64,000 bases of DNA from Peptostreptococcaceae bacterium (GTDB taxonomy: Bacteria; Bacillota; Clostridia; Peptostreptococcales; Filifactoraceae): positions 1-64,000 of the forward strand of contig JAUNKR010000002.1 in NCBI GenBank assembly GCA_030532705.1, in the 5' to 3' direction. The notes beneath the pieces were generated by a model. The model made no database searches. It saw only the letters and a program-made list of their open reading frames with translations, and had not been told where the DNA came from. Position numbers and translations under genes: made by a program. Positions 1 through 64,000 of this stretch are shown in pieces (position 1 is the stretch's first letter; each line of letters opens with the position of its first letter).

Positions 1-11
1 TTGTTAATCAT
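1..11 (-). CDS. citF: citrate lyase alpha subunit, first codons only (partial)
   Basis: Only the first three codons (ATG ATT AAC) and two further bases lie in the window. The ATG shares bases with the citE stop codon (TAATG), the same 1-base-overlap arrangement as between citD and citE. In citrate lyase operons the usual order is citD-citE-citF, so the alpha (citrate:acetyl-ACP transferase) subunit is the expected next gene. The assignment rests on gene order and the start codon, not on protein sequence. Confidence 0.45.
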
Positions 12-910
12 TATAATTCCCCCTTGTAAACTCCACTCGCTTTGGCAAGTGCTATTGTTCTTTGTGCGCCTTCCAGCATCGCGATATCGACCATCTGTCC
101 ATCGACCGTGAATACTCCGATTCCTTTTTTCTCATTTTCTTCCAGCTGGATGATGATCTTTTCCGCACGCCGGATCTCTTTTTCGCTCGGTGCAAAGATC
201 TTGTGTACGATCGAGATCTGCTTTGGACTGATGAGCGATTTTCCGTCAAAACCAAGCTGCTTGATCAAACGAACTTCCTCTTCAAAACCTTCCAGATTAT
301 CGACATCCATATATACAGTGTCAAAACATTGGATCCCCGCCGCTCTCGCTGCGATCACCATCTGACTTCTTGCACCGAGAAGCTCGATACCCGATGCCGA
401 TTTGGTCGTATGCATCGTACGAAGATAATCGCCGGCGCCGATCGCGATCCCGAACATTCTCGGCGAACTTTCTGCGATCTCCAGCGCATTGATCACCCCA
501 CGTGGAGACTCGATCGCCCCCATCATCAAAGTACGTCCGACTTCGACACCAAATTCCTTTTCCGCTTTTTCTATGGCGAACTCCGCCTCGCGGATATCTT
601 TCGCTGTCTCACATTTCGGCACACGGATCCCATCGACCCCGCTTGCCACCGCTACCCGTATATCCTCATAGAAATGAGGAGTATCCGATGCATTGATACG
701 AACGATGCGCTCCACTCCACGGTAATCCACCGTTTTCATCGTATTATATAGCGAAAATCGTGCAGAATCCTTCTCACGCTCCGCCACCGCATCTTCCAGG
801 TCAAACATCACGGTGTCCGGCTTGTAAACATAAGCATCCTTGACCAATGACGCACGCTGCGCATTCAAAAACAGCATCGTTCGTCGAAGTCTTCTTTTAT
901 CCGGTCTCAT
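11..910 (-). CDS. citE: citrate lyase beta subunit (citryl-ACP lyase)
   Basis: The 299-residue product is the beta subunit of citrate lyase, which cleaves citryl-ACP to oxaloacetate and acetyl-ACP during citrate fermentation. It is a HpcH/HpaI-type TIM barrel: the N-terminal RRTMLFLNA stretch, MFDLEDAV, RVPK, MGAIESPRG and GAGDYL blocks place the metal- and substrate-binding acidic residues. The frame stays open upstream to about 973, but the ATG at 910 is preferred because it overlaps the citD stop (TAATG) and gives the usual family length. Translation is probably coupled to citD. It belongs to the leftward citDEF operon, divergent from the LysR gene. Confidence 0.95.
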   Translation of the reverse strand: MRPDKRRLRRTMLFLNAQRASLVKDAYVYKPDTVMFDLEDAVAEREKDSARFSLYNTMKTVDYRGVERIVRINASDTPHFYEDIRVAVASGVDGIRVPKCETAKDIREAEFAIEKAEKEFGVEVGRTLMMGAIESPRGVINALEIAESSPRMFGIAIGAGDYLRTMHTTKSASGIELLGARSQMVIAARAAGIQCFDTVYMDVDNLEGFEEEVRLIKQLGFDGKSLISPKQISIVHKIFAPSEKEIRRAEKIIIQLEENEKKGIGVFTVDGQMVDIAMLEGAQRTIALAKASGVYKGEL

Positions 911-1209
911 TATTTTATCGCACCTCCCCACGCAAAATTCTTGTTCTGCTCCGCTGCGCGATGAACGGCACATTCTACTCTCGCTTTGATCGTACAGTCC
1001 AATGCCCCTTTGTCCACCACACGAATGCTCGCATTCTGAACATCAAGATTTTTTAATGTGTCCAATACGACCGCCTTGATCTGTCTACCATACTGATTGA
1101 TGACACTGCTCTCCAGACTGAATTCGATCCCGGTCGCATTCGGTTCGATCGTTACCTGAGCATCGCTTGATTCAAGCGTGCCTGCAACTGCCAGCTTTTT
1201 GATCTCCAT
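910..1209 (-). CDS. citD: citrate lyase acyl carrier protein (gamma subunit)
   Basis: This 99-residue protein is the acyl carrier subunit of citrate lyase. The GTLESSD motif near the N-terminus contains Ser14, which in characterised CitD proteins carries the triphosphoribosyl-dephospho-CoA prosthetic group. The DKGALDCTIKARVE block in the second half is also typical. A strong ribosome binding site (AAAAGGAGGG) lies just upstream of the ATG. It is the first gene of the leftward operon, followed by citE with a 1-base overlap. The promoter must lie in the 291-bp divergent region that also holds a long palindrome. Confidence 0.96.
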   Translation of the reverse strand: MEIKKLAVAGTLESSDAQVTIEPNATGIEFSLESSVINQYGRQIKAVVLDTLKNLDVQNASIRVVDKGALDCTIKARVECAVHRAAEQNKNFAWGGAIK

Positions 1210-1286
1210 GGTACCCTCCTTTTCTTATCGAAAACTGCATTAACAAATATGCCAAGCTTCGATAAATCTCTTTTTCATCAATACGT

Positions 1287-1330
1287 TTGAATTATCTATA
1301 ATTTTATGATATTATAGATATATAATTCAA
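1287..1330. promoter_or_regulatory. palindromic operator candidate between citD and the LysR gene
   Basis: The outer arms TTGAATTAT (1287-1295) and ATAATTCAA (1322-1330) are perfectly complementary. Inner arms CTATAAT (1296-1302) and ATTATAG (1311-1317) are also perfect, with four extra bases on the right. The site lies between divergent citDEF and a LysR-type gene, the normal place for a LysR-family regulator to bind its T-N11-A palindrome. Function is inferred from position and symmetry. Confidence 0.6.
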
Positions 1331-1500
1331 ATACTATTTTTTTTATGTTTAGCATAGTCTCAAAATTATGTTTCTGATCATTGGATGTTTTTTGATCGTG
1401 AAACAGAGCTCCTGTAAGCTCTTCAAAAAAATCATTTAAGTAAACAAAACTTCAAAATGTTAACCCCTAAAAAATTCCGACTATTTGAACGAGGTAAATT

Positions 1501-2415
1501 ATGAATTCAAGACAACTCCAATATATTACAAAAGTTGCCGAGACCGGCAGCATTTCCAAAGCGGCGGAGGAGCTTCGCATCTCCCAGCCTTCACTGAGCC
1601 AGATGATCAAATCCGTTGAAAGAACACTTGGTACTCCGATCTTCGATCGATCCCGAGTACCTGCAACTTTGACCTATGCCGGCGAAAAATATGTAGAAGC
1701 GGCTGAAAAAATACTTCGCATCGAAAAACAGATGATGTCCGAAATGACTGAGATCGCTTCCGAGCACAGCGGCAAAATTCGCCTCGGTATCTCAATGCAC
1801 CGTGCGATCGCCTTTCTACCCGAGATCCTAATGCAATTCAAACAGGAGCATCCGCATGTGGAAGTCGAAATTCATGAACTCGGATCTTCCACCCTTGAAA
1901 ACCATGCCTATCTTCAGCATGTCGATTTGGCTTTTGCAACGTCCAGTCAGGCAAATCCTGATATGGTGTATCTCCCGATCACGGTGGAGAAGATTTTTCT
2001 GGTCGCCGGTAAAAACACCAACATCGCGAGAAGAATCGAGTCCGGCAAAAAAATCTCTATCAAGGAAGCTCGCATCGAAGAATTCGTCGTGCTCAAAAAA
2101 GGTCACGCGATCCGCTCGATACAGGACGAACTGTTCGAAGATTTTAAACTCTATCCGAGCGTATACTGTGAGACCGACAGCATCGAGCTGGCAAAAAAGA
2201 TGGCGCTATACTGTGACAAGGTCGCACTCTATCCGGAAATCATCACGACCAGTCTCCAAATGATGTACGACGGAAGCTACTACGAGATTGAGCGCCCTCG
2301 AAGCTACAAGACCTTCTGTCTCTGCTACCACAAGGATATTCAGATCAAAAAATATATGCAACGTTTTATCGATATTGCAATGGCATATCTCAAAAAGGAG
2401 AATACGGAGGACTAA
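1501..2415 (+). CDS. LysR-family transcriptional regulator of the citrate lyase locus
   Basis: The 304-residue protein has an N-terminal winged helix-turn-helix (about residues 1-60: MNSRQLQYI, GSISKAAEEL, SQPSLSQMI), then the two-lobed LysR effector-binding domain (about 90-300). It is divergent from citDEF and directly abuts citC (TAA then ATG, no gap), so it is likely co-transcribed with citC and controls the lyase genes through the palindrome at 1287-1330. The effector is not visible in sequence; citrate would be the obvious candidate by context. A GAGGT ribosome binding site precedes the ATG. Confidence 0.9.
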   Translation: MNSRQLQYITKVAETGSISKAAEELRISQPSLSQMIKSVERTLGTPIFDRSRVPATLTYAGEKYVEAAEKILRIEKQMMSEMTEIASEHSGKIRLGISMHRAIAFLPEILMQFKQEHPHVEVEIHELGSSTLENHAYLQHVDLAFATSSQANPDMVYLPITVEKIFLVAGKNTNIARRIESGKKISIKEARIEEFVVLKKGHAIRSIQDELFEDFKLYPSVYCETDSIELAKKMALYCDKVALYPEIITTSLQMMYDGSYYEIERPRSYKTFCLCYHKDIQIKKYMQRFIDIAMAYLKKENTED

Positions 2416-3465
2416 ATGGAATTTACCGCCACAGTGATCTATCCACGCGATCGATACACCATGCAACAGGTCGATACTCTGTTGGAACAGGAGAATATTC
2501 GCCGTGATGCAAATCTTGATCTCACGATCGGACTTTTTGACCAAGATCGTCTTGTTGCGACCGGTTCTTACTATAAAAATACCCTGCGATGCCTCGCCGT
2601 ACACAAAGATTATCAGGGCTATGCGCTGATGAATCGTCTCGTGACCGAGCTTCTAAACTATCAGAGCGATCTGGGCTACGACAATAGTTTTGTTTACACG
2701 AAAAAAGAGACCGGCAAATTTTTTGAGAGCCTCGGATTTTATCCGATCGCTTCCACCGAAAAGCTGGTCTTTTTGGAAAATCGAAATCGATTCGAAAACT
2801 ATTTGAACAAGCTGAAACTTGAGAGCGAAGAGCAAAATTTTCCAAAAAAAGAGAGGGTCGCATCCATCGTCATGAATGCGAATCCGTTTACACTGGGGCA
2901 TCTCTATCTTGTCGAAAAAGCCGCTTCGGAAAATGATCTGCTCCATCTTTTTATGGTGTCCGACGATTCTTCACTGATCCCATTTTCTGTAAGAGAAGAG
3001 CTCATCCGAAAAGGCACCGCCCATTTGGACAATATCATTTACCATCAAACCAGAAGCTATATGATCTCACGGTCGATCTTTCCATCGTACTTCATCAAGG
3101 AAGCCGACGATATTATCGTGCAACAGGCGAAACTCGACATCCGGATCTTTTCACGGATCGCCGAAACCCTCGGCATCGGATCACGCTACATCGGAAGTGA
3201 GCCGTTCAGCCGAGTCACCAACCTCTATAACGAAGTGATGCAGCAGGATCTGACCGAAAAAGGCATCCGGGTCCACATCGTCCCAAGAAAAGAACAGGAT
3301 GATCAGGCGATCTCCGCCTCTCATGTGAGGGAACTGATCCGGCTCGGTCGGATCGATGAGATCCAAAAATTCGTGCCAAAGAGCACCTACAAATTCTTTT
3401 GCTCCGAAGCCGCAAGAGGGATCATCCGGCAGATCCAAAAAGAAAAGGATGTGATCCACTACTAG
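2416..3465 (+). CDS. citC: [citrate (pro-3S)-lyase] ligase
   Basis: This 349-residue enzyme acetylates the thiol of the CitD prosthetic group with acetate and ATP, switching citrate lyase on. The N-terminal part (about 1-125) is a GNAT-like acetyltransferase fold (GSYYKNTLRCLAVHKDYQGY region). The C-terminal part (about 145-340) is a nucleotidyltransferase with the TLGH signature in NANPFTLGHLYL and a late SASHVRELI motif. It starts immediately after the LysR stop, which suggests translational coupling. No citX or citG lies in the window, so prosthetic-group synthesis must be encoded elsewhere. Confidence 0.94.
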   Translation: MEFTATVIYPRDRYTMQQVDTLLEQENIRRDANLDLTIGLFDQDRLVATGSYYKNTLRCLAVHKDYQGYALMNRLVTELLNYQSDLGYDNSFVYTKKETGKFFESLGFYPIASTEKLVFLENRNRFENYLNKLKLESEEQNFPKKERVASIVMNANPFTLGHLYLVEKAASENDLLHLFMVSDDSSLIPFSVREELIRKGTAHLDNIIYHQTRSYMISRSIFPSYFIKEADDIIVQQAKLDIRIFSRIAETLGIGSRYIGSEPFSRVTNLYNEVMQQDLTEKGIRVHIVPRKEQDDQAISASHVRELIRLGRIDEIQKFVPKSTYKFFCSEAARGIIRQIQKEKDVIHY

Positions 3466-3470
3466 ATCAC

Positions 3471-3708
3471 ATCCCCGAGCACTCGGCTGAAGACAAAAAT
3501 CACTTTGCTTCCTTCGCTGAGCACAAAACCACAATCTAACATCCGGATCTCTGTAAAATCGGGATGATCTTTTATGCGATGATAGATCCATCCCCGAGCA
3601 CTCCGCTGAAGACAAAAGTCACTTTGCTTATTTCGCTGAGTACAAAACCACAATCTAAAATCCGGATCTCTATAAAATCGGGATGATCTTTTGTGCGATA
3701 ATAAAACC
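3471..3708. repeat. two tandem copies of a 119-bp unit
   Basis: Copy 1 is 3471-3589 and copy 2 is 3590-3708; a third copy seems to begin (ATCCCC) at 3709. The copies differ at roughly ten positions. Landmarks in each are ATCCCCGAGCACT, CACAATCTAA and ATCGGGATGATCTTTT. On the minus strand one frame of each unit reads as protein-like sequence, but 119 is not a multiple of three, so the frame breaks at the junction. It fills the gap between citC and the tRNA promoter. No gene function can be assigned. Confidence 0.9.
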
Positions 3709-3774
3709 ATCCCCCATCATTTCAACATCATTGTAATTTTAATATTCTTACTGCGCTTTGTCCCTTAAAATCAT

Positions 3775-3803
3775 TTGACAATCGATAATTTTTTCGTTAC
3801 AAT
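3775..3803 (+). promoter_or_regulatory. sigma-70-type promoter of the tRNA gene
   Basis: TTGACA (3775-3780), a 17-base spacer and TACAAT (3798-3803) form a near-consensus housekeeping promoter about 50 bases upstream of the tRNA. Confidence 0.85.
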
Positions 3804-3853
3804 GATAAAGCAGTCCAACCTTTGATCGGTCAGACTGCTCAAAAAACATTAGC

Positions 3854-3929
3854 GTTCCCATAGCTCAGGTGGATAGAGCAGTGCTCTCCTAAAGCATGTG
3901 CGGAGGTTCGAGTCCTCTTGGGGACACCA
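3854..3929 (+). tRNA. tRNA-Arg (anticodon CCT)
   Basis: The 76-base sequence folds as a standard cloverleaf: acceptor GTTCCCA/TGGGGAC with one G-U pair, D stem GCTC/GAGC, anticodon stem GTGCT/AGCAT, loop CTCCTAA with anticodon CCT (reads AGG), T stem GGAGG/CCTCT with loop TTCGAGT. The CCA end is encoded in the DNA. It has its own promoter upstream and a strong terminator downstream, so it is a single-gene unit. Confidence 0.95.
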
Positions 3930-3937
3930 GATCACTT

Positions 3938-3980
3938 AGCCGAAGACTTTTGTAACCAAAGGTATTCGGCTTTTTGTTTT
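3938..3980 (+). terminator. rho-independent terminator of the tRNA gene
   Basis: AGCCGAA (3938-3944) pairs with TTCGGCT (3965-3971); an inner ACTTTTG/CAAAGGT stem continues the hairpin, and TTTTGTTTT follows. Confidence 0.9.
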
Positions 3981-4083
3981 ATGACCCGGTCTTTGTATCC
4001 ACTGATCGTTTATTCTACAAACTTTATTTTACCAAGGTGTTCAATTTGGTATTGCAATTTAGGGAATAAAAATAGATCGAATT

Positions 4084-4136
4084 AAAAAGCCCTCTTGGAT
4101 TGCGTTATGATATGTATAGGAAAAGCTCAAAGAGGA
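4084..4136 (-). terminator. weak terminator-like hairpin downstream of the small membrane gene
   Basis: On the minus strand CCTCTT and AAGAGG form a stem with a long loop, followed by GCTTTTTAATT. It lies 65 bases after the stop of the gene at 4200-4592. The stem is short, so confidence is modest. Confidence 0.4.
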
Positions 4137-4199
4137 ACTCTTTATATCTTGTAACAAACAACATGATAAATCGTTTCAGCTCCAACAGAGCTACAAAAA

Positions 4200-4592
4200 C
4201 TACAAAGTATTGAAAAAAGTTTTAAATAGGATCATAAATCCTGACACATAATGTAGCGAAGCAAGTATTTTTAAATGAGTAAGCCACATTGGATGTTCAA
4301 GAAGAAAATCACTTCTAGGTTCGAACCATAGAGTCGTTAGGAATAAGCCTAGCCCAAACTGAGCAGCAAAAATGATCAAAGAATAGAGCCGCCGTCTCTT
4401 TTTGTCCTCGGTATTTTTTACAAGCAGATAAGTGATGATCAACAAAGTAAATGCCAGAATGTATAATGGTACGACCTTGATCCAAGGTGCCGTCTCATCC
4501 TTAATATACACCGAAACAAAAAACAGATATAGCAAAAAATTTGCAATGGTCATCAAACCATATCCCTTATTCTGTACTTTGTTGTCACTCAT
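4200..4592 (-). CDS. small integral membrane protein, function unknown
   Basis: This 130-residue protein is not recognised. It has about four hydrophobic segments (about residues 14-30, 40-58, 70-88 and 105-125), with a basic cluster KKRRR near residue 65 that is likely cytoplasmic. There are no conserved catalytic-looking motifs. A good GGAGGG ribosome binding site lies ahead of the ATG. It sits between the tRNA unit and nnrD on the minus strand with no evident partner. Confidence 0.7.
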   Translation of the reverse strand: MSDNKVQNKGYGLMTIANFLLYLFFVSVYIKDETAPWIKVVPLYILAFTLLIITYLLVKNTEDKKRRRLYSLIIFAAQFGLGLFLTTLWFEPRSDFLLEHPMWLTHLKILASLHYVSGFMILFKTFFNTL

Positions 4593-4724
4593 TTTAACTT
4601 TCCCTCCTGTTTTTACAATATTCTTCTTCCAAAAGCAAAGCGCTCACGAAAGTGCGATCGTAGATACGATATTTCCATGGTCAATAGTGCAAAATCCTGC
4701 TTAACCACTGAGCCGAATGTTCGC

Positions 4725-5561
4725 TTAGGCATTTGCCAGGTCGTAGATCGCATAGGGAAGATATTCGAGCACATCGGTCGCAGTCACCGAGTACATCTTT
4801 TTCCCTTTTTGGTCTGCCGCATAGCCGTGGATGTACGCCCCGCAGTATCCCGCCTGATAAATACTCAGCCCCTGTCCGGCAAGTGCCGCGATGACCCCTG
4901 CCAGCGTATCGCCCATTCCGCCCGATGCCATCTTCGCACTTCCGGTCGGATTGATCTTGTACTCATTCGGAGCGGCAATGACCGTATGCTTTCCTTTGAG
5001 CAGCAGATTGACTCCATATTCTTTGGCAAAAGAGCTTGCCATCTGCTCCCGATCTTGTGCAACTTTTTGCACATCGATGTCCAGAAGTCTCGCAAACTCC
5101 ATCTCATGTGGTGTCAGCAGGATATTTTCTTTCCCTCGGAGTCTTTTTGCGTTTCCGGCAAGCACATTGATCGCATCGGCATCGATAATGATGGGGATAT
5201 TCTTTTGTAAAGATAATATTTTCTCGACGATCTGTTTGGTGTTCTCATTGTTTCCCATACCACAGCCCACTGCGATCGCATCGGCGGAGTTCAGCAGGTC
5301 CGAAACAAGCGGTGAGTCTTGAGGCAGTACCATCGCCTCATTGAGCTTAGTAGCGAGGATATCGACCACTTCTTCCTCTGTTATCAATGTGACCAATCCT
5401 GCGCCCGATCGTACAGCCGCCTGTGCACAAAAATAAGCGGCTCCCGTATAGCGTCTGCTTCCTGCAAAGATCACGATACGACCAAAATCTCCCTTATGGG
5501 CATCCTCTTTTCTTTTTGGGATCAAACCTCCGATCTCTTCTCTGCATGTCATGTGGTTCAT
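4725..5561 (-). CDS. nnrD: ADP-dependent NAD(P)H-hydrate dehydratase
   Basis: The product repairs hydrated, inactive NADHX and NADPHX using ADP. It is a ribokinase-like YjeF C-terminal domain only; the epimerase domain usually fused N-terminally (NnrE) is absent. Diagnostic blocks are FAGSRRYTGAA near residue 35, LTPHEMEFARLL, LLKGKHTVIA and NPTGSAKMASGGMGDTLAG, the last holding the catalytic Asp and phosphate-binding glycines. Three in-frame ATGs lie close together (5567, 5561, 5552); 5561 gives the best spacing to GAGGG. The product is about 278 residues. Confidence 0.92.
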   Translation of the reverse strand: MNHMTCREEIGGLIPKRKEDAHKGDFGRIVIFAGSRRYTGAAYFCAQAAVRSGAGLVTLITEEEVVDILATKLNEAMVLPQDSPLVSDLLNSADAIAVGCGMGNNENTKQIVEKILSLQKNIPIIIDADAINVLAGNAKRLRGKENILLTPHEMEFARLLDIDVQKVAQDREQMASSFAKEYGVNLLLKGKHTVIAAPNEYKINPTGSAKMASGGMGDTLAGVIAALAGQGLSIYQAGYCGAYIHGYAADQKGKKMYSVTATDVLEYLPYAIYDLANA

Positions 5562-5653
5562 TCGCATTCCCTCTCTTTGTACAACAAAGTCGTTTTACAA
5601 GTTACATGATCTTCGGTGAATCGTTTCTTTTTTTATCTCATGTATTTTCCTTG

Positions 5654-5682
5654 ATTCTATCATAAGTATTTTTATATAACAA
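5654..5682 (-). promoter_or_regulatory. promoter of nnrD
   Basis: On the minus strand TTGTTA (plus 5677-5682), a 17-base spacer and TAGAAT (plus 5654-5659) lie about 90 bases upstream of nnrD. Confidence 0.55.
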
Positions 5683-5723
5683 GGATAACCGCAATTTATA
5701 GAAACAACTAATAAAATTCTCTT

Positions 5724-5773
5724 GTCAAGTAAAAATGATTTTTACTTGACATATATCTGTTTGACGATATAAT
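5724..5773 (+). promoter_or_regulatory. promoter with overlapping perfect palindrome ahead of the AbiE pair
   Basis: GTCAAGTAAAAA (5724-5735) and TTTTTACTTGAC (5739-5750) are perfect 12-base inverted repeats separated by TGA. The right arm runs into the -35 element TTGACA (5746-5751), followed by 16 bases and TATAAT (5768-5773). A repressor bound here would block the promoter. AbiEi antitoxins are known to repress their own operon through inverted repeats, so this is the likely autoregulatory site. Confidence 0.85.
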
Positions 5774-5794
5774 GATATTAAAAGGAGGTATCGC

Positions 5795-6490
5795 ATGAAT
5801 AATTATTCAAAACAAATCGAGGCCATTATCGAGCAAGAGCCTGAGAACAAACTATTGGATGCCAGTGCCCTATATAAAAAATTATTCGGCGCTATCCCTG
5901 AAACATCTTATTACAAAACACTTGAGAGATTGAGTAAGCGAGGTGCATTAGTTCACCTCACAAAGGGATTATACTATCGTCCGAAAAAATCAAGGTTTGG
6001 CTTTGTCCCGATCAGTGAACGAGAGATTCTTGCCCATTACACGAAAGAAGGTCAAGGGATCATGATCGGTTATAGGCTTTACAATCAAAAAGGATTAACA
6101 ACTCAAATTAGCAAGACGGTCGAAGTTCTCTCTTCTGTTATCTCCGAGCAAAAGAAAAACATTCAAAATATCTGCGTTAAAAATAGCGGGATCACCCTCA
6201 CCGAACAAACGATCCCCGTGATTGAAACGCTCGAGATTCTTCAAAACTATAAAAATATCGAGGATATAAACAAATCTGCGCTCGCTGAATATATGAAAAA
6301 ATTTTCTTTAAATTATACAGACTCTATTGCAATTGACGTATTAAAAAACAGAAAGTATAAAAAATCGACCATTGCTCTCTTAGAAAACTTTCTACTTTAC
6401 CATGGAATAGAAAATACTTTATACCAGTTTTTGTCCCCGCTTTCGTCCTATGCGATCCCTGAAATGGAGGAGTTTTATGAAACTGCATAA
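5795..6490 (+). CDS. AbiEi-like antitoxin and autorepressor (DUF6088 type)
   Basis: The 231-residue protein resembles the antitoxin half of AbiE-type (type IV) toxin-antitoxin systems. The N-terminal part (about residues 15-75) looks like a winged helix-turn-helix with the LSKRGALVHLTKGLYYRP turn and wing; the rest is the variable C-terminal antitoxin domain. It would bind the palindrome at 5724-5750 and neutralise the downstream nucleotidyltransferase. Its ribosome binding site is AAAGGAGG. The 3' end overlaps the toxin start by 14 bases, so translation is coupled. Confidence 0.85.
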   Translation: MNNYSKQIEAIIEQEPENKLLDASALYKKLFGAIPETSYYKTLERLSKRGALVHLTKGLYYRPKKSRFGFVPISEREILAHYTKEGQGIMIGYRLYNQKGLTTQISKTVEVLSSVISEQKKNIQNICVKNSGITLTEQTIPVIETLEILQNYKNIEDINKSALAEYMKKFSLNYTDSIAIDVLKNRKYKKSTIALLENFLLYHGIENTLYQFLSPLSSYAIPEMEEFYETA

Positions 6491-7421
6491 AAACAAAGAG
6501 GAGTTTGAACAGCTCATCACGATCGTTGCAAAGCATGTGGGTATCCCGGAGGATGCGATCCGTCGCGATTATTATATTGTTAAGATAATGCAAAATCTAC
6601 AAAACAGTAATTTCGTAGACATGTGTGTGTTCAAAGGTGGCACTTCTCTCAGCAAATGTTACCCCGGATCAATAAATCGCTTTTCTGAAGACATCGATCT
6701 CACATTTATTCCAACAAATGATATGAGTAACAAACAGTATGATAAAGCTTTGAAAAGTGCGGAAGATGCCATCACCCATGGTTTTCAAATAGAGAAGATC
6801 AAGGAAGAGCGAAGTGATCGGAATAAAAGTTCCTATATTTGGCCAAAATTCGAAAATAGAGATAATTGTCAAATCAAACTCGAAATCGGATCTCTTGTCA
6901 GACCGGATCCATTCACCAAAAGACAAATGAAAACATATATCCAGGAATATCTTGAATTACAAGAGATGAATGATATTATTATGGAATATGATCTAAAAGC
7001 TGTTTCTATAAACACGCTTGATATTACAAGAACTTTTCTTGATAAGATCCTATCTGTAAAAAGACATGCGATCTGTGGAACCTTGGAGGGAAAAGTTCGT
7101 CACATATATGATGTAACTGTCCTGTTTGAAAGAGAGCATATTCAGTCGTTCTTAAATGATTTTGTAGAACTCAAAAAACTACTATCCCTAACAAAAGAAA
7201 CGGATAGCTTTTATCTTGAAAAGAGAAATATTGAAGAAAAATATAATCCTACAGATTTATTTAGATTTGAAAATTGGAAAGATCGTTTTGATGAAAGAAT
7301 AAAAAACAGATATGAAAAATTGCACGAAGATCTCCTTTATACTTCTGAAAAGCAGGACTTTGATAAGGCGATCCAAACCTTCGAAACAATCAGTAACATC
7401 TTTTCTGAAATACAAGAATAA
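6477..7421 (+). CDS. AbiEii/AbiGii-like nucleotidyltransferase toxin
   Basis: This 314-residue protein is a nucleotidyltransferase-type toxin of the AbiEii/MenT family, which acts inside the cell and in studied members modifies tRNA or binds nucleotides to block growth or phage. The signature is FKGGTSLSKCY followed by RFSEDIDLTF (about residues 43-74): the GGTS and paired acidic residues of the polymerase-beta fold, both intact. The frame stays open upstream to 6450, but the ATG at 6477 has GGAGG seven bases ahead and gives the usual N-terminus. It overlaps the antitoxin gene. Confidence 0.88.
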   Translation: MKLHKNKEEFEQLITIVAKHVGIPEDAIRRDYYIVKIMQNLQNSNFVDMCVFKGGTSLSKCYPGSINRFSEDIDLTFIPTNDMSNKQYDKALKSAEDAITHGFQIEKIKEERSDRNKSSYIWPKFENRDNCQIKLEIGSLVRPDPFTKRQMKTYIQEYLELQEMNDIIMEYDLKAVSINTLDITRTFLDKILSVKRHAICGTLEGKVRHIYDVTVLFEREHIQSFLNDFVELKKLLSLTKETDSFYLEKRNIEEKYNPTDLFRFENWKDRFDERIKNRYEKLHEDLLYTSEKQDFDKAIQTFETISNIFSEIQE

Positions 7422-7471
7422 AAATACCGTCAGCCAATTCTGCTTAAAAAATTGGTTGGCGGTATTTTTTG
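7421..7471 (+). terminator. rho-independent terminator after the AbiE pair
   Basis: AAAAATACCG and GCCAATT pair with AATTGGTTGGC and CGGTATTTTT, giving a long stem that starts at the stop codon and ends in a T run. The A-rich 5' side makes it possibly bidirectional. Confidence 0.85.
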
Positions 7472-7596
7472 AATCAAATTAACAGATATAGAATCTCTTT
7501 TCTTTTAAAAGCATTCAGGCATTTAAATTTTCTTACACTTTATTATAAAGGCCCCTATCCCAACCTCCAATGAGCTGTCAAAGCATCTCCGCCAAA

Positions 7597-7632
7597 TAAC
7601 AAAAAAGTTGCCCTACAAAAACGGACAACTTC
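7597..7632 (-). terminator. terminator of the PHP phosphoesterase gene
   Basis: On the minus strand AAGTTGTCC and GGGCAACTT form a stem followed by TTTTTTG, about 50 bases beyond the stop at 7684. Confidence 0.75.
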
Positions 7633-7683
7633 ATTCGTTTCTTTATTTACTTTTTGTTTGGTGCAAACTCGAATACGCTTGCC

Positions 7684-8340
7684 TTATGCCGTCTGTTCTC
7701 TCTTATCCCACTCGAAGAAATGGTATTCTCCATTCTCATAGTACATCGGACGGCATTCTCTGTTTTTGATCGCCTCGATCAGTTCCTGCTCGGTATGGAT
7801 CTCCTGCGGGAAGTAGGTCGCCATCAGTCCGACTCTTTCTTTAAAATGTGCATCGGAGCCGGCTGTCATCGCCAGATTCGATTCAAAAGCGGTCTCTCCT
7901 GCCTGGATGTTCAAATATTCGGGCGTGCTACCATTAAGCACTTCGACTCCTGTCAGCGAAAGCTCCGCACCGGCATGGTGAGTGAAGATATGATCGCCCA
8001 TCCCTCTGTTGTTTTTGCGGTATGGATGTGCCGCGATCGCAACGGCTCCCTGCTCATGAACGAGTTTGAGCAGTTCGCTCGGTGTCAGCATTTTCTCCGG
8101 CACCTTGTCGAGCCCGATCACCAAAATATCTCCCTGTGTTGTCAATATCTCCACACCGACAAAGATCTTCAGATCTTCGGTATAAAATTCTTCGACGATC
8201 TCGCGCAATCCCAAGTCGTCATGGTCTGTGATACAGATCCCATCCAGTCCTTTGCGCTTTGCTTCATCAATGATCTCCTCGAGGCTCACATGGCTGTCGA
8301 AGGAATGACGATCTTGATGAAGGTGCATATCGATCAACAT
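7684..8340 (-). CDS. PHP-domain metal-dependent phosphoesterase
   Basis: The 218-residue protein is a stand-alone PHP (polymerase and histidinol phosphatase) domain, a TIM-like barrel binding two or three metal ions and hydrolysing phosphate esters. The metal ligands are all visible: DMHLH at residues 4-8, CITDHDD near 35, GVEI near 62, AAHPYR near 105 and GSDAHF near 165. The substrate is unknown; relatives include nucleoside 3',5'-bisphosphate phosphatases and RNase AM. It is monocistronic, with an AGGAG ribosome binding site and its own terminator. Confidence 0.88.
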   Translation of the reverse strand: MLIDMHLHQDRHSFDSHVSLEEIIDEAKRKGLDGICITDHDDLGLREIVEEFYTEDLKIFVGVEILTTQGDILVIGLDKVPEKMLTPSELLKLVHEQGAVAIAAHPYRKNNRGMGDHIFTHHAGAELSLTGVEVLNGSTPEYLNIQAGETAFESNLAMTAGSDAHFKERVGLMATYFPQEIHTEQELIEAIKNRECRPMYYENGEYHFFEWDKREQTA

Positions 8341-8486
8341 AAAAACTCCTATTCTATCTCAAAAAATTATTTGCTGTTCTTATTATACAAGAGGTAGTCC
8401 TAAATAACCATCGTCACTTTTATAAAATATATTTATCGGATCGATAAAAAAACTTTATACCCTTCCCCTTTCTCTGCCCGCTGTGT

Positions 8487-8515
8487 TTGACATTCCGCCT
8501 TATTTTTGTTAGACT
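8487..8515 (+). promoter_or_regulatory. promoter upstream of the mgtE leader ORF
   Basis: TTGACA (8487-8492), 17 bases, then TAGACT (8510-8515). Transcription would start near 8522, giving a 5' leader of about 120 bases to mgtE, too short for a full M-box magnesium riboswitch. Confidence 0.65.
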
Positions 8516-8563
8516 AGAGAAGCTGAGAACTTCAACATTTTACGACTCAAGGAGGTGAATATC

Positions 8564-8659
8564 TTGGACGGATCGCCCAAGCGGTTATTACAAAAATTTA
8601 TGATGAAACAGGGCGATCACCATTCGCCCGGAAGGAGGCGCAATGGCACCGGATATTAA
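8564..8659 (+). CDS. putative 31-codon leader peptide overlapping mgtE
   Basis: A TTG codon at 8564 follows a near-perfect Shine-Dalgarno AAGGAGGTG with 6-base spacing and opens a 31-codon frame. It ends in TAA at 8657-8659, 17 bases inside mgtE in another frame. The peptide is basic and contains GDHHSPGRRR near its end. The mgtE ribosome binding site (GGAAGGAGG) lies inside this frame, so ribosomes finishing the leader would cover or feed the mgtE start. Leader peptides control magnesium transporter genes in enterobacteria (mgtL); the parallel is inference. Confidence 0.5.
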   Translation: MDGSPKRLLQKFMMKQGDHHSPGRRRNGTGY

Positions 8660-9977
8660 AGAACTTATCAAAAACAAAAATTATCTCAGCATCCGCGATC
8701 TGCTTGCTCAGCTCAATACGGTGGAGATCTCGGAGTTGATCGATGAACTGGATGAGGCGGATGTGATCGTCGTATTTCGTCTTTTGCCAAAGGATGAGGC
8801 GGCGGATGTGTTTGCTTATCTGAGCTCGGATCAGCAGGAGAGCATCATCAATATGATCACGGATGTGGAGATGGCAGGGATCATCGAAGAACTTTCGTTT
8901 GACGATATGATCGATATCATCGAGGAGATGCCTGCAAATGTCGTAAAAAAGATCCTAAAGAACACAAAGGTCGAGGAGCGTCCGCTCATCAACCAGTTTT
9001 TGAATTATCCGGAGTATTCTGCCGGAAGCATTATGACGATCGAGTATGTCGATCTGAAAAAGAATATGTCTGTGGCTGAGGCGATCCGGAGGATCCGTAA
9101 AACAGGGATCGACAAGGAAACGATCAACACCTGTTATGTGATGGACAGTGAACGTCATCTGAAGGGGATCGTATCGCTCCGAACGCTGATCACAAGTGCG
9201 GATGATGTGATCGTCGATGATATCATGACCACGAATTATGTCAGCGTGCATGCGGCGGACGATCAGGAAGAAGTCGCCATGGTCTTCAAAAAGTATGACC
9301 TTTCGGCGATCCCGGTATTGGATGCGGAGGGAAGGTTGCTCGGTATCATCACTTTTGACGATATCATGGACGTCATCGATCAGGAGAATACGGAGGACTT
9401 TCACAAGATGGCAGGTATCGCACCTTCGGAGGACAGTTATCTGGAAGCGAGTATCTTCACGATGGCAAAGCAACGGATCCTGTGGCTGATGGTACTGATG
9501 ATCTCGGCAACTTTTACCGGTCGGATCATCCAGCAGTATGAGGAGGTGTTGCAATCGGTCGTATTGCTTGCCGCTTTTATCCCGATGCTGATGGATACGG
9601 GCGGAAATGCCGGTTCGCAGTCTTCGACGATGGTCATTCGTTCGCTGGCGCTTGGCGATATCGGTCCAAGGGATGTGTTCAAGGTCATGCGCAAGGAGCT
9701 TGCGATCGCTTTGATCGTAGGTGCCTGTCTGGCGGTGCTGAATTTCGGAAGATTGCTTCTTTTTGAGAAAGTGCCTTATGCCATCGCCCTTACGGTGACG
9801 CTGACCTTGTTTTTGACCGTCGTCTTGGCAAAGGCGGTCGGCTCGGCATTGCCGATCATCGCAAAGATCGTCAAGGTGGACCCGGCAGTCATGGCAAGCC
9901 CGCTGATCACGACGATCGTCGATGCGGTCGCCTTGATGGTGTACTTCCAGCTGGCGCATCTGTTGCTGAGTCTTTAG
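8643..9977 (+). CDS. mgtE: MgtE-family magnesium transporter
   Basis: The 444-residue protein is a magnesium-gated magnesium channel of the cytoplasmic membrane. Domains in order: an acidic cytoplasmic N domain (about 1-130), a tandem CBS pair (about 135-255, with GIVSLRTL and GIITFDDIMDVID), the connecting plug helix, and five membrane helices (about 275-444). The PMLMDTGGNAGSQSS stretch forms the pore region with its conserved Asp-rich end. It is preceded by an overlapping leader ORF and followed by a strong terminator, so it forms its own unit. Confidence 0.95.
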   Translation: MAPDIKELIKNKNYLSIRDLLAQLNTVEISELIDELDEADVIVVFRLLPKDEAADVFAYLSSDQQESIINMITDVEMAGIIEELSFDDMIDIIEEMPANVVKKILKNTKVEERPLINQFLNYPEYSAGSIMTIEYVDLKKNMSVAEAIRRIRKTGIDKETINTCYVMDSERHLKGIVSLRTLITSADDVIVDDIMTTNYVSVHAADDQEEVAMVFKKYDLSAIPVLDAEGRLLGIITFDDIMDVIDQENTEDFHKMAGIAPSEDSYLEASIFTMAKQRILWLMVLMISATFTGRIIQQYEEVLQSVVLLAAFIPMLMDTGGNAGSQSSTMVIRSLALGDIGPRDVFKVMRKELAIALIVGACLAVLNFGRLLLFEKVPYAIALTVTLTLFLTVVLAKAVGSALPIIAKIVKVDPAVMASPLITTIVDAVALMVYFQLAHLLLSL

Positions 9978-9985
9978 AAAGATCG

Positions 9986-10016
9986 ACTGACCTTCGTTTT
10001 CGGGGTCAGTTTTTTG
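9986..10016 (+). terminator. terminator of mgtE
   Basis: ACTGACC (9986-9992) pairs with GGTCAGT (10004-10010), followed by TTTTTG. Confidence 0.9.
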
Positions 10017-10139
10017 TAGCAAGGGGCTCTTTGTGTTTTTAATATCGGATCGATCGCCGTTTAATAGCGAACCGATCTTGGTAAAAATAAAGAAATAGGT
10101 ATTTGCATCACAGGAAATGAGCTTATGTTAGGAGGATGT

Positions 10140-11963
10140 ATGGAGAATAAAAGAATGATGATGTCCGGCAATAAAGCGATCGCCAGAGGTTTTTATGAGG
10201 CGGGCGGCAAGGTGGCGGCAAGCTATCCCGGTTCGCCGACGGTCGAGATCTTGGACAATCTCAGACCCTATGGGGAGATCTATTCCGAGTTTTCGACGAA
10301 TGAGAAGGTCGCTCTTGAAGTAGCGATCGGCTCTTCGATGGGTGGCGTGCGTTCGATGGTATCGATGAAGCATGTCGGCGTGAATATCGCCATGGACCCG
10401 CTGATGACGTTTACACAGACCAAGGTGAATGGCGGCTTCCTTTTGATCACGGGTGACGATCCGGGGATGGCAAGCTCTCAGAATGAGCAGGACAACCGGA
10501 TCCTCGGAAAGTTTGCGAATATGGGTGTGTTGGATCCATCAAATTCGCAGGAGGCAAAGGATTTTACGAAGCTGAGTCTCGAGTTGAGCGAAAAGCATCA
10601 GATGCCGATGATGCTTCGTATCACTTCCCGTCTTTGTCACTCTCGCTCCGTAGTGGAGGTGGAGGATCGTGTTGAAGTGGAAGCGAAGGTTTTTGAGCCG
10701 GATGCGGCAAAATATTGTATGCTGCCGCCATATACTTTCCAAGCCCAGCATGATATGAAGGATCGTATCGCCGCTTTGTCCAAATGGGCGGATGATGCGG
10801 ATATCAATCCTTTCACCGAGGGCGAGGTCGATGCGCTGATCATCACATCGGGCATCGTGTATGAAAACTTTATGGATGTCAATGCAAGACTTGCGCAAAA
10901 ATTGCCGGTCCTTAAGCTTGGGATGGTGTATCCTCTTCCGATCGAGAAGATCAAAAAGCTGAGCGAAAAGTACAGCCGTGTGATCGTGATCGAGGAGATG
11001 ATGCCGTTTATCGAAGATGAGCTGACTTTGCATGGGATCGCTTGTGACGGCAAGAAGTATTTCTCTTTTACCGGGGAGCTGAATACGGAAACGATCGAAA
11101 AGGGTCTGATGGATGCCGGTGTGATCAGGGAGCGTCATTTTGAAGATATCCAAGGAGATGATACGACGGCAAGAGGTCCTTTGTTCTGTGCAGGCTGTCC
11201 GCATCGACCGGTGTTTGATATTTTGAAAAAATCGAAGGTGCTCGTACTGGGCGATATCGGTTGCTATACGATGGGACTGCTCTATCCTTTCGATGTGATC
11301 AAGACGAATATCAGTATGGGCGCATCGCTTGGAATGATCAAGGGAATGCGTATCGCGATGGATCAAAAAGGCGATGATCGTCCGATCCTGAGCGTGATCG
11401 GGGACGGTACTTTCTTCCACAGCGGATTGGCAGGCTTTGCAAATCTTCGTTATCAAATGAAGGGCGATGAAAATATCACCATCCTTGTGCTCGACAACTC
11501 GACGACGGCGATGACGGGCGGACAACCGACTGCGGCATCCAACAAAAAGGATGGCGCCGGACAGGATATCAGCATCGATGATACGCTGAAGGTGATGGGC
11601 TTTGAGGATGTGGTCCGCATCGACCAGTTCAACTATGACCTGGCGAAACAGGAGATCAATGCGGCGATCGCAAGACCGGGTATCTCGATCGTGATCACCT
11701 CTCGACCTTGTGCGTTGAAATACAAGGTGAAGGAGCCTCATTATTATGTGGACCCTGAGATCTGTATCGGTTGTAAGACTTGTATCAAGACGGCTTGTCC
11801 TCCACTTCGTATGAAAAAATATGAGGGCATCGAAAAGATGAAATCATCGATCGACCCGAGCCAATGCGTTGGTTGTTCGATCTGTGCACAGGTATGTCCG
11901 GTGGGTGCGATCAAGCACAGCGTGACCGGCGAAGCTCCTAAGAAAGCTGGAAAGAGAGGTTAG
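10140..11963 (+). CDS. iorA: indolepyruvate:ferredoxin oxidoreductase alpha subunit
   Basis: The 607-residue enzyme oxidatively decarboxylates aryl pyruvates from aromatic amino acid breakdown to aryl-acetyl-CoA, reducing ferredoxin. It has an N-terminal pyrimidine-binding domain (about 1-190), a middle domain, a C-terminal thiamine diphosphate domain with GDIGCYTMG and GDGTFFHSGL, and a final two-cluster ferredoxin domain with CIGCKTCIKTACPP and CVGCSICAQVCPVGA. The frame is open from an ATG at 10125, but the ATG at 10140 is correctly spaced after AGGAGG. iorB follows after 2 bases. Confidence 0.95.
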   Translation: MENKRMMMSGNKAIARGFYEAGGKVAASYPGSPTVEILDNLRPYGEIYSEFSTNEKVALEVAIGSSMGGVRSMVSMKHVGVNIAMDPLMTFTQTKVNGGFLLITGDDPGMASSQNEQDNRILGKFANMGVLDPSNSQEAKDFTKLSLELSEKHQMPMMLRITSRLCHSRSVVEVEDRVEVEAKVFEPDAAKYCMLPPYTFQAQHDMKDRIAALSKWADDADINPFTEGEVDALIITSGIVYENFMDVNARLAQKLPVLKLGMVYPLPIEKIKKLSEKYSRVIVIEEMMPFIEDELTLHGIACDGKKYFSFTGELNTETIEKGLMDAGVIRERHFEDIQGDDTTARGPLFCAGCPHRPVFDILKKSKVLVLGDIGCYTMGLLYPFDVIKTNISMGASLGMIKGMRIAMDQKGDDRPILSVIGDGTFFHSGLAGFANLRYQMKGDENITILVLDNSTTAMTGGQPTAASNKKDGAGQDISIDDTLKVMGFEDVVRIDQFNYDLAKQEINAAIARPGISIVITSRPCALKYKVKEPHYYVDPEICIGCKTCIKTACPPLRMKKYEGIEKMKSSIDPSQCVGCSICAQVCPVGAIKHSVTGEAPKKAGKRG

Positions 11964-11965
11964 TT

Positions 11966-12541
11966 ATGCAAGAGAAAAATATCATCATTGCAGGTGTCGG
12001 CGGTCAAGGATTGGTGCTGACGACACAGATTATGGCGGAAGCGGCTTTTTTGGCGGGCTTTGATGTGAAAACAAATGACGTGATCGGACTTTCCCAGCGT
12101 GGCGGAAAGATCTGGGGTTCTGTGCGAATGGGCAAAAAGATCCACTCGCCGAATATCGCACCGGGCGAGGGCGACATCCTGATCGCATTCGAGCAGCTTG
12201 AAGGCAGAAGATGGAGACAGATGATGAAGAAGGGCTCGATCGCGATCGTCAACGATTATGAGATCGCACCGGCGCTTGTTCAACAGGGACAGACCGAGTA
12301 TCAGAGCGATGTGATCGAGGAGCTTCAGAAGAACAGTACCGTAACAAAGATCAAGGCGACCGAGCAAGCTCAAAAACTCGGAAATACCGCAGTAACAAAT
12401 ATCATTATGCTCGGCGCGGCGGCGAAGCATATGGACATCCCGACGGAGGTCTGGTATCAGTCGATCCAGAACAATGTTCCGCCAAAATTCAAGGAAATGA
12501 ATATCGAGGCATTCAATTTCGGATATCGCTTTGAAGGATAA
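11966..12541 (+). CDS. iorB: indolepyruvate:ferredoxin oxidoreductase beta subunit
   Basis: This 191-residue gamma-type subunit completes the IorAB enzyme. The IIIAGVGGQGLVLTTQ N-terminus is the typical start of the 2-oxoacid:ferredoxin oxidoreductase gamma domain, and GLSQRGGKIWGSVRMG is the conserved block that contacts coenzyme A and the partner subunit. It lies 2 bases after iorA, so the pair is one operon. Together with sdaAB and citrate lyase it points to amino acid and organic acid fermentation. Confidence 0.94.
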   Translation: MQEKNIIIAGVGGQGLVLTTQIMAEAAFLAGFDVKTNDVIGLSQRGGKIWGSVRMGKKIHSPNIAPGEGDILIAFEQLEGRRWRQMMKKGSIAIVNDYEIAPALVQQGQTEYQSDVIEELQKNSTVTKIKATEQAQKLGNTAVTNIIMLGAAAKHMDIPTEVWYQSIQNNVPPKFKEMNIEAFNFGYRFEG

Positions 12542-12876
12542 TCTTATATAAGGAAGCGTATTTCGGATGCTTTAGACAAGGGACCCTCTTTATCAAATGG
12601 TAGAGAGGGTCTTGTTATGTGATCTATTTTATCTTAAGCCGATCTAAACGCCATGACCTTTTCCCTGCTTGTATAGGTTGCGCTTTTAACTGAGAGGAGT
12701 TGCTGTGGCTAGTGGGTGTATCCATCGATCTTCCTTGATCCGGCTTTTATGCTTTGTTTTTCGTCATTTTCACTTATCACGGTCTTCTCTTTTACTGTTT
12801 CGATCCGCTCTCTCCACCATTCAATGATCGTTGTCCCCAAAAAAACACTACAAAATACCTCTTTATAATAGTTAAT
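12542..12876. other. intergenic region with one weak hairpin
   Basis: The 3' end of iorB is followed by a stem GACAAGGGACCCTCT / AGAGAGGGTCTTGT (12575-12615) without a good T run, possibly a weak terminator. From about 12620 to 12876 no gene, tRNA or clear repeat is visible. Confidence 0.5.
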
Positions 12877-12926
12877 ATATTAGCTTTTTATTGCAAAAAT
12901 TACAGAAATAGGATAAAATATTAGCT
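12877..12926 (+). promoter_or_regulatory. hipBA promoter with direct repeats; transcript probably leaderless
   Basis: TTGCAA (12891-12896), 17 bases, TAAAAT (12914-12919). Transcription would then start at about 12926, essentially at the hipB ATG (12927), and no Shine-Dalgarno sequence is present. ATATTAGCT occurs at 12877-12885 and again at 12918-12926, flanking the promoter, and could be HipB half-sites. Confidence 0.6.
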
Positions 12927-13205
12927 ATGGATAATAATTTTTTTAAATCCCCTGCAGATATTAACAAGGATATAGCAAACCGAATGAGGGCACGAAGAAA
13001 GGAGAAAAAATTATCTCAGGCCGAACTGAGTACAAGGTCGAATGTCAGCCTAGGTTCTTTGAAACGCTTTGAAAGGACGGGTGAAATATCATTGTCCTCT
13101 CTGATCAAGATTGCTTTTACCCTTGGATATGAAGATGACTTTGATCATCTTTTTGCCAAGAAAAAATACCTTTCTATCCGGGAGGTGATCGATGAACAAG
13201 CATAA
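12927..13205 (+). CDS. hipB: HipB-like antitoxin, helix-turn-helix repressor
   Basis: The 92-residue protein has a Cro/CI-type helix-turn-helix (about residues 15-70: RMRARRKEKKLSQAEL, SLGSLKRFE, SLIKIAFTLG). It would bind the hipBA promoter and neutralise HipA. It lacks an upstream ribosome binding site and the predicted transcription start coincides with its ATG. Its last 14 bases overlap hipA, and the ribosome binding site of hipA lies inside it. Confidence 0.85.
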   Translation: MDNNFFKSPADINKDIANRMRARRKEKKLSQAELSTRSNVSLGSLKRFERTGEISLSSLIKIAFTLGYEDDFDHLFAKKKYLSIREVIDEQA

Positions 13206-14319
13206 TTCTCTGAATGTATTTATTGATGATCTCAAAGTCGGAACACTTGCAAAAACAAATGACTATCGGATCGCCTTCGAATATGATCCTGTATGGCTCG
13301 AGAAGGGCTTTTCGATCAGTCCTTTTTCTCTTCCGCTTCGGAAGGAAGTGTTCATCCCCAAAAAGTATGAAACTTTTGAAGGGCTTTTTGGCGTGTTTTC
13401 GGACAGTCTTCCCGATGGATGGGGTCGCTTACTCGTTGATCGACTGCTACTGCAAAACAAAATGGATCCATCACAAATAGAAAGCCTCGACCGCCTATCG
13501 ATCGTAGGGCAAAGCGGAATGGGCACCTTGACGTATCGTCCGGAAGAATCATTTACTTTCTCTCAAAGTAAGCTTTCTTTGGATCAGATCGCTGATGAAT
13601 GTGAGAAAATTTTTGAGTCTCACCCATCAAAAAACTTAGATGAAATTTTTCATATGGGTGGCTCCTCCGGCGGTGCACGACCAAAAATCTTTTATCCGAT
13701 CGATGGCGAAGAATGGATCGTAAAATTTCCATGTTCCATCGATAGCAAAAACATCGGCGTTCAGGAATATGACTATGCTCTTTGTGCCAAAGAATGCGGC
13801 ATCGAAATGGCAGAAGTAAAATTGCTTCCTTCTTTAAAAAATACCGGTTATTTTGCGACCAGGCGTTTTGATCGTCAAGGCACAAAACGCATCCACATGA
13901 TTTCTGTCAGCGGTCTTTTGGAAAGCTCGCATCGCTTACCGAATTTGGATTACAATATTTTGATGCAATTGACGTTGAAGCTCTGCAATGACTATTGTGA
14001 AGTAGAAAAATTATTCCGTCTGATGTGCTTCAATGTGTTTGCTCATAATCGAGATGACCATTCCAAAAACTTCTCTTTCCTATTCGATAAAGGCCTGTGG
14101 AAACTATCTCCTGCATACGATCTAACTTTCAGTTCTTCGATCGGCGGAGAGCATGCAACAACGATCGATGGCAACGGCAGAGATCCTTCTGTCGAAGATC
14201 TGCTTTCTGTTGCAAGAAATATCAAATTCGATCTAAAAAGATCTCAACAGATCATCCGGCAAACTCGAGAAGCGGTCTATTCGATGCTCGGAAAGTATCT
14301 CAAAGAAACCTATAAATAA
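13192..14319 (+). CDS. hipA: HipA-like serine/threonine kinase toxin
   Basis: This 375-residue protein belongs to the HipA kinase family; in Escherichia coli HipA phosphorylates glutamyl-tRNA synthetase and induces persistence. The N-terminal HipA_N domain (about 5-105, with GVFSDSLPDGWGR) is followed by the kinase core: GGSSGGARPK (ATP-binding loop), WIVKFP (lysine), HNRDDHSKNFSF (catalytic Asp and metal Asn) and SPAYDLTFS (DFG-like Asp). All key residues are present, so it looks active. It overlaps hipB and has GGAGGTGATCG ahead of its ATG. The cellular target cannot be inferred. Confidence 0.9.
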   Translation: MNKHNSLNVFIDDLKVGTLAKTNDYRIAFEYDPVWLEKGFSISPFSLPLRKEVFIPKKYETFEGLFGVFSDSLPDGWGRLLVDRLLLQNKMDPSQIESLDRLSIVGQSGMGTLTYRPEESFTFSQSKLSLDQIADECEKIFESHPSKNLDEIFHMGGSSGGARPKIFYPIDGEEWIVKFPCSIDSKNIGVQEYDYALCAKECGIEMAEVKLLPSLKNTGYFATRRFDRQGTKRIHMISVSGLLESSHRLPNLDYNILMQLTLKLCNDYCEVEKLFRLMCFNVFAHNRDDHSKNFSFLFDKGLWKLSPAYDLTFSSSIGGEHATTIDGNGRDPSVEDLLSVARNIKFDLKRSQQIIRQTREAVYSMLGKYLKETYK

Positions 14320-14326
14320 TATCTTC

Positions 14327-14357
14327 GGCTCCGGGTCAACGGACTTGGGGCCTTTTT
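14327..14357 (+). terminator. terminator of hipBA
   Basis: GGCTCCGGGTC and GACTTGGGGCC form a stem with several G-U pairs, followed by TTTTTG. Confidence 0.7.
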
Positions 14358-14474
14358 GATTTCCCCGAGAACATGGACCGCCCTTCTCTATTTAGTAAAT
14401 CAGGAGGCATTGCTTATGTCACCGATCCTCTCTCGTTATAGTCCTACTCTTTTGATCGGATCCTCTTCAAAAAG

Positions 14475-14503
14475 TTGTATTGATTCATCAAACTCTATAT
14501 GAT
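14475..14503 (+). promoter_or_regulatory. promoter of the WG-repeat lipoprotein gene
   Basis: TTGTAT (14475-14480), 17 bases, TATGAT (14498-14503), about 45 bases before the chosen ATG. Confidence 0.5.
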
Positions 14504-14546
14504 AGTATTATTTAAGAGATATCAAAAAACGAAAAAGGAGAGAATC

Positions 14547-16133
14547 ATGAAAAAATTTTGTTTGTATTGCAGTGTTTTAATGGCCTTGCTGCTGATGTTA
14601 ACGGGCTGTAGATCTTCTTCCACCGATTCGTCAAACTCTCAAAGCAGCTCTGATCCTTCGGACTCAAAAAATGAGCAACCGATCGGAAACTGGCGGGAAG
14701 AAAAATATTTGGGCACCGAAGTCGAGCTTTTCTACAACGGTCTTGCTCCGGTATGGAATGATTTTGACAAATTGGATGCTTTTTTGGGGCTTTGTGACAA
14801 GAATGGGAAATTGGTCACCGAAATAAAATATAATTTCCATACGATCGTTGAAGGAAAAAGATATGTCGGTATAGATCCTCCTTATTACGAAAGTGATAAA
14901 CCAACCCGGCATTTTTTGATTCAAGATGATGGAACAGAAATAAAAGTAGAAGAATCAGATGTTTTTTGGGATGATCCAAATTCAAATTTCGGCTGGGATT
15001 TTAAATATACTAAGATAGGCAACTCCTATGGAGTCACTCAGATAGAAAACAATAAAAAGGAAGTTTTATTGGATCTAACGGATGGTGAGGATGAGATCAA
15101 ATATATCATTGTTCAGGAGATCGGTGAAGATACGATCTTGATGAAAGACATCCAAGAAGAAACCTTCGGTGCGATCAATTCCAAAGGAGAATGGACGATC
15201 GAGCCGAAATTCACGATGATCGGTTATTTTAACGAAAAGGGTTATGCCCTTGCTACCGAAGAAGATATCGATTATGAAGAGTGGGTCCGTGGAAAATCCG
15301 ATGATCTGATCGGGCCTTTTGGGCTGATCGATTATAAGGGCGAATATGTCGTCGAGCCGAAATTCTATCTAAATCGAAAGTCCACCTATAGCCGGATCGA
15401 GATCAAAGAGCATGCGCTCCAGAATGTACAACCGACTCAAAGCAATACCTTTGTTATAGAGTCCATTGACGTTCCATCTTTCTCCGAAGGTCTGTGTCCG
15501 GTATGGCTGGAGGACGGCGAACCCAATGAAGCGCCACTGGGTTATATCAATGAGAAAGGGAAAGTGGTCATCGAACTGCCTAAAAATGAAGATCCTGATG
15601 TACCCTATCAGATCAGTCGCTTTTCTGAAGATCTTGCATTCTTCAGCTATCATGAAAAAATCGAGAATAAGTCAAAGGCTGACTCGGACGATGAGGATTA
15701 CAGATCGATCGATCATGTTCAGTTTATCAACAAAAAAGGGAAGGTCGTGATCGATCTTACCGATAAACGTGACCTTGAATCTGTCGAGGATTATACGATA
15801 ACGGAGGATGAAGACATACGAAACCATATCTTTTACGCTCTTCCGTTCAAAAACGGATTATCCTGTTTTTATGTAACCATAGACGGTGAAGATCGATACG
15901 GCTTTATCAACAAAGAGGGCGAAGTCGTGATCCCCGCTGTGTTGGAGGATGCAACATATTTTAAGGATCCGAATTATGCCATTTTGTCAAAATGGGCCGA
16001 TGATCCCGAAGAACGAGATATCGTCGCAGCGGTGATCGATCGTGAAGGAAATTATATCATTCCTTATGATCTGAAACTCGGAAAGATCGAACATAGCAGA
16101 AGTTTAGGAGAAGAAGCGTGGAGAATGAGATAG
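14547..16133 (+). CDS. WG-repeat lipoprotein
   Basis: This 528-residue protein starts with a lipoprotein signal ending in MLTGC, so it should be lipid-anchored outside the membrane, followed by a Ser-rich linker. The body carries WG (KWG) beta repeats, recognisable as GLCDKNGKLVTEIKY, GAINSKGEWTIEPKF, GLIDYKGEYVVEPKF, GYINEKGKVVIEL, FINKKGKVVIDL and GFINKEGEVVIP. WG repeats are thought to form a solenoid or propeller binding surface; ligand unknown. An upstream in-frame ATG at 14499 is rejected because AAAGGAGAGAATC precedes the ATG at 14547, which also gives a proper signal peptide. Confidence 0.88.
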   Translation: MKKFCLYCSVLMALLLMLTGCRSSSTDSSNSQSSSDPSDSKNEQPIGNWREEKYLGTEVELFYNGLAPVWNDFDKLDAFLGLCDKNGKLVTEIKYNFHTIVEGKRYVGIDPPYYESDKPTRHFLIQDDGTEIKVEESDVFWDDPNSNFGWDFKYTKIGNSYGVTQIENNKKEVLLDLTDGEDEIKYIIVQEIGEDTILMKDIQEETFGAINSKGEWTIEPKFTMIGYFNEKGYALATEEDIDYEEWVRGKSDDLIGPFGLIDYKGEYVVEPKFYLNRKSTYSRIEIKEHALQNVQPTQSNTFVIESIDVPSFSEGLCPVWLEDGEPNEAPLGYINEKGKVVIELPKNEDPDVPYQISRFSEDLAFFSYHEKIENKSKADSDDEDYRSIDHVQFINKKGKVVIDLTDKRDLESVEDYTITEDEDIRNHIFYALPFKNGLSCFYVTIDGEDRYGFINKEGEVVIPAVLEDATYFKDPNYAILSKWADDPEERDIVAAVIDREGNYIIPYDLKLGKIEHSRSLGEEAWRMR

Positions 16134-16159
16134 CCTCCTCCTTTCAAACTTTGTAAATA

Positions 16160-16206
16160 AAATCTTGGCTCTTATCGCAATGATGAGCGTCAAGATTTTT
16201 GTTTTT
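16160..16206 (+). terminator. terminator of the WG-repeat lipoprotein gene
   Basis: AAATCTTG (16160-16167) pairs with CAAGATTT (16191-16198), with an inner CTC/GAG region, followed by a T-rich tail. Confidence 0.75.
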
Positions 16207-16494
16207 CGGACGATAAAAAAATAGCAACGCAAAATCCTTCGTTTGTACTATCCAAACATACCACATATATGGTATATTATTACCTGAAGCAAAAATCAGA
16301 CACAAAATATAGCGCAGCGACGGAGTGATTTTTCGGCGGGATATGGATGCAAACCATCGAGCGATCCCCTCACGCGTCATCCTTGGATCTCTAGGGTCAG
16401 GCAGAGCGTCTTTGATCGTTTGCCCATCAAGAGAAGTTTTGCGTTTTGTCGCACACCTCTCGTCTATGCAATATTATAATGTAGGAGAATATCA
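16207..16494 (+). other. leader and control region of nrdAB
   Basis: No convincing gene is seen. ATACCA and TGGTAT (about 16257-16274) form an inverted repeat around CATATA, and about 40 bases on lies CACAAAATATAG (16301-16312). Both resemble, loosely, the AT-rich core of NrdR boxes, but their spacing does not match the usual helical-turn spacing closely. The promoter and operator for nrdAB should lie here. Confidence 0.35.
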
Positions 16495-19023
16495 GTGAAA
16501 ATTATCAAGAGAAATGGAGAAGAAAAAGATTTCGACATCCGAAAGATCGAAGTCGCTATGGAAAAAGCCTTCATCAGTGTCGGGATGCCGATCGATCAGG
16601 AGAAGATCCGATCGATGGCGAAGGATGTGGAGCAAAAGGTGCAGACACAGTTCCCGAAGGAGCATATCGTGTCGGTCGAAGAAGTACAAGATTTTGTAGA
16701 GATCGCATTGATCGAAAACAATTTTTATGCGGTCGTCAAATCCTATATCCTCTACCGTGCGAGCCATCATACGATGCGCAAGACTTTGGAGGATTTTGGG
16801 CAATATTTCCAAGATCAGACGATCCTCTCCGAGATGAAGAATATCCAGACGGAATTTAAGGAGGATGCCTATAATCTGTCTTTCCTGTTCAATAAATTCC
16901 TGTCTTTTGCGAAGGAAAGTATGAACGAATCGGAATGTTTGAGCCTTCTGATCAAAGCGGCGAGCGAGCTGACCAGCAAGGAGGCGCCGAAGTGGGAATT
17001 TGTTGCGGCAAGATTTTTGTCATTACAGATCGATCAACGAATTCAGCTGGAAATGAACAAGCTGGATATTTTCTCCTTTGGTCAAAAACTCCATTATCTC
17101 ACCAAGTCCGGTCTATATGGCGAGTATATGCTCCAGGCTTATTCGGATGCACAGATCGACGAGCTGGAGAAATATCTCAAACCGGAGCGCAACCATCTGT
17201 TCAATTACAGCGGATTGGATCTCGTGATGAAGCGTTATCTGATCAAGGACAATGATGGCAAGATCTTGGAATCGGTGCAGGAGATGTTTATGGGGATCGC
17301 GATGCATTTGGCGATCCCGGAAAAAGAGAATAAGCTCCAATGGGCAAAGAAGATCTATGATATTTTGAGTACGCTCAAGGTGACGATGGCGACTCCGACG
17401 ATGTCGAATGCCCGAAAGCCTTTCCACCAGCTATCATCCTGCTTTATCGATACCGTACCGGACAGTTTGGACGGGATCTATCGCTCGATCACGAATTTCT
17501 CGCAGGTATCGAAGCATGGCGGCGGAATGGGTCTTTATTTCGGCAAGGTGCGTGCGATGGGCTCGGATATTCGTGGCTTCAAGGGCGTTGCCGGCGGTGT
17601 GATCCGCTGGATCAAGCTGGCGAATGATACGGCGGTCGCCGTCGATCAACTGGGCGTAAGACAGGGAGCCTGTGCGGTGTATCTTGACATTTGGCACAAG
17701 GACATCCCTGAATTCCTACAGCTGAAGACAAATAACGGGGACGATCGAATGAAGGCACATGATATTTTCCCGGCTGTCTGCTTCCCGGATTATTTCTGGA
17801 AGCTGGCGAAAGAGGATATCAACGGAAACTGGTATATGTTCTGTCCACACGAGGTACGCTCGGTCAAGGGCTATGCGCTCGAGGATCACTACGGCGATCA
17901 GTGGCTTGAAAAATATCTGGATTGTGTGAATGATCCGAGACTCGACAAGCGTGTGATGAGCGTCAAAGACATGGTACGTCTGATCATCAAATCTTCCGTC
18001 GAGACGGGTACGCCATTTATTTTCAACCGTGACGTGATCAATCGATACAATCCGAATCCGCACAAAGGGATCATCTATTCGTCCAACCTTTGTACCGAGA
18101 TCGCGCAGAATATGCGTCCGATCGAGTCCATCTCTCGTGAGATCGTGCGCATCGATGGCGAGGAGATCGTGGTGGAGAAAACGGAGCCCGGCGATTTTGT
18201 CGTATGTAATCTTGCATCGCTGGTGCTCGGAAATATTGAAGTCCATGATAAAAAAGAGCTGGAAGAAGTCGTTTCGACGGTCGTTCGCGCTCTGGACAAT
18301 GTGATTGATCTCAATTATTATCCGGTACCTTATGCTGAAATCACCAACCAAAAATATCGTGCAATCGGTCTTGGAACGAGCGGATATCATCACAGCTTAG
18401 TAAAGAACGGCATCTCTTTCCAAAGTGAGGAGCATTTAAAATTTGCGGATGAAGTCTATGAAGACATCAACTATTTTGCGATCAAGGCAAGCTGTGCGAT
18501 CAGCCGTGAAAAAGGTCATTATGCTTACTTCAAAGGATCCGATTGGGACAATGGCGATTATTTTGCAAAGAGAAATTACGATTCTGAGCGCTGGCTCGAG
18601 CTTCAAAAGGATGTTCAGGAACATGGTCTGCGCAACGGCTATCTGATGGCGATCGCTCCGACCGGTTCGACATCGATCATCGCAGGCACAACGGCTGCGA
18701 TCGATCCGGTGATGAAGCGATACTTCCTGGAGGAGAAAAAAGGACAGATCGTGCCGCGCGTTGCCCCGAGTCTCACCTCGGAAACTTTCTGGCTGTATGA
18801 GAATGCCCATGAGATCGACCAAAGCTGGGTGATCCGATCCGCATCGGTGCGCCAGCGCCATATCGACCAGTCACAGTCGGTCAATCTGTATATCACAACG
18901 GAATTCAGCATGAGCCGAATTTTGAATCTATATATCTCCGCTTGCGAGCATGAGGTCAAAACGCTGTATTATGTTCGCAGCAAATCGCTGGAAATCGAAG
19001 AATGTGAAAGCTGTAGTGCATAG
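16495..19023 (+). CDS. nrdA: class I ribonucleoside-diphosphate reductase, alpha subunit
   Basis: The 842-residue catalytic subunit reduces ribonucleoside diphosphates to deoxyribonucleotides. It begins with an ATP-cone allosteric domain (about 1-95, KIIKRNGEEKDFDIRKIE), then the ten-stranded barrel with MATPTMSNAR, SSCFI (substrate-site Cys), GGGMGLYFGKVRA, FNRDVINRYNPNP, NLCTEI and the PTGSTSIIAGTTAAIDP signature. The C-terminal tail ends in CESCSA, the CxxC pair that re-reduces the active site. The start is GTG at 16495 after GTAGGAGAA. nrdB follows after 8 bases. Confidence 0.95.
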   Translation: MKIIKRNGEEKDFDIRKIEVAMEKAFISVGMPIDQEKIRSMAKDVEQKVQTQFPKEHIVSVEEVQDFVEIALIENNFYAVVKSYILYRASHHTMRKTLEDFGQYFQDQTILSEMKNIQTEFKEDAYNLSFLFNKFLSFAKESMNESECLSLLIKAASELTSKEAPKWEFVAARFLSLQIDQRIQLEMNKLDIFSFGQKLHYLTKSGLYGEYMLQAYSDAQIDELEKYLKPERNHLFNYSGLDLVMKRYLIKDNDGKILESVQEMFMGIAMHLAIPEKENKLQWAKKIYDILSTLKVTMATPTMSNARKPFHQLSSCFIDTVPDSLDGIYRSITNFSQVSKHGGGMGLYFGKVRAMGSDIRGFKGVAGGVIRWIKLANDTAVAVDQLGVRQGACAVYLDIWHKDIPEFLQLKTNNGDDRMKAHDIFPAVCFPDYFWKLAKEDINGNWYMFCPHEVRSVKGYALEDHYGDQWLEKYLDCVNDPRLDKRVMSVKDMVRLIIKSSVETGTPFIFNRDVINRYNPNPHKGIIYSSNLCTEIAQNMRPIESISREIVRIDGEEIVVEKTEPGDFVVCNLASLVLGNIEVHDKKELEEVVSTVVRALDNVIDLNYYPVPYAEITNQKYRAIGLGTSGYHHSLVKNGISFQSEEHLKFADEVYEDINYFAIKASCAISREKGHYAYFKGSDWDNGDYFAKRNYDSERWLELQKDVQEHGLRNGYLMAIAPTGSTSIIAGTTAAIDPVMKRYFLEEKKGQIVPRVAPSLTSETFWLYENAHEIDQSWVIRSASVRQRHIDQSQSVNLYITTEFSMSRILNLYISACEHEVKTLYYVRSKSLEIEECESCSA

Positions 19024-19031
19024 GAGGGAAT

Positions 19032-20075
19032 ATGTCAGAGGTAAAAAGAAAAGCCCTGTTTAATGAAAATGGAGATATCGAGCTCTCCAAACGAAGAATG
19101 ATCAATGGGAACACGACCAATCTAAACGATTTCAACAATATGAAATATGCATGGGTGAGCGACTGGTATCGCCATGCGATGAATAATTTCTGGATCCCGG
19201 AGGAGATCAATCTTACGCAGGATATCAAGGATTATCGCAATCTCGAGCCGGGGGAAAAGACTGCTTATGACAAGATCCTCTCCTTCCTCATTTTTTTGGA
19301 CTCTCTGCAAACGGCGAATCTGCCGAATATCGGCGAATTCATCACGGCGAATGAGGTCAATCTTTGTCTGACGATCCAGGCTTATCAGGAAGCGATCCAT
19401 TCCCAAAGCTATGGCTATATTTTGGATACGATCTGTTCGCCGGAAGAAAGGACGAAGATCCTGTATCAGTGGAAGGATGACCCTCTGCTATTGGAACGCA
19501 ACAAGTTCATCGGCGATCAGTACAATGATTTTTACTACAACCGTACAAAGTATAATCTTGTCAAAACGGCGGTCGCAAACTATATTCTGGAAGGCATCTA
19601 CTTCTACTCCGGCTTTATGTTCTTCTACTCGCTTGGAAGAAATGGCAAAGTGCCGGGCACCGTTCAGGAGATCCGCTACATCAACCGGGATGAAAATACG
19701 CATCTGTGGCTGTTCCGCTCGATCCTACTGGAGCTGAAAAAAGAAGAGCCGGAGCTTTTTACCCAAGAGAATATCGATGAATTCCGCTCGATGATCAAAC
19801 AGGGTGTTGAAGAAGAGATCAAATGGGCGAAATATGTGATCGGTGATAATATCAAAGGTTTGACGATGACGATGGTCGAGGATTATCTCAAATATCTCGG
19901 CAACCTTCGCTGCAAGGGATTGGGATTTGCTCCGGTCTATGATGGCTACGACAAAGAACCTGAGTCGATGGCATGGGTGATGGAATACTCCGACCCGAAT
20001 GCGATCAAGACCGACTTCTTTGAGGCAAAACCGTCCGCATATTCCAAATCAAGCGTGATCGAAGACGATCTATAA
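19032..20075 (+). CDS. nrdB: class I ribonucleoside-diphosphate reductase, beta subunit
   Basis: The 347-residue radical-generating subunit has the ferritin-like fold. Metal ligands and radical site are visible: LDSLQ (Asp), QEAIHSQSYGYI (Glu, His, and the Tyr at the radical-tyrosine position of the class Ia form), NYILEGIYF (Glu) and RDENTHLWLF (Glu, His). The acidic C-terminal tail that docks into the alpha subunit ends in VIEDDL. A class I enzyme needs oxygen to form its radical, so this organism probably meets some oxygen. A large terminator-like stem-loop follows. Confidence 0.94.
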   Translation: MSEVKRKALFNENGDIELSKRRMINGNTTNLNDFNNMKYAWVSDWYRHAMNNFWIPEEINLTQDIKDYRNLEPGEKTAYDKILSFLIFLDSLQTANLPNIGEFITANEVNLCLTIQAYQEAIHSQSYGYILDTICSPEERTKILYQWKDDPLLLERNKFIGDQYNDFYYNRTKYNLVKTAVANYILEGIYFYSGFMFFYSLGRNGKVPGTVQEIRYINRDENTHLWLFRSILLELKKEEPELFTQENIDEFRSMIKQGVEEEIKWAKYVIGDNIKGLTMTMVEDYLKYLGNLRCKGLGFAPVYDGYDKEPESMAWVMEYSDPNAIKTDFFEAKPSAYSKSSVIEDDL

Positions 20076-20082
20076 AATACAA

Positions 20083-20170
20083 AAAATACCGAGCCGAAAG
20101 TTATGTGATGACCCCAAAAAGCTAGGCTTTTTGAGGTCGGTTCATTAACCATGGCTCGGTATTTTATTTT
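20083..20170. terminator. long two-tier stem-loop after nrdB, probably a bidirectional terminator
   Basis: AAAATACCGAGCC (20083-20095) pairs perfectly with GGCTCGGTATTTT (20153-20165). Nested inside are GACCCCAAAAAGC / GCTTTTTGAGGTC and a small GGTT/AACC hairpin. T-rich tails occur on both strands, so it may serve nrdB and the opposing small membrane gene. Confidence 0.8.
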
Positions 20171-20317
20171 CTTCAGTCATACATTAGAAATCCCTATTTC
20201 TAAAGTTGAAACTATTTTCCTAAAATTATTATGCAACAATTTTATATTTTGAGGACTATAAATCAAATAGTGCTGTCAAGGACAACTTATTTCAAAATCC
20301 TTTACATAAATCGTGAA

Positions 20318-20548
20318 TTATTGAGGAATTTCTTCAGAGCATAGCGCTTTAACCTGTTTTTTGCATTCATAAATCCCGGCAATCAGTGCGATAATCCCCG
20401 AAATGATAGCATTTTTACTAGTTGCCATCGGAAACTCACTAAAATAACCCAATATAAAGCTGAGCGTAAACAGTCTCGCAAAAATCGTCCAAAAAGTCTT
20501 AACAAAAGTCAGGAATAAAGTGTTACTGTGTTCTCTCCACGAATTCAT
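20318..20548 (-). CDS. small two-helix membrane protein, unknown
   Basis: This 76-residue protein is not recognised. It has two hydrophobic stretches (about residues 14-36 and 46-62), a GxxxxG-containing second helix and a short Cys- and Lys-containing tail. The ATG at 20548 is chosen because AGGAGGAACT precedes it; a start at 20566 would have no ribosome binding site. It is isolated between nrdB and the GH3 gene, both converging on it from either side. Confidence 0.6.
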   Translation of the reverse strand: MNSWREHSNTLFLTFVKTFWTIFARLFTLSFILGYFSEFPMATSKNAIISGIIALIAGIYECKKQVKALCSEEIPQ

Positions 20549-20951
20549 AGTTCCTCCTGTTCTCAATTAGCCGTTTTTACAAATCCAACATTCCGATTTG
20601 AATAAATGAGAGTTAAGTAAAACAATCCACCAAAGCTTTGGTTGTCTATAATATATCATAGGGGGGGATATTGTCAAGCAAATTCGTTATTTTTATATTA
20701 AAGTTTTTGTCATAAATTGCAATAGCAGGTTGAACGCTCTGCGAAAATCAAGCGTTACGGATTTCATTTGCCTTGCTGCTTTTTCGATCCAGTGATCTTA
20801 AATAAAAAAATCGCTCGAAGGATATCCCTTAGATCTTAGGGGTATCCACAGAGCGATTTTTATTTTTCTTTTTCAAATATCCATTGCGTCACCTATGATG
20901 GACCCGGAGGTACATCCGCTCACTGCGAAATGATTTTTGGGCTGATATACA
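20549..20951. other. intergenic region with a bidirectional terminator-like hairpin
   Basis: A strong two-part hairpin lies at 20806-20861: AAAAATCGCTC pairs with GAGCGATTTTT, and GGATATCCC with GGGGTATCC inside. It has T-rich tails both ways and most likely terminates the leftward GH3 gene. The remainder (20549-20805) shows AT-rich sequence with a run of seven G at about 20661 and no gene. Confidence 0.7.
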
Positions 20952-22187
20952 TTACAGTTTCGCTTTCAGCATCAGCACTTTGAAGACCGCCTGATCGATC
21001 GTTTCCATCGAGATCTGTTGCTCTTTGACCGCCTGCACGAGATGTTTTGCAATCGATGCGGTCTGTGTCGAGTCCCCGATCAATATCAGATGACAGCCGG
21101 AGCGCAGTGCCATGACCGATGCCTGTTCTACACCGTATTTCTCTCGAATGATCGGCTTGGTGATGCTGTCGGAGATCACGATCCCTTCATAGCTGATCGC
21201 TGCAAAGAGTTCTTTTTTCGCATTTTCTGACAGGGAGACCGGATATTCTTTGTCGAGCACATCCACAAAGGCATGGGATGTCATGATCATCTCGATCTTT
21301 TCGTCCGCAAGGGCTTTGAATGGGATCAGCTCTCTGTTTTGGAGCGTTTGCAGATCATCGGAGATATGCAGTTCTTTTGTCCCTGCGCTGACCGGAAAAT
21401 ATTTTGCGGTAGCAAATACATTGGCTTCCCGAAGTCCTTCGAGAAATCGCTTGACCATCTCGGCATTTTGCTGTGGCTCGCCCGCAAAGATCGCATGCAT
21501 CAAAGTTTCGTCGATCTCGCCCAATCGTAGATTTGCGACAGGTGCAAGATCAAGGTTGAAGCCCAATGAGCGCATATTCACAGCGATTATCTTGCCCGAA
21601 TTATGAGCCCGCTGAACATCGCCGACATCGCCGATCTCCTGCGGATCCTCCGCCCTGGTCATGCCTTGCGGAAAATTGGTTGCGTCCCCGCCCACTTCAT
21701 CGAGGGCAAAAAACATCGGTATTTCGGAATCTTCCACAGACAATCTTTTGAAACTCTTGATAAATTCTTTGGTCTGTTCTTCATTTTTGATATTGGTCGT
21801 CGAAAAAACGACTCCGCCGATGCGATGCTCTTTGATCAACGCTCGGCTCCTATCGTTGAGCTGCATCCCATCCACTGCCGTGATGATGAGCTGTCCAACT
21901 TTTTCTTCCACCGTCATATTCGCGATGCGATCTGTCGCACGCTGTATCTGAAGCTTATCGATATCTTCTTGCGAAACCCCGCAAGCGCTCGAACTTCAAG
22001 ACGGGATCTCCGTGATCTTTTCGATCACGGGCTTTTGCTCCGTCCCCTGATTTTCAGATGGGGTCTTCTGATCCACCGAGATTGGCGGATCATTTGCCAG
22101 ATCATTATTAAAGCTTTGCGAAATGCCGACCATCAGCCCGATCAGGACCACCACCGCCATCGCTCGCAATATATTCTTTGTTTTCAT
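20952..22187 (-). CDS. exported GH3-family (NagZ-like) protein interrupted by an in-frame UGA
   Basis: Read through one TGA (21996-21998, codon 64), the frame runs unbroken from an ATG with CGGAGGATGT ahead to the stop at 20952, about 411 residues. Codons 1-63 encode a signal-anchor helix and Pro/Glu-rich linker; from about codon 85 (ANMTVEEKVGQL) it is a glycoside hydrolase family 3 barrel with LGFNLDLAPVA and GIVISDS holding the presumed nucleophile Asp (about codon 340). The usual KHFPGHG loop is changed to KYFPVSAG, so catalysis is doubtful. The UGA could be a nonsense mutation or recoded as selenocysteine: a CTTGCG/CGCAAG hairpin follows at SECIS distance. Confidence 0.7.
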
Positions 22188-22198
22188 ACATCCTCCGT

Positions 22199-22444
22199 TT
22201 ATTTATCCCACTTCTTTTTATATCCCGGGCATTCTACAAATAGTTTTCTGCCAACATATTTTTTTAGATTTTGTTCATATCCCCGATAGTAAACATTCCG
22301 GTAGCTGACCATCCGATCATAACTCTTCTTGCAAGCTGGTTTGTTTTCTAAACAGAAATTTATGATGTCTTCATTGTTTCTATCCTTCAATCTATCATAG
22401 ATCAAATGCAGGATCTCCACGACATATTCATCACAAAACTCCAC
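22199..22444 (-). CDS. small hypothetical protein, unknown
   Basis: The 81-residue protein is not recognised. It is charged and Tyr-rich, with three cysteines and no signal or membrane segment, so it is likely cytosolic. It starts with GTG after TTAGGAG at 6-base spacing. It ends 11 bases upstream of the GH3 gene, so the two are probably co-transcribed. Confidence 0.55.
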   Translation of the reverse strand: MEFCDEYVVEILHLIYDRLKDRNNEDIINFCLENKPACKKSYDRMVSYRNVYYRGYEQNLKKYVGRKLFVECPGYKKKWDK

Positions 22445-22558
22445 TCTATACTCCTAACACTCCATTCTTATTGTAACTATTATATCCATTTTTGTTTGAA
22501 ATGAAAAGCTTTTGATGAAAAAGGATCTCTTTTCATTTCTTATAGGCGAAACAGGGAT

Positions 22559-22595
22559 CAAAAAATGACCATTCCTCTTTCGAAGTATGGTCATC
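22559..22595 (-). terminator. terminator of the flippase-like gene
   Basis: On the minus strand ATGACCAT and ATGGTCAT form an 8-bp stem followed by TTTTTTG, about 60 bases beyond the stop at 22657. Confidence 0.8.
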
Positions 22596-22656
22596 CACTG
22601 AACAATTTTATCCTGTTTAGCTGACAGGAATATTCGATCATTCTAAAAGTCTATCG

Positions 22657-23712
22657 CTATGTTTCAAAATTACCTTGTCCGATCTTGCGCCGTCTGACTC
22701 TGGAGCCTCGGCTGAATGCAGTGATCATTGCACTGAATGCCAGCGAAAAATAGTAGCTGATCCCTCTCGTAACGAGCATCGCCGCGACCACATTCTTATG
22801 CCCGAAGACCAGACTGTAAAGGCTGATAAATCCGCCTTCGGCGATCCCCATTCCGCCCGGGATCGGCAACGATTCGATCGACATGGTGAGCGCCGCTTGG
22901 ATCGCAAGGATCGAAAAATAGCCATGCCCCGTCAGCCCCATCCCCTTATAGACCCAAAAAGGCGTCGAGTACAGCAGGGTGATCTGGAGGATCCCAAGCA
23001 ACAGGATCCGCATCAGTATGGTCGGATTTTGCTTGATATATTCCGCGCCCCGATGATATTCTTCGATATTGTGTTCCGCTCTTTTGTGCCATCGATCCGC
23101 ATCTTTGATCAGTCGGATCTTCACAAAAAGGTCGATGCCTTTGTGCAGGATATTCGGCGCAAGTTTTTTGGAGAAGATCAGGATGCAAAAGCAGCTGCTC
23201 AAAAAGATCTGTGCTATCGCCCCATAGTAAAAGAAAATGCGGAAGCTTCCCATTTTGTCGAGCACGCTCATTCCGCCCAGCAAGAGCGATGAACCTGCCA
23301 CGATCAGCACCGCGAGATGATAGATCCCGTTGAGGATGAGCATCGCAAGAGAACCCGAACCGACTTTGATCCCGTCTTTTTTCATATAATAGATCTCGGA
23401 GGGCTGTCCTCCGACACAGCCCGGCGTGATCGAGCTGAAGTAAAAATCGATCAGGCTGTATCTTGCACAATGTCGGATGCTCGCATCATAGCCGAAGGAA
23501 TTGATCAGCAATTTGATCGCCAGGGACTGACAAAGAAAGAACGCGCCCATCCCAACGATCCCGAGCAAAAGATAGTACGGTCTGATATTATGTAAAGCTT
23601 CAAAAAGCTGCGGCATCTCATGATCTCGAAAGATCGTGATCCAGGTCAAAAGCATGATCAGCAAGGTAAAGAGCAGGCTTTTGCCATATTTTTTGATGTA
23701 ATTGTCTTTCAT
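22657..23712 (-). CDS. lysylphosphatidylglycerol synthase TM-region-like flippase domain protein
   Basis: The 351-residue membrane protein matches the flippase-like domain (TIGR00374/UPF0104), the transmembrane half of MprF without the aminoacyl-transferase half. About eight hydrophobic segments are visible. Characteristic blocks are SSITPGCVGGQPSEIYYMKKDG (about residues 92-113), SIESLPIPGGMGIAEGG and the late VTRGISYYF. Such proteins are thought to move lipids or lipid-linked molecules across the cytoplasmic membrane. It lies in a leftward set with envelope genes (glycosyltransferase, deacetylase, GH3). CGAGGGGAGGAT precedes the ATG. Confidence 0.87.
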   Translation of the reverse strand: MKDNYIKKYGKSLLFTLLIMLLTWITIFRDHEMPQLFEALHNIRPYYLLLGIVGMGAFFLCQSLAIKLLINSFGYDASIRHCARYSLIDFYFSSITPGCVGGQPSEIYYMKKDGIKVGSGSLAMLILNGIYHLAVLIVAGSSLLLGGMSVLDKMGSFRIFFYYGAIAQIFLSSCFCILIFSKKLAPNILHKGIDLFVKIRLIKDADRWHKRAEHNIEEYHRGAEYIKQNPTILMRILLLGILQITLLYSTPFWVYKGMGLTGHGYFSILAIQAALTMSIESLPIPGGMGIAEGGFISLYSLVFGHKNVVAAMLVTRGISYYFSLAFSAMITAFSRGSRVRRRKIGQGNFET

Positions 23713-24187
23713 ATCCTCCCCTCGATCAATGGACTTCTTTTCTAAAATGATGTATCAATGGTTTCCAAGAGCTTATAGATCTCGGCTCAATGGCAAACCC
23801 ATTATATCACAGCGCACCAAAAAGTTGAATAGAATCCATTTTTTGTCTACGAATTTTTTACAAATTTGCTGTCATTGGCTATCTTTTGTATCGGCAAAGA
23901 TCACCTCCGGCTTGTTTTCAAAAAGCCATTCGGTGAGGATCTTCTCGGTTACAACGACTTCGTGGAGCGGGTTTTTCAAGGCTTGCCCCTCTCTGACTAA
24001 GGTCTTCTAAAACTGCGAAGGAACATTCTTAAATTACCATCTTTTACTCATTTGATCCGTTCCAACTTCATTTCGCCCTTCTTCCACAAGATTTTTCAAG
24101 GCTCATTTCCCGCTGTCTGATGTCTTATAAAACCATGAAGGAACTTTCTTAAATTACCGGCTTTTATGCTTTTATCGAGCAAGCCTG
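23713..24187. repeat. intergenic region with an imperfect 120-bp direct repeat
   Basis: Two diverged copies, starting TTTTTCAAGGC at 23972 and 24092, share landmarks (GTCTTMTAAAAC, GAAGGAAC, TTCTTAAATTACC) at a 120-bp offset. On the minus strand the copy near 23979 runs into a 35-codon frame from a TTG at 23979 to TGA at 23872 with protein-like composition (HEVVVTEKILTEWLFENKP). It could be a gene remnant; no family was recognised. A related TTAAGAAAATGTTCC stretch occurs on the minus strand near 26350. Confidence 0.55.
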
Positions 24188-24892
24188 TCAAAGATCTCCG
24201 ATTGTTTCTTGCATCAGATCATCGGGCTCCGCTATAAAGCAGAAGCCTTTTCGTTTCATCATCGGAATAAAGAGACGAAGTGCCTCGATCATATTTTGGG
24301 GAGCAGAGGGTTCTCCACCCGTGCCTTCCCCGGAGTCGTGCAGACAGATCACATTCCCTCGGTGGAGCTTCTTTTCCATCGCATGAAGGATCTCTTGTGC
24401 ACTTTTTCCATTCCAATCTCGTGGCAAAATATCCCACAGCTCCATCTGTAATCCCTCTTTTTGGAGAAAGCGGAGCATCGCCAGATTGACATAGCCGTGG
24501 GGCGGTCGATAGGATCTCACTGAGATCCCCTGCTTTTCCAAAATATACAGTCCCTGCTTTATATCGCCGATCGTTTGATGAGGCAGTCGGTACAATGCCC
24601 TCTGATGGCGATTGCAGTGCAATCCGATCTCATGTCCCTGTGCCGATATCTGCTTTATGATGTCGGGATGGCGCTGTGCTTTTTCGGCGATCACAAAAAA
24701 TGTCGCCTTCACTTGATGCTCCTTGAGCAGATCCAGAAGCATCTCGGTGTATTGGGGATCCGGTCCATCGTCGAAGGTGAGTCGAATGGATCGGTCTTTT
24801 CGCTTCATTCTTCTTAGGTATTTATAGTAGATCGTCGGCAGAAGGGCATAGAGCCCCCAAACAATGCCAAGAAACTGGATCGTCTTTATCAT
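24188..24892 (-). CDS. polysaccharide deacetylase (NodB homology), membrane-anchored
   Basis: The 234-residue protein removes N- or O-acetyl groups from a cell-envelope polysaccharide, using a metal ion. An N-terminal hydrophobic segment anchors it outside the membrane. The NodB motifs are complete: TFDDGPD (catalytic base and metal Asp), GLHCNRH (the His-x3-His metal pair), RPPHG, DWNG and CLHDS. The start at 24892 is chosen because CGGAGGGACAA precedes it; a longer frame to 24955 would overlap the upstream gene. It lies 16 bases after the glycosyltransferase gene, so they form an operon. Confidence 0.9.
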   Translation of the reverse strand: MIKTIQFLGIVWGLYALLPTIYYKYLRRMKRKDRSIRLTFDDGPDPQYTEMLLDLLKEHQVKATFFVIAEKAQRHPDIIKQISAQGHEIGLHCNRHQRALYRLPHQTIGDIKQGLYILEKQGISVRSYRPPHGYVNLAMLRFLQKEGLQMELWDILPRDWNGKSAQEILHAMEKKLHRGNVICLHDSGEGTGGEPSAPQNMIEALRLFIPMMKRKGFCFIAEPDDLMQETIGDL

Positions 24893-24908
24893 TTGTCCCT
24901 CCGATATG

Positions 24909-26024
24909 TTATGCCGAAGCGGTTCGATGAGCTTGTACCAGATCGATGATCGCATCTTTTTGCCAGCCTTTGCACAACTGTGCCATCTGCTCGCGCATTT
25001 TGAGCTGTGCGTGAAAATCTCTCAGCAGCCTTTCGATCTCGTTGATCGCTTCCTCCGCCTGCTCCGGACCCTGCTCCAATACGATCCCGATCCCCTTTTC
25101 GCTGACGAGTCGTGCATTGGTGACTTCCTGTTCCAAAAAGGGCTTGAAGATCATCAGCGGCGTCTTGCTACAGATCGCCTCGAAGGTCGTGAGGCCACCC
25201 GATTTGGTGAGCAACAGATCGGCTTTTTCCATCAAATTTGCCATCTCCTCACAGTATCCCAAGACTTCGATCTGTTCAAATCGTCCCGCCAATTTTTTGT
25301 AGAGTTTTTCGTTTTTGGCAGTGATCACGGTCGTCTTTACATCTTTCAGATCGTTGAGCGCGCGATAAAAGGCGGTCGAATGAGGAAGAAGTCCGAGCCC
25401 TCCCCCCATGACCAGCAATCTTTTTTCTTTCTGATCCGGCGATTTTGTATTCCTCTTGTGAAGATGCTGCTCAAAACTTTTTGCCACCGGCATCCCGCTG
25501 ATCGTGATGATCTCTGCCGGCACTTGCATTCGGCATAAATAGTCTCTCCCCTGCTCGTCCGCGACCAAATAATGATCCGTCGCCTCATTGATCCAGCTAT
25601 CATGAGGCGAAACATCGGTGATGGCGGTGATGAGCAAAAAATCACTCTCAAGTTCCTTTTTGCAGTCGGATGCAAGCATCGATGCGACGGAATAGGTGGA
25701 GATCACGATATCTGCCTGCTCCTGCAAAAACAGTTGCGTCATCTCCTGTTTCAGTTTACGGTATATTTTTCTCAGCGTGATGCTCTGATGATTGCCTCGC
25801 GTTGCTTTTTTGTATGCCAGATTATAGAGCGGTGCTCCTTTATGTATGAAGGTCTGATAGCTTTTGTATATGAATTGCGAAAAATCACCATAGCTGTATT
25901 CAAAAATATCCACGATCTTCAGCTCGTCGCGGTCGTTCAAGATGGAATGCAGTTTTTGCTCTATTGCCTTTGCCGCCGAAAAATGCCCCATCCCAAATCG
26001 GCTTGTCAAAATCAAGATCTTCAT
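24909..26024 (-). CDS. GT-B glycosyltransferase, MGDG synthase/UgtP-like
   Basis: The 371-residue protein belongs to the GT28-type family of diacylglycerol glucosyltransferases and monogalactosyldiacylglycerol synthases, which build membrane glycolipids at the inner leaflet. The N-terminal block ILTSRFGMGHFSAAKAIEQ (about 5-23) is the acceptor-side loop; the C-terminal nucleotide-sugar domain has VMGGGLGL, GYCEEMANLM and LLTKSGGLTTFEA, then IFKPFLEQEVTNA. A second gene of the same family lies at 46516-48039. AAGGAGGAAAAG precedes the ATG. It leads an operon with the deacetylase. Confidence 0.88.
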   Translation of the reverse strand: MKILILTSRFGMGHFSAAKAIEQKLHSILNDRDELKIVDIFEYSYGDFSQFIYKSYQTFIHKGAPLYNLAYKKATRGNHQSITLRKIYRKLKQEMTQLFLQEQADIVISTYSVASMLASDCKKELESDFLLITAITDVSPHDSWINEATDHYLVADEQGRDYLCRMQVPAEIITISGMPVAKSFEQHLHKRNTKSPDQKEKRLLVMGGGLGLLPHSTAFYRALNDLKDVKTTVITAKNEKLYKKLAGRFEQIEVLGYCEEMANLMEKADLLLTKSGGLTTFEAICSKTPLMIFKPFLEQEVTNARLVSEKGIGIVLEQGPEQAEEAINEIERLLRDFHAQLKMREQMAQLCKGWQKDAIIDLVQAHRTASA

Positions 26025-26571
26025 CTTTTCCTCCTTGTACTAAGTTAATCAATCGGATATTATATTCCGTTAGGATCCATCATTGGATGATGTATTTTTA
26101 CGGCGGATCTTTATCCCCCAAGTCCTCGTCCAAAATTTTGCGACCTCTTTTTTGTTCAAATATCTCTTTATCGATCTTCCCTCTCGATCTTCCGAAACAC
26201 CGGACAGCTCATGTCGCGTCCTCTTTTGCCATTCGTTTCGGCTCTCCTTCGAGTCGGCTCGTCTTATGCACGATCCGAGAAGTCCGTCCGATCGAAGCGT
26301 AAATGGATCCTTCTTCTTTTATTATAGGGAGCAAATCTTACATCCTTCGGAACATTTTCTTAATACTTTCTTACGATTTTATGGCAAAGCTTCGCTTTTT
26401 CTTTAAGATCTTTGAGTGAGCAAAAAAATGATTTCATAAGGTATACCAATTCTCTTGTTTTTCTTGTCATTTTATGCTAAATTAGTTATATGAATGTGGT
26501 TATGACTACTTTTGATCGGCTTATTCGTTATACTGATACCACTAAATTTTATCTAAGGGAGAAGAAGATCT
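26025..26571. other. long intergenic region between divergent genes
   Basis: No protein gene is convincing. A promoter for the rightward zinc-ribbon gene is plausible at TTGTCA (26464-26469), 17 bases, TATATG (26487-26492). On the minus strand a -10-like TATAAT (plus 26321-26326) may serve the glycosyltransferase but lacks a clear -35. Near 26350 a stretch resembles part of the 120-bp repeat at 23972-24187. Confidence 0.4.
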
Positions 26572-27429
26572 ATGTTCTGTAGCAAATGCGGTCAATCTCT
26601 GCAGGATGGCGCCCAGTTTTGTCATGCCTGTGGAAACAAAATTATGGTAGAGGGTGCAGTATCATCAGCAAGCCCTGTTATTCAGCCTATCACACAGGGA
26701 GCTTCCAACTGTTATCATCATTCGACGGAACATGCAGCAGGTTCTTGTCGTCGTTGCGGAAAGGCGATCTGCTCGGATTGTATGGAGGCATTTACACCGT
26801 CATCCGGTCCTTTTGAGCAGCAATGCCTATGCTATGATTGTTATTCGAGTCTTTTGCAGACGAATATCCATGAGATCGCCGATGAAAAAGAGCGTATGCT
26901 GGATTATTACAATCGATTGAATTTCCGCCTAAAGATCGGTGCCGGTGTCGGTGCTGCGATCGGACTTTACCAATTCATCCGTGTGATGAGCTTGACCGAT
27001 ACGGAGTTTGGCGGAAGGCTTGTTTTTGGGATATTCAGCTTCATTTTCAATGTGATCGGTTGGATGACCTTGATCGGCTTTTTCAAGGAATATGTCAACT
27101 TTATGATCAACGGTACGAAGGAAGCATTCCACCATGCGACCAGAACTCCGGATGTATATACGAATATGGCAACGGGCTTTATGGCTGCCTTGATCAAACC
27201 TTTTGTATTGCTTTATCAGCTGGTTCGACAATATTTGGATACCAGAAAAACGATCCAGCATTATGATTTTATGCTGAACAGCGAAAATCGATCTCTACAA
27301 TGGGCGAAAGATCAAATGGCTTTTTGGAATGTGCGTAATAAAAATAAAAATGTCAGCATACGCGATCTGATGAATATTGAACCAAGCTTACAAAATAATG
27401 CTTATGCACAGCATCTAAACAATAATTAG
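26572..27429 (+). CDS. zinc-ribbon / B-box-like membrane protein
   Basis: This 285-residue protein begins with a zinc ribbon (CSKCG and CHACG within residues 3-20), then a second Cys/His cluster (about 48-90: CYHH, CRRCGKAICSDC, CLCYDC) typical of bacterial B-box-type zinc fingers. Two hydrophobic segments follow (about 120-138 and 146-170), then a helical, positively charged tail. Such proteins are common in Clostridia but have no defined function; membrane anchoring with cytosolic zinc domains is likely. It is monocistronic with its own terminator. Confidence 0.8.
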   Translation: MFCSKCGQSLQDGAQFCHACGNKIMVEGAVSSASPVIQPITQGASNCYHHSTEHAAGSCRRCGKAICSDCMEAFTPSSGPFEQQCLCYDCYSSLLQTNIHEIADEKERMLDYYNRLNFRLKIGAGVGAAIGLYQFIRVMSLTDTEFGGRLVFGIFSFIFNVIGWMTLIGFFKEYVNFMINGTKEAFHHATRTPDVYTNMATGFMAALIKPFVLLYQLVRQYLDTRKTIQHYDFMLNSENRSLQWAKDQMAFWNVRNKNKNVSIRDLMNIEPSLQNNAYAQHLNNN

Positions 27430-27444
27430 GATCTTTTAAGATAA

Positions 27445-27490
27445 AACGACCTTTTTTTCATTCCATGATAAGAAGGTCGTTCTTCTTTTC
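27445..27490 (+). terminator. terminator of the zinc-ribbon gene
   Basis: AACGACCTT (27445-27453) pairs with AAGGTCGTT (27473-27481), followed by CTTCTTTTC. Confidence 0.8.
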
Positions 27491-27662
27491 AGGGACTGAT
27501 AGGACCCTAAGCTGAACTTGACGATCGATCTACTTTTATTCGTGCTTCTATCATCGTTCAGATTATTTTTACAAAAAGTCTTACAATTCAATTCTGTTGT
27601 GTTATAATTAGTATTAGGGTAATAATTGTAAAGTCTATGGACTTAAAACTAAGGGGGGCAAT

Positions 27663-28220
27663 ATGAAAAAAATATTATCTTTAGTCGCAGCACTTTTTAT
27701 GCTTTTTGCACTGGTAGCATGTGGCGGAGGAACGAATTCAAGTGAGAAGATCCAAAAGACTACAATATTCGGTAGTGATGATTTTGGCTATCTGAAGCTG
27801 GATGGTGCATGGCAGGAGCTATATGAATCCTTGGGTCAAAAACCTCCTGAACATCTTCCTGCAATGGTTTATACCAAGGATTCCAGTATCGTTGATATCG
27901 GATTGGTCTATCCTGAAGATGTATCTGATGAGTTGACATTACAGGAAGCGGCAGATGAATTTATTGCTGTGTATTTTGATGATTTTGACGAAGAAAATCG
28001 TACCGTAGAAGAATCCACTTTTGCAGGCTATAAAGCGATCTTGGTCACAAACACTTATGTAGATCCCGACTTTAAGGAGGATGCAACGGCAAAAGCATGG
28101 TTTTTTGAGACCGACGATAAGTTGTATCACTATGTTCAGATCGATGTGCTCACAGCAGATCTTGAGGACATAATGGAACAAGTGACTTCCTCTTTCAGCT
28201 TCAAAAGGCCTGCGGCTTAA
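27663..28220 (+). CDS. lipoprotein with a SFSFKRPA-type C-terminal domain
   Basis: The 185-residue protein has a lipoprotein signal (MLFALVACGGG), so it is exported and lipid-anchored. Residues about 38-185 form a globular domain that also occurs at the C-terminus of the protein at 28533-29510: both start with a GxDxxGYxKLxGxW motif and end with SFKRPA. The domain was not matched to a named family. AAGGGGGGCAAT precedes the ATG, and a TATAAT (27603-27608) lies 55 bases upstream. Confidence 0.75.
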   Translation: MKKILSLVAALFMLFALVACGGGTNSSEKIQKTTIFGSDDFGYLKLDGAWQELYESLGQKPPEHLPAMVYTKDSSIVDIGLVYPEDVSDELTLQEAADEFIAVYFDDFDEENRTVEESTFAGYKAILVTNTYVDPDFKEDATAKAWFFETDDKLYHYVQIDVLTADLEDIMEQVTSSFSFKRPAA

Positions 28221-28532
28221 TGCATATTGAGAGAAAAACTTCCGCACGATCACGATTTGTTCGATGCCCACGCCTTTTGAGGTCCGGTCCGTGGTGTAAA
28301 AATCCTTGCCGATCGGATGCAATGCTTTGGCGATACGACACCGGTCACTACATTTGAAATCCGAAGGGATATTCACAAATATCGGTCTTCGAAACCTAGA
28401 TCGCGATCTAGTATGGAGGATCATCAGAGAGAACCCCAAAGGTTCTCTTTTTGTTGATAGAAATATCGTTTTTTGTTGATAGAAGTGTAGCTTTTTGATA
28501 TAATCATTATAAAATCAACCAGGAGGACTTTT
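28221..28532 (+). other. intergenic region with a perfect 16-bp palindrome
   Basis: CTAGATCGCGATCTAG at 28396-28411 is a perfect palindrome. The minus strand between about 28240 and 28330 has protein-like composition but no start or family match. A terminator hairpin ends the region, followed by the promoter and AGGAGG site of the next gene. Confidence 0.45.
28427..28453 (+). terminator. rho-independent terminator
   Basis: GAGAACC (28429-28435) pairs with GGTTCTC (28441-28447) across CCAAA, followed by TTTTTG. It lies 200 bases after the lipoprotein gene. Confidence 0.85.
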
Positions 28533-29510
28533 ATGAAAAAACGTTTAGTTTCAATGCTCACAGTACTTTTATCGACCTTGATGATCTTCTCAAGCATCGC
28601 TTTTGCCGCACCATCCGTGCGACTTCAAATGAATGGCCAATTCCACGATGATTATCAGCCGATGCTCAAAAACGGACGTACACTCGTCCCTCTTGCATTT
28701 ATCTCAAAACAGCTCGGTTTCGATGTGAAATGGATGGCGCAGGAGAAGAAAGTCATTGTAAGCGGTTCCAAGAATATCGAGCTTAAGATCGGGGATAAGA
28801 ATGCAATGATCGACGGATCCAAGAAGACGATCTCGGAAGCACCTCAGATCTTCAATGGAAAGACTTATGTTCCTCTTGCTTTCATCGCTGAAACTTTTGG
28901 GATCCCGGTACATTGGGATGCTAAGAACAAGATCGTTACGATCGGAGAAGGAAAGATGACGGACCAAGGCGAAAAGGATACAGGCTCTGATGCTTCCAAG
29001 CCAAGCGACAAAACATCCAAAAAAATCCCAAGCTATGATAAGAATAGCGGATCTACTCTCTTGGGAAATGACCGATATGGTTATGTGAAATTGGGTGGAG
29101 AATGGATCGAGTACACTGCTCTGACCGGAGAAAAACACTTTTTCGGAGAAGGAAGCTCATTAGAATGTCTCGCTTATTTTTCCGGTGCTAATAATATCCT
29201 GATAGGTATCGATCATATGGATGTATCTGGCTTAGGTATCAGCAGAGACAAGTATCTTGAACATATGTTTAGCGGAGAGTTTCCAAATAATACGCTAACG
29301 ACCTTTGCCGGATCGAAGGCGATCGTGGAAAAAGATCGAAAAGTGTCCACAGAAGATGGCGTAAAGACCGAAACTGCTACGGTAGAATGGAAATTCTTAA
29401 CAAAGGATGGCTTATTGCACTTTGTATCGGTTCAAGGGGATCCGAAAGAGGTCGATGAGATCGCTGCAAAAATCGTTTCTGACTTTAGCTTCAAAAGGCC
29501 TGCGGAATAA
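28533..29510 (+). CDS. exported copper amine oxidase-like N-terminal domain protein
   Basis: The 325-residue protein has a cleavable signal peptide (cut after SIAFA) and a copper amine oxidase N-terminal-like domain (about residues 30-145), with its two repeated units marked by NGRTLVPLAFISKQLGF and NGKTYVPLAFIAETFGIP. A Lys/Ser-rich linker leads to a C-terminal domain (about 172-325) shared with the neighbouring lipoprotein. The N-terminal domain is a common clostridial envelope module and has no oxidase activity by itself. AGGAGGACTTTT precedes the ATG. Confidence 0.85.
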   Translation: MKKRLVSMLTVLLSTLMIFSSIAFAAPSVRLQMNGQFHDDYQPMLKNGRTLVPLAFISKQLGFDVKWMAQEKKVIVSGSKNIELKIGDKNAMIDGSKKTISEAPQIFNGKTYVPLAFIAETFGIPVHWDAKNKIVTIGEGKMTDQGEKDTGSDASKPSDKTSKKIPSYDKNSGSTLLGNDRYGYVKLGGEWIEYTALTGEKHFFGEGSSLECLAYFSGANNILIGIDHMDVSGLGISRDKYLEHMFSGEFPNNTLTTFAGSKAIVEKDRKVSTEDGVKTETATVEWKFLTKDGLLHFVSVQGDPKEVDEIAAKIVSDFSFKRPAE

Positions 29511-29593
29511 CAGGTTCTCTCATAGATCAGGCGATCTGTGATTTAGATTTTGTATAGTAGTTTTGAAGCGAATCTAAAAAGCAAGATTTTTTG

Positions 29594-29626
29594 AGCATAG
29601 TAGTTTATGACTGCTATGCTTTTTTA
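29594..29626 (+). terminator. terminator after the amine oxidase-like domain gene
   Basis: AGCATAG (29594-29600) pairs with CTATGCT (29614-29620), followed by TTTTT. Confidence 0.85.
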
Positions 29627-29811
29627 TGCTCCTAATGCCCCAATGATCCTCCGGATCCAAAAGCGATCTCATAACTTCCGACGATTTGCGATCCTTTGGA
29701 TGAGTGCAGGGCAAGATCTCCTTTTGTATCTTTAGTCATCAGTCCTGTCGGATCTGCCGCCTCAGCGATCTCTCTTGAGGGATGGCGGAAGAGTCTGAGC
29801 GTTTGAAGCAC
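29627..29811. other. short intergenic stretch between converging units
   Basis: A 35- to 50-codon frame on the minus strand (ending at 29632, with ATG-containing MTKDTKGDLALHSS) has coding-like composition but no ribosome binding site or family match, and it lies beyond the terminator of the ribosomal operon. It may be a remnant. Confidence 0.25.
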
Positions 29812-29855
29812 AAAAAAGACCCGCAAACTATGTTCACAGGTCTTTCGAATATAAT
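29812..29855 (-). terminator. terminator of the ribosomal protein operon
   Basis: On the minus strand AAAGACC and GGTCTTT enclose a wobble-rich inner stem and are followed by TTTG. It lies about 20 bases past the rplQ stop. Confidence 0.8.
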
Positions 29856-29872
29856 TGTCTAGAAAATTATAT

Positions 29873-30214
29873 TTACACGAGCTCAATGATCGCCATCGGT
29901 GCTGCATCACCTTTTCTTGGCATCGTCTTGATTATTCTTGTGTAACCACCGTTACGCTCAGCGTATTTCGGTGCTGTTTCATCAAACAGTTTTTTTACAA
30001 CTGTTTCATCCATCATATAGGATAGAGCTTGTCTTCTCGCATGAAGATCGCCTCTTTTTGCAAGAGTCACCATTTTGTCTGCCATTCTTTTGATCTCTTT
30101 TGCTCTTGTCTCAGTTGTTTGGATTCTTCCATGCTTATGAAGTTCTGTTACAAGATTTCTTAGCATCATATTTCTGTGAGAGCTTACAACTCCCAATTTT
30201 CTATATCTTGCCAT
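29873..30214 (-). CDS. rplQ: 50S ribosomal protein L17
   Basis: The 113-residue protein is L17 of the large subunit: the N-terminal [21 protein letters not shown] and [18 protein letters not shown] blocks are diagnostic. It is the last gene of the S10-spc-alpha block, 21 bases after rpoA, and is followed by the operon terminator. The length is normal for Firmicutes. Confidence 0.97.
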
Positions 30215-30235
30215 CTAGTCTTTCCTCCTTTCGTC

Positions 30236-31177
30236 CTATTGATCTTCGCTCGGCTTGAGTCCCAAACCAAGTTCTTCAAGTTTTTGTATCACTTCTTCCA
30301 ATGACTTTTTACCTAGGTTACGGACCTTCATCATTTCATCTTCCGTCTTTTCAGTGAGCTCTTCAACGGTGTTGATATTCGCTCGCTTCAAACAGTTGTA
30401 TGATCTTACCGAAAGGTCGAGTTCCTCGATGGTCATCTCCAGTACTTTTTCTTTCTTGTTTTCTTCCTTCTCCACCATGATCTCCATCACGCTGAGGTTT
30501 TCGCTTAGGTCGATAAACAAGTTTAGGTGCTCCAGCAATATCTTTGCAGCCAGTGAAGCGGCATCCTGCGGATTGATCGTTGCGTTCGTTTCGATCTCAA
30601 CGGTCAGTTTTTCAAAATCTGTTCTTGCACCTACGCGTGTACCTTCTACTTTGTAGCTGCATTTTTGTACAGGTGTGAAAATGGAATCCACCGGAATAAC
30701 ATCGGTCGATTCGGTCTTATTGTTTTCCGCCGGTTGATAGCCTCGACCTCGATCAACGTAGATCTGCATATTAAGGTCTGCATCTTTGTTCAGTGTCGCA
30801 ATATGCAAGTCTTTGTTCATGATCTCCACATCTGAGGGAACTTTGATATCGCCTGCTGTCAGTACACCTTCGCCTTTGTGCTCCAGTCGCAAAGTTCGAA
30901 GTCCCGGCTCGCCATCGATCTTGATCGCCAAGTCTTTCAGTGAAAGGATGATGGTCACAACATCTTCCGTTACACCGGGGATCTCTGCCATTTCTTTATA
31001 CACGCCGGCAATTTTGATAGAATGTACTGCTGCGCCCGGTAGTGAGGAAAGCAGGATCCTTCGAAGTGAGTTTCCTACTGTGTGTCCGAATCCTCGCTCC
31101 AACGGCTCAACAACGATCACGCCTCTAGTTTCGGTCAGTACGTCTACATTAATATTCGGTTTTTCAATTCCTATCAT
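30236..31177 (-). CDS. rpoA: DNA-directed RNA polymerase alpha subunit
   Basis: The 313-residue subunit assembles the polymerase core and contacts promoters and activators. The N-terminal dimerisation domain (about 1-230) has [22 protein letters not shown]; an acidic linker leads to the C-terminal domain (about 245-313) with [16 protein letters not shown] and [11 protein letters not shown]. The frame is open to 31222, but AAGGAGGGTTTTG before the ATG at 31177 and the family N-terminus MIGIEKPN fix the start. Confidence 0.97.
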
Positions 31178-31225
31178 CAAAACCCTCCTTGGATTATTCA
31201 ACTCATGATATGAGGGTAACAAATC

Positions 31226-31849
31226 TTACTTGGAGTATAGCTCGACGATCAAGTGCTCTGCTATATCAAGCTCGATATCATCTCTTTCCGGGTTTGCAAC
31301 AACTTTTGCTTTCATCGCCGGTAGATCTACTTCAAGCCACTTTGGCGATACTCTTGTCGATCCGTCGATCAGATCTTTGAATTTCGCTACGGATCTTGAG
31401 CTTTCTTTTACTTCGATCACATCGCCGACTTTTACGATCAGCGACGGGATGTTCACTTTTTTGCCATTTAGCGTAAAGTGTGAATGTGTTACCAGCTGTC
31501 TTGCTTCTTTTCTTGAGTTTGCAAGTCCCATTCTAAATACGACATTGTCCAGTCTTCTCTCAAGCAGGCTGAGCAGGTTTTCACCCGCGATCCCTTGCAT
31601 TTTTTCAGCTTTTTCAAATGTATTGTAGAACTGAGTTTCGATCAGACCATAAATTCGCTTTACTTTTTGTTTCTCTCTTAGTTGCTCTCCGTAGTTGGAA
31701 AGTTTTTTTCTGTTTTGTCCATGCTGTCCCGGTGCGTATGATCTTTTGTTCATCGCACATTTTTCAGAATAGCAACGATCGCCTTTTAGAAAAAGCTTCA
31801 TTCCTTCTCTACGGCAAAGTCTACAAGATGAATCTGTATATCTTGCCAT
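31226..31849 (-). CDS. rpsD: 30S ribosomal protein S4
   Basis: The 207-residue protein is S4, an early 16S rRNA binder. It is the zinc-type form, with CRLCRREG and a second Cys pair (CYSEKC) in the first 32 residues, followed by SYAPGQHGQ and an S4 RNA-binding domain (about 95-160). S4 is the classic autogenous repressor of its operon. Here it is preceded by an unusually long 115-base gap that folds into a two-stem structure, a likely control site. Confidence 0.97.
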
Positions 31850-31883
31850 TACATTCTCCTTTGTTAAACCTTTTCGTTAATAC

Positions 31884-31942
31884 CTGACAGTCGCTTTGTG
31901 ATCGGATGAAGTTCTCCGGCTTCATCTTATAAGCGCTGTCGG
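31884..31942 (-). promoter_or_regulatory. structured RNA between rpsK and rpsD, candidate S4 control element
   Basis: On the minus-strand RNA an outer stem GACAGCGCTT (plus 31931-31940) pairs with AAGCGACTGTC (plus 31886-31896) with one bulged A. After an asymmetric internal loop, an inner stem GATGAAG/CTTCATC (plus 31920-31926 and 31905-31911) closes an 8-base loop CCGGAGAA. Every other gap in this operon is under 90 bases and most are under 30. Autoregulation by S4 is inferred. Confidence 0.7.
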
Positions 31943-31964
31943 TCTATTTTCCAATTACCTTGGA

Positions 31965-32360
31965 TTACACTCTTCTTCTCTTTGGCGGTCTGCATCCGTT
32001 GTGAGGGATCGGTGTAACGTCTTTGATCATCGTTACATCAAGTCCTGCCGCTTGAAGCGCACGGATCGCTGCCTCTCTTCCGGATCCGGGTCCTTTTACG
32101 AATACCTCTACAGATTTCAACCCATGCTCCATCGCCGCTTTTGTTGCCGCTTCAGCTGCCATTTGTGCCGCAAATGGCGTTGCTTTTCTTGAACCTTTGA
32201 AGCCCAATCCACCTGCTGATGCCCATGAGATCGCGTTTCCATGTACATCAGTAAGCGTTACGATCGTGTTGTTAAAGGTTGACTGGATATGTGCATGACC
32301 TTTTTCTATATTTTTACGCTCTCGTCTTCTAACACGAGCCACTTTTTTTGGCTTTGCCAT
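31965..32360 (-). CDS. rpsK: 30S ribosomal protein S11
   Basis: The 131-residue protein is S11 of the small-subunit platform, with [26 protein letters not shown] and the C-terminal [16 protein letters not shown], all diagnostic. It follows rpsM by 22 bases. Downstream lies the structured 115-base gap before rpsD. Confidence 0.97.
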
Positions 32361-32382
32361 TGTTATACCTCCTTACTGTAGA

Positions 32383-32751
32383 TTATTTTTTCTTCTTACG
32401 TCCTACTGTACGCTTTGGACCTTTTCTTGTTCTTGCATTTGTTTTTGTCTTTTGTCCTCTTACAGGAAGTCCCTTCTGATGTCTGATCCCTCTGTAAGAA
32501 CGAATGTCTCTAAGTCGCTTGATGTTTAGAGCGATCTCTCTTCGAAGGTCTCCTTCTACAGTATAGTTGTCGATTGCTTTTCTTAAGCTGTTTACTTCGT
32601 CTTCAGATAGGTCTTTTACTCTTTTGTTCGGATCGATCCCAGTTTCAGCCAATATTGCATTGGATACGGATCTTCCGATTCCAAAGATATAGGTCAGACC
32701 TATTTCAACTCTTTTTTCTCTTGGTAAGTCTACACCGGCTATACGTGCCAT
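32383..32751 (-). CDS. rpsM: 30S ribosomal protein S13
   Basis: The 122-residue protein is S13 of the small-subunit head, contacting the P-site tRNA and the large subunit. [22 protein letters not shown]-type N-terminus, [16 protein letters not shown] and the basic C-terminal tail [14 protein letters not shown] are visible. It lies 44 bases after rpmJ. Confidence 0.97.
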
Positions 32752-32795
32752 GTATTTGCACCTCCTATATTAATTTCAATCTGAAATTTACCTTC

Positions 32796-32927
<132 letters not shown>

Positions 32928-33146
32928 TTATTTCTTTCTCCATGTGATACGGCCTTTTGTCAAGTCGTATGGGGAAAGCTCCACCGTAACTCTGTCACCC
33001 GGCAAGATTCGAATAAAGTTCATTCTGAGTTTGCCTGAGATGTGTGCTATGATTTGGTGATCATTTTCCAATTTTACTTTGAACATTGCGTTTGGTAGTG
33101 CGTCTACGATCACACCTTCCAACTCTATCACGTCTTTTTTAGACAT
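32928..33146 (-). CDS. infA: translation initiation factor IF-1
   Basis: The 72-residue OB-fold protein blocks the A site during initiation. [41 protein letters not shown] and [13 protein letters not shown] are the family blocks. Its start overlaps the end of the KOW-domain gene by 8 bases. Confidence 0.97.
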
Positions 33147-33420
33147 CTACAACCTCCGTTTTTTCGATTCTCCTAATTTCTTTTCGTATCTTGGCATTTT
33201 CGCTTTCGATATCCTTTGATCTTTCGTTGATATTGATCTCTGTTATTTCGCCTGTGGGCTGAAGGTGCCTCAGATTTTTTTTCTTCGGCTTTTGGATCGT
33301 TCGTCCTTCTCCATCCACGATGTAGGCAAAGTTTCCATCGATGCGTAGTACAATGAAATGGCTTTCGCCGTCTCTGCCTGCTTTGTTTTTTACGATCGCA
33401 CCTCTTTGCATCTGTTTCAT
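33139..33420 (-). CDS. KOW-domain RNA-binding protein (L14e-like)
   Basis: The 93-residue protein has an N-terminal KOW motif ([20 protein letters not shown]) with an SH3-like barrel up to about residue 55, then a charged helical tail. It matches the KOW domain-containing proteins that many Clostridia keep between map and infA, and are related to archaeal L14e; the exact role is unknown but ribosome association is likely. It overlaps infA by 8 bases and lies 8 bases after map. Confidence 0.85.
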
Positions 33421-33428
33421 ATTGCCCT

Positions 33429-34178
33429 CTAGTGCGCTGTCAGGATCTCGGGTCCATTGTCGGTGATCGCAATGGTATGTTCATAGTGCGCGGAGCGCAT
33501 ATGATCGTCTGTTACAACGGTCCAGCCGTCTTCCAGCACATGAACTTTGTATGTCCCTTGGTTTATCATCGGTTCGATCGCGAGTACCATACCACTTTGA
33601 AGTTTGGGGCCTCTTTCCGGTGGTCCATAGTTGGGAACGGGCGGATCTTCGTGAAGATTTCTGCCTACTCCATGCCCGACCAGATCTCTGACCACGGAGA
33701 AGCCGTAGCTTTCCACATGGCTTTGGATCGCGTGAGATATGTCGGAGAGTCTTTTTCCGAGGATCGCATGTTCAATTCCTTTGTAGAAGCTGTTTTTGGT
33801 TTCTTGGATGAGCATGATGTCCAGCTCGGAGATCTCTCCGACCGGATGGGTCTTGGCACAATCGGCATGGTAGCCGTTTTTGTATGCCCCGATATCGATA
33901 CTGATGATATCTCCTTCTTTCAGGATGATGTCTTTGCTCGGTATCCCATGCACCACCACTTCATTGGGTGATGCACAGATGCTCCCCCTAAATCCGTTGT
34001 AGCCTAAGAATGATGGCTCTGCTGCGTATTTTTTGATCGTGTTGTAAGCGATCTGATCGAGTTCAAATGTTGAAACGCCCGGTCGGATCGCTCGACGCAC
34101 CATCTCATGTGCTTCAGCTACGATTTTTCCAGCTTCTCTTATCAGCTCTATTTCATGTTTTGACTTTAGTATTATCAT
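33429..34178 (-). CDS. map: methionine aminopeptidase, type I
   Basis: The 249-residue enzyme removes the initiator methionine from new proteins. The five metal ligands of the pita-bread fold are visible: IDIGAYKNGYHADCAKT (two Asp), GHGVGRNLHEDP (His), LAIEPM (Glu) and YEHTI (Glu). It shares one base with the adk stop (TAATG), so translation is coupled. There is no N-terminal zinc-finger extension. Confidence 0.97.
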   Translation of the reverse strand: MIILKSKHEIELIREAGKIVAEAHEMVRRAIRPGVSTFELDQIAYNTIKKYAAEPSFLGYNGFRGSICASPNEVVVHGIPSKDIILKEGDIISIDIGAYKNGYHADCAKTHPVGEISELDIMLIQETKNSFYKGIEHAILGKRLSDISHAIQSHVESYGFSVVRDLVGHGVGRNLHEDPPVPNYGPPERGPKLQSGMVLAIEPMINQGTYKVHVLEDGWTVVTDDHMRSAHYEHTIAITDNGPEILTAH

Positions 34179-34825
34179 TATTTATTTCCTAAGGCCTTTT
34201 GAATATCGCTAAATACCTTGTCGATTGCCTGGTCACCTTGGATCGTCACGATATTCCCTTTGCCGGTGTAGTATTCTACAAGCGGCATGGTTTCTTTCTC
34301 ATAGACGTCGATCCGTTTTGCAACGGTCTCTTCTACATCATCTACTCTCTGGTAAAGTTCGCCTTCACACTTGTCGCAGGTACCTGCCTGTTTTGTCGGG
34401 TTGAACTTCACATGGTAAGTCGCTCCACAGTCACGACAGATCCTTCTGCCGACTGCACGCCCTACAAGGATGTTTTTGTCCACTTGAATATTTATCACTT
34501 TGTCGATCTGTGTTCCCATTTCCATCATCAGTTCGTCGAGTGCTTCCGCTTGACTGACCGATCTTGGAAATCCATCCAGAAGAAAACCTTCTGCAACGTC
34601 TTCTTCTTTAAGTCTGTCCTCTACCATGGCGATCGTGATCTCGTCCGGTACCAGCTGTCCTTTGTCCACGTATTCCTTCGCTTTTTTGCCAAGGATCGTG
34701 TTTTCTTTCATGTTTTTTCTGAAGATGTCTCCGGTGGAAATATGGACTAGTTTATATGCGTCTCTAATACTTTCTGCCTGTGTGCCTTTTCCTGCTCCCG
34801 GAGGCCCGAGTAATATCAGTTTCAT
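34178..34825 (-). CDS. adk: adenylate kinase (zinc-lid type)
   Basis: The 215-residue enzyme interconverts ATP + AMP and 2 ADP. It has the P-loop GPPGAGKGTQ (residues 7-16), the AMP-binding TGDIFR and DGFPRSVSQA blocks, and a LID domain with CRDCG and CDKC, the four-Cys zinc site found in many Firmicutes. It follows secY by 47 bases and overlaps map by one base. Confidence 0.97.
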   Translation of the reverse strand: MKLILLGPPGAGKGTQAESIRDAYKLVHISTGDIFRKNMKENTILGKKAKEYVDKGQLVPDEITIAMVEDRLKEEDVAEGFLLDGFPRSVSQAEALDELMMEMGTQIDKVINIQVDKNILVGRAVGRRICRDCGATYHVKFNPTKQAGTCDKCEGELYQRVDDVEETVAKRIDVYEKETMPLVEYYTGKGNIVTIQGDQAIDKVFSDIQKALGNK

Positions 34826-34872
34826 TATCTCTCCTTTGTACTACATGAATGCCTCTTTCGAGGTTTGGTTTC

Positions 34873-36150
34873 CTATTTCAAAAAGCCTTGATAGCTTCTC
34901 ATTACTGTTTGAGATTCTAGCTGCTTCATTGTTTCAATTGCAACGCCGACTACGATAAGTAGTGATGTGCCACCAAATTTGAATGGTACATTGGTCGTAT
35001 AGAATAAAACTGTTGGTAGTGCCGCTATGATCGCTAGGAAGATCGCTCCTGCAAAGGTCAAGCGGTCTAGTATTCTTTTAATAAAAACTTCTGTCGCTTT
35101 TCCGGGTCTTACTCCAGGGATAAAACCATTGGAGTTTTTCATATTCTCTGCCACCTCGTCCGGTTTGAAAGTGATGGAGATGTAGAAGTATGAGAACCCG
35201 ATCACCATAATGAATTGTAGTAAAGCGTACAGGTACATTCCCGGCGGATGTGACGGATTGAACCACTTCTGCACGAATGCCTGATAGCTTGCCGCTTTTA
35301 CAAATAGTGTCAAAAATAACGGGAAGCTCAGTAGGGATGATGCCAAGATGACCGGCATTACTCCCGCTTGGTTCACTTTAAGCGGTAGATGCGATTGCTT
35401 GCCGCCATAAGTGTTTTTGCCAACCACTCGCTTTGCATATTCCACCGGAATTCTTCTTGTTCCTTGAAGAACGATGATCACTCCGACAACGATAAGCACG
35501 GAGATGATCAAAAATCCGATCAACTGAACGATGTTGATGTTTTTTGCTTGAACGCCTGCAACCGTGAGTCGCACGTCAAAAGGCAATCTTGATACGATAC
35601 CGAAGAAGATCAGCATCGATGTTCCATTGCCCACTCCTCTTTCTGTGATCATCTCACCGATCCACATCAGGAAGGTCGTTCCTGCTGTAAGTGTCAAGAT
35701 GACCGCTACGGTCGATAGGACCGATGTCGATATAAAAGCACTTCTAAAGAGTCCCAAGCTCATTACTGCCGCTTGCATCAACGCAAGCAACACTGCAAGG
35801 TATCTTGTCCATGCCGAAATTTTCTTTTGTCCTTCTTCACCGGATTTTTGGATTTCCTCGAGTGAAGGGATCGCTACTGCCAAAAGCTGAAGAACGATCG
35901 AAGCGGTGATATATGGTGTAACACCGAGTGCAAACAGCGTAAAGTTGTTCAACGATCCTCCGGAGATCAGGTCATACAGACCGAGTGCTCCGCCTACGGT
36001 ACCGCCCATCATCGCTTGGATTGCTTGTCTGTCGATTCCGGGTACTGTGATATTTGCTCCGATTCGGTAAACCACCAACATCAAGAGGGTAAACATCAGT
36101 TTTTTTCTCAATTCCGGAATTTTAACTGCTCTTTGCAATGTTTTTAGCAA
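34873..36150 (-). CDS. secY: preprotein translocase channel subunit
   Basis: The 425-residue integral membrane protein forms the Sec translocon pore. Ten transmembrane helices are evident. Diagnostic are RIGANITVPGID near residue 30, the plug and GITPYITASI-type region (ALGVTPYITASIVLQLL), LLSFPLFL and the cytoplasmic loop FKPDEVAENMKNSNGFIPGVRPG. It begins on the base after the rplO stop codon. No secE or secG is nearby, as is usual. Confidence 0.97.
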   Translation of the reverse strand: MLKTLQRAVKIPELRKKLMFTLLMLVVYRIGANITVPGIDRQAIQAMMGGTVGGALGLYDLISGGSLNNFTLFALGVTPYITASIVLQLLAVAIPSLEEIQKSGEEGQKKISAWTRYLAVLLALMQAAVMSLGLFRSAFISTSVLSTVAVILTLTAGTTFLMWIGEMITERGVGNGTSMLIFFGIVSRLPFDVRLTVAGVQAKNINIVQLIGFLIISVLIVVGVIIVLQGTRRIPVEYAKRVVGKNTYGGKQSHLPLKVNQAGVMPVILASSLLSFPLFLTLFVKAASYQAFVQKWFNPSHPPGMYLYALLQFIMVIGFSYFYISITFKPDEVAENMKNSNGFIPGVRPGKATEVFIKRILDRLTFAGAIFLAIIAALPTVLFYTTNVPFKFGGTSLLIVVGVAIETMKQLESQTVMRSYQGFLK

Positions 36151-36609
36151 TTAGATCACCTCAGCCTTTCCTCCAGCTGCTTCTATCTTGCTCGCTGCAG
36201 AACCCGTAAATTTGTTCGCCTTTACTGTTAGCTTCTTCTCTAGGCTGCCGCTTCCTAATACTTTTATTCCATCTTTTTCGATCTTCTTGATCGCCTTTGT
36301 TGCCTTTAGAAGCTCAGCTGTTACCTCTGTTCCATCTTCAAAGCGATTTAATGTGTCAAGATTGATGATCGTATATCTTGTCTCAAAATCGTGGTTGTTA
36401 AATCCTCTTTTTGGAAGTCTTCTCATAAGAGATGTTTGTCCTCCCTCAAAGCCCGGTCTAACGCCACCGCCTGAACGGGACCATTGTCCTTTTTGTCCTC
36501 TTCCTGCTGTTTTACCTTGTCCGGTCGCTGTACCTCGTCCAAGTCTTTTCTTTGGCTTCGATCCACCGCCGGCTGCAGGTTGTAAGCTGTGTAGTTTCAA
36601 TGTGTACAC
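36151..36609 (-). CDS. rplO: 50S ribosomal protein L15
   Basis: The 152-residue protein is L15. The Gly/Arg-rich N-terminal extension [25 protein letters not shown] threads into 23S rRNA (quoted here by its ends: GGGSKPKK to KTAGRG), followed by [18 protein letters not shown]. It lies 6 bases after rpmD and directly abuts secY. Confidence 0.97.
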
Positions 36610-36615
36610 CTCCTT

Positions 36616-36789
36616 TTAAGCTTCTTCTACTGTTACTAGATGTTTAACTACATTTATCATCCCTCTGATCTGAGGGTTGTCTTGTTTCTCCACAACTTGC
36701 TCTCTTTTTGTTAGTCCTAGAGCAATCAGTGTCTTTCTTTGGTTTGGCTTTGTGCCGATTGGACTCTTAGATAGTTTTATCTTTAGCAT
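36616..36789 (-). CDS. rpmD: 50S ribosomal protein L30
   Basis: This 57-residue gene lies in the gap between rpsE and rplO. The product begins [14 protein letters not shown], continues [12 protein letters not shown] and ends with the family block [30 protein letters not shown] precedes the ATG. Length and sequence are typical of bacterial L30. Confidence 0.97.
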
Positions 36790-36801
36790 CAAAATTTCCT
36801 C

Positions 36802-37308
36802 CTATCCTAAAAGCTCGTCTACTTTTTTCCCTCTTAGGGCTGCTACTTCTTCGATCAGTCTTAGAGATTTTAGTCCCTCCATCGTAGCATTTACCATATT
36901 TCTTGCATTGTTTGTTCCAAGAGATTTTGATCTGACATCCTTAAGTCCTGCAAGCTCAAGCACTGAACGCACAGGTCCTCCTGCGATAACTCCTGTACCT
37001 TCTTTCGCCGGCATGATCAAAACATTTCCTGCTCCGAATCTTCCTTTTACTTGGTGTGGTACTGTTGTTCCTACCATCGGTACTTTGATCAAAGATTTCT
37101 TTGCATCTTCTTCAGCTTTTCTGATCGCCTCCGGAACTTCCATCGCTTTACCTGTTCCGATCCCAACATGTCCGTTGTGGTCGCCGCATACAACAAGTGC
37201 TGCAAATCTAAAGTTACGTCCGCCCTTTACAACCTTGGTTACTCGTCTGATCTCGATAACCTTAGTTTCGATATCCAGTTTGCCTGCATCGATTGGCTTT
37301 TTATACAT
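36802..37308 (-). CDS. rpsE: 30S ribosomal protein S5
   Basis: The 168-residue protein is S5, important for decoding accuracy. The double-stranded RNA-binding N-terminal domain includes [21 protein letters not shown] and [17 protein letters not shown]; the C-terminal domain includes [18 protein letters not shown]. It lies 17 bases after rplR. Confidence 0.97.
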
Positions 37309-37325
37309 TTGTTTTCCTCCTTCTC

Positions 37326-37694
37326 CTAGAATTCAAGTCCTGCTTCTCTAGCGCCGTTTGCGAGCTCTTGCACTCTTCCGTGGTAGATGTATCCACCTCT
37401 GTCGAATACGACAACTTTGTGTCCTTTTTCGATCGCTCTCTTCGCAACAAGTTCCCCTACTTTTTTAGCAGCTTCTTTGTTGCTTGTGTTCTGCACTGCC
37501 GACTTGATTTCTTTATCCAATGTAGAAGCAGAAACCAATGTTACTCTGTTCACATCGTCGATTAGCTGTGCGTAGATATGATTTGTGCTTCTGAATACAT
37601 TCAATCTAGGTCTTTCAGGAGTTCCAACTACGTTTTTACGCACTCTTTTGTGTCTTGCGATTCTGTTCGCGTTTTTGTCTATTTTCTTGAACAT
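37326..37694 (-). CDS. rplR: 50S ribosomal protein L18
   Basis: The 122-residue protein is L18, which binds 5S r[24 protein letters not shown] at the N-terminus (basic, 5S-binding) and [22 protein letters not shown] at the C-terminus are diagnostic. It lies 20 bases after rplF. Confidence 0.97.
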
Positions 37695-37714
37695 TATCTG
37701 ATCACTCCTTTCAA

Positions 37715-38257
37715 TTATTTCTTACCTGTTTTTCCTTCTTTACGTCTTACATACTCATTCTCGTAACGAATTCCTTTGCCTTTGTATGGCTCCGGCTCTC
37801 TCCAAGCTCTGATCTTCGCTGCGTAGTTTCCTACAAGCTGCTTGTCGATCCCTCTTACAACGATCTCCGTTTGTGTCGGAACTTCCGTTTCAACACCCTC
37901 CGGATCTTCCATCTCTACCGGATGTGAAAATCCAAGGCTCAGGTTGAGTACTTTACCTTGCTTTGCAGCTCGGTATCCAACTCCTACGATCTGAAGTTTC
38001 TTCTCGTATCCTTGAGTTACTCCGACTACCATATTGTTAAGCAGTGTTCTGGTAAGTCCGTGAAGTGATTTGTGCTTCTTTAGCTCAGATGGTCTCTCTA
38101 CGTGGATCACCCCATCAGAAATGCTTATTTTCATTTCCGGGCTAAGCTGTTGCTGAAGCTGTCCCTTTGGTCCTTTTACTACTGCATAGTTATTTTCATC
38201 CAGTTTTATTTCAACGCCTGACGGCACTGTGATTGGTTTAAGTCCTATTCTTGACAT
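37715..38257 (-). CDS. rplF: 50S ribosomal protein L6
   Basis: The 180-residue protein is L6, with two similar domains. [16 protein letters not shown] at the start and the late [20 protein letters not shown] plus [20 protein letters not shown] are diagnostic. It lies 25 bases after rpsH. Confidence 0.97.
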
Positions 38258-38282
38258 TTAGGCGCACCTCCTTCTTTGCTTA

Positions 38283-38681
38283 TTACCAAACGTAGCAGAT
38301 TACCTCTCCGCCGATTCCAAGCTCTCTTGCTTGTTTGTCTGTTAGTATTCCTTTTGAAGTGGAAATGATCGATACTCCGATCCCGTTTAATACTTTTGGT
38401 AAAGTATCTCTGTCTGCGTATACTCTCATTCCCGGCTTGGAAATTCTCTTTAGACCTTTGATTACTCTCTCGCCTGTCTTTCCGTACTTAAGCTGTAATC
38501 TGATCAGTCCTTGCTTTCCATCTTCGATCACATCATAGCCTTTGATAAATCCTTCTTCCAGTAGGATCCTAGCTATTTCTTTCTTTATATTTGAAGCAGG
38601 CACATCAACGTTTTCGTGCTTTGCGGTGTTTGCGTTTCTCAAACGTGTCAGCATATCTGCTATCGGATCTGTCATTGTCAT
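38283..38681 (-). CDS. rpsH: 30S ribosomal protein S8
   Basis: The 132-residue protein is S8, a primary 16S rRNA binder and, in enterobacteria, the regulator of the spc operon. [26 protein letters not shown] and the C-terminal [20 protein letters not shown] block are diagnostic. It lies 26 bases after rpsN. Confidence 0.97.
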
Positions 38682-38707
38682 TATTACTTACCTCCTTTGT
38701 TCTAATA

Positions 38708-38893
38708 TTACCAGCTCGCTTTTCGAACTCCCGGTATTTGTCCCTTGTATGCTAATTCTCTAAAGCATATACGGCATATTCCAAATCTTTTTAGAACTGC
38801 ATGAGGTCTTCCGCATAGGCTACATCTCGTATATTCTCTAGTTGGATATTTTTGCTTCTTCTGTTGCTTAAGCACCATAGCTTTTCTTGCCAC
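38708..38893 (-). CDS. rpsN: 30S ribosomal protein S14 (zinc type)
   Basis: The 61-residue protein is the short, zinc-binding form of S14, with [20 protein letters not shown] giving the four Cys ligands and the C-terminal [18 protein letters not shown]. This form is usual in Firmicutes under zinc-replete conditions. It lies 15 bases after rplE. Confidence 0.97.
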
Positions 38894-38908
38894 GCTATTT
38901 ACCTCCTA

Positions 38909-39451
38909 TTACTTTACAAAAGGCATTCCATAAAGTCTTAGTAACTCTCGTGCCTCTTCATCTGTTTTTGCAGTAGTTACGAAAATGATATCCATACCTC
39001 TCACTGCATCTACCTTATCGTACTCTATTTCAGGGAAAATCAGCTGCTCTTTGATTCCAAGTGCGTAGTTTCCTCTACCGTCAAAGCTGTCTTTGCTAAC
39101 TCCTCTAAAGTCACGAACTCGTGGAAGTGAAATGTTTACCAATTTGTCTACAAAGTGAAGCATCATGTCGCCTCTTAGTGTGACCTTTGCACCGATCGGC
39201 ATTCCTTCTCTCAGTTTGAAGTTCGCTACGGATTTTCTAGCTCTTGTAACTACAGCTTTCTGTCCTGCGATTGCTTCCAGTTCTGCTACAGCAGTATCAA
39301 GAATCTTCGCGTTATCTCTCGCTTCGCCAAGTCCCATATTGATAACAACTTTTTCTAATTTAGGAATCTGCATTACGTTCTTGTATCCGAACTTCTCCAT
39401 CATTCCTTTTGCTATTTCGTTTTTGTATATTTCTCTAAGTCTTGAAGCCAT
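38909..39451 (-). CDS. rplE: 50S ribosomal protein L5
   Basis: The 180-residue protein is L5, which binds 5S rRNA and the P-site t[40 protein letters not shown] and the C-terminal [20 protein letters not shown] block are diagnostic. It lies 21 bases after rplX. Confidence 0.97.
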
Positions 39452-39472
39452 CTATTTTGCCTCCTTTCCCTA

Positions 39473-39778
39473 TTAAAGTTTCTCGCCTGATTTTTTAGAT
39501 ATTCTAACTTTCTTTCCATTCTCAACTTTTGTTGAAACTCTTGTTCCTTTGCCTGCTTTTGCATCGTAAAGCATTACATTTGAACAGTGGATCGCCGCTT
39601 CTTTCTTGATGAGTCCACCTTGTTGGTGCTCTTTGTTCGGCTTTTGGTGTTTTGTGATCATGTTCACACCCTCAACAACTACTCGATCTTGCTTCGGGAA
39701 TGTGTGGAGCACTTTACCTTTTTTGCCTTTATCCTTACCGCTTATTACTACTACGGTATCTCCTGTTTTTACGTGCAT
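39473..39778 (-). CDS. rplX: 50S ribosomal protein L24
   Basis: The 101-residue protein is L24, an assembly initiator. It has an N-terminal KOW motif ([20 protein letters not shown]) and [16 protein letters not shown] frame open to 39814 would overlap rplN; AAGGAGGTGTCAGA before the ATG at 39778 and the family start MHVKTGD decide the start. Confidence 0.96.
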
Positions 39779-39794
39779 TCTGACACCTCCTTGA

Positions 39795-40163
39795 TTATAG
39801 AACTTCTGGTGCAAGTGAAATAATTTTCATGAATTGCTTGTCTCTTAGCTCTCTCGCAACCGGTCCAAAAATACGAGTTCCCATTGGAGACTTGTCGTCC
39901 TTTATGATAACCGCCGCGTTTTCGTCAAATTTTACATATGAGCCGTCTTTTCTGCGTACTCCTTGCTTTGTTCTTACGATAACCGCTTTTACTACCTTAC
40001 CTTTTTTAACAACTCCGCCGGGTGTTGTGCTTTTAACCGAACAAACGATGATGTCACCGATGTTTCCGGACTTTCTTGTTGATCCACCCAACACTCTGAT
40101 TGCAAGAAGCTCTTTTGCCCCTGAGTTGTCCGCTACTTTAAGGCGCGTTTCTTGTTGTATCAT
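39795..40163 (-). CDS. rplN: 50S ribosomal protein L14
   Basis: The 122-residue protein is L14. [19 protein letters not shown] at the start, [17 protein letters not shown] and the C-terminal [19 protein letters not shown] are diagnostic. It lies 24 bases after rpsQ. Confidence 0.97.
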
Positions 40164-40187
40164 TATTGCCTCCTATTCCTGCTAAAA

Positions 40188-40445
40188 TTATTCAGCAGCT
40201 CTTTCTATCACTTCAACGACTCTCCATCTCTTGTCTTTTGAAAGTGGGCGAGTCTCCATTATTTTAACGCGATCACCTTTTTTGCAGGTGTTGTTTTCGT
40301 CATGTGCTTTGAATTTGATGGTTCTCTTTACCGCTTTTCCGTAAAGAGGATGTCTTACGAACTCAACGATCGATACAACTACCGTCTTATCCATCTTGTC
40401 CGAAGTAACCATTCCGATTCTTGTTTTTCTATTTAATCTTTCCAT
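40188..40445 (-). CDS. rpsQ: 30S ribosomal protein S17
   Basis: The 85-residue OB-fold protein is S17. [20 protein letters not shown] and the late [20 protein letters not shown] are diagnostic. It lies 17 bases after rpmC. Confidence 0.97.
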
Positions 40446-40462
40446 TTTGACCTCCTTCCAAT

Positions 40463-40657
40463 CTAGCTGTTACGCTCTTTCTCGTTCAAAAATGTTTTTA
40501 CACGAGCTATGTCCTTTTTAACGAACTTTACTTGCAAAGGATTTTCTAGTTGTCCTGTCGCTAGTTGGAATCTTAGGTTGAACAGTTCTGATTTTAGCTC
40601 TGTTAATTTAGCAGAAAGTTGCTCTGTTGTCATATTTCTGTAATTATTAGCTTTCAT
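40463..40657 (-). CDS. rpmC: 50S ribosomal protein L29
   Basis: The 64-residue helical protein is L29, at the exit of the peptide tunnel. [20 protein letters not shown] and [15 protein letters not shown] are diagnostic. The frame is open to a TTG at 40681, but the ATG at 40657 gives the usual length. That ATG lies inside the end of rplP (11-base overlap), so translation is coupled. Confidence 0.95.
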
Positions 40658-41090
40658 TTGCTTCACCAACCTTTTCTTCAAAGTCTGCCTTTGTCACAAA
40701 CTTACACTTCACAGGAAGCTTGTGCATTGCAAGACGCATTGCTTCTCTTGCTTTTTCCTCAGGTACTCCTGCAAGTTCAAACATTACTCTTCCCGGCTTA
40801 ACGACTGCTACCCAGTACTCCGGTGAACCTTTACCAGCTCCCATACGTGTCTCTGCTGGTTTTTGAGTGATCGGTTTGTGTGGGAATATTTTGATCCACA
40901 CCTTTCCGCCCCTACGAATATATCTATTGATCGCGATACGTGCCGCTTCAATTTGGTTTGCTGTTATCCAAGATGGCTCTAGTGCTACTAGTCCATACTC
41001 GCCGTAAGTGATCGTATTTCCTTTTGTCGCTTTACCGGCAAAATGTCCTCTGTGCACTCTACGACGCTTTACTCTTTTTGGCATTAACAT
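40647..41090 (-). CDS. rplP: 50S ribosomal protein L16
   Basis: The 147-residue protein is L16, near the A site. [20 protein letters not shown] at the start, the [19 protein letters not shown] block and [19 protein letters not shown] are diagnostic. It lies 30 bases after rpsC and overlaps rpmC. Confidence 0.97.
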
Positions 41091-41120
41091 TGATATGTTC
41101 CTCCTTCCTGAAATAAGGTT

Positions 41121-41909
41121 TTATTCTTGCTCTTGTCTTGGAGCACGTTCTGCTCTCGGCTTTCTTGGTGCTCTTCCGCCCTTTTTGTCTTTGTCATCAA
41201 ATCTTCTCTTCTTGCCTCTTCCAGCATCTTTCGGCTGATCTAGCGGTTGATCGAAAGTTCTTGTTACCGCTTTCTTACCCGGCAAGATTTCTCCATTTGA
41301 GATCCAAACCTTTACGCCCAGCTTACCGTAAGTGGTATCTGCTTCTGCAAATCCGTAGCTGATGTCTGCTCTTAGCGTATGAAGCGGCACATTACCTTCT
41401 GCATATCCTTCGGTTCTTGCCATCTCCGCTCCGCCAAGTCGTCCGGATGTAGAAACCTTGATCCCTACCGCTCCGGCTTTCATCGCTCTTTGCATCGCCT
41501 GCTTCATCGCACGTCTGAATGCGATACGACGCTCAAGTGCTGCTGCGATGCTCTCTGCTACAAGCTGTGCATCTCTTTCAGGTCTTTGTACTTCTTGTAC
41601 GCTTACATTTACTTTCTTGCCTTTTGCAAGTTTTTCAATGTCTTTTCTGATTTCATCGATGCCCTGTCCGCTTTTTCCGATCACCATTCCCGGCTTTGCA
41701 CACCAGAGGAACAGGTTGATCTTGTCGTTCATTCTCTCGATCTCTATTTTAGCTACTCCTGCAAGGTATAGCTTCTTTTTTACAAACTCTCGAATAACAG
41801 CGTCTTCCTTGATTAGAGCTGCCATTTCGCCTTTTTTCGGAAACCATCTGGAGTCCCAGTTTTTATTGATTCCGACTCTTAGTCCATGAGGGCTTACCTT
41901 TTGACCCAT
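41121..41909 (-). CDS. rpsC: 30S ribosomal protein S3, with long charged C-terminal tail
   Basis: The 262-residue protein is S3. The KH domain (about 38-106, [19 protein letters not shown]) and the C-terminal domain ([32 protein letters not shown]) are standard. After about residue 218 there is an extra tail of some 45 residues, alternating basic and acidic ([30 protein letters not shown]); the family is often 215-225 residues. The tail is probably disordered. Confidence 0.96.
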
Positions 41910-41919
41910 GCTACTCCTC

Positions 41920-42252
41920 CTATCTTTCTCTTACTGTTACACCAATATGGCTCGTTCTCTTGCGAATGCCTGTTGCTCTACCTTGTGCTCTTGGCATAAA
42001 TCTCTTCAGAGTTGGTCCTTGGTTTGCATATATTTCTGCTACGTATAGCTTCTCTCTATCCATGCTGTTATTATTCTCTGCATTCGCTGCTGCCGAGTTA
42101 ATAACCTTTGCTATCACACTTGCACTTCTGTTTGGCATATATTTCAGTATCGCTACTGCTTCGTCTACGTTTTTTCCTCTAACCAGTGAGCAAATGTATC
42201 CGGCTTTTCTTGGAGACATTCTCACATATTTCGCTATTGCTTTAGCTTCCAT
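41920..42252 (-). CDS. rplV: 50S ribosomal protein L22
   Basis: The 110-residue protein is L22, lining the exit tunnel. [21 protein letters not shown] at the N-terminus, the [22 protein letters not shown] region and the tunnel-hairpin [20 protein letters not shown] are diagnostic. It lies 26 bases after rpsS. Confidence 0.97.
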
Positions 42253-42278
42253 TTATTAACCTCCTTCCACACAGGAAT

Positions 42279-42560
42279 TTATTTTCTTTTTGAAGATCTG
42301 TCGTCGTCCTTATGTCCTTTGAATGTTCTTGTAGGAACAAACTCTCCAAGCTTATGTCCGACCATATCCTCAGTTACATAAACCGGCACATGCTTTCTTC
42401 CGTCATGCACGGCGATCGTGTGTCCCACGAACTCCGGGAATATTGTTGATGATCTTGACCATGTCTTTAGTACGGCCTTCTCATTTTTTTCATTCATTGC
42501 TACTATCTTCTTGTAAAGACCTTCATGTACAAAAGGTCCTTTTTTAGATGATCTTCCCAC
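42279..42560 (-). CDS. rpsS: 30S ribosomal protein S19
   Basis: The 93-residue protein is S19. [19 protein letters not shown] at the start, [20 protein letters not shown] and [17 protein letters not shown] are diagnostic. It lies 22 bases after rplB. Confidence 0.97.
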
Positions 42561-42582
42561 TATGAAATCCTCCTTTCAGGCT

Positions 42583-43413
42583 CTATTTCTTTCTTCTTGA
42601 TACTATCATGCTGCTTGAAGCTTTTTTCTTCTTTCTTGTCTTGTATCCAAGCGCCGGTTTACCCCAAGGTGTAACAGGTGTAGGTCTTCCGATCGGAGCT
42701 CTACCCTCTCCTCCTCCGTGTGGGTGGTCATTCGGGTTCATTACGGAACCTCTAACTGTTGGACGGATGCCCATATGTCTTTTTCTTCCGGCTTTACCGA
42801 TCACTACGTTTGCGTGCTCGATATTTCCAACCTGGCCGATCGTCGCTTTGCACTCTGCGTTGATATATCTCATTTCGCCTGAAGGAAGTCTAAGCAATGC
42901 GTTCTTTCCTTCTTTTGCCATAAGCTGTGCTGATACACCAGCTGATCTTACAAGCTGAGCACCTTTTCCAGCTTTCATTTCGATGTTGTGGATCTCTGTA
43001 CCTACCGGAAGGTCTTTCAGCTTCAGTGCGTTACCGATCTTAATGTCTGCGCCTTCGCCCGATACGATCTTATCGCCAACTTTCAATCCGACCGGTGCAA
43101 GGATGTATCTCTTCTCACCATCTACATAGTGAAGCAATGCGATATTTGCACTTCTGTTCGGATCGTACTCGATTCCTGCAACTACTGCCGGGATCTGATC
43201 CTTATCTCTTTTGAAGTCGATGATTCTATATTTTCTCTTCGCTCCGCCACCTCTGTGACGTACAGTTATTTTTCCTCTTGAGTTTCTACCTGCGTTTTTC
43301 TTTAGTGTAGCAAGTAGCGACTTTTCCGGCTCGTGTTTTGTAATTTCATCTGATTTTAATACGGTTAGGGATCTTAAACCAGGTGAAGTCGGTCTATATT
43401 TTTTTATAGCCAT
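42583..43413 (-). CDS. rplB: 50S ribosomal protein L2
   Basis: The 276-residue protein is L2, required for subunit joining and near the peptidyl transferase centre. [36 protein letters not shown] and the C-terminal [17 protein letters not shown]-type block ([20 protein letters not shown]) with its essential His are present. It lies 15 bases after rplW. Confidence 0.97.
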
Positions 43414-43428
43414 TTGCCTACCCTCCTA

Positions 43429-43713
43429 TTAAATACTAAAGAACTCTATTTCTTTGCTTGCAGGAGTCAATGATACGATCGCTTTTTTGTAAGAAGATGT
43501 CTTTCCGACATTTCTTCCCATTCTCTTTGTCTTTCCTGCATAGTTCATTGTGTTAACATTTGCAACCTTCACTTTGAAGATCTCTTCGACCGCATTTTTG
43601 ATCTGCGTTTTGTTTGCACTTTTGTGTACGATGAAAGTGTACTTCTTGTCTTGTGCATCGATCATACTCTGCTCAGTGATAACTGGTCGGATCAATATGT
43701 CTTGTGCTAGCAT
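43429..43713 (-). CDS. rplW: 50S ribosomal protein L23
   Basis: The 94-residue protein is L23, the docking site at the tunnel exit for trigger factor and [23 protein letters not shown] and the basic [20 protein letters not shown] loop are diagnostic. Its ATG shares a base with the rplD stop (TAATG). Confidence 0.97.
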
Positions 43714-44336
43714 TATGCGTACACCTCCTCAACTTTTTCTACTGCTTTTCTTGTAATAACAAGAGTGTCAGAGTTTACGATATCATATACATTCAATGTA
43801 TTTACGAAAGAAACCTTCACGCCCGGAATATTTCTTCCTGATTTTACAACTGTCGGCGCATTCTCTGCTGTTACAACAAGCGCCTTTCGTCCTGCATTCA
43901 GTGCGCTGAGTGCTCCTGCAAAAGTTTTTGTCTTCGGTGCATCCATTGCGAACTCGTCCACGACGATCAATTCGTTGTTAGCAAGCTTTGAAGTAAGCGC
44001 TGATCTCATCGCCAATCTTCTAACTTTCTTAGGAACTGTGTAGCTGTAATCTCTTGGCTTCGGTGCAAATACGATACCGCCACCTTTCCATTGTGGTGAA
44101 CGGATACTTCCCTGTCTTGCACGTCCTGTTCCTTTTTGTCTCCATGGCTTTCTTCCTCCGCCACGAACCTCAGCTCTTGTCTTTGATGACTGAGTGCCTT
44201 GTCTTTGGTTTGCCAAGTAGTTTTTGATCACTTCATATACTGCGTGCTCGTTGATATCCACACCGAACACTGCATCTGTCAATTCTATTTCATCAACCTT
44301 TTTACCGTTTAGGTCTAATACGTCAATCTTAGGCAT
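43713..44336 (-). CDS. rplD: 50S ribosomal protein L4
   Basis: The 207-residue protein is L4; in some bacteria it represses the S10 operon. The extended loop [21 protein letters not shown] and the [20 protein letters not shown] part that reaches the exit tunnel are visible. It lies 23 bases after rplC and overlaps rplW by one base. Confidence 0.97.
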
Positions 44337-44359
44337 TTTCTATTCCTCCTTTCTTTGCA

Positions 44360-44986
44360 TTAACCTTTGATGGCTTTCTTAACTACGACTAAGCCCTTCT
44401 TAGGTCCAGGTATCGCTCCTTTGATCAGAAGAAGATTATTCTCTGTATCAACTTTCACGATCTCAAGATTTTGGATAGTAACTCTCTCCGCTCCCATGTG
44501 TCCTGCAAGTTTTTTGCCTTTGTACACTCTGGATGGATCGGATGCCGCTCCCATCGAACCCGGTCCTCTGTGGTATCTCGAACCATGGCTCATCGGTCCT
44601 CTGTGCTGATTGTGTCTTTTGATCGGACCTTGGAATCCTTTACCTTTTGAAGTTCCCGTTACATCAACCTTGTCACCTTCTGCAAAGATGCTCACATTGA
44701 TCTCTTGTGCAAGTGCGAAGTCTTCAACATTCTCTGTTCTGAACTCACGAACAAATCTCTTAAGACCTACGCCTGCTTTAGCAAAATGTCCTTTTTGTGG
44801 CTTGTTCAACAGTTTTTCTTTGATATCGCCAAATCCAACCTGTACAGCCTTGTATCCGTCTTTTTCAACGGATTTTAATTGTGTTACTACCATCGGTCCT
44901 GCCTCAACTACTGTTACCGGAACGATAACGCCAGTGTCAGTAAAGATTTGAGTCATTCCCAGTTTTTTTCCTAAAATACCTTTCAT
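44360..44986 (-). CDS. rplC: 50S ribosomal protein L3
   Basis: The 208-residue protein is L3, close to the peptidyl transferase centre. [19 protein letters not shown], the [20 protein letters not shown] block and [20 protein letters not shown] are diagnostic. The frame is open to 45031; AGGAGGAATTTCTAAA before the ATG at 44986 and the family N-terminus decide the start. Confidence 0.97.
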
Positions 44987-45073
44987 TTTAGAAATTCCTC
45001 CTTTTCTTACAGCGGATTGCTCTGCAATCATTCTAAGATAAGATACTATATCTTAATACCTTAACTTTTAATT

Positions 45074-45400
45074 TTAGTTATGCTTGTCGTTTAGCTTCAC
45101 TTCCAGCTCAACGCCAGCCGCAATGTCCATTCTGATCAAACTATCAACTGTTTTCGGTCCCGGATTTGCGATCTCGATCAATCTCTTGTGAGTTCTGATC
45201 TCGAACTGCTCTCTGGAATCCTTGTACTTATGGACCGCTCTTAGAATAGTGATCACCTGCTTCTCAGTTGGAAGTGGGATCGGCCCTGCCACAGATGCTC
45301 CGGACGCCTTAGCAGTCTCTACCACCTTTTGTGCAGCCTCGTCTAAGATTTTGTGATCATAAGACTTCAGTCTGATTTTGATTTTTTGGTTTTTTGACAT
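45074..45400 (-). CDS. rpsJ: 30S ribosomal protein S10
   Basis: The 108-residue protein is S10, also part of antitermination complexes with Nus[16 protein letters not shown]-type start ([20 protein letters not shown]), [17 protein letters not shown] and [12 protein letters not shown] are diagnostic. It is the first gene of the 31-gene leftward block; a strong promoter and a 194-base leader precede it. Confidence 0.97.
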
Positions 45401-45629
45401 TGATTTTTACCTCCTATCGTACGATTCTCGTACGACTTAAGCCGATAACTGCCCCGCGCGTTTCATAAACGGCTTTTAAAAAAACAGCTCAAAGGCTTTC
45501 AGTCGCAGCATTCTTGATGTTGCATACTCCACGGAAATTACCTGGTTTTCATCCAGCAACCTTCCATATCATCGCATTCTATAATTAAACACACTCAAAT
45601 AGTATACAACAAAGCGATCTTTATTTCAA
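45401..45629 (-). promoter_or_regulatory. promoter and leader of the S10-spc-alpha operon
   Basis: On the minus strand TTGAAA (plus 45624-45629), 17 bases, TATACT (plus 45601-45606). Transcription would start near 45594 and leave a leader of about 194 bases. Just before the AGGAGGT site, TCGTACGA occurs twice (plus 45417-45424 and 45428-45435) separated by TTC; each copy is itself a palindrome and the two can pair as an 8-bp hairpin. Ribosomal protein control of this leader is plausible but not shown. Confidence 0.75.
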
Positions 45630-45902
45630 GAAATTTTTTCGCTTTTTGCAAACTTTTTTTGCATTTTTTTCGTTCTCTTCCGAGCAAACGATCTCCGTGC
45701 TATTTTGATCTCAAAAATATTTTTTGTTATATACTATATAATGAAGCGAAATTTTTTCGCTATAAATTATTATATCCTTTTTAGGAGTGCTTGAAACAAA
45801 AGTACGCTATGTTTTTAGTCGCTCGAGACGATCATCGAAAGATAAAATGACAAGCTCGATCGATCTCATCGCTTTTCGGATAAACCGAGCCCTTTCTCCG
45901 CA
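45630..45902. other. AT-rich intergenic region upstream of the S10 promoter
   Basis: No gene is seen. The plus strand contains TATAAT at 45737-45742 and, after TTAGGAG, a 19-codon frame from TTG at 45791 to TGA at 45850, which I regard as too short and unsupported. It also holds the AT-rich tract around 45720-45775. Confidence 0.4.
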
Positions 45903-45937
45903 CAAAAAACTCTCTCACAAAAAGTAAGAGAGTTTAT
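45903..45937 (-). terminator. terminator of the rhodanese gene
   Basis: On the minus strand AACTCTCT and AGAGAGTT form an 8-bp stem followed by TTTTTTG, 35 bases past the stop. Confidence 0.85.
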
Positions 45938-45971
45938 CCAAACTAAGTGTCCAAAATTTTTCGTTACCAAA

Positions 45972-46406
45972 TTATTGTACGAGCTCGTACTCGAATTCTT
46001 TTACGCCTTCGGCATTATATACCACTTTAAATCCGTTATCGACAAGCACTTTTGCCGCTTGTCCGCTTCGATTTCCCGTATTGCAATACAGGATCACCGG
46101 ATGCTCTTTATATCCTTCGATCTCGCCCACTCGGGACTCCATCTCATCATGAGGGATATTGACTGCTCCTTGGATATGTCCGTCCGCATATTCGTCCGCA
46201 GAACGCACATCGATCAACAGTGCATCGAGGGACTTATCTTCGTCCGCCATAAAGTCGACCAACTCTTGCCCCTTCATATCCTGCACCATCACTTCATCTT
46301 GTGTCTGTCCGTTTTCCGTTGTAGTGGATCCGCTATCGTTCTTGCTGCACCCGATCGCTCCGAACATCAACACTCCCGCTAACATCAACGCTGCTATTCT
46401 TTTCAT
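45972..46406 (-). CDS. rhodanese-like lipoprotein
   Basis: The 144-residue protein has a lipoprotein signal (MFGAIGCSKN), a Ser/Thr/Gln-rich spacer and a single rhodanese domain (about 45-144). LIDVRSADEYADGHIQGAVNIP and the active-site loop CNTGNRSGQAA contain the catalytic Cys. It should act outside the membrane, transferring or binding sulfane sulfur; the substrate is unknown. It is monocistronic, with AAAGGAGAAAAA before the ATG and its own terminator. Confidence 0.9.
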   Translation of the reverse strand: MKRIAALMLAGVLMFGAIGCSKNDSGSTTTENGQTQDEVMVQDMKGQELVDFMADEDKSLDALLIDVRSADEYADGHIQGAVNIPHDEMESRVGEIEGYKEHPVILYCNTGNRSGQAAKVLVDNGFKVVYNAEGVKEFEYELVQ

Positions 46407-46515
46407 TTTTTCTCCTTTATGCCGATCAACATCGGTCTTTAATATTTTTCAAAATAGGATCCGATCAACAGATCCTCTTATTTTTGAACACTTAACGATA
46501 CTTGCTGTGATCCAT

Positions 46516-48039
46516 TCAGCTGCGGTATCCTTCCGCAAGCTCCGTTTGTATTTTTTCAACGACCTTGAGCACTCCATCCTCATTGATCTGACGAACGATC
46601 GCTCGCATATTATTGCGCATCTTTTGTAGCCGATCCTCATCAAACAAAAGCTCTACGATATCATCGACCTCCCGATCGATCTTGCTCATCTTGGACGAAA
46701 GCACGATCCCGAGCTCTTTGTTTTTTACAAATTCGGCATTGCTCACCTCTTGCTGCAAAAAAGGTTTGAAGATCACCATCGGAAGCTCCGCATAGATCGA
46801 CTCAAAAGTCGTGATCCCTCCGGACTTGGAAAGCAGCAGATCCGATTCCAGCATCCTCTCCTTAATGTCGTCAACAAAACCTACCACATGAACATTCTCA
46901 AATCTTCCGTGAAGTTTTTTGTAGAGGCTGTGATTTTTTGCAGTGATCACCGTCGTCTCCATCCCGAGACGGCTATTGAGCGTCTCATAAAATGCCAGGC
47001 TCGTCGGCACGAGCCCCAGCCCGCCTCCCATGATCAGAAGCTTTCGCTTACGATTTTGAGTCAATGAAGAGGTCTCTCCATTTTTCTTAAATATCACAGG
47101 CGATAACTTCCCATTGCCCGACATCTTGTCAGGGATGGCCGGATTCAGATCCTCCGACGAGGTCTCCTTTTCAAGCGACGAAACTCCCGTTTCCTTATCA
47201 CCGCACTGACTGCGTGATATTTCTTCCTCATTCGTCTTTGGATCTATCTCTTTTGAACACTCCGAGACCTTCTGTTCATCGAGCGCCTCTATTTTTTCTG
47301 CACTATTTTTATATTTGAGCATCTCAAATTTTGGGTTTAGCGGCATCCCGACCACCAGGATCCGATCCGCCTCCACTCCGGCTTCGATCAGCAGCTCCTT
47401 CGTCTCCTCGACAGCGACGAGATAGTAATCGGTCTTCTCATTGATCCAAGTCGTATGCGGATAGATATCCGTGATCGCCGTGATCAACGGGATCGAATGA
47501 TGCGAAAGCTTTTTGTAATCCGAGATGATCTCCGAGCACACCGAAAAAGCAGAGATGATAAGGTCCGGCTTTTCTTTGTGCAAAAGCTTCACCGCACTGC
47601 CCAGTACATGATTGTAGATATGTTCCAGCGCTTTGCTCTCCGACGGAGGCACTTCATCCGATTTTTTGTAGATCAGATTTGCCAGCTTCGCTCCCTTATC
47701 GACGATCGATCCGTAGATCTTGTAGACCAGCGCGATATACTCCGGATATGCCAACTCAAAAAGATCGACGATCTTGACTTCTTCGATCTGATCCGTCCAG
47801 GCTTTATCCGATGATGCGATCAACTGCTCATAATCGATATCATCAAAAGTGATCTTGATCTTTTTTAGTTCTCTCCAAAAATCTTTGATCAATTTCTTTG
47901 GGCTGGGCAGGTAGTAATCCTGTAAGTCTAATGAACCTACTTTTGCATTTTGATAATGTGCTACCAGCTTCTGCTCGATCGACTTCGCCGCAGAATAGTG
48001 CCCCATCCCAAACTTGCAGGTAAGTATAAGTATCTTCAT
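46516..48039 (-). CDS. GT-B glycosyltransferase, MGDG synthase-like, with a linker insertion
   Basis: The 507-residue protein is a paralogue of the enzyme at 24909-26024. The N-terminal ILTCKFGMGHYSAAKSIEQ loop and C-terminal IMGGGLGL, GFVDDIKERM, LLSKSGGITTFES and IFKPFLQQEVSNA blocks are conserved. It is some 135 residues longer, because of a longer N-terminal lobe and a hydrophilic insertion (about residues 240-335, rich in Glu, Ser and Lys) in the linker between the two Rossmann domains. A role in membrane glycolipid synthesis is likely. GAGGAGGAACG precedes the ATG. Confidence 0.87.
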   Translation of the reverse strand: MKILILTCKFGMGHYSAAKSIEQKLVAHYQNAKVGSLDLQDYYLPSPKKLIKDFWRELKKIKITFDDIDYEQLIASSDKAWTDQIEEVKIVDLFELAYPEYIALVYKIYGSIVDKGAKLANLIYKKSDEVPPSESKALEHIYNHVLGSAVKLLHKEKPDLIISAFSVCSEIISDYKKLSHHSIPLITAITDIYPHTTWINEKTDYYLVAVEETKELLIEAGVEADRILVVGMPLNPKFEMLKYKNSAEKIEALDEQKVSECSKEIDPKTNEEEISRSQCGDKETGVSSLEKETSSEDLNPAIPDKMSGNGKLSPVIFKKNGETSSLTQNRKRKLLIMGGGLGLVPTSLAFYETLNSRLGMETTVITAKNHSLYKKLHGRFENVHVVGFVDDIKERMLESDLLLSKSGGITTFESIYAELPMVIFKPFLQQEVSNAEFVKNKELGIVLSSKMSKIDREVDDIVELLFDEDRLQKMRNNMRAIVRQINEDGVLKVVEKIQTELAEGYRS

Positions 48040-48135
48040 CGTTCCTCCTCATTCGGCAAAGTCCCCTAGGCAATTATTATAGCACAATTCATTTCATAAA
48101 TAGTAAAAATTTGGTTACAATTTTCGAAATAAATC

Positions 48136-48194
48136 TTGACAAAATCTCTTAGTAATATTATGATAATAACAAGATAGATAGTATCAAGTTGATA
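48136..48194 (+). promoter_or_regulatory. promoter and palindrome ahead of the NrtR-like gene
   Basis: TTGACA (48136-48141), 17 bases, TATGAT (48159-48164) make a good promoter. Just downstream TATCAAGTTGATA (48182-48194) is a perfect 13-base palindrome in the position of a repressor site, plausibly for the NrtR-like product itself. Confidence 0.7.
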
Positions 48195-48227
48195 ATAATA
48201 AAAGCAATTTCAAAAAGGAGTCGTCCC

Positions 48228-49103
48228 ATGAATGCAAAACAACAGGAACAGGAGTTTTTGAAAAACTACGATACCCACGATTATGAAAAACCATCCGTCA
48301 CCGTCGATGTCGTCGCCTTCACCATCGGCGAAAAGGATGAAACGAACTACCGAAAGAACACGAACAAGCGGCTTAAAGTCCTGCTGATGAAACGAACGGA
48401 CTTTCCTTTCAAAGAGATGTGGGCATTGCCCGGCGGATTTGTCGACATCCGCGAGAGCCTCGAAGATGCGACCGCTCGAGTTTTGCTGAACAAGACGGAT
48501 CTGAGCAAGGCCTATCTAGAACAACTCTATACCTGGGGCGAGATCGACCGGGACCCGAGACATCGGATCTTCAGCATCTCTTACCTTACATTGATCCAAG
48601 AAGAAAATCTCCGGGCCAAGAGCGCGGACAAAACTTATGCCTGGTTCGATCTTACGATGGATCGTATCTTCGAAAAAACCGAAACGATCGCCGGCGGGGA
48701 AAGGTGGACCACGATCGAGCGGCTCGGATTTGAAGGCGAAAAAGAAAATTTTGCCGTCACGATCGAGCTGACAAGGACGGTACAGGACCGATTGCTGAGC
48801 CAATCCTATCGAGTCCTTGAAAATGATCACATCGCCTTTGATCATCCCAAGATCATCGCCTATGCGCTCAAGAGACTTCGGGAAAAAATAGAGTACACAC
48901 CGATCGCATTTTCGCTGATGCCTGCGCGATTCACGCTCACCCAGCTTCAGCAGGTCTATGAAACGATATTGAACAGAGAATTGCTCAAAGCCAATTTCCG
49001 ACGAAAGATCGCGAGCATGGTGATCGAGACGGAGGAATATAAAAAAGATGCGGGTCATCGACCTTCTAAACTGTTTAAGTTCAACAGCAAATTCGATCTG
49101 TAG
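48228..49103 (+). CDS. NrtR-like regulator: Nudix domain plus winged helix
   Basis: The 291-residue protein has a Nudix fold (about 20-180) and a C-terminal winged helix-turn-helix (about 225-275, ARFTLTQLQQVYETILNREL), the layout of the NrtR family that represses NAD genes and senses ADP-ribose-type ligands. The Nudix box at 69-91 is degraded: GGFVDIRESLEDA is followed by ARVLLNK instead of the REUXEE core, so hydrolysis is unlikely. The ATG at 48228 is chosen for the AAAAAGGAG before it. It leads a three-gene set with an SPFH protein and a NAD kinase-like protein. Confidence 0.82.
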   Translation: MNAKQQEQEFLKNYDTHDYEKPSVTVDVVAFTIGEKDETNYRKNTNKRLKVLLMKRTDFPFKEMWALPGGFVDIRESLEDATARVLLNKTDLSKAYLEQLYTWGEIDRDPRHRIFSISYLTLIQEENLRAKSADKTYAWFDLTMDRIFEKTETIAGGERWTTIERLGFEGEKENFAVTIELTRTVQDRLLSQSYRVLENDHIAFDHPKIIAYALKRLREKIEYTPIAFSLMPARFTLTQLQQVYETILNRELLKANFRRKIASMVIETEEYKKDAGHRPSKLFKFNSKFDL

Positions 49104-49121
49104 CGAAGAAAGGAGATCACA

Positions 49122-50129
49122 ATGTTTGGACTACGATTTATGAAATTTGAACCGAATAACCATGTTATCGTCTATAAGAACGGAAAGATCACAAAGCAGG
49201 GCAAGGGACTCAGCTTCTGGTACTACTCCCCGACCGGAAGTATCCAAAAGATCCCGACCGATGTGATGGACGAGCCTTTTATGTTCGAGGAGATCACTTT
49301 GGACTACCAGCCGATCACGATCCAAGGCAATGTCAGCTACAAGATCGAGGATCCGCTCAAGACCTCCGGCTATATCAACTTTACGCTAAGGCCCAACGGA
49401 AGAAGTTATCTCGATACTCCGCAGGAGAATCTTTCCAAAAAGATCCACAGCGCCGTCATCGTGTCCGCCAACAAAACGATCAGCCGATTGGATCTTAAGC
49501 AGACCATCACCTCCAGAGAACAGATCAAAGAGAGCATCCTCTCAGACCTTAGGTCCAATGAGGAGCTAAATCAGATCGGCGTCGACATCGTCAACCTCTC
49601 CATCCTCGGCATCAAGCCGAATGTTGAAACTGCAAGAGCATTGGAAGCACAGACCCGAGAGCAGATCCTGAAAGATGCCGACGATGCGATCTATGTGCGC
49701 CGCAATTCATCCATCGAGCAGGAGCGGATCGTCAAAGAAAATGAATACAATACCGAGATCGCGATCGAAGAAAAGAAACGAGAGATCGAGGAAAGAAAGC
49801 TGAAAGCAAAACAAGGCCTTCAAAGACAGCAGAACCTATTAAAAGAAGAACAGATCCATGCCGACATCCAGCTCGAAGAGAAGAAAAAAGAATGGATCAG
49901 CCTATCGTCCGAAAATACCAAGATCCAGGCGGATGCAAAAGCATATGAACTATCCGCTGCGATGAAGGCACTGGAAGATACCGACCAAGAGACCATTCAA
50001 GCGCTGGCAAGCGTCGGCATGGATTCGAACCGACTGATCGCCGCCGCATTCCAAGAGCTTGCGAAAAAAGCGGGATCCATCGGACAGCTCAATGTCTCTC
50101 CGGATCTTTTGAGAGAGCTGCTCCAATGA
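49122..50129 (+). CDS. SPFH/band 7 domain protein without a membrane anchor
   Basis: The 335-residue protein carries an SPFH domain (about 10-180, with IVYKNGKITKQGKGLSFWYY and NVSYKIEDPLK) followed by a long coiled coil (about 185-280, rich in Glu, Lys and Gln) and a short C-terminal domain. No transmembrane helix is evident. SPFH proteins form ring or cage assemblies on membranes; this subgroup has no defined role. It lies 18 bases after the NrtR-like gene with AAAGGAGATCACA ahead, so they are one transcript. Confidence 0.85.
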   Translation: MFGLRFMKFEPNNHVIVYKNGKITKQGKGLSFWYYSPTGSIQKIPTDVMDEPFMFEEITLDYQPITIQGNVSYKIEDPLKTSGYINFTLRPNGRSYLDTPQENLSKKIHSAVIVSANKTISRLDLKQTITSREQIKESILSDLRSNEELNQIGVDIVNLSILGIKPNVETARALEAQTREQILKDADDAIYVRRNSSIEQERIVKENEYNTEIAIEEKKREIEERKLKAKQGLQRQQNLLKEEQIHADIQLEEKKKEWISLSSENTKIQADAKAYELSAAMKALEDTDQETIQALASVGMDSNRLIAAAFQELAKKAGSIGQLNVSPDLLRELLQ

Positions 50130-50263
50130 TACGCTTCAACCAACGCGGATCTTAACGAACGAACGGATCAAAAGATATCCGCTCCAGGTTCACATCCTCC
50201 AGAAATGCTTTGATCCACTTGTTTTGCAACCACCATTTGAGAAAACAAAAAGAAAGGGATCCT

Positions 50264-51211
50264 ATGATCGAGAATACCAAATTTGTCGTTATCACCAGAA
50301 AGACCATGCTTGAAGAATTGGTCCACAAATACAATACCATCGAGCAAGCGAGATTTTATATCACCCATTTGGGCGAAGATTTCGAGAGCTATCAGATCCA
50401 GCACAGACAATACTACCATTCCCTCGATGAAACGATCCGGGCACTCCACGACTTCGGGAAGGTCCAGACCATCGACCGCAGATATCTTCCGAATTTTATC
50501 TTCGGAGAAAAGGATATCGTCGTGGTCGTCGGTCAGGACGGGCTGGTCGCAAATACGATGAAATATCTTCAAAACCAAAGGATCATTGCCGTCAACCCCG
50601 ACAAAAAACGCTGGGACGGGATCCTGCTGCCCTTCGATCCGATCTCCGTCCGAAAGATCGTGCCCGAAGTGATCAAAGACAAAAGATCCGTCAAAGAGAT
50701 CACGATGGCAAAGGCGACTCTCACCGACGGACAGTCCCTCTATGCTGTGAACGATCTTTTCATCGGACCAAAGAGCCACACTTCCGCAAGATATAAACTC
50801 CAATTCGGCGATCTGTCCGAGGAACAATCCTCCAGCGGTATCATCGTATCCACCGGACTGGGCAGCACCGGCTGGCTCAAAAGCATCATGTGCGGTGCGC
50901 TCGGGATCGCCAAAAAAGTCGAGAACTTCCATGGCAGCGCACTCGAACAAAACGACTTTGTGATCCCCAACCTGAGCTGGAACACCAAAAGCCTGATCTT
51001 CTCCGTCCGCGAACCTTTCCCGAGCAAAAGCTCCAAGGCGGACTGCGTGTTCGGCGAGATCAAAGAAGACAAACCGCTGATCCTCATCTCCAAGATGCCC
51101 GATCATGGCGTCATATTCAGCGACGGGATCGAAAGTGACTTTTTGATCTTTTCATCCGGCATGCAAGCCGAGATCACCATCGCCGAGCGAAAAGGCCATC
51201 TGGTCGTATAG
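50264..51211 (+). CDS. NAD kinase-like protein
   Basis: The 315-residue protein resembles the NAD kinase fold. It has GQDG at residues 90-93 (in place of GGDG), ND at 163-164 (the NE/ND nucleotide-binding pair) and STGLGSTGW at 196-204, corresponding to the STPTGST loop. The variations suggest a divergent subfamily, perhaps binding NAD or a related nucleotide. The ATG at 50264 follows AAAGGGATCCT. It ends the NrtR-like/SPFH set, 134 bases after the SPFH gene, and is followed by a large terminator. Confidence 0.8.
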   Translation: MIENTKFVVITRKTMLEELVHKYNTIEQARFYITHLGEDFESYQIQHRQYYHSLDETIRALHDFGKVQTIDRRYLPNFIFGEKDIVVVVGQDGLVANTMKYLQNQRIIAVNPDKKRWDGILLPFDPISVRKIVPEVIKDKRSVKEITMAKATLTDGQSLYAVNDLFIGPKSHTSARYKLQFGDLSEEQSSSGIIVSTGLGSTGWLKSIMCGALGIAKKVENFHGSALEQNDFVIPNLSWNTKSLIFSVREPFPSKSSKADCVFGEIKEDKPLILISKMPDHGVIFSDGIESDFLIFSSGMQAEITIAERKGHLVV

Positions 51212-51213
51212 AT

Positions 51214-51314
51214 AGAAAGAAAGAAAGAAAGAAAGAGCATACTGCCCCTATCACATCCGATCGGATCATGACCCAATGATCCGCAGACGATAAAGTTCAG
51301 TATGCTCTTTTTGC
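51214..51314 (+). terminator. GAAA repeat and long two-tier terminator stem-loop
   Basis: A short (GAAA)n tract (51214-51235) leads into AAAGAGCATACTG (51232-51244), which pairs perfectly with CAGTATGCTCTTT (51298-51310), followed by TTTTG. An inner GGATCAT/ATGATCC hairpin is nested inside. Confidence 0.85.
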
Positions 51315-51385
51315 ATCTTGATCAATTCAAAATACCGACGAACAAAACAAAATTATTTTTTACATAAATTTTATTTGATCGAGTT

Positions 51386-52144
51386 CTAAAAATCAAGCTC
51401 CAGCATCACCGGGCAATGATCCGATCCCATGATCTCGGCATGGATCTCGGCACGAACGATCTTGTCTTTGATCCTTTCGGACACGACGAAATAGTCGATC
51501 CTCCAGCCCGTATTTCGCTCCCGTGCTTTTCCGAAGTAGGACCACCAGGTATAAGCGCCTTCCTGATCAGGGTATAGGAAACGGAAAGTATCGACAAAGC
51601 CCGCCTCCAAAAGCTCCGTGAATTTGTTTCTTTCTTCATCGGTAAATCCTGCCGAGCGTCGATTGGTCTTTGGGTTTTTCAGATCGATCTCCTTATGCGC
51701 CACATTGAGATCTCCACAAAGCACGACCGGCTTCTTCTCATCCAGCGCCTTCAGATAGGAGCGGAATTCATCTTCCCATACCTGACGATAGTCAAGTCGC
51801 TCCAGCTCGGATTTAGAATTCGGGGTATAGCAGGTCACCAGATAAAAATGCTCATATTCCGCCGTGATGACACGTCCTTCTTTGTCATGCTCTTCGATGC
51901 CGATGCCATAACTCACCGACAAAGGCTCCTGCTTTGTAAAGATCGCCGTGCCGGAGTAACCTTTTTTCTGTGCGCTGTTCCAATATTCCTTGTATGCCGG
52001 AATATCGATCTCCGCTTGCCCCTGCTCCATTTTGGTCTCCTGCATACAGAACATATCCGCATCGATCTCATTAAAATAATCCATAAATCCTTTTTTCAAA
52101 TTGGCACGCAGCCCGTTTACATTCCATGATATCAGCTTTACCAT
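51386..52144 (-). CDS. xth: exodeoxyribonuclease III
   Basis: The 252-residue enzyme repairs abasic sites and trims DNA 3' ends. The EEP-fold motifs are complete: [20 protein letters not shown] (metal Glu), [31 protein letters not shown], and the C-terminal [12 protein letters not shown] and [11 protein letters not shown] with the catalytic Asp-His pair. CAAAGGAGAATTT precedes the ATG. It follows the ABC ATPase gene by 45 bases on the same strand. Confidence 0.96.
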
Positions 52145-52189
52145 AAATTCTCCTTTGTTCTGTTATTTATCTTTTTCCACATTTCATAC

Positions 52190-52876
52190 TTATTCAAAAC
52201 TCACATATCGCCCGGCTTTTCGGTCCGAGTAGATCCGCCCTCTGCGGAGCATGATCACTCTCTTTCTCGTCAGATTGACGAGCGCTTTTTGATGGGTCGC
52301 CATCAAAATGGTCGTCCCCTGATGATTAAAATGCTCCAAGAGGTTGATGATGTCCCAAGCGGTGTCGTTATCCAATCCTGCCGTCGGTTCATCCGCCAAG
52401 ATCAGCGGCGGATTGGTGATCAATGCTCTGGCGATCGCTGCCCTCGCGCGTTCCCCGCCGGATATATGTTGTACTTTTTTATCTGCGATCTCCTTGATCC
52501 CGACCGAACCGAGCATTGCATCGACTGCCCGATCGATCACGCGAGGTTTTTCCCTACGAACGATCAGCGGCAATGCGATATTTTGGCGGACCGTCTGATC
52601 CATCATCATGCCCACCGAGTTTGCAATGATGCCGAAGTTGCGCCGAAACATCGGCAGATCATCCTCCTCGACCGAAGATAAATCGATATGAGATAGTCTT
52701 ATCTTTCCTTCATCCGGGTCGATATTTTTAATAAGGAGATTGATTATCGTACTTTTACCGGTACCCGACTCTCCGATCACATAGACAAATTCACCGGCCT
52801 CGATCTGAAAACTAAGATCGTAAACGCCGCCTTGAGAAGACGGATATGTCTTGGTCACATGTTCAAAACAAATCAT
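52190..52876 (-). CDS. FtsE-like ABC transporter ATP-binding protein without FtsX
   Basis: The 228-residue ATPase has Walker A GESGTGKST (about 35-43), the Q-loop region, the signature ISGGERARAAIARAL (about 138-152), Walker B LILADEPT and the H-loop MATHQKAL. Overall it resembles FtsE, which with FtsX drives peptidoglycan hydrolases at division. No membrane partner lies on either side; the neighbour is exonuclease III. It may work with a permease encoded elsewhere. GGAAAGGAGAAGTACA precedes the ATG. Confidence 0.82.
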   Translation of the reverse strand: MICFEHVTKTYPSSQGGVYDLSFQIEAGEFVYVIGESGTGKSTIINLLIKNIDPDEGKIRLSHIDLSSVEEDDLPMFRRNFGIIANSVGMMMDQTVRQNIALPLIVRREKPRVIDRAVDAMLGSVGIKEIADKKVQHISGGERARAAIARALITNPPLILADEPTAGLDNDTAWDIINLLEHFNHQGTTILMATHQKALVNLTRKRVIMLRRGRIYSDRKAGRYVSFE

Positions 52877-53086
52877 TGTACTTCTCCTTTCCTGAATTTG
52901 TTTCTACTATATTATAGTATCAAATGTAATGAATATCAATGATTTTGTAAAAGGAGCATTCGATTCGGTTCAAATGGTCCGCTTTTGCCATTTCATTCGA
53001 TCATTGCAAAAACTTTTTGGATCCGAGGATCGTTTTCAAAAAGTCGTACAACAAGGATGTTGTATCGGTATAAGAAAGGAATTTTT

Positions 53087-53962
53087 ATGAGTTCAAGCAT
53101 CGCAACCTTTGCCAAACTCGTCTTGACTTTCGTAAGCAGTTTTACGGTCGCATTTGCCGGGATCTCTTTGGCGCTTGGCGATAAGCTGGGAGTCGAACTG
53201 GATTGGGAAACACTCGCAAATGATATCGTCACTGCACAACAAAAGGTGAGCACATTCACCTCAAACGGCTTGGATCATCTGGCGACCAGAGTGGGAACAC
53301 TCAGCCGAGTCAAGAGAGAAGATAAACCAAAAACATTGATCTATACTGCGTACGGAAGCAGTGCAAAAAAGGCTTCCTCCGTTGAGGTCGCTCAAAAACA
53401 AAAATCAAAGAATGTCAGCAGCGAAGTGATCTTGCCCGGCAATATCCAAAACTTCGTTTACTATAATCAGCATGATGTGCGTTGGAAGGACTACCTATAT
53501 GGCGCACAGGACCCGATCGACAAGTATGGATGCGGTCCGACCACACTGGCGATGCTCGTCGGCAATCTTTCCAAAAAAGATCTGACGCCGACTCGATCGG
53601 CAGACTGGGCAAGCGCCAACGGTTATCACGCATCACAAAGCGGCTCTTATCATGGGATCTTGGCTCAAGGTGCGAATGCCTTCGGTTTGGACAGCGCTTC
53701 CTTTAAGAATTATAATGCTGATGCGATCCGCAAGGAGCTTCAAAAAGGAAATGTGTTCGCCGCCTTGATGAAAAATGGGGTCTTCAGCCAAAGCAGCGGT
53801 CATTTTATCCTGATCATCGGTTTGGACGAAAACGGAAAGGCGATCATCGCTGACTCCAATTCGATCGAAAATACCCAAAAAACTTGGGATTTAGAAACAT
53901 TGGTCGATGAACTGAAGTACAGTGCATCAGCCGGCGGTCCGCTTTGGGTCATTCGACTGTGA
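53087..53962 (+). CDS. exported C39-like cysteine peptidase
   Basis: The 291-residue protein has an N-terminal signal or anchor segment (about 5-32), a variable spacer and a C39_2-type papain-like domain (about 125-291). The catalytic Cys is in KYGCGPTTLAMLVG, the His in SGHFILIIGL and the Asn/Asp in IIADSNS. It should act outside the membrane on peptide or wall substrates. The frame is open from 52985, but AGAAAGGAATTTTT before the ATG at 53087 and the signal segment decide the start. It is monocistronic. Confidence 0.85.
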   Translation: MSSSIATFAKLVLTFVSSFTVAFAGISLALGDKLGVELDWETLANDIVTAQQKVSTFTSNGLDHLATRVGTLSRVKREDKPKTLIYTAYGSSAKKASSVEVAQKQKSKNVSSEVILPGNIQNFVYYNQHDVRWKDYLYGAQDPIDKYGCGPTTLAMLVGNLSKKDLTPTRSADWASANGYHASQSGSYHGILAQGANAFGLDSASFKNYNADAIRKELQKGNVFAALMKNGVFSQSSGHFILIIGLDENGKAIIADSNSIENTQKTWDLETLVDELKYSASAGGPLWVIRL

Positions 53963-54127
53963 TCCCACTTTTAAGCGGGATGTTATCATCCATACCCTAC
54001 CGAATGTGTTAAGCGATGCGAGCTTTTTATAAGCTTGCAAAACAGCCGCTCGGCTTTGAGCGACCGATACCTCTGCACAAAATTTTTTAATGAGATTCCC
54101 TTAAATCGTCATTCTCCCCCGAATGAC
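53963..54127 (+). other. 3' flank of the peptidase gene
   Basis: A short stem ATCCCACTT/AAGCGGGAT directly after the stop lacks a T run. No gene is seen before the terminator pair at 54128-54200. Confidence 0.4.
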
Positions 54128-54164
54128 AAAAGTCCTGCGCTCCCCTTTGCGCAGGACTTTTTTA
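54128..54164 (+). terminator. rightward terminator of the peptidase gene
   Basis: AAGTCCTGCGC pairs with GCGCAGGACTT, followed by TTTT; a strong hairpin. Confidence 0.9.
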
Positions 54165-54168
54165 TGTA

Positions 54169-54200
54169 CAAAAAAGACTCCTCCCACATGGGAAGGAGCC
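54169..54200 (-). terminator. leftward terminator of the htrA operon
   Basis: On the minus strand CTCCTTCCCATGTGGGAGGAG forms a stem of two blocks with one T-G pair, followed by TCTTTTTTG. It lies about 160 bases past the htrA stop; no gene is seen in 54201-54358. Confidence 0.8.
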
Positions 54201-54358
54201 TATCGTTCTTAAAGTCCGTATCATCAAAAGTTCTTAGATCTCCAGGTCCACCGACCGATCTTCGTTGGATCTTCCACGGTCTAAACAGCTTTTGCTTCAA
54301 GTGTTTTCAGTCGCACAAGATCTCTCTTATGTCCTATCCTTCACCGATCCGTCATCGC

Positions 54359-55468
54359 TTAGAACTGGATCTCCACTTTCACTTCTTCTTCAAATCGCCA
54401 TACGACCGCTTGGACTTTATCGCCATCCTTGATCGTATAAAGCTGTCTGAGCAGATCTTCACGCTCTTTGATCTTTTTACCGTTGAATTCGATGATGATG
54501 TCATTGACCTGAAGATCGTTTTTCGCTGCGATGGAGTCTTTTTCGATCTTGATGATGATCGCGCCTTCATCGATCCCGAAATCCAGATTGTTGTGCTTCT
54601 GGTACACAGCCGCATCCGAAACGGTAACGCCCATCACGACTTTTTGGAAAGATCCGTTCTTTATAAATTGCTCCACGATCGGTTTTGCAACATTGATCGG
54701 GATCGCAAAGCCAAGTCCTTCCCCTTCTCCCGCTTTTGCAGAGTTGATACCGATGACCTGTCCCTTGCGGTTGAGCAACGGTCCTCCACTGTTCCCCGGA
54801 TTGATCGCTGCGGAAGTTTGGATCAGCCCTTCCATCTTGGATGGCGGTCCGATCAGATTTTCCACCAGGATGGTACGATCCATCCCTGAAATGATCCCTT
54901 CGGTCACGGTGCGCTGAAATTCAAGACCCAGAGGGTTTCCGATCGCTACGGAGATATCGCCGACTTCGACCTTGTCGGAATCGCCAAGCTCCGCCACCGG
55001 TAGATTTTCTTTCTCCACCTTGATCACTGCCAAGTCCATCGTTTTATCCGTCCATAAGATCTCCGCCGGTACGCTTTCCGCATCGTCAAACATCACGGTG
55101 ACATGTCTTGCCGCTCCGTCATCGACCACATGAGAATTGGTCAGGATATATCCGCGAGAGTCGATGATGACACCTGTTCCAAGACCCGATATCGAACCTT
55201 CGCCAAGAACGCTCTTGAGCGGGTTATTGGTCGTCGTGATCCCTACGACCGACGGCATCGCTTTGGCAATGACCGCTTTATAGATATTGTCCGTCTCATG
55301 TCCGCCGACGATGTTGATCGTCGAGTTATTCTGAGGCGCCGAAGGGGTGGTTGCCGTCTCATTGACTTTTATTAAATTCGTTGTAAAGAAAGGCATCGTC
55401 ATAAAGGTGATCATACTTCCCATAAGCGCGCCGATCAAAGATAGTGCCAAATAATTTTTTGACTTCAT
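54359..55468 (-). CDS. htrA: HtrA/DegP-family serine protease
   Basis: The 369-residue protein is a membrane-anchored quality-control protease. An N-terminal membrane helix (about 7-28) is followed by a trypsin-like domain with the complete triad: TNSHVV (His), DLAVIKV (Asp) and NPGNSGGPL (Ser). One PDZ domain (about 275-369) ends the protein. It lies 10 bases after the WalJ-type hydrolase gene; the same pair (walJ-htrC) ends the walRK operon of Bacillus subtilis, but the two-component genes are not present here. Confidence 0.94.
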   Translation of the reverse strand: MKSKNYLALSLIGALMGSMITFMTMPFFTTNLIKVNETATTPSAPQNNSTINIVGGHETDNIYKAVIAKAMPSVVGITTTNNPLKSVLGEGSISGLGTGVIIDSRGYILTNSHVVDDGAARHVTVMFDDAESVPAEILWTDKTMDLAVIKVEKENLPVAELGDSDKVEVGDISVAIGNPLGLEFQRTVTEGIISGMDRTILVENLIGPPSKMEGLIQTSAAINPGNSGGPLLNRKGQVIGINSAKAGEGEGLGFAIPINVAKPIVEQFIKNGSFQKVVMGVTVSDAAVYQKHNNLDFGIDEGAIIIKIEKDSIAAKNDLQVNDIIIEFNGKKIKEREDLLRQLYTIKDGDKVQAVVWRFEEEVKVEIQF

Positions 55469-55478
55469 ACAAACCTCC

Positions 55479-56267
55479 TTATTCGATGGAGTACATTCTC
55501 GAAACTTTTCCTCTTAACATAACATCCAGCCCGACATCTTTTGGACCGAGTCCTTGAGATGTCAGGATCGTACCGACCGTTTGAAAAGCGATCTGCGGCA
55601 GATTGCTCTCTTTGCTCAAATGGGCAAGCAGGATCTTTCTCGTTCCCGATCGAGCCAATGCCGTACCGAGATAGCCCGCCTCCGCATTGCTCAAGTGCCC
55701 ACGCTCCGATCGTATCCGTTGCTTCAGTTGCGGTGTGTAGCTACAATATGAGAGCATATGTTCATCGTAATTCGATTCGATCACCGCGATATCCGCCCCT
55801 TTGATCTTCGCAAACACTTCTTCGGTGACCATCCCAAGATCCGTCACGATCGCGATCTTTTGTCCATTTTGTCGAAAGGCATAGCCTACAGGATCCGCTG
55901 CATCGTGACTGATCGCAAAGGTATCGATCTCCAGTGAGCCGATGCCCAATGTTTCTCCTTTTTCAAATACCATGATATTTTTTTCAGCGATCTTGCCGAT
56001 ATGCCTGCTCATGATCTCCCAGGTCTTTTCCGTTGCATAGATCGGAAGGTCCAACTTTCGACTGAGGATCCCTACCGCATGGATATGATCGAAATGCTCA
56101 TGTGTCACCAAGATCGCATCCAGCTCTTTCCAATCTTTGCCATGGATCATCATATGCTCATAGATCTTCTTACCGCTGATCCCTGCATCCACGATCACCT
56201 TGGTATCTTTTCCTTCGATATAATGGCTGTTGCCACAACTTCCCGAGGATAGCGAGATATATTTCAT
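55479..56267 (-). CDS. MBL-fold metallohydrolase, WalJ/YycJ type
   Basis: The 262-residue protein is a metallo-beta-lactamase-fold hydrolase close to YycJ/WalJ. The metal site is visible in THEHFDHIHAVG (HxHxDH), AISHDAADP and IVTDLG, with a final His near AHLSKES. YycJ has been linked to DNA repair and to coordinating wall synthesis with division. The ATG at 56267 is chosen because AAAGGAGAAGT precedes it. It is the first gene of a pair with htrA. Confidence 0.87.
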   Translation of the reverse strand: MKYISLSSGSCGNSHYIEGKDTKVIVDAGISGKKIYEHMMIHGKDWKELDAILVTHEHFDHIHAVGILSRKLDLPIYATEKTWEIMSRHIGKIAEKNIMVFEKGETLGIGSLEIDTFAISHDAADPVGYAFRQNGQKIAIVTDLGMVTEEVFAKIKGADIAVIESNYDEHMLSYCSYTPQLKQRIRSERGHLSNAEAGYLGTALARSGTRKILLAHLSKESNLPQIAFQTVGTILTSQGLGPKDVGLDVMLRGKVSRMYSIE

Positions 56268-56345
56268 ACTTCTCCTTTTGTCCAATTATATGATAGCTTT
56301 GTGGAATTTATATAGGCTAAACTCGTGAATTCTGTTCAAAAATTT

Positions 56346-57227
56346 TTAGCCAAAGATCTTACAGTTGAGTGCACAGCCGGACGGTGTGCCTGCCAATCCG
56401 CCCAATGCGCTTTCGCGAAGCTCAAACGGAAGCGTTCTTCCCACAAGATACATCGCCGATACCGTCTCGTCGAACGGGATCGGATTTCCTGCGCCTGAAA
56501 GCGTGATATCCGCCGATATGATCGCATTGGTCGCGCCCATTGCATTCCTCTTTTGGCATGGCGACTCTACCAGTCCTGCGATCGGGTCACAAACCAGCCC
56601 CAGCATATTGGCGATCGCTCCCGATGCCGCATCCAGAGCCTGTTTCGGTGTACCGCCGAAAAGTTCGACGATCGCGCCCGCCGCCATTGCAGCCGCCGAA
56701 CCGATCTCCGCCTGACAGCCTCCTTCTGCACCGGATACTGTCGCATTTCTCGTAATGATATACCCAATCGCTCCCGCAGTTAAAAGGGCGTCCAGCATTT
56801 TTTCGTCCGCAAGATCATGCTCTTCCTGGATCGCGACGAAAGACCCCGGGATCACACCCGAAGAACCTGCCGTAGGTGCTGCAACGATCAGTCCCATCGA
56901 ACTGTTTTGCTCGAGCACCGCCATCGAATAGGCGATCACTTTCTGAAAGAATTTTCCGCTGATCGGCGAAGGTCGTTTCATCATGAGGATCGCTTCCCCT
57001 CCGATCAAACCGCCCATCGTCTTGAGTTTCTTTTCCAAAGGCTTTTGCGTCGCCTTTTTCATAATATTATAGCTATGTTGCAATGCACTCTTTATCTCTG
57101 CTTCGCTTTTGCCGAACACTTCCATCTCCCGATGAAGCATCAGTTCAGCGATCGACATCTTATGCTCCGCCGTTTTTTCGAGCAGGCTGATGCCATCCAC
57201 AAAATCATATTTTCTTATCTGTTCCAT
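56346..57227 (-). CDS. sdaAA: L-serine dehydratase, iron-sulfur type, alpha subunit
   Basis: The 293-residue subunit holds the catalytic [4Fe-4S] cluster that deaminates L-serine to pyruvate. The cluster Cys residues occur in GGCQAEIGSA and in GLVCDPIAGLVESPC. The conserved GLIVAAPTAGSSGVIPG block is present. It starts 6 bases after sdaAB, so both are translated from one mRNA. It supplies pyruvate for fermentation. Confidence 0.95.
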   Translation of the reverse strand: MEQIRKYDFVDGISLLEKTAEHKMSIAELMLHREMEVFGKSEAEIKSALQHSYNIMKKATQKPLEKKLKTMGGLIGGEAILMMKRPSPISGKFFQKVIAYSMAVLEQNSSMGLIVAAPTAGSSGVIPGSFVAIQEEHDLADEKMLDALLTAGAIGYIITRNATVSGAEGGCQAEIGSAAAMAAGAIVELFGGTPKQALDAASGAIANMLGLVCDPIAGLVESPCQKRNAMGATNAIISADITLSGAGNPIPFDETVSAMYLVGRTLPFELRESALGGLAGTPSGCALNCKIFG

Positions 57228-57233
57228 ATTCCC

Positions 57234-57902
57234 CTACATTTCTATAACCTTTGCATCCAGTATATACTTGTTGAGCTTGATCAGATCCGCCACTTCCGGA
57301 TCGATCTTCTCATCGGTTTCCAATATCGTATATGCTTTTTTACCCTTTTCTTCACGGTAAGTTCGCATAAAGGCGATATTGATCTCCAGGTTTCCTAAAG
57401 TGCTCGTGATATGTGCGATCACGCCGGCATGGTCGATATTGCTGATGATAAGCGTACTGTACTGTCCGGTAAACATCAGCTTGACATCGTCGATCTGAGT
57501 GATCTGTACATTGCCGCCTCCGATCGACTCGCCCATAATGACCATCTGATGCCCATCCTCTGATCTTAGGGTGATTTGTACTGTGTTGGGGTGAACATTT
57601 TTGTTTTTTTCGTCAGTCTGAAAACTATACTTTAGACCGATCTGATCCGCGATCTCAAAAGAGTTGCTGATCCGTTCGTCCTCCGTGCCAAAACCCATGA
57701 TGCCCGCAAGCAATGCACGGTCGGTCCCGTGACCCTTGTAGGTTTTTGCAAATGAACCGTATAGCACAAAATCCGCCGAAACGATATTTCCTCGCATCAT
57801 TTTATAGGCGATCGCCGCAATTCGAAGCGCGCCTGCCGTATGCGAACTGGACGGACCGATCATATTCGGACCGATCACGTCAAACAAACTGATATCTTTC
57901 AT
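57234..57902 (-). CDS. sdaAB: L-serine dehydratase, iron-sulfur type, beta subunit
   Basis: The 222-residue subunit has the ASB-like N-terminal domain (DVIGPNMIGPSSSHTAGALR, about residues 7-26) and a C-terminal ACT domain (about 148-222, starting STLIISNIDHAGVIAHITS) for allosteric control by serine. CGGAGAATAAAA precedes the ATG. It is the first gene of the sdaAB-sdaAA pair. Confidence 0.95.
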   Translation of the reverse strand: MKDISLFDVIGPNMIGPSSSHTAGALRIAAIAYKMMRGNIVSADFVLYGSFAKTYKGHGTDRALLAGIMGFGTEDERISNSFEIADQIGLKYSFQTDEKNKNVHPNTVQITLRSEDGHQMVIMGESIGGGNVQITQIDDVKLMFTGQYSTLIISNIDHAGVIAHITSTLGNLEINIAFMRTYREEKGKKAYTILETDEKIDPEVADLIKLNKYILDAKVIEM

Positions 57903-58019
57903 TTTTATTCTCCGTATCTAACCTTTTTATTCCCTATTCAGATAGCCGATCATCGACGAATGATCTTTCGGGCGATCAGCAGAAGACCTTCTCCCTTAAG
58001 CCGCGGGATAAGATCCGAT

Positions 58020-58619
58020 TTATAACTCTCTGCGGCCTTCCAGCGCCTTCGTGATCGTCACATCGTCCGCATACTCGATATCGCCCCCCACCGGAAGTCC
58101 ATGCGCGATCCGTGTCACCTTGATCCCGAGCGGTTTGATCAGACGAGCGATATACATCGCCGTCGCTTCGCCATCGATCGTCGGGTTGGTCGCCAAGATC
58201 ACTTCTTTCAGATCTTTGTTCGCCATTCGAGTCATCAGCTCCTTGATCTTGAGCATCTCCGGCGTGATCGAATCCATCGGTGAGATCGTGCCGTGCAAAA
58301 CATGATACTTGCCATTGTACTCACGGATCCGCTCCATCGCTGCAACATCCCGAGGATCCTCCACCACACAGATGATCGAATTGTCACGTGATGGGTTTTT
58401 GCAGATCGCACAGGGCGAGCTGTCCGCAATATTACAACATTCCTCGCAGTATGTGATATTTTGCTTCGCATTGACGATGCTTTCCGCAAGAGCGCTTACA
58501 TCCTTTGAAGACATATTGATGATATGAAATGCCAATCGCTGGGCGGTCTTTCTCCCAACGCCCGGCAAATGTGCCAAATTTTCGATCAGATTATCGATAT
58601 GATTTGAAAAATGCTGCAT
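58020..58619 (-). CDS. recR: recombination protein RecR
   Basis: The 199-residue protein acts with RecO in loading RecA at gaps. It has the helix-hairpin-helix [17 protein letters not shown] (about 17-33), a four-Cys zinc site ([16 protein letters not shown]), a Toprim domain with CVVEDPRD and [12 protein letters not shown], and the C-terminal [16 protein letters not shown]. Its ATG overlaps the ybaB stop (TAATG). Confidence 0.96.
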
Positions 58620-58966
58620 TAGAATAGCCCCGGAATGCCTATTCCGCCCGTGATCTTACTCATCGATGAGCTCATCATTTCCTCTGCAGAATCCAAAGCC
58701 TGATTTACCGCTGTCAAGATCAAGTCCTCGATCATTTCCACATCCTCCGGATCCAATACCTCCGGGTTGATCTTGATCGATACGATCGACTTCGCCCCAT
58801 TCGCACGAACGACCACTGCACCGCCGCCTACCGAAGCTTCCACTTCTTTTGTCGCCAGCTCCTCCTGCGCTTTTTGCATCTCTTTTTGCATCTTTTGCGC
58901 CTGCTTGATCATATTGTTCATATTTCCGCCGCCAAATCCGCCCGGGAATCCACCTCTTTTTGCCAT
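58619..58966 (-). CDS. YbaB/EbfC-family nucleoid-associated protein
   Basis: The 115-residue DNA-binding protein has the family's glycine-rich N-terminus ([20 protein letters not shown]), a coiled-coil helix and the [22 protein letters not shown] block. It forms the usual pair with recR (1-base overlap). The dnaX gene normally placed upstream is missing here; the upstream 570 bases are noncoding. Confidence 0.95.
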
Positions 58967-59538
58967 TTTATCCTCCTGAACTTTTCCTACTTTAATATTT
59001 TATATCTAACAATATATTGTACCATAGATCCCCAAAAAAGAACATATCTCACAGCATATCGAAAAAGATTTTTTGCGATGGATCTTGCATAAGCCCCATG
59101 CTGCAAACAGCCCCCTTCATCCATTTTGAAAATGGCCTCAACCACAAGGAGCCGCATCGATCTTACAGCGCCGGAGTATGAGGTCTTCCGATCCATTGAA
59201 AGCATGCTCAAAGAATCGGCTCCGCCTTCTTATTCGATCCGATCGAGATGATCTGAAAAGGATAAATCCGGGTCCAAGACTGTACAGAGCCGCAAGTTTT
59301 ATCCTTCCGGCTCTGCGGATCTTTCAAGATCGTGTAAAAAACTTTGCATCCCCCGCGATCCGTCTATCTTTTTCCTGTTTTTATCTGATATTGATTGCTC
59401 CTTGCCCCAAATGGTTATATAATCTGCATAAGCATTTTGAAAATCGAATAAAAACCGCTATGCTTCTACACATAAGAAATGTTTATGATCCGGAAAGCCA
59501 ACTGTGATATTTCGATCTTATTTAATAAGGAGGACGAT
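58967..59538. other. long noncoding region with hairpins
   Basis: I found no protein gene, and no SRP RNA, tmRNA, 6S or RNase P signature. CCATTTT/AAAATGG (about 59121-59135) is a palindromic hairpin. A pseudoknot-like element lies at 59258-59315. A promoter TTGCTC (59395-59400), 17 bases, TATAAT (59418-59423) precedes the small basic gene. Confidence 0.5.
59258..59315 (+). ncRNA. pseudoknot-capable RNA element, unknown
   Basis: CAGAGCCG (59285-59292) pairs with CGGCTCTG (59308-59315). The 15-base loop contains TTTATCCTT (59298-59306), exactly complementary to the upstream AAGGATAAA (59258-59266). The crossing 8-bp and 9-bp pairings form a pseudoknot or two alternative folds. It lies upstream of the predicted promoter of the next gene, so it may be an independent RNA. 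No known family was recognised. Confidence 0.35.
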
Positions 59539-59751
59539 ATGAAATTTGGAATAAGAAAACCCAGCCTAAAGAAAAAGATCAAGTCGATGACGACCGGTAA
59601 GATCAAAAGAAAGATCAAAAAAGCGATCAATCCGCTCTATGGAAAAAAAGGAATGGGTATGCTCAACGACCCGAAAAAAGCGCTCTATGATCAGCTTTAT
59701 CGACGCAAGCGTTTATCCATCAAGAGACTGATCAAAAAACTTTTTGACTAA
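59539..59751 (+). CDS. small basic conserved protein, unknown
   Basis: The 70-residue, highly basic protein contains KPSLKKKIKSMTTGKIKRKIKKA, described here by its parts KPSLKKKIK, TTGKIKRK and NPLYGKKGMGM. Similar short basic proteins with a KPSLKK...TTGK...NP.YGKKGMG pattern occur in many Firmicutes, without known function; nucleic acid binding is only a guess from charge. AAGGAGGACGAT precedes the ATG at 59539. An upstream in-frame start at 59479 has no ribosome binding site. Confidence 0.72.
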   Translation: MKFGIRKPSLKKKIKSMTTGKIKRKIKKAINPLYGKKGMGMLNDPKKALYDQLYRRKRLSIKRLIKKLFD

Positions 59752-59807
59752 GAATTTTTCCCGATAGAAATGTGCTTCAAATTCTTTCGGAAAAGTAATC
59801 TAGCTTA

Positions 59808-59870
59808 ATGCGTCGGTTCGAAACCGAAGAGCAGGCACAAGCAGCCGGATATCGAAGAGCTAAGCATTAA
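59808..59870 (+). pseudogene. remnant of a small metal-binding-type domain
   Basis: A 20-residue frame, MRRFETEEQAQAAGYRRAKH, matches the C-terminal signature (F-x-T/S-x2-EAxAAGYRxAK) of sunset/excalibur- or Ada-type small domains. The part that should precede it is interrupted by a TAA at 59796-59798, and no ribosome binding site is present. It is probably the surviving 3' end of a decayed gene. Confidence 0.4.
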
Positions 59871-59885
59871 AAATCGAGATGATAA

Positions 59886-59925
59886 AAAACACAAAACCGC
59901 TGCGGCTACAGCGGTTTTGTGTTTT
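59886..59925. terminator. strong bidirectional terminator
   Basis: AAAACACAAAACCGCTG (59886-59902) is the exact inverse complement of CAGCGGTTTTGTGTTTT (59909-59925), separated by CGGCTA; A- and T-runs flank both sides. Confidence 0.92.
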
Positions 59926-60352
59926 AGGTATTAACTAAGGTTATGTTTTCGGAGAATGTGTTAGCTTCAACTAACAACTATATAGTATCATATGGCTAAC
60001 TGCTTGTCAACTCTTTTTCAAAAATATTTTCAAAAAAATTTTATAAGCTCCACTATCACATCAAAACCATTGAAACAACTTGCTTTTCATTCGAGCTTTT
60101 CTTTGCTCGAAGAATAATTTTTAGTAAAATTTTCAATTTAATTCTGCTTTCCTCTTTTTTCTTTGCATCCCCGGATAACTTTTTTCTATAAGCAGCGATC
60201 GGATGCCGGACTTTTTATCAAATCATCTTTAAGATTTCCAAAGCGTCGAACTGAATATTTGGCCGGTTTTTTCTTTTTGTGATTAGAATACCTCTAAATC
60301 GGATAAAAATAATTTATAAGCTTTATAAAGAATATTTATAGGAGGTTTTACA
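59926..60352 (+). other. AT-rich region upstream of the Sec-GPx gene
   Basis: No gene is visible. The last 40 bases carry a PerR-like box and the ribosome binding site of the peroxidase gene. A small hairpin GTTAGCTTCAACTAAC lies at about 59961-59976. Confidence 0.45.
60314..60328 (+). promoter_or_regulatory. PerR-box-like operator ahead of the Sec-GPx gene
   Basis: TTATAAGCTTTATAA matches the PerR consensus TTATAATNATTATAA at 12 of 14 defined positions. It lies 25 bases before the ATG of a peroxidase gene, a typical PerR target. No PerR gene is in the window. Confidence 0.55.
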
Positions 60353-60886
60353 ATGAGTATTTATGATATTAAAGTAAAAAATGTGGAAGGCGAAATGATT
60401 CCACTTTCTAACTACAAAGGAAAGGTCCTTTTGATCGTAAACATCGCGACTGCTTGAGGTCTTACACCACAGCTTCAAGGTCTTGAGGCATTGTATCAAA
60501 AGTACAACAAGGACGGATTTGAGATCCTTGGTTTCCCTTGCAACCAATTTTTAAATCAAAACAAGGAAGACGGAAAAGAAACAGTTAAGTTCTGTGAGCT
60601 GAACTATGGCGTTACATTCGAAAACTTTGAAAAGATCGATGTAAACGGAAAGGATGCGGATCCTCTGTTCGTATTCCTTAAAAATGCAAAAGGCGAGGAC
60701 AAGAGCAATGAGGCTTCCAGCGGATTGCTTGAAAAATTGGCAAGCCTTGCACAGATTTTCCGTGGCAGTGAATTGAATTGGAACTTTACAAAATTCCTGA
60801 TCGACCGTGAAGGAAATGTTGTAGAAAGATTTTCTCCAACATACTCTCCTGAAGAGTTGGATGCAGAAGTAGCAAAATTGCTTTAA
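60353..60886 (+). CDS. selenocysteine-containing glutathione peroxidase
   Basis: The 177-residue selenoprotein reduces peroxides with a thiol donor. The ATG follows ATAGGAGGTTTTACA. Codon 35 is TGA (60455-60457) within NIATA-U-GLTPQ, exactly where the GPx family has Sec or Cys. The rest of the catalytic tetrad is intact: Gln65 in FPCNQF, Trp143 and Asn144 in ELNWNF. A SECIS-like hairpin follows the TGA. Automatic annotation would call only the part after the TGA (from about 60491) or miss it. Recoding requires SelA, SelB, SelC and SelD, not seen here. Confidence 0.93.
60458..60488 (+). promoter_or_regulatory. bacterial SECIS element of the GPx gene
   Basis: CTTCAA (60473-60478) pairs with TTGAGG (60483-60488), with one G-U pair, presenting the tetraloop GGTC. 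The loop begins 21 bases after the UGA, within the range of bacterial SECIS elements, and GGUC is also the loop I recall in E. coli fdhF. Confidence 0.75.
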
Positions 60887-60927
60887 TAGGATCAAGGGAC
60901 TTCTTTCGATGCCCCTTAAGCTTAACA

Positions 60928-60958
60928 AAGGTCAGTGAGAAATCATTGACTTTTTTTA
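60928..60958 (+). terminator. terminator of the Sec-GPx gene
   Basis: GTCAGTGA (60931-60938) pairs with TCATTGAC (60943-60950) around AGAA/GAAA, followed by seven T. Confidence 0.9.
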
Positions 60959-60986
60959 TGAAGAAAGTCAAAAAGGGAATGGAAAT

Positions 60987-61223
60987 ATGAACAAATATAT
61001 CGAAATGCTCGGAACAATAAAGAATAGAAACGAATTTATAAACTTTATGGAACATTACATTTCAGCAATAGAGGACTCATCACTCAAAGATTATTTAGGT
61101 TCCGTCGTATCCCGGGTCGAGGACATGGACGGATCTTCCAGTAATACCGGCAAGGAAATGCCCCCAAATATAAATTGGGATCTTATAGCAACCCTATTCT
61201 ATGTTGGCAGTATTTATGAGTGA
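60987..61223 (+). CDS. DUF7660-like small protein
   Basis: The 78-residue acidic protein has the pattern of DUF7660: an N-terminal helix (TIKNRNEFINFMEHYI), SSLKDYLGSVV, the EDMDG motif, and a final NINWDLIATLFYVGSIYE. The family is widespread in bacteria, often beside toxin or immunity genes, with no proven function. GGGAATGGAAAT is its ribosome binding site. It starts 29 bases after the GPx terminator, so it may be read by partial readthrough. Confidence 0.7.
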   Translation: MNKYIEMLGTIKNRNEFINFMEHYISAIEDSSLKDYLGSVVSRVEDMDGSSSNTGKEMPPNINWDLIATLFYVGSIYE

Positions 61224-61358
61224 TCGATGGCCCATCAGATTTGCCCCCGATCCAACAGATCCTCTTTTGTATCCAATTTGTAACCATTTGATGATTTACT
61301 AGCCGATTTCTTTTTTGTATAATATCATTAAGAAAACATTTTAAATTAGGAGGTTTTT

Positions 61359-62732
61359 ATGGATCTTATGTATATCCTCGGCGCAGTTGCCGTGATCATC
61401 GTTTTATTGATCGTTACCATCCCATTGTGGTACATCAAATCGCCACCGGATAAAGCTTTCATCATTTCCGGACTTGGAAAAAGGAAGGTCATCATCGGAA
61501 AATCCGGTGTCAAGATCCCTTTCTTGCAACGTCTGGACAAATTGAGTCTCGAAATGGTCTCTGTCGATGTCAAAACGGACTCCTTCGTTCCGACAAATGA
61601 CTATATCAACGTAAAGATCGACGGTGCTGTCAAGATCAAGATCGGGGCGGATCAAGAGCTGATCGAGTTGGCGGCACAAAACTTCTTGAACCGTGCACCC
61701 GATTATATCATCGCGCAGGTGAAAGACGTTCTGGAAGGTAATACCCGGGAGATCATCGGTAGTATGCCTTTTGAGAGCATCGTACAGGATCGTAAATCCT
61801 TCGTCGAAAAGGTTCAGGAGAACGCGGTGCCGGATCTTCGCAAAATGGGTCTTGAGATCATCTCCTTTAATGTGCAATCCGTGATCGATGAAAATAACAT
61901 CATCGTGGACCTCGGTATCGACAACGTATCGCAGATCCGTAAAAAAGCACAGATCGCAAAAGCGCAAGCAGATCGTGACGTTGCGATAGCAACCTCCGAA
62001 GCGAAAAAGATGGCTAATGATGCGGAAGTTTTGGCCGAGACCGAGATCGCATCCAAACAAAAAGAGCTTGCCGTTCGTGTCGCAGAATTTAAGATCGAAC
62101 AAGATACGAAGCAAGCAGAAGCGGATGCGGCATACAAGATCCAAATGGAAGAGCGCCGTGCGATCATCGAGGAAAAAACCGCTCAGGCAAACCTTGTAAA
62201 AACCGAAAAAGAAGTTCTTGTTCGCCAAAAAGTTCTACAAGCAGAGATCGAAAAACAGGCAGAAGCGGATAAGTTCAAAGAGATGCAGATGGCGGATGCG
62301 GAATTGTACCGCAGACAACAGGAAGCACAGGCAAGACTGGTAGAAAAACAGCGTGAAGCGCAAGGGATCTTGGAGATCGGTAAAGCGGAGGCGGAAGCGA
62401 TCCGTGCAAAAGCGCTCGCAGAAGCGGAAGGTATCAACGCAAAAGCGGAAGCGATGAAAAAATATGGCGAAGCTGCGATCCTTGAAATGTACTTCGACAA
62501 ATTGCCGGACATCGCAAAAAGTGTTGCCGAGCCGCTCACCAATGTGGACAAGATCACGATGTATGGCGATGCACAAAATGCTAAGATCGTCGGCGATATC
62601 GTCAAGGCGACCACTCAGATCACGGATGGTCTGACCGAAGGAATGGGCATCGATATCAAATCCTTCGTCCAAAGCCTGATGACGAAAAAAACAACGCCGA
62701 CCGTCGAAGTTCCACCGACCACACAAGAATAG
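61359..62732 (+). CDS. flotillin-like SPFH membrane scaffold protein
   Basis: The 457-residue protein has an N-terminal membrane helix (about 4-24), an SPFH domain (about 28-200), a long Ala/Glu-rich coiled coil (about 205-390) with EAEAIRAKALAEAEG repeats, and a Thr/Pro-rich tail. This is the flotillin (FloT/YuaG) layout; flotillins organise membrane microdomains. The NfeD partner often next to floT is absent. TTAGGAGG precedes the ATG and TATAAT lies at 61318-61323. Confidence 0.92.
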   Translation: MDLMYILGAVAVIIVLLIVTIPLWYIKSPPDKAFIISGLGKRKVIIGKSGVKIPFLQRLDKLSLEMVSVDVKTDSFVPTNDYINVKIDGAVKIKIGADQELIELAAQNFLNRAPDYIIAQVKDVLEGNTREIIGSMPFESIVQDRKSFVEKVQENAVPDLRKMGLEIISFNVQSVIDENNIIVDLGIDNVSQIRKKAQIAKAQADRDVAIATSEAKKMANDAEVLAETEIASKQKELAVRVAEFKIEQDTKQAEADAAYKIQMEERRAIIEEKTAQANLVKTEKEVLVRQKVLQAEIEKQAEADKFKEMQMADAELYRRQQEAQARLVEKQREAQGILEIGKAEAEAIRAKALAEAEGINAKAEAMKKYGEAAILEMYFDKLPDIAKSVAEPLTNVDKITMYGDAQNAKIVGDIVKATTQITDGLTEGMGIDIKSFVQSLMTKKTTPTVEVPPTTQE

Positions 62733-63056
62733 ATCCAAGCATACCCTAGGGTTTTCTTACTTGTGTTGTCCACTTCAAATTTCAACCGACCTTTATGATA
62801 AAAAATATACGAAGGCATCACTTCTATGATCACCCGCCCAAAGACATAAAGGACAGCTATAGATTCTAAAAAACTTTAAAAGCAACAGTAATACAAAGGA
62901 CCCTTGATGGAGGCAAATCCCCGAGAATTAGATCATATGATCTAAATTCGGAAGAGCAACTCACATCAAGGGTCCTGTTCTATTTTATAATAGATCCCCA
63001 CTTTATTATCTTGTCATTATCTTGTCGCAACTTTGTCTATGCTCTTGTTCAAATCC
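62733..63056. repeat. intergenic region with an 80-bp two-tier palindromic element
   Basis: AGGACCCTTGATG (62897-62909) is the exact inverse complement of CATCAAGGGTCCT (62964-62976). Inside is a perfect 18-bp palindrome TTAGATCATATGATCTAA (about 62928-62945). It may terminate the leftward beta-propeller gene or both converging genes. The rest of the region holds no gene. Confidence 0.7.
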
Positions 63057-64000
63057 TTACCAGCTCCATGAGATCTTTTGGATCTCTTTCATATCGGATG
63101 CACGATTGGATGAGATCTGGCTCCATGAGATCGAATAGATATAATCTCCGACATAGACGAGTCGATCGATTTGATATCGGTCATCATTTTTTTGTCCCGG
63201 ATTTCTATGCTCGGTCTGACCTTTGAATTTGATCTTAAAGTCCTTGGTGATCTCGTAAACATATCCGCCTTCGAATACCGTATCTGTATACCAATATTCT
63301 TTGCCCTCTCGTTGCTTACTGATCGAGATCGGGAAGCCGAAATAGTTCTTTTCCGCATTGTACATCAATGCTTTGTGGTTTTGTAAAAGTTCGGAATAGG
63401 TACCATGGTCTCCGATCGAAACATTGGAGATCTGTTTTGGATTTTTGACATCGGTCACATCAAACATAGCGATCTTCATGCCCATATTGATGGTCGCACC
63501 ATAATCACGCACTTTTGTATCTCTTCCGAATCCGATGATATGATTTTCATCATAAGGGTGTAAATAATCACTGTATCCCGGGATTTTGAGATAGCCTAAG
63601 ATCTTTGGTGATTTCGGGTTTTTAAGGTCGATCACAAAGAACGGATCGACTTGCTTGAAGGTCACAAGATAAAGCTTCTCGCCCATAAAACGTGCGGAGT
63701 AGATCTTTTCTCCCGGTGCGATCGCTTTGAGATTACCGATGGGCTTCATATTTTTATCAAATACGGATACTTCGGATCCACTGTCAAAATCTCTTGTATG
63801 TGCCACGCGGAAATATCCGTCGCTCTCATCCATCGCAAATTGATTGATTAGCGTTCCGTTGATCTTAGCCTCTCCGACATAGCTCACTTTTCCTTTATTG
63901 ATGCTGAACTTCTTGATGATCGTTTTGTCCAAAAATGCATCTTCCGGTGTGATATTGATCGTTTCATCCAATGAATTCGTTGACAGCCCCGCCGATCGAA
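63057..64000 (-). CDS. beta-propeller domain protein (3' part; 5' end outside window)
   Basis: The frame is open from the window edge to the stop at 63057, giving at least 314 residues. It matches the secreted beta-propeller domain family (Beta_propel): repeated blade motifs such as GKVSYVGEAKINGTLINQF, RVAHTRD, GEKIYSARFMGEKLYLVTF, DPFFVIDLKNPKSPKILGYL, PYDENHIIGFGRDTK and KIAMFDVTDVKNPKQIS. These are exported, often with an N-terminal copper amine oxidase-like or signal region, here beyond the edge. The function is unknown. Confidence 0.88.
   Translation of the reverse strand, partial: RSAGLSTNSLDETINITPEDAFLDKTIIKKFSINKGKVSYVGEAKINGTLINQFAMDESDGYFRVAHTRDFDSGSEVSVFDKNMKPIGNLKAIAPGEKIYSARFMGEKLYLVTFKQVDPFFVIDLKNPKSPKILGYLKIPGYSDYLHPYDENHIIGFGRDTKVRDYGATINMGMKIAMFDVTDVKNPKQISNVSIGDHGTYSELLQNHKALMYNAEKNYFGFPISISKQREGKEYWYTDTVFEGGYVYEITKDFKIKFKGQTEHRNPGQKNDDRYQIDRLVYVGDYIYSISWSQISSNRASDMKEIQKISWSW

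Follow-up and report, generated by a model that had tools for sequence, protein, structure and literature searches.

NAD synthesis genes are what NrtR regulons are known for, whereas in the Peptostreptococcaceae genome considered here an NrtR-type gene adjoins an unstudied pair, currently annotated as an 'SPFH protein' and a 'sugar kinase'. What might such a three-gene cassette do, and is it concerned with NAD-type nucleotides, as was originally predicted? The cassette lies in the window, a stretch of 64,000 nucleotides (contig JAUNKR010000002.1, positions 1 to 64,000) from a 2.08-Mb draft genome that is about 72% complete. The trio is not described in the open-access papers searched, although the original NrtR comparative-genomics paper was outside that scope and may mention it. 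A clostridial pair, CLAU_0470/CLAU_0469, has been mentioned merely as the neighbours of another gene (PMC12335938). We suggest, at what we consider about an even chance for the reading as a whole, that the cassette encodes an NrtR-controlled, SPFH-scaffolded enzyme related to human NADK2, whose substrate would be NAD(H) or a nucleotide akin to it.

Organization of the unit

The three genes are on the same strand and form one transcription unit. The features of the locus are as follows.

48132 to 51373, no strand: stretch missing from the congener G001, in which the flanking genes are adjacent
48136 to 48164, forward strand: promoter, -35 TTGACA, 17-bp spacer, -10 TATGAT
48162 to 48200, forward strand: probable NrtR operator with GATAATAACA-type repeats and the palindrome TATCAAGTTGATA, recurring upstream of Bacillota loci
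48228 to 49103, forward strand: NrtR-type transcriptional repressor, with a degraded Nudix sensor and an NrtR winged helix (Pfam, PDB homologues)
49122 to 50129, forward strand: soluble SPFH (Band 7) protein, with an N-terminal SPFH domain and a 117-residue helix (Pfam, AlphaFold2, hydropathy)
50264 to 51211, forward strand: NADK2-like protein with GQDG, ND, TG(L/M)GSTGW and VREP motifs (profile, AlphaFold2)
51230 to 51312, forward strand: long-stem intrinsic terminator, probably common to the convergent xth gene (fold, stem ends in the congener)

The original prediction was of a co-directional trio behind a single good promoter and ending at one large terminator, and this layout is borne out: all open reading frames were located, the promoter agrees with the consensus at 11 of 12 bases, and the region that holds the terminator (51225-51316) has a folding energy of -33.4 kcal/mol (z -6.9). 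The terminator was missed by a pattern scan because of its long loop. The second and third genes are separated by 134 bp here, and in most relatives they overlap or almost touch. Upstream of the cassette is a divergent MGDG-synthase-like gene, and downstream is the convergent xth. The window holds two MGDG-synthase-like glycosyltransferase paralogues (24912-26024 and 46516-48039), of which the second, on the cassette side, is about 135 residues longer. A separate flotillin-type SPFH gene (Band_7 plus Flot) is found at 61359-62732, 10 kb downstream of the cassette.

The first protein matches the Pfam models NrtR_WHD (79 bits, cut-off 27) and NUDIX (39 bits, cut-off 21), and has solved homologues (PDB 5bs6, 3gz5 and 7q91). 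In place of REUXEE, the Nudix signature as defined in PMC4666351, it carries GGFVDIRESLEDATARVLLNKTDL. This degraded box, together with the winged helix, agrees with the proposal that the protein is a sensor rather than a hydrolase. Like the NrtR regulators of Shewanella (SoNrtR) and Streptococcus (NF050029, PF21906), it combines a Nudix-like sensor with a winged helix, and it shares with them the degraded signature, operators at promoters and NAD-salvage neighbours. It differs in that its adjacent target is the SPFH/NADK2-like pair, itself no NAD biosynthesis operon, and it scores under the NF050029 equivalog cut-off. The NrtR proteins studied so far leave DNA upon ADP-ribose (PMC4666351, PMC12735969), and sugars, not NAD metabolites, are the effectors of some members of the family (PMC4666351).

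The second protein matches Band_7 (64 bits, cut-off 23.6), with the SPFH domain at its very start and no hydrophobic N-terminal segment. As proposed originally, there is no transmembrane segment: the highest 19-residue hydropathy is 0.92, and the AlphaFold2 model consists of a beta-rich N-terminus followed by a single helix (residues 168-284; 117 residues, 40% charged). Like stomatins and flotillins, the protein has a Band 7 domain with a long helix behind it, but unlike these it lacks a membrane segment and belongs to a conserved subfamily of its own that is linked to the NADK2-like gene. Solved stomatins are just marginally similar to it (E 0.01). By analogy with SPFH proteins in general, it would probably form a ring or cage oligomer via the long helix.

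Recurrence and distribution of the gene pair

Recurrence was assessed in the best 80 loci found for the NAD-kinase-like protein in a genome scan. An SPFH homologue precedes the NADK2-like gene in 77 of these 80 loci, and NrtR adjoins the pair in 43. The module therefore recurs across genomes, and the lack of recurrence named as a refutation of the original prediction does not hold. Where nrtR adjoins the pair, it shares the strand of the pair in Bacillota and a number of other groups and is divergent in many Pseudomonadota. The SPFH and NADK2-like frames overlap or are at most 20 bp apart in 43 of the 51 loci measured, and the divergence of the two proteins is correlated (Mantel r 0.88; 0 of 2000 permutations), a correlation in which shared species history is still included. 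The three exceptions to the pairing are a contig edge and two Thiomargarita loci (L059 and L063), where the NADK2-like gene is present with no SPFH gene nearby.

Two further arrangements were observed. In some clostridial loci a protein of 690-824 amino acids, forming one cluster, is encoded directly 5' of the SPFH gene (L020:4484-6958, L028:4884-6956, L032:4880-6955), and both members scanned have a C-terminal methyltransferase domain. In Bradyrhizobium, a partial second NADK2-like copy is located about 5.1 kb (L091) or 4.9 kb (L089) downstream of the main gene.

Comparison with a congener (G001) shows the limits of the unit. The genes that flank the cassette in the window are adjacent there, with 287 bp between them, and in the alignment the shared flanks end at window position 48131 and resume at 51374. 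Missing from the congener are the promoter, the operator and all three genes, and the boundaries lie just outside the promoter and the terminator. The gap in the congener carries a terminator after xth with similar stem ends. Given that the flanks are adjacent without the cassette, the unit must have been gained or lost whole. In a second congener (95% complete) no close relative of the NADK2-like gene was found, the one remote match being a canonical NAD kinase.

The distribution of the family is patchy, with the NADK2-like gene in 5 of the 391 genomes sampled from the class. Among named organisms, the closest relatives of the third gene come from the oral taxon Clostridiales bacterium COT-073 and from a Filifactor alocis bin. 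The family spans at least eight phyla (Bacillota, Pseudomonadota, Thermodesulfobacteriota, Verrucomicrobiota, Lentisphaerota, Chloroflexota, Chlorobiota and Myxococcota). More remote members come from Streptomyces, Kitasatospora and Roseomonas plasmids, and the cassette is also found on large plasmids. Queries with the Providencia genes gave no match in E. coli genomes. A tree of the bacterial family only is likewise patchy against phylum, although more than one change of label is no proof of transfer.

The NADK2-like protein

The original prediction drew attention to variant motifs (GQDG, STGLGSTGW) in the third protein. It is indeed divergent from NAD kinases, with no Pfam match at E 0.1 and at most 26 bits against the NCBIfam NAD kinase models, the cut-offs of which are above 200. 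However, the motifs are family-wide conserved signatures rather than a local oddity: the counterpart of GGDG is GQDG in 57 of 59 family sequences and GRDG in the other two. The AlphaFold2 model of the protein has a pLDDT of 89.7.

A profile of the 59 sequences gives human NADK2 69 bits and the other NAD kinases in the PDB at most 23, and a canonical NAD kinase profile gives canonical enzymes 155-301 bits and NADK2 50 bits. By these scores the family is closer to NADK2 than to other solved NAD kinases. With human mitochondrial NADK2 (C5orf33; PDB 7r4j, 7n29) it shares VN(P/T)DPxRxxGxL, NxxFIG, SSG, TGxGSxxW and REP, as well as Trp204 in place of the canonical Tyr; position 202 is Thr or Ser. 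Unlike NADK2 it has GQDG instead of GGDG, followed by Leu instead of Thr, and it is encoded in a bacterial operon with an SPFH gene. Similarity to canonical NAD kinases (PF01513; E. coli NadK, Listeria NadK1) is remote; the catalytic Asp and Asn are common to both, but the GGDG motif and the Pfam match that mark those enzymes are missing here. In a published NADK phylogeny the eukaryotic clades have no consistent prokaryotic sister (PMC6675116), and we consider the GQDG family a candidate relative of the eukaryotic mitochondrial NADK clade.

Besides the cassette protein, the source genome of the window encodes a canonical NAD kinase, and so do 25 of 27 cassette genomes (the other two are metagenome bins). 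We rejected the identification of the third protein as the housekeeping NAD kinase, given that the canonical gene sits elsewhere.

In NAD kinases an Asp activates the acceptor hydroxyl, and its counterpart here, Asp92, is invariant across the family, as are Asn163 and several residues of region II; position 164 (Asp in the window) is acidic throughout. The positions matching Asp92, Asn163, Asp164 and Thr202 have been named as vital (PMC8553519). Given that the second Gly of GGDG is replaced, the protein may bind a nucleotide without phosphorylating it. The strongest rival to an active enzyme is thus a catalytically dead NAD(P) sensor, in which the bound nucleotide would alter the SPFH oligomer as a structural switch. 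We know of no active NAD kinase in which this Gly is replaced, and the near-obligate pairing with a scaffold protein would suit such a switch. The GGDG motif is moreover thought to join in catalysis (PMC8553519), with the second Gly within it. On the other hand, a dead protein sits less easily with the invariance of the acceptor-activating Asp, of Asn163 and of the region-II residues, and the residue that follows GGDG, also changed here, varies naturally among NAD kinases, GGDGL included (PMC8553519). We regard the sensor as possible but rather doubtful.

Shared operators, NAD-related neighbours and possible function

The 13-bp palindrome TATCAAGTTGATA noted at the promoter in the original prediction lies at 48182-48194, just downstream of the -10 hexamer. 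Across the window, 0.32 such matches, with one mismatch allowed, would be expected at random. The palindrome as the entire operator was replaced by a longer conserved repeated element that contains it. An element near GATAATAACA-N4-GATAATAACA is found upstream of the first gene in 20 Bacillota loci, the window included, often directly after the -10 hexamer. In a comparison over the 19 loci that have it no more than 300 bp away, 100 shuffles produced nothing equally good. The sole exact match to the pattern in the source genome is in the window operon.

The element is present even where nrtR lies far from the pair. All eight element-bearing genomes tested that lack an adjacent nrtR have one elsewhere, and seven of these eight distant nrtR genes carry the element (at most two mismatches) a short way upstream. 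It is missing from the two Bacillota genomes that have no nrtR (L021 and L081; Fisher exact about 0.02 against the eight genomes). At the level of sequence, a probable operator is thus common to the predicted NrtR and target promoters. Pseudomonadota have palindromes of their own, for instance ACTTAGTTG...CAACTAAGT, in the intergenic region between nrtR and the SPFH gene. NrtR is absent altogether from the genomes of L021, L081, L029, L035, L043, L048 and L056, so the regulator is not obligatory.

The gene neighbourhood points in the same direction as the regulator. At least one of nicotinamidase (PncA), nicotinate phosphoribosyltransferase (PncB), PnuC, NadR, a macrodomain protein, ADP-ribosylglycohydrolase and KptA is encoded at 15 of the best 80 loci, and six of these kinds are clustered together at one of the loci (L088). 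None of them occurs in 20 control stretches (400 kb, from cassette-bearing genomes), a comparison to which no formal probability can be attached, given the kinship among the loci. The distant nrtR genes of Saccharibacillus and Paenibacillus have NADAR-type and TIGR02452 genes alongside, and that of Saccharibacillus also has a DarG-like macro gene. The presence of salvage and reversal genes beside nrtR, with a common operator, ties the cassette to NAD salvage and the reversal of ADP-ribosylation, although at many loci both an adjacent nrtR and NAD genes are missing. The predicted link to NAD-type nucleotides is therefore backed by both neighbours and operators. In Paenibacillus and Saccharibacillus, reversal genes that recall the DarT-NADAR and bacterial PARG systems adjoin the same-operator nrtR, but unlike in those systems no ADP-ribosyltransferase toxin was noticed in or around the cassette in an unsystematic look.

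From these patterns we infer a ligand for NrtR, its binding to the operator, the SPFH oligomer, a complex, catalysis and a substrate. At rest, NrtR would occupy the repeated operator that spans the start of the promoter and keep the unit repressed. Upon NAD consumption, the dead Nudix pocket would take up ADP-ribose or a related nucleotide and NrtR would be released, so that the soluble SPFH protein and the NADK2-related NAD kinase paralogue would be made together, most likely as one complex. The NADK2-like protein would then bind, and probably phosphorylate, NAD(H) or an ADP-ribose-type nucleotide. The outcome could be a rebalancing of NAD(H) and NADP(H), with co-regulated salvage and ADP-ribose-removal enzymes refilling the pool. 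A more specific form of this scenario seems to us unlikely as a whole: an SPFH ring or cage, induced by ADP-ribose, would house the NADK2-like protein, NAD(H) would be converted or protected within it during depletion, and the protein would be the missing prokaryotic kin of the mitochondrial NADK clade.

The neighbours could also be read as pointing to a nucleotide-salvage kinase that would use, in place of NAD, free ADP-ribose or a different compound set free when ADP-ribosylation is reversed, and so detoxify or recycle it. Macro proteins, ADP-ribosylglycohydrolase and KptA release ADP-ribose or related compounds, as do the NADAR and TIGR02452 proteins linked to the cassette by the shared regulator, but PncA, PncB, PnuC and NadR are frequent neighbours as well, and we consider such a kinase quite improbable.

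The original prediction left open whether the module is metabolic or defensive, and it is the metabolic half that finds support in the NAD and ADP-ribose context. A defence role against phages or toxins, exerted through NAD or ADP-ribose, would account for the patchy distribution, the gain or loss of the whole unit, the occurrence on large plasmids and the ADP-ribose-repair neighbours, which could serve against toxins too, but we think it very unlikely, given that the regulator is a metabolic sensor, the neighbours are metabolic or ADP-ribose-repair genes, and PADLOC 2.0 gives weak partial matches only (the third protein matches PbeC at 17.7 bits). A phage or prophage cassette was rejected, as neither the phage records searched nor a single scan of viral contigs yielded a relative, and a known defence system was rejected for lack of a relevant PADLOC match. 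Overall, the cassette has the look of an as yet uncharacterised module for NAD housekeeping and not of an established defence system. The favoured reading, of an NrtR-controlled and SPFH-scaffolded NADK2-like enzyme, would make the pair a direct bacterial entry point to the work of SPFH scaffolds with nucleotide enzymes, as well as a candidate for NADK2 kinship that can be put to the test, and relabelling the 'sugar kinase' would aid annotation.

A minor observation concerns the plasmids. In Moraxella, Psychrobacter and an uncultured bacterium, tet(H)-tetR(H) directly adjoins the 3' end of the cassette on plasmids (L097:4103-8850, L101:4387-7850, L103:5001-7355). The adjoining cassette is whole or truncated, and truncated gene copies occur on further plasmids, some from Pasteurellaceae, as if tet(H) had been mobilised along with a cassette flank.
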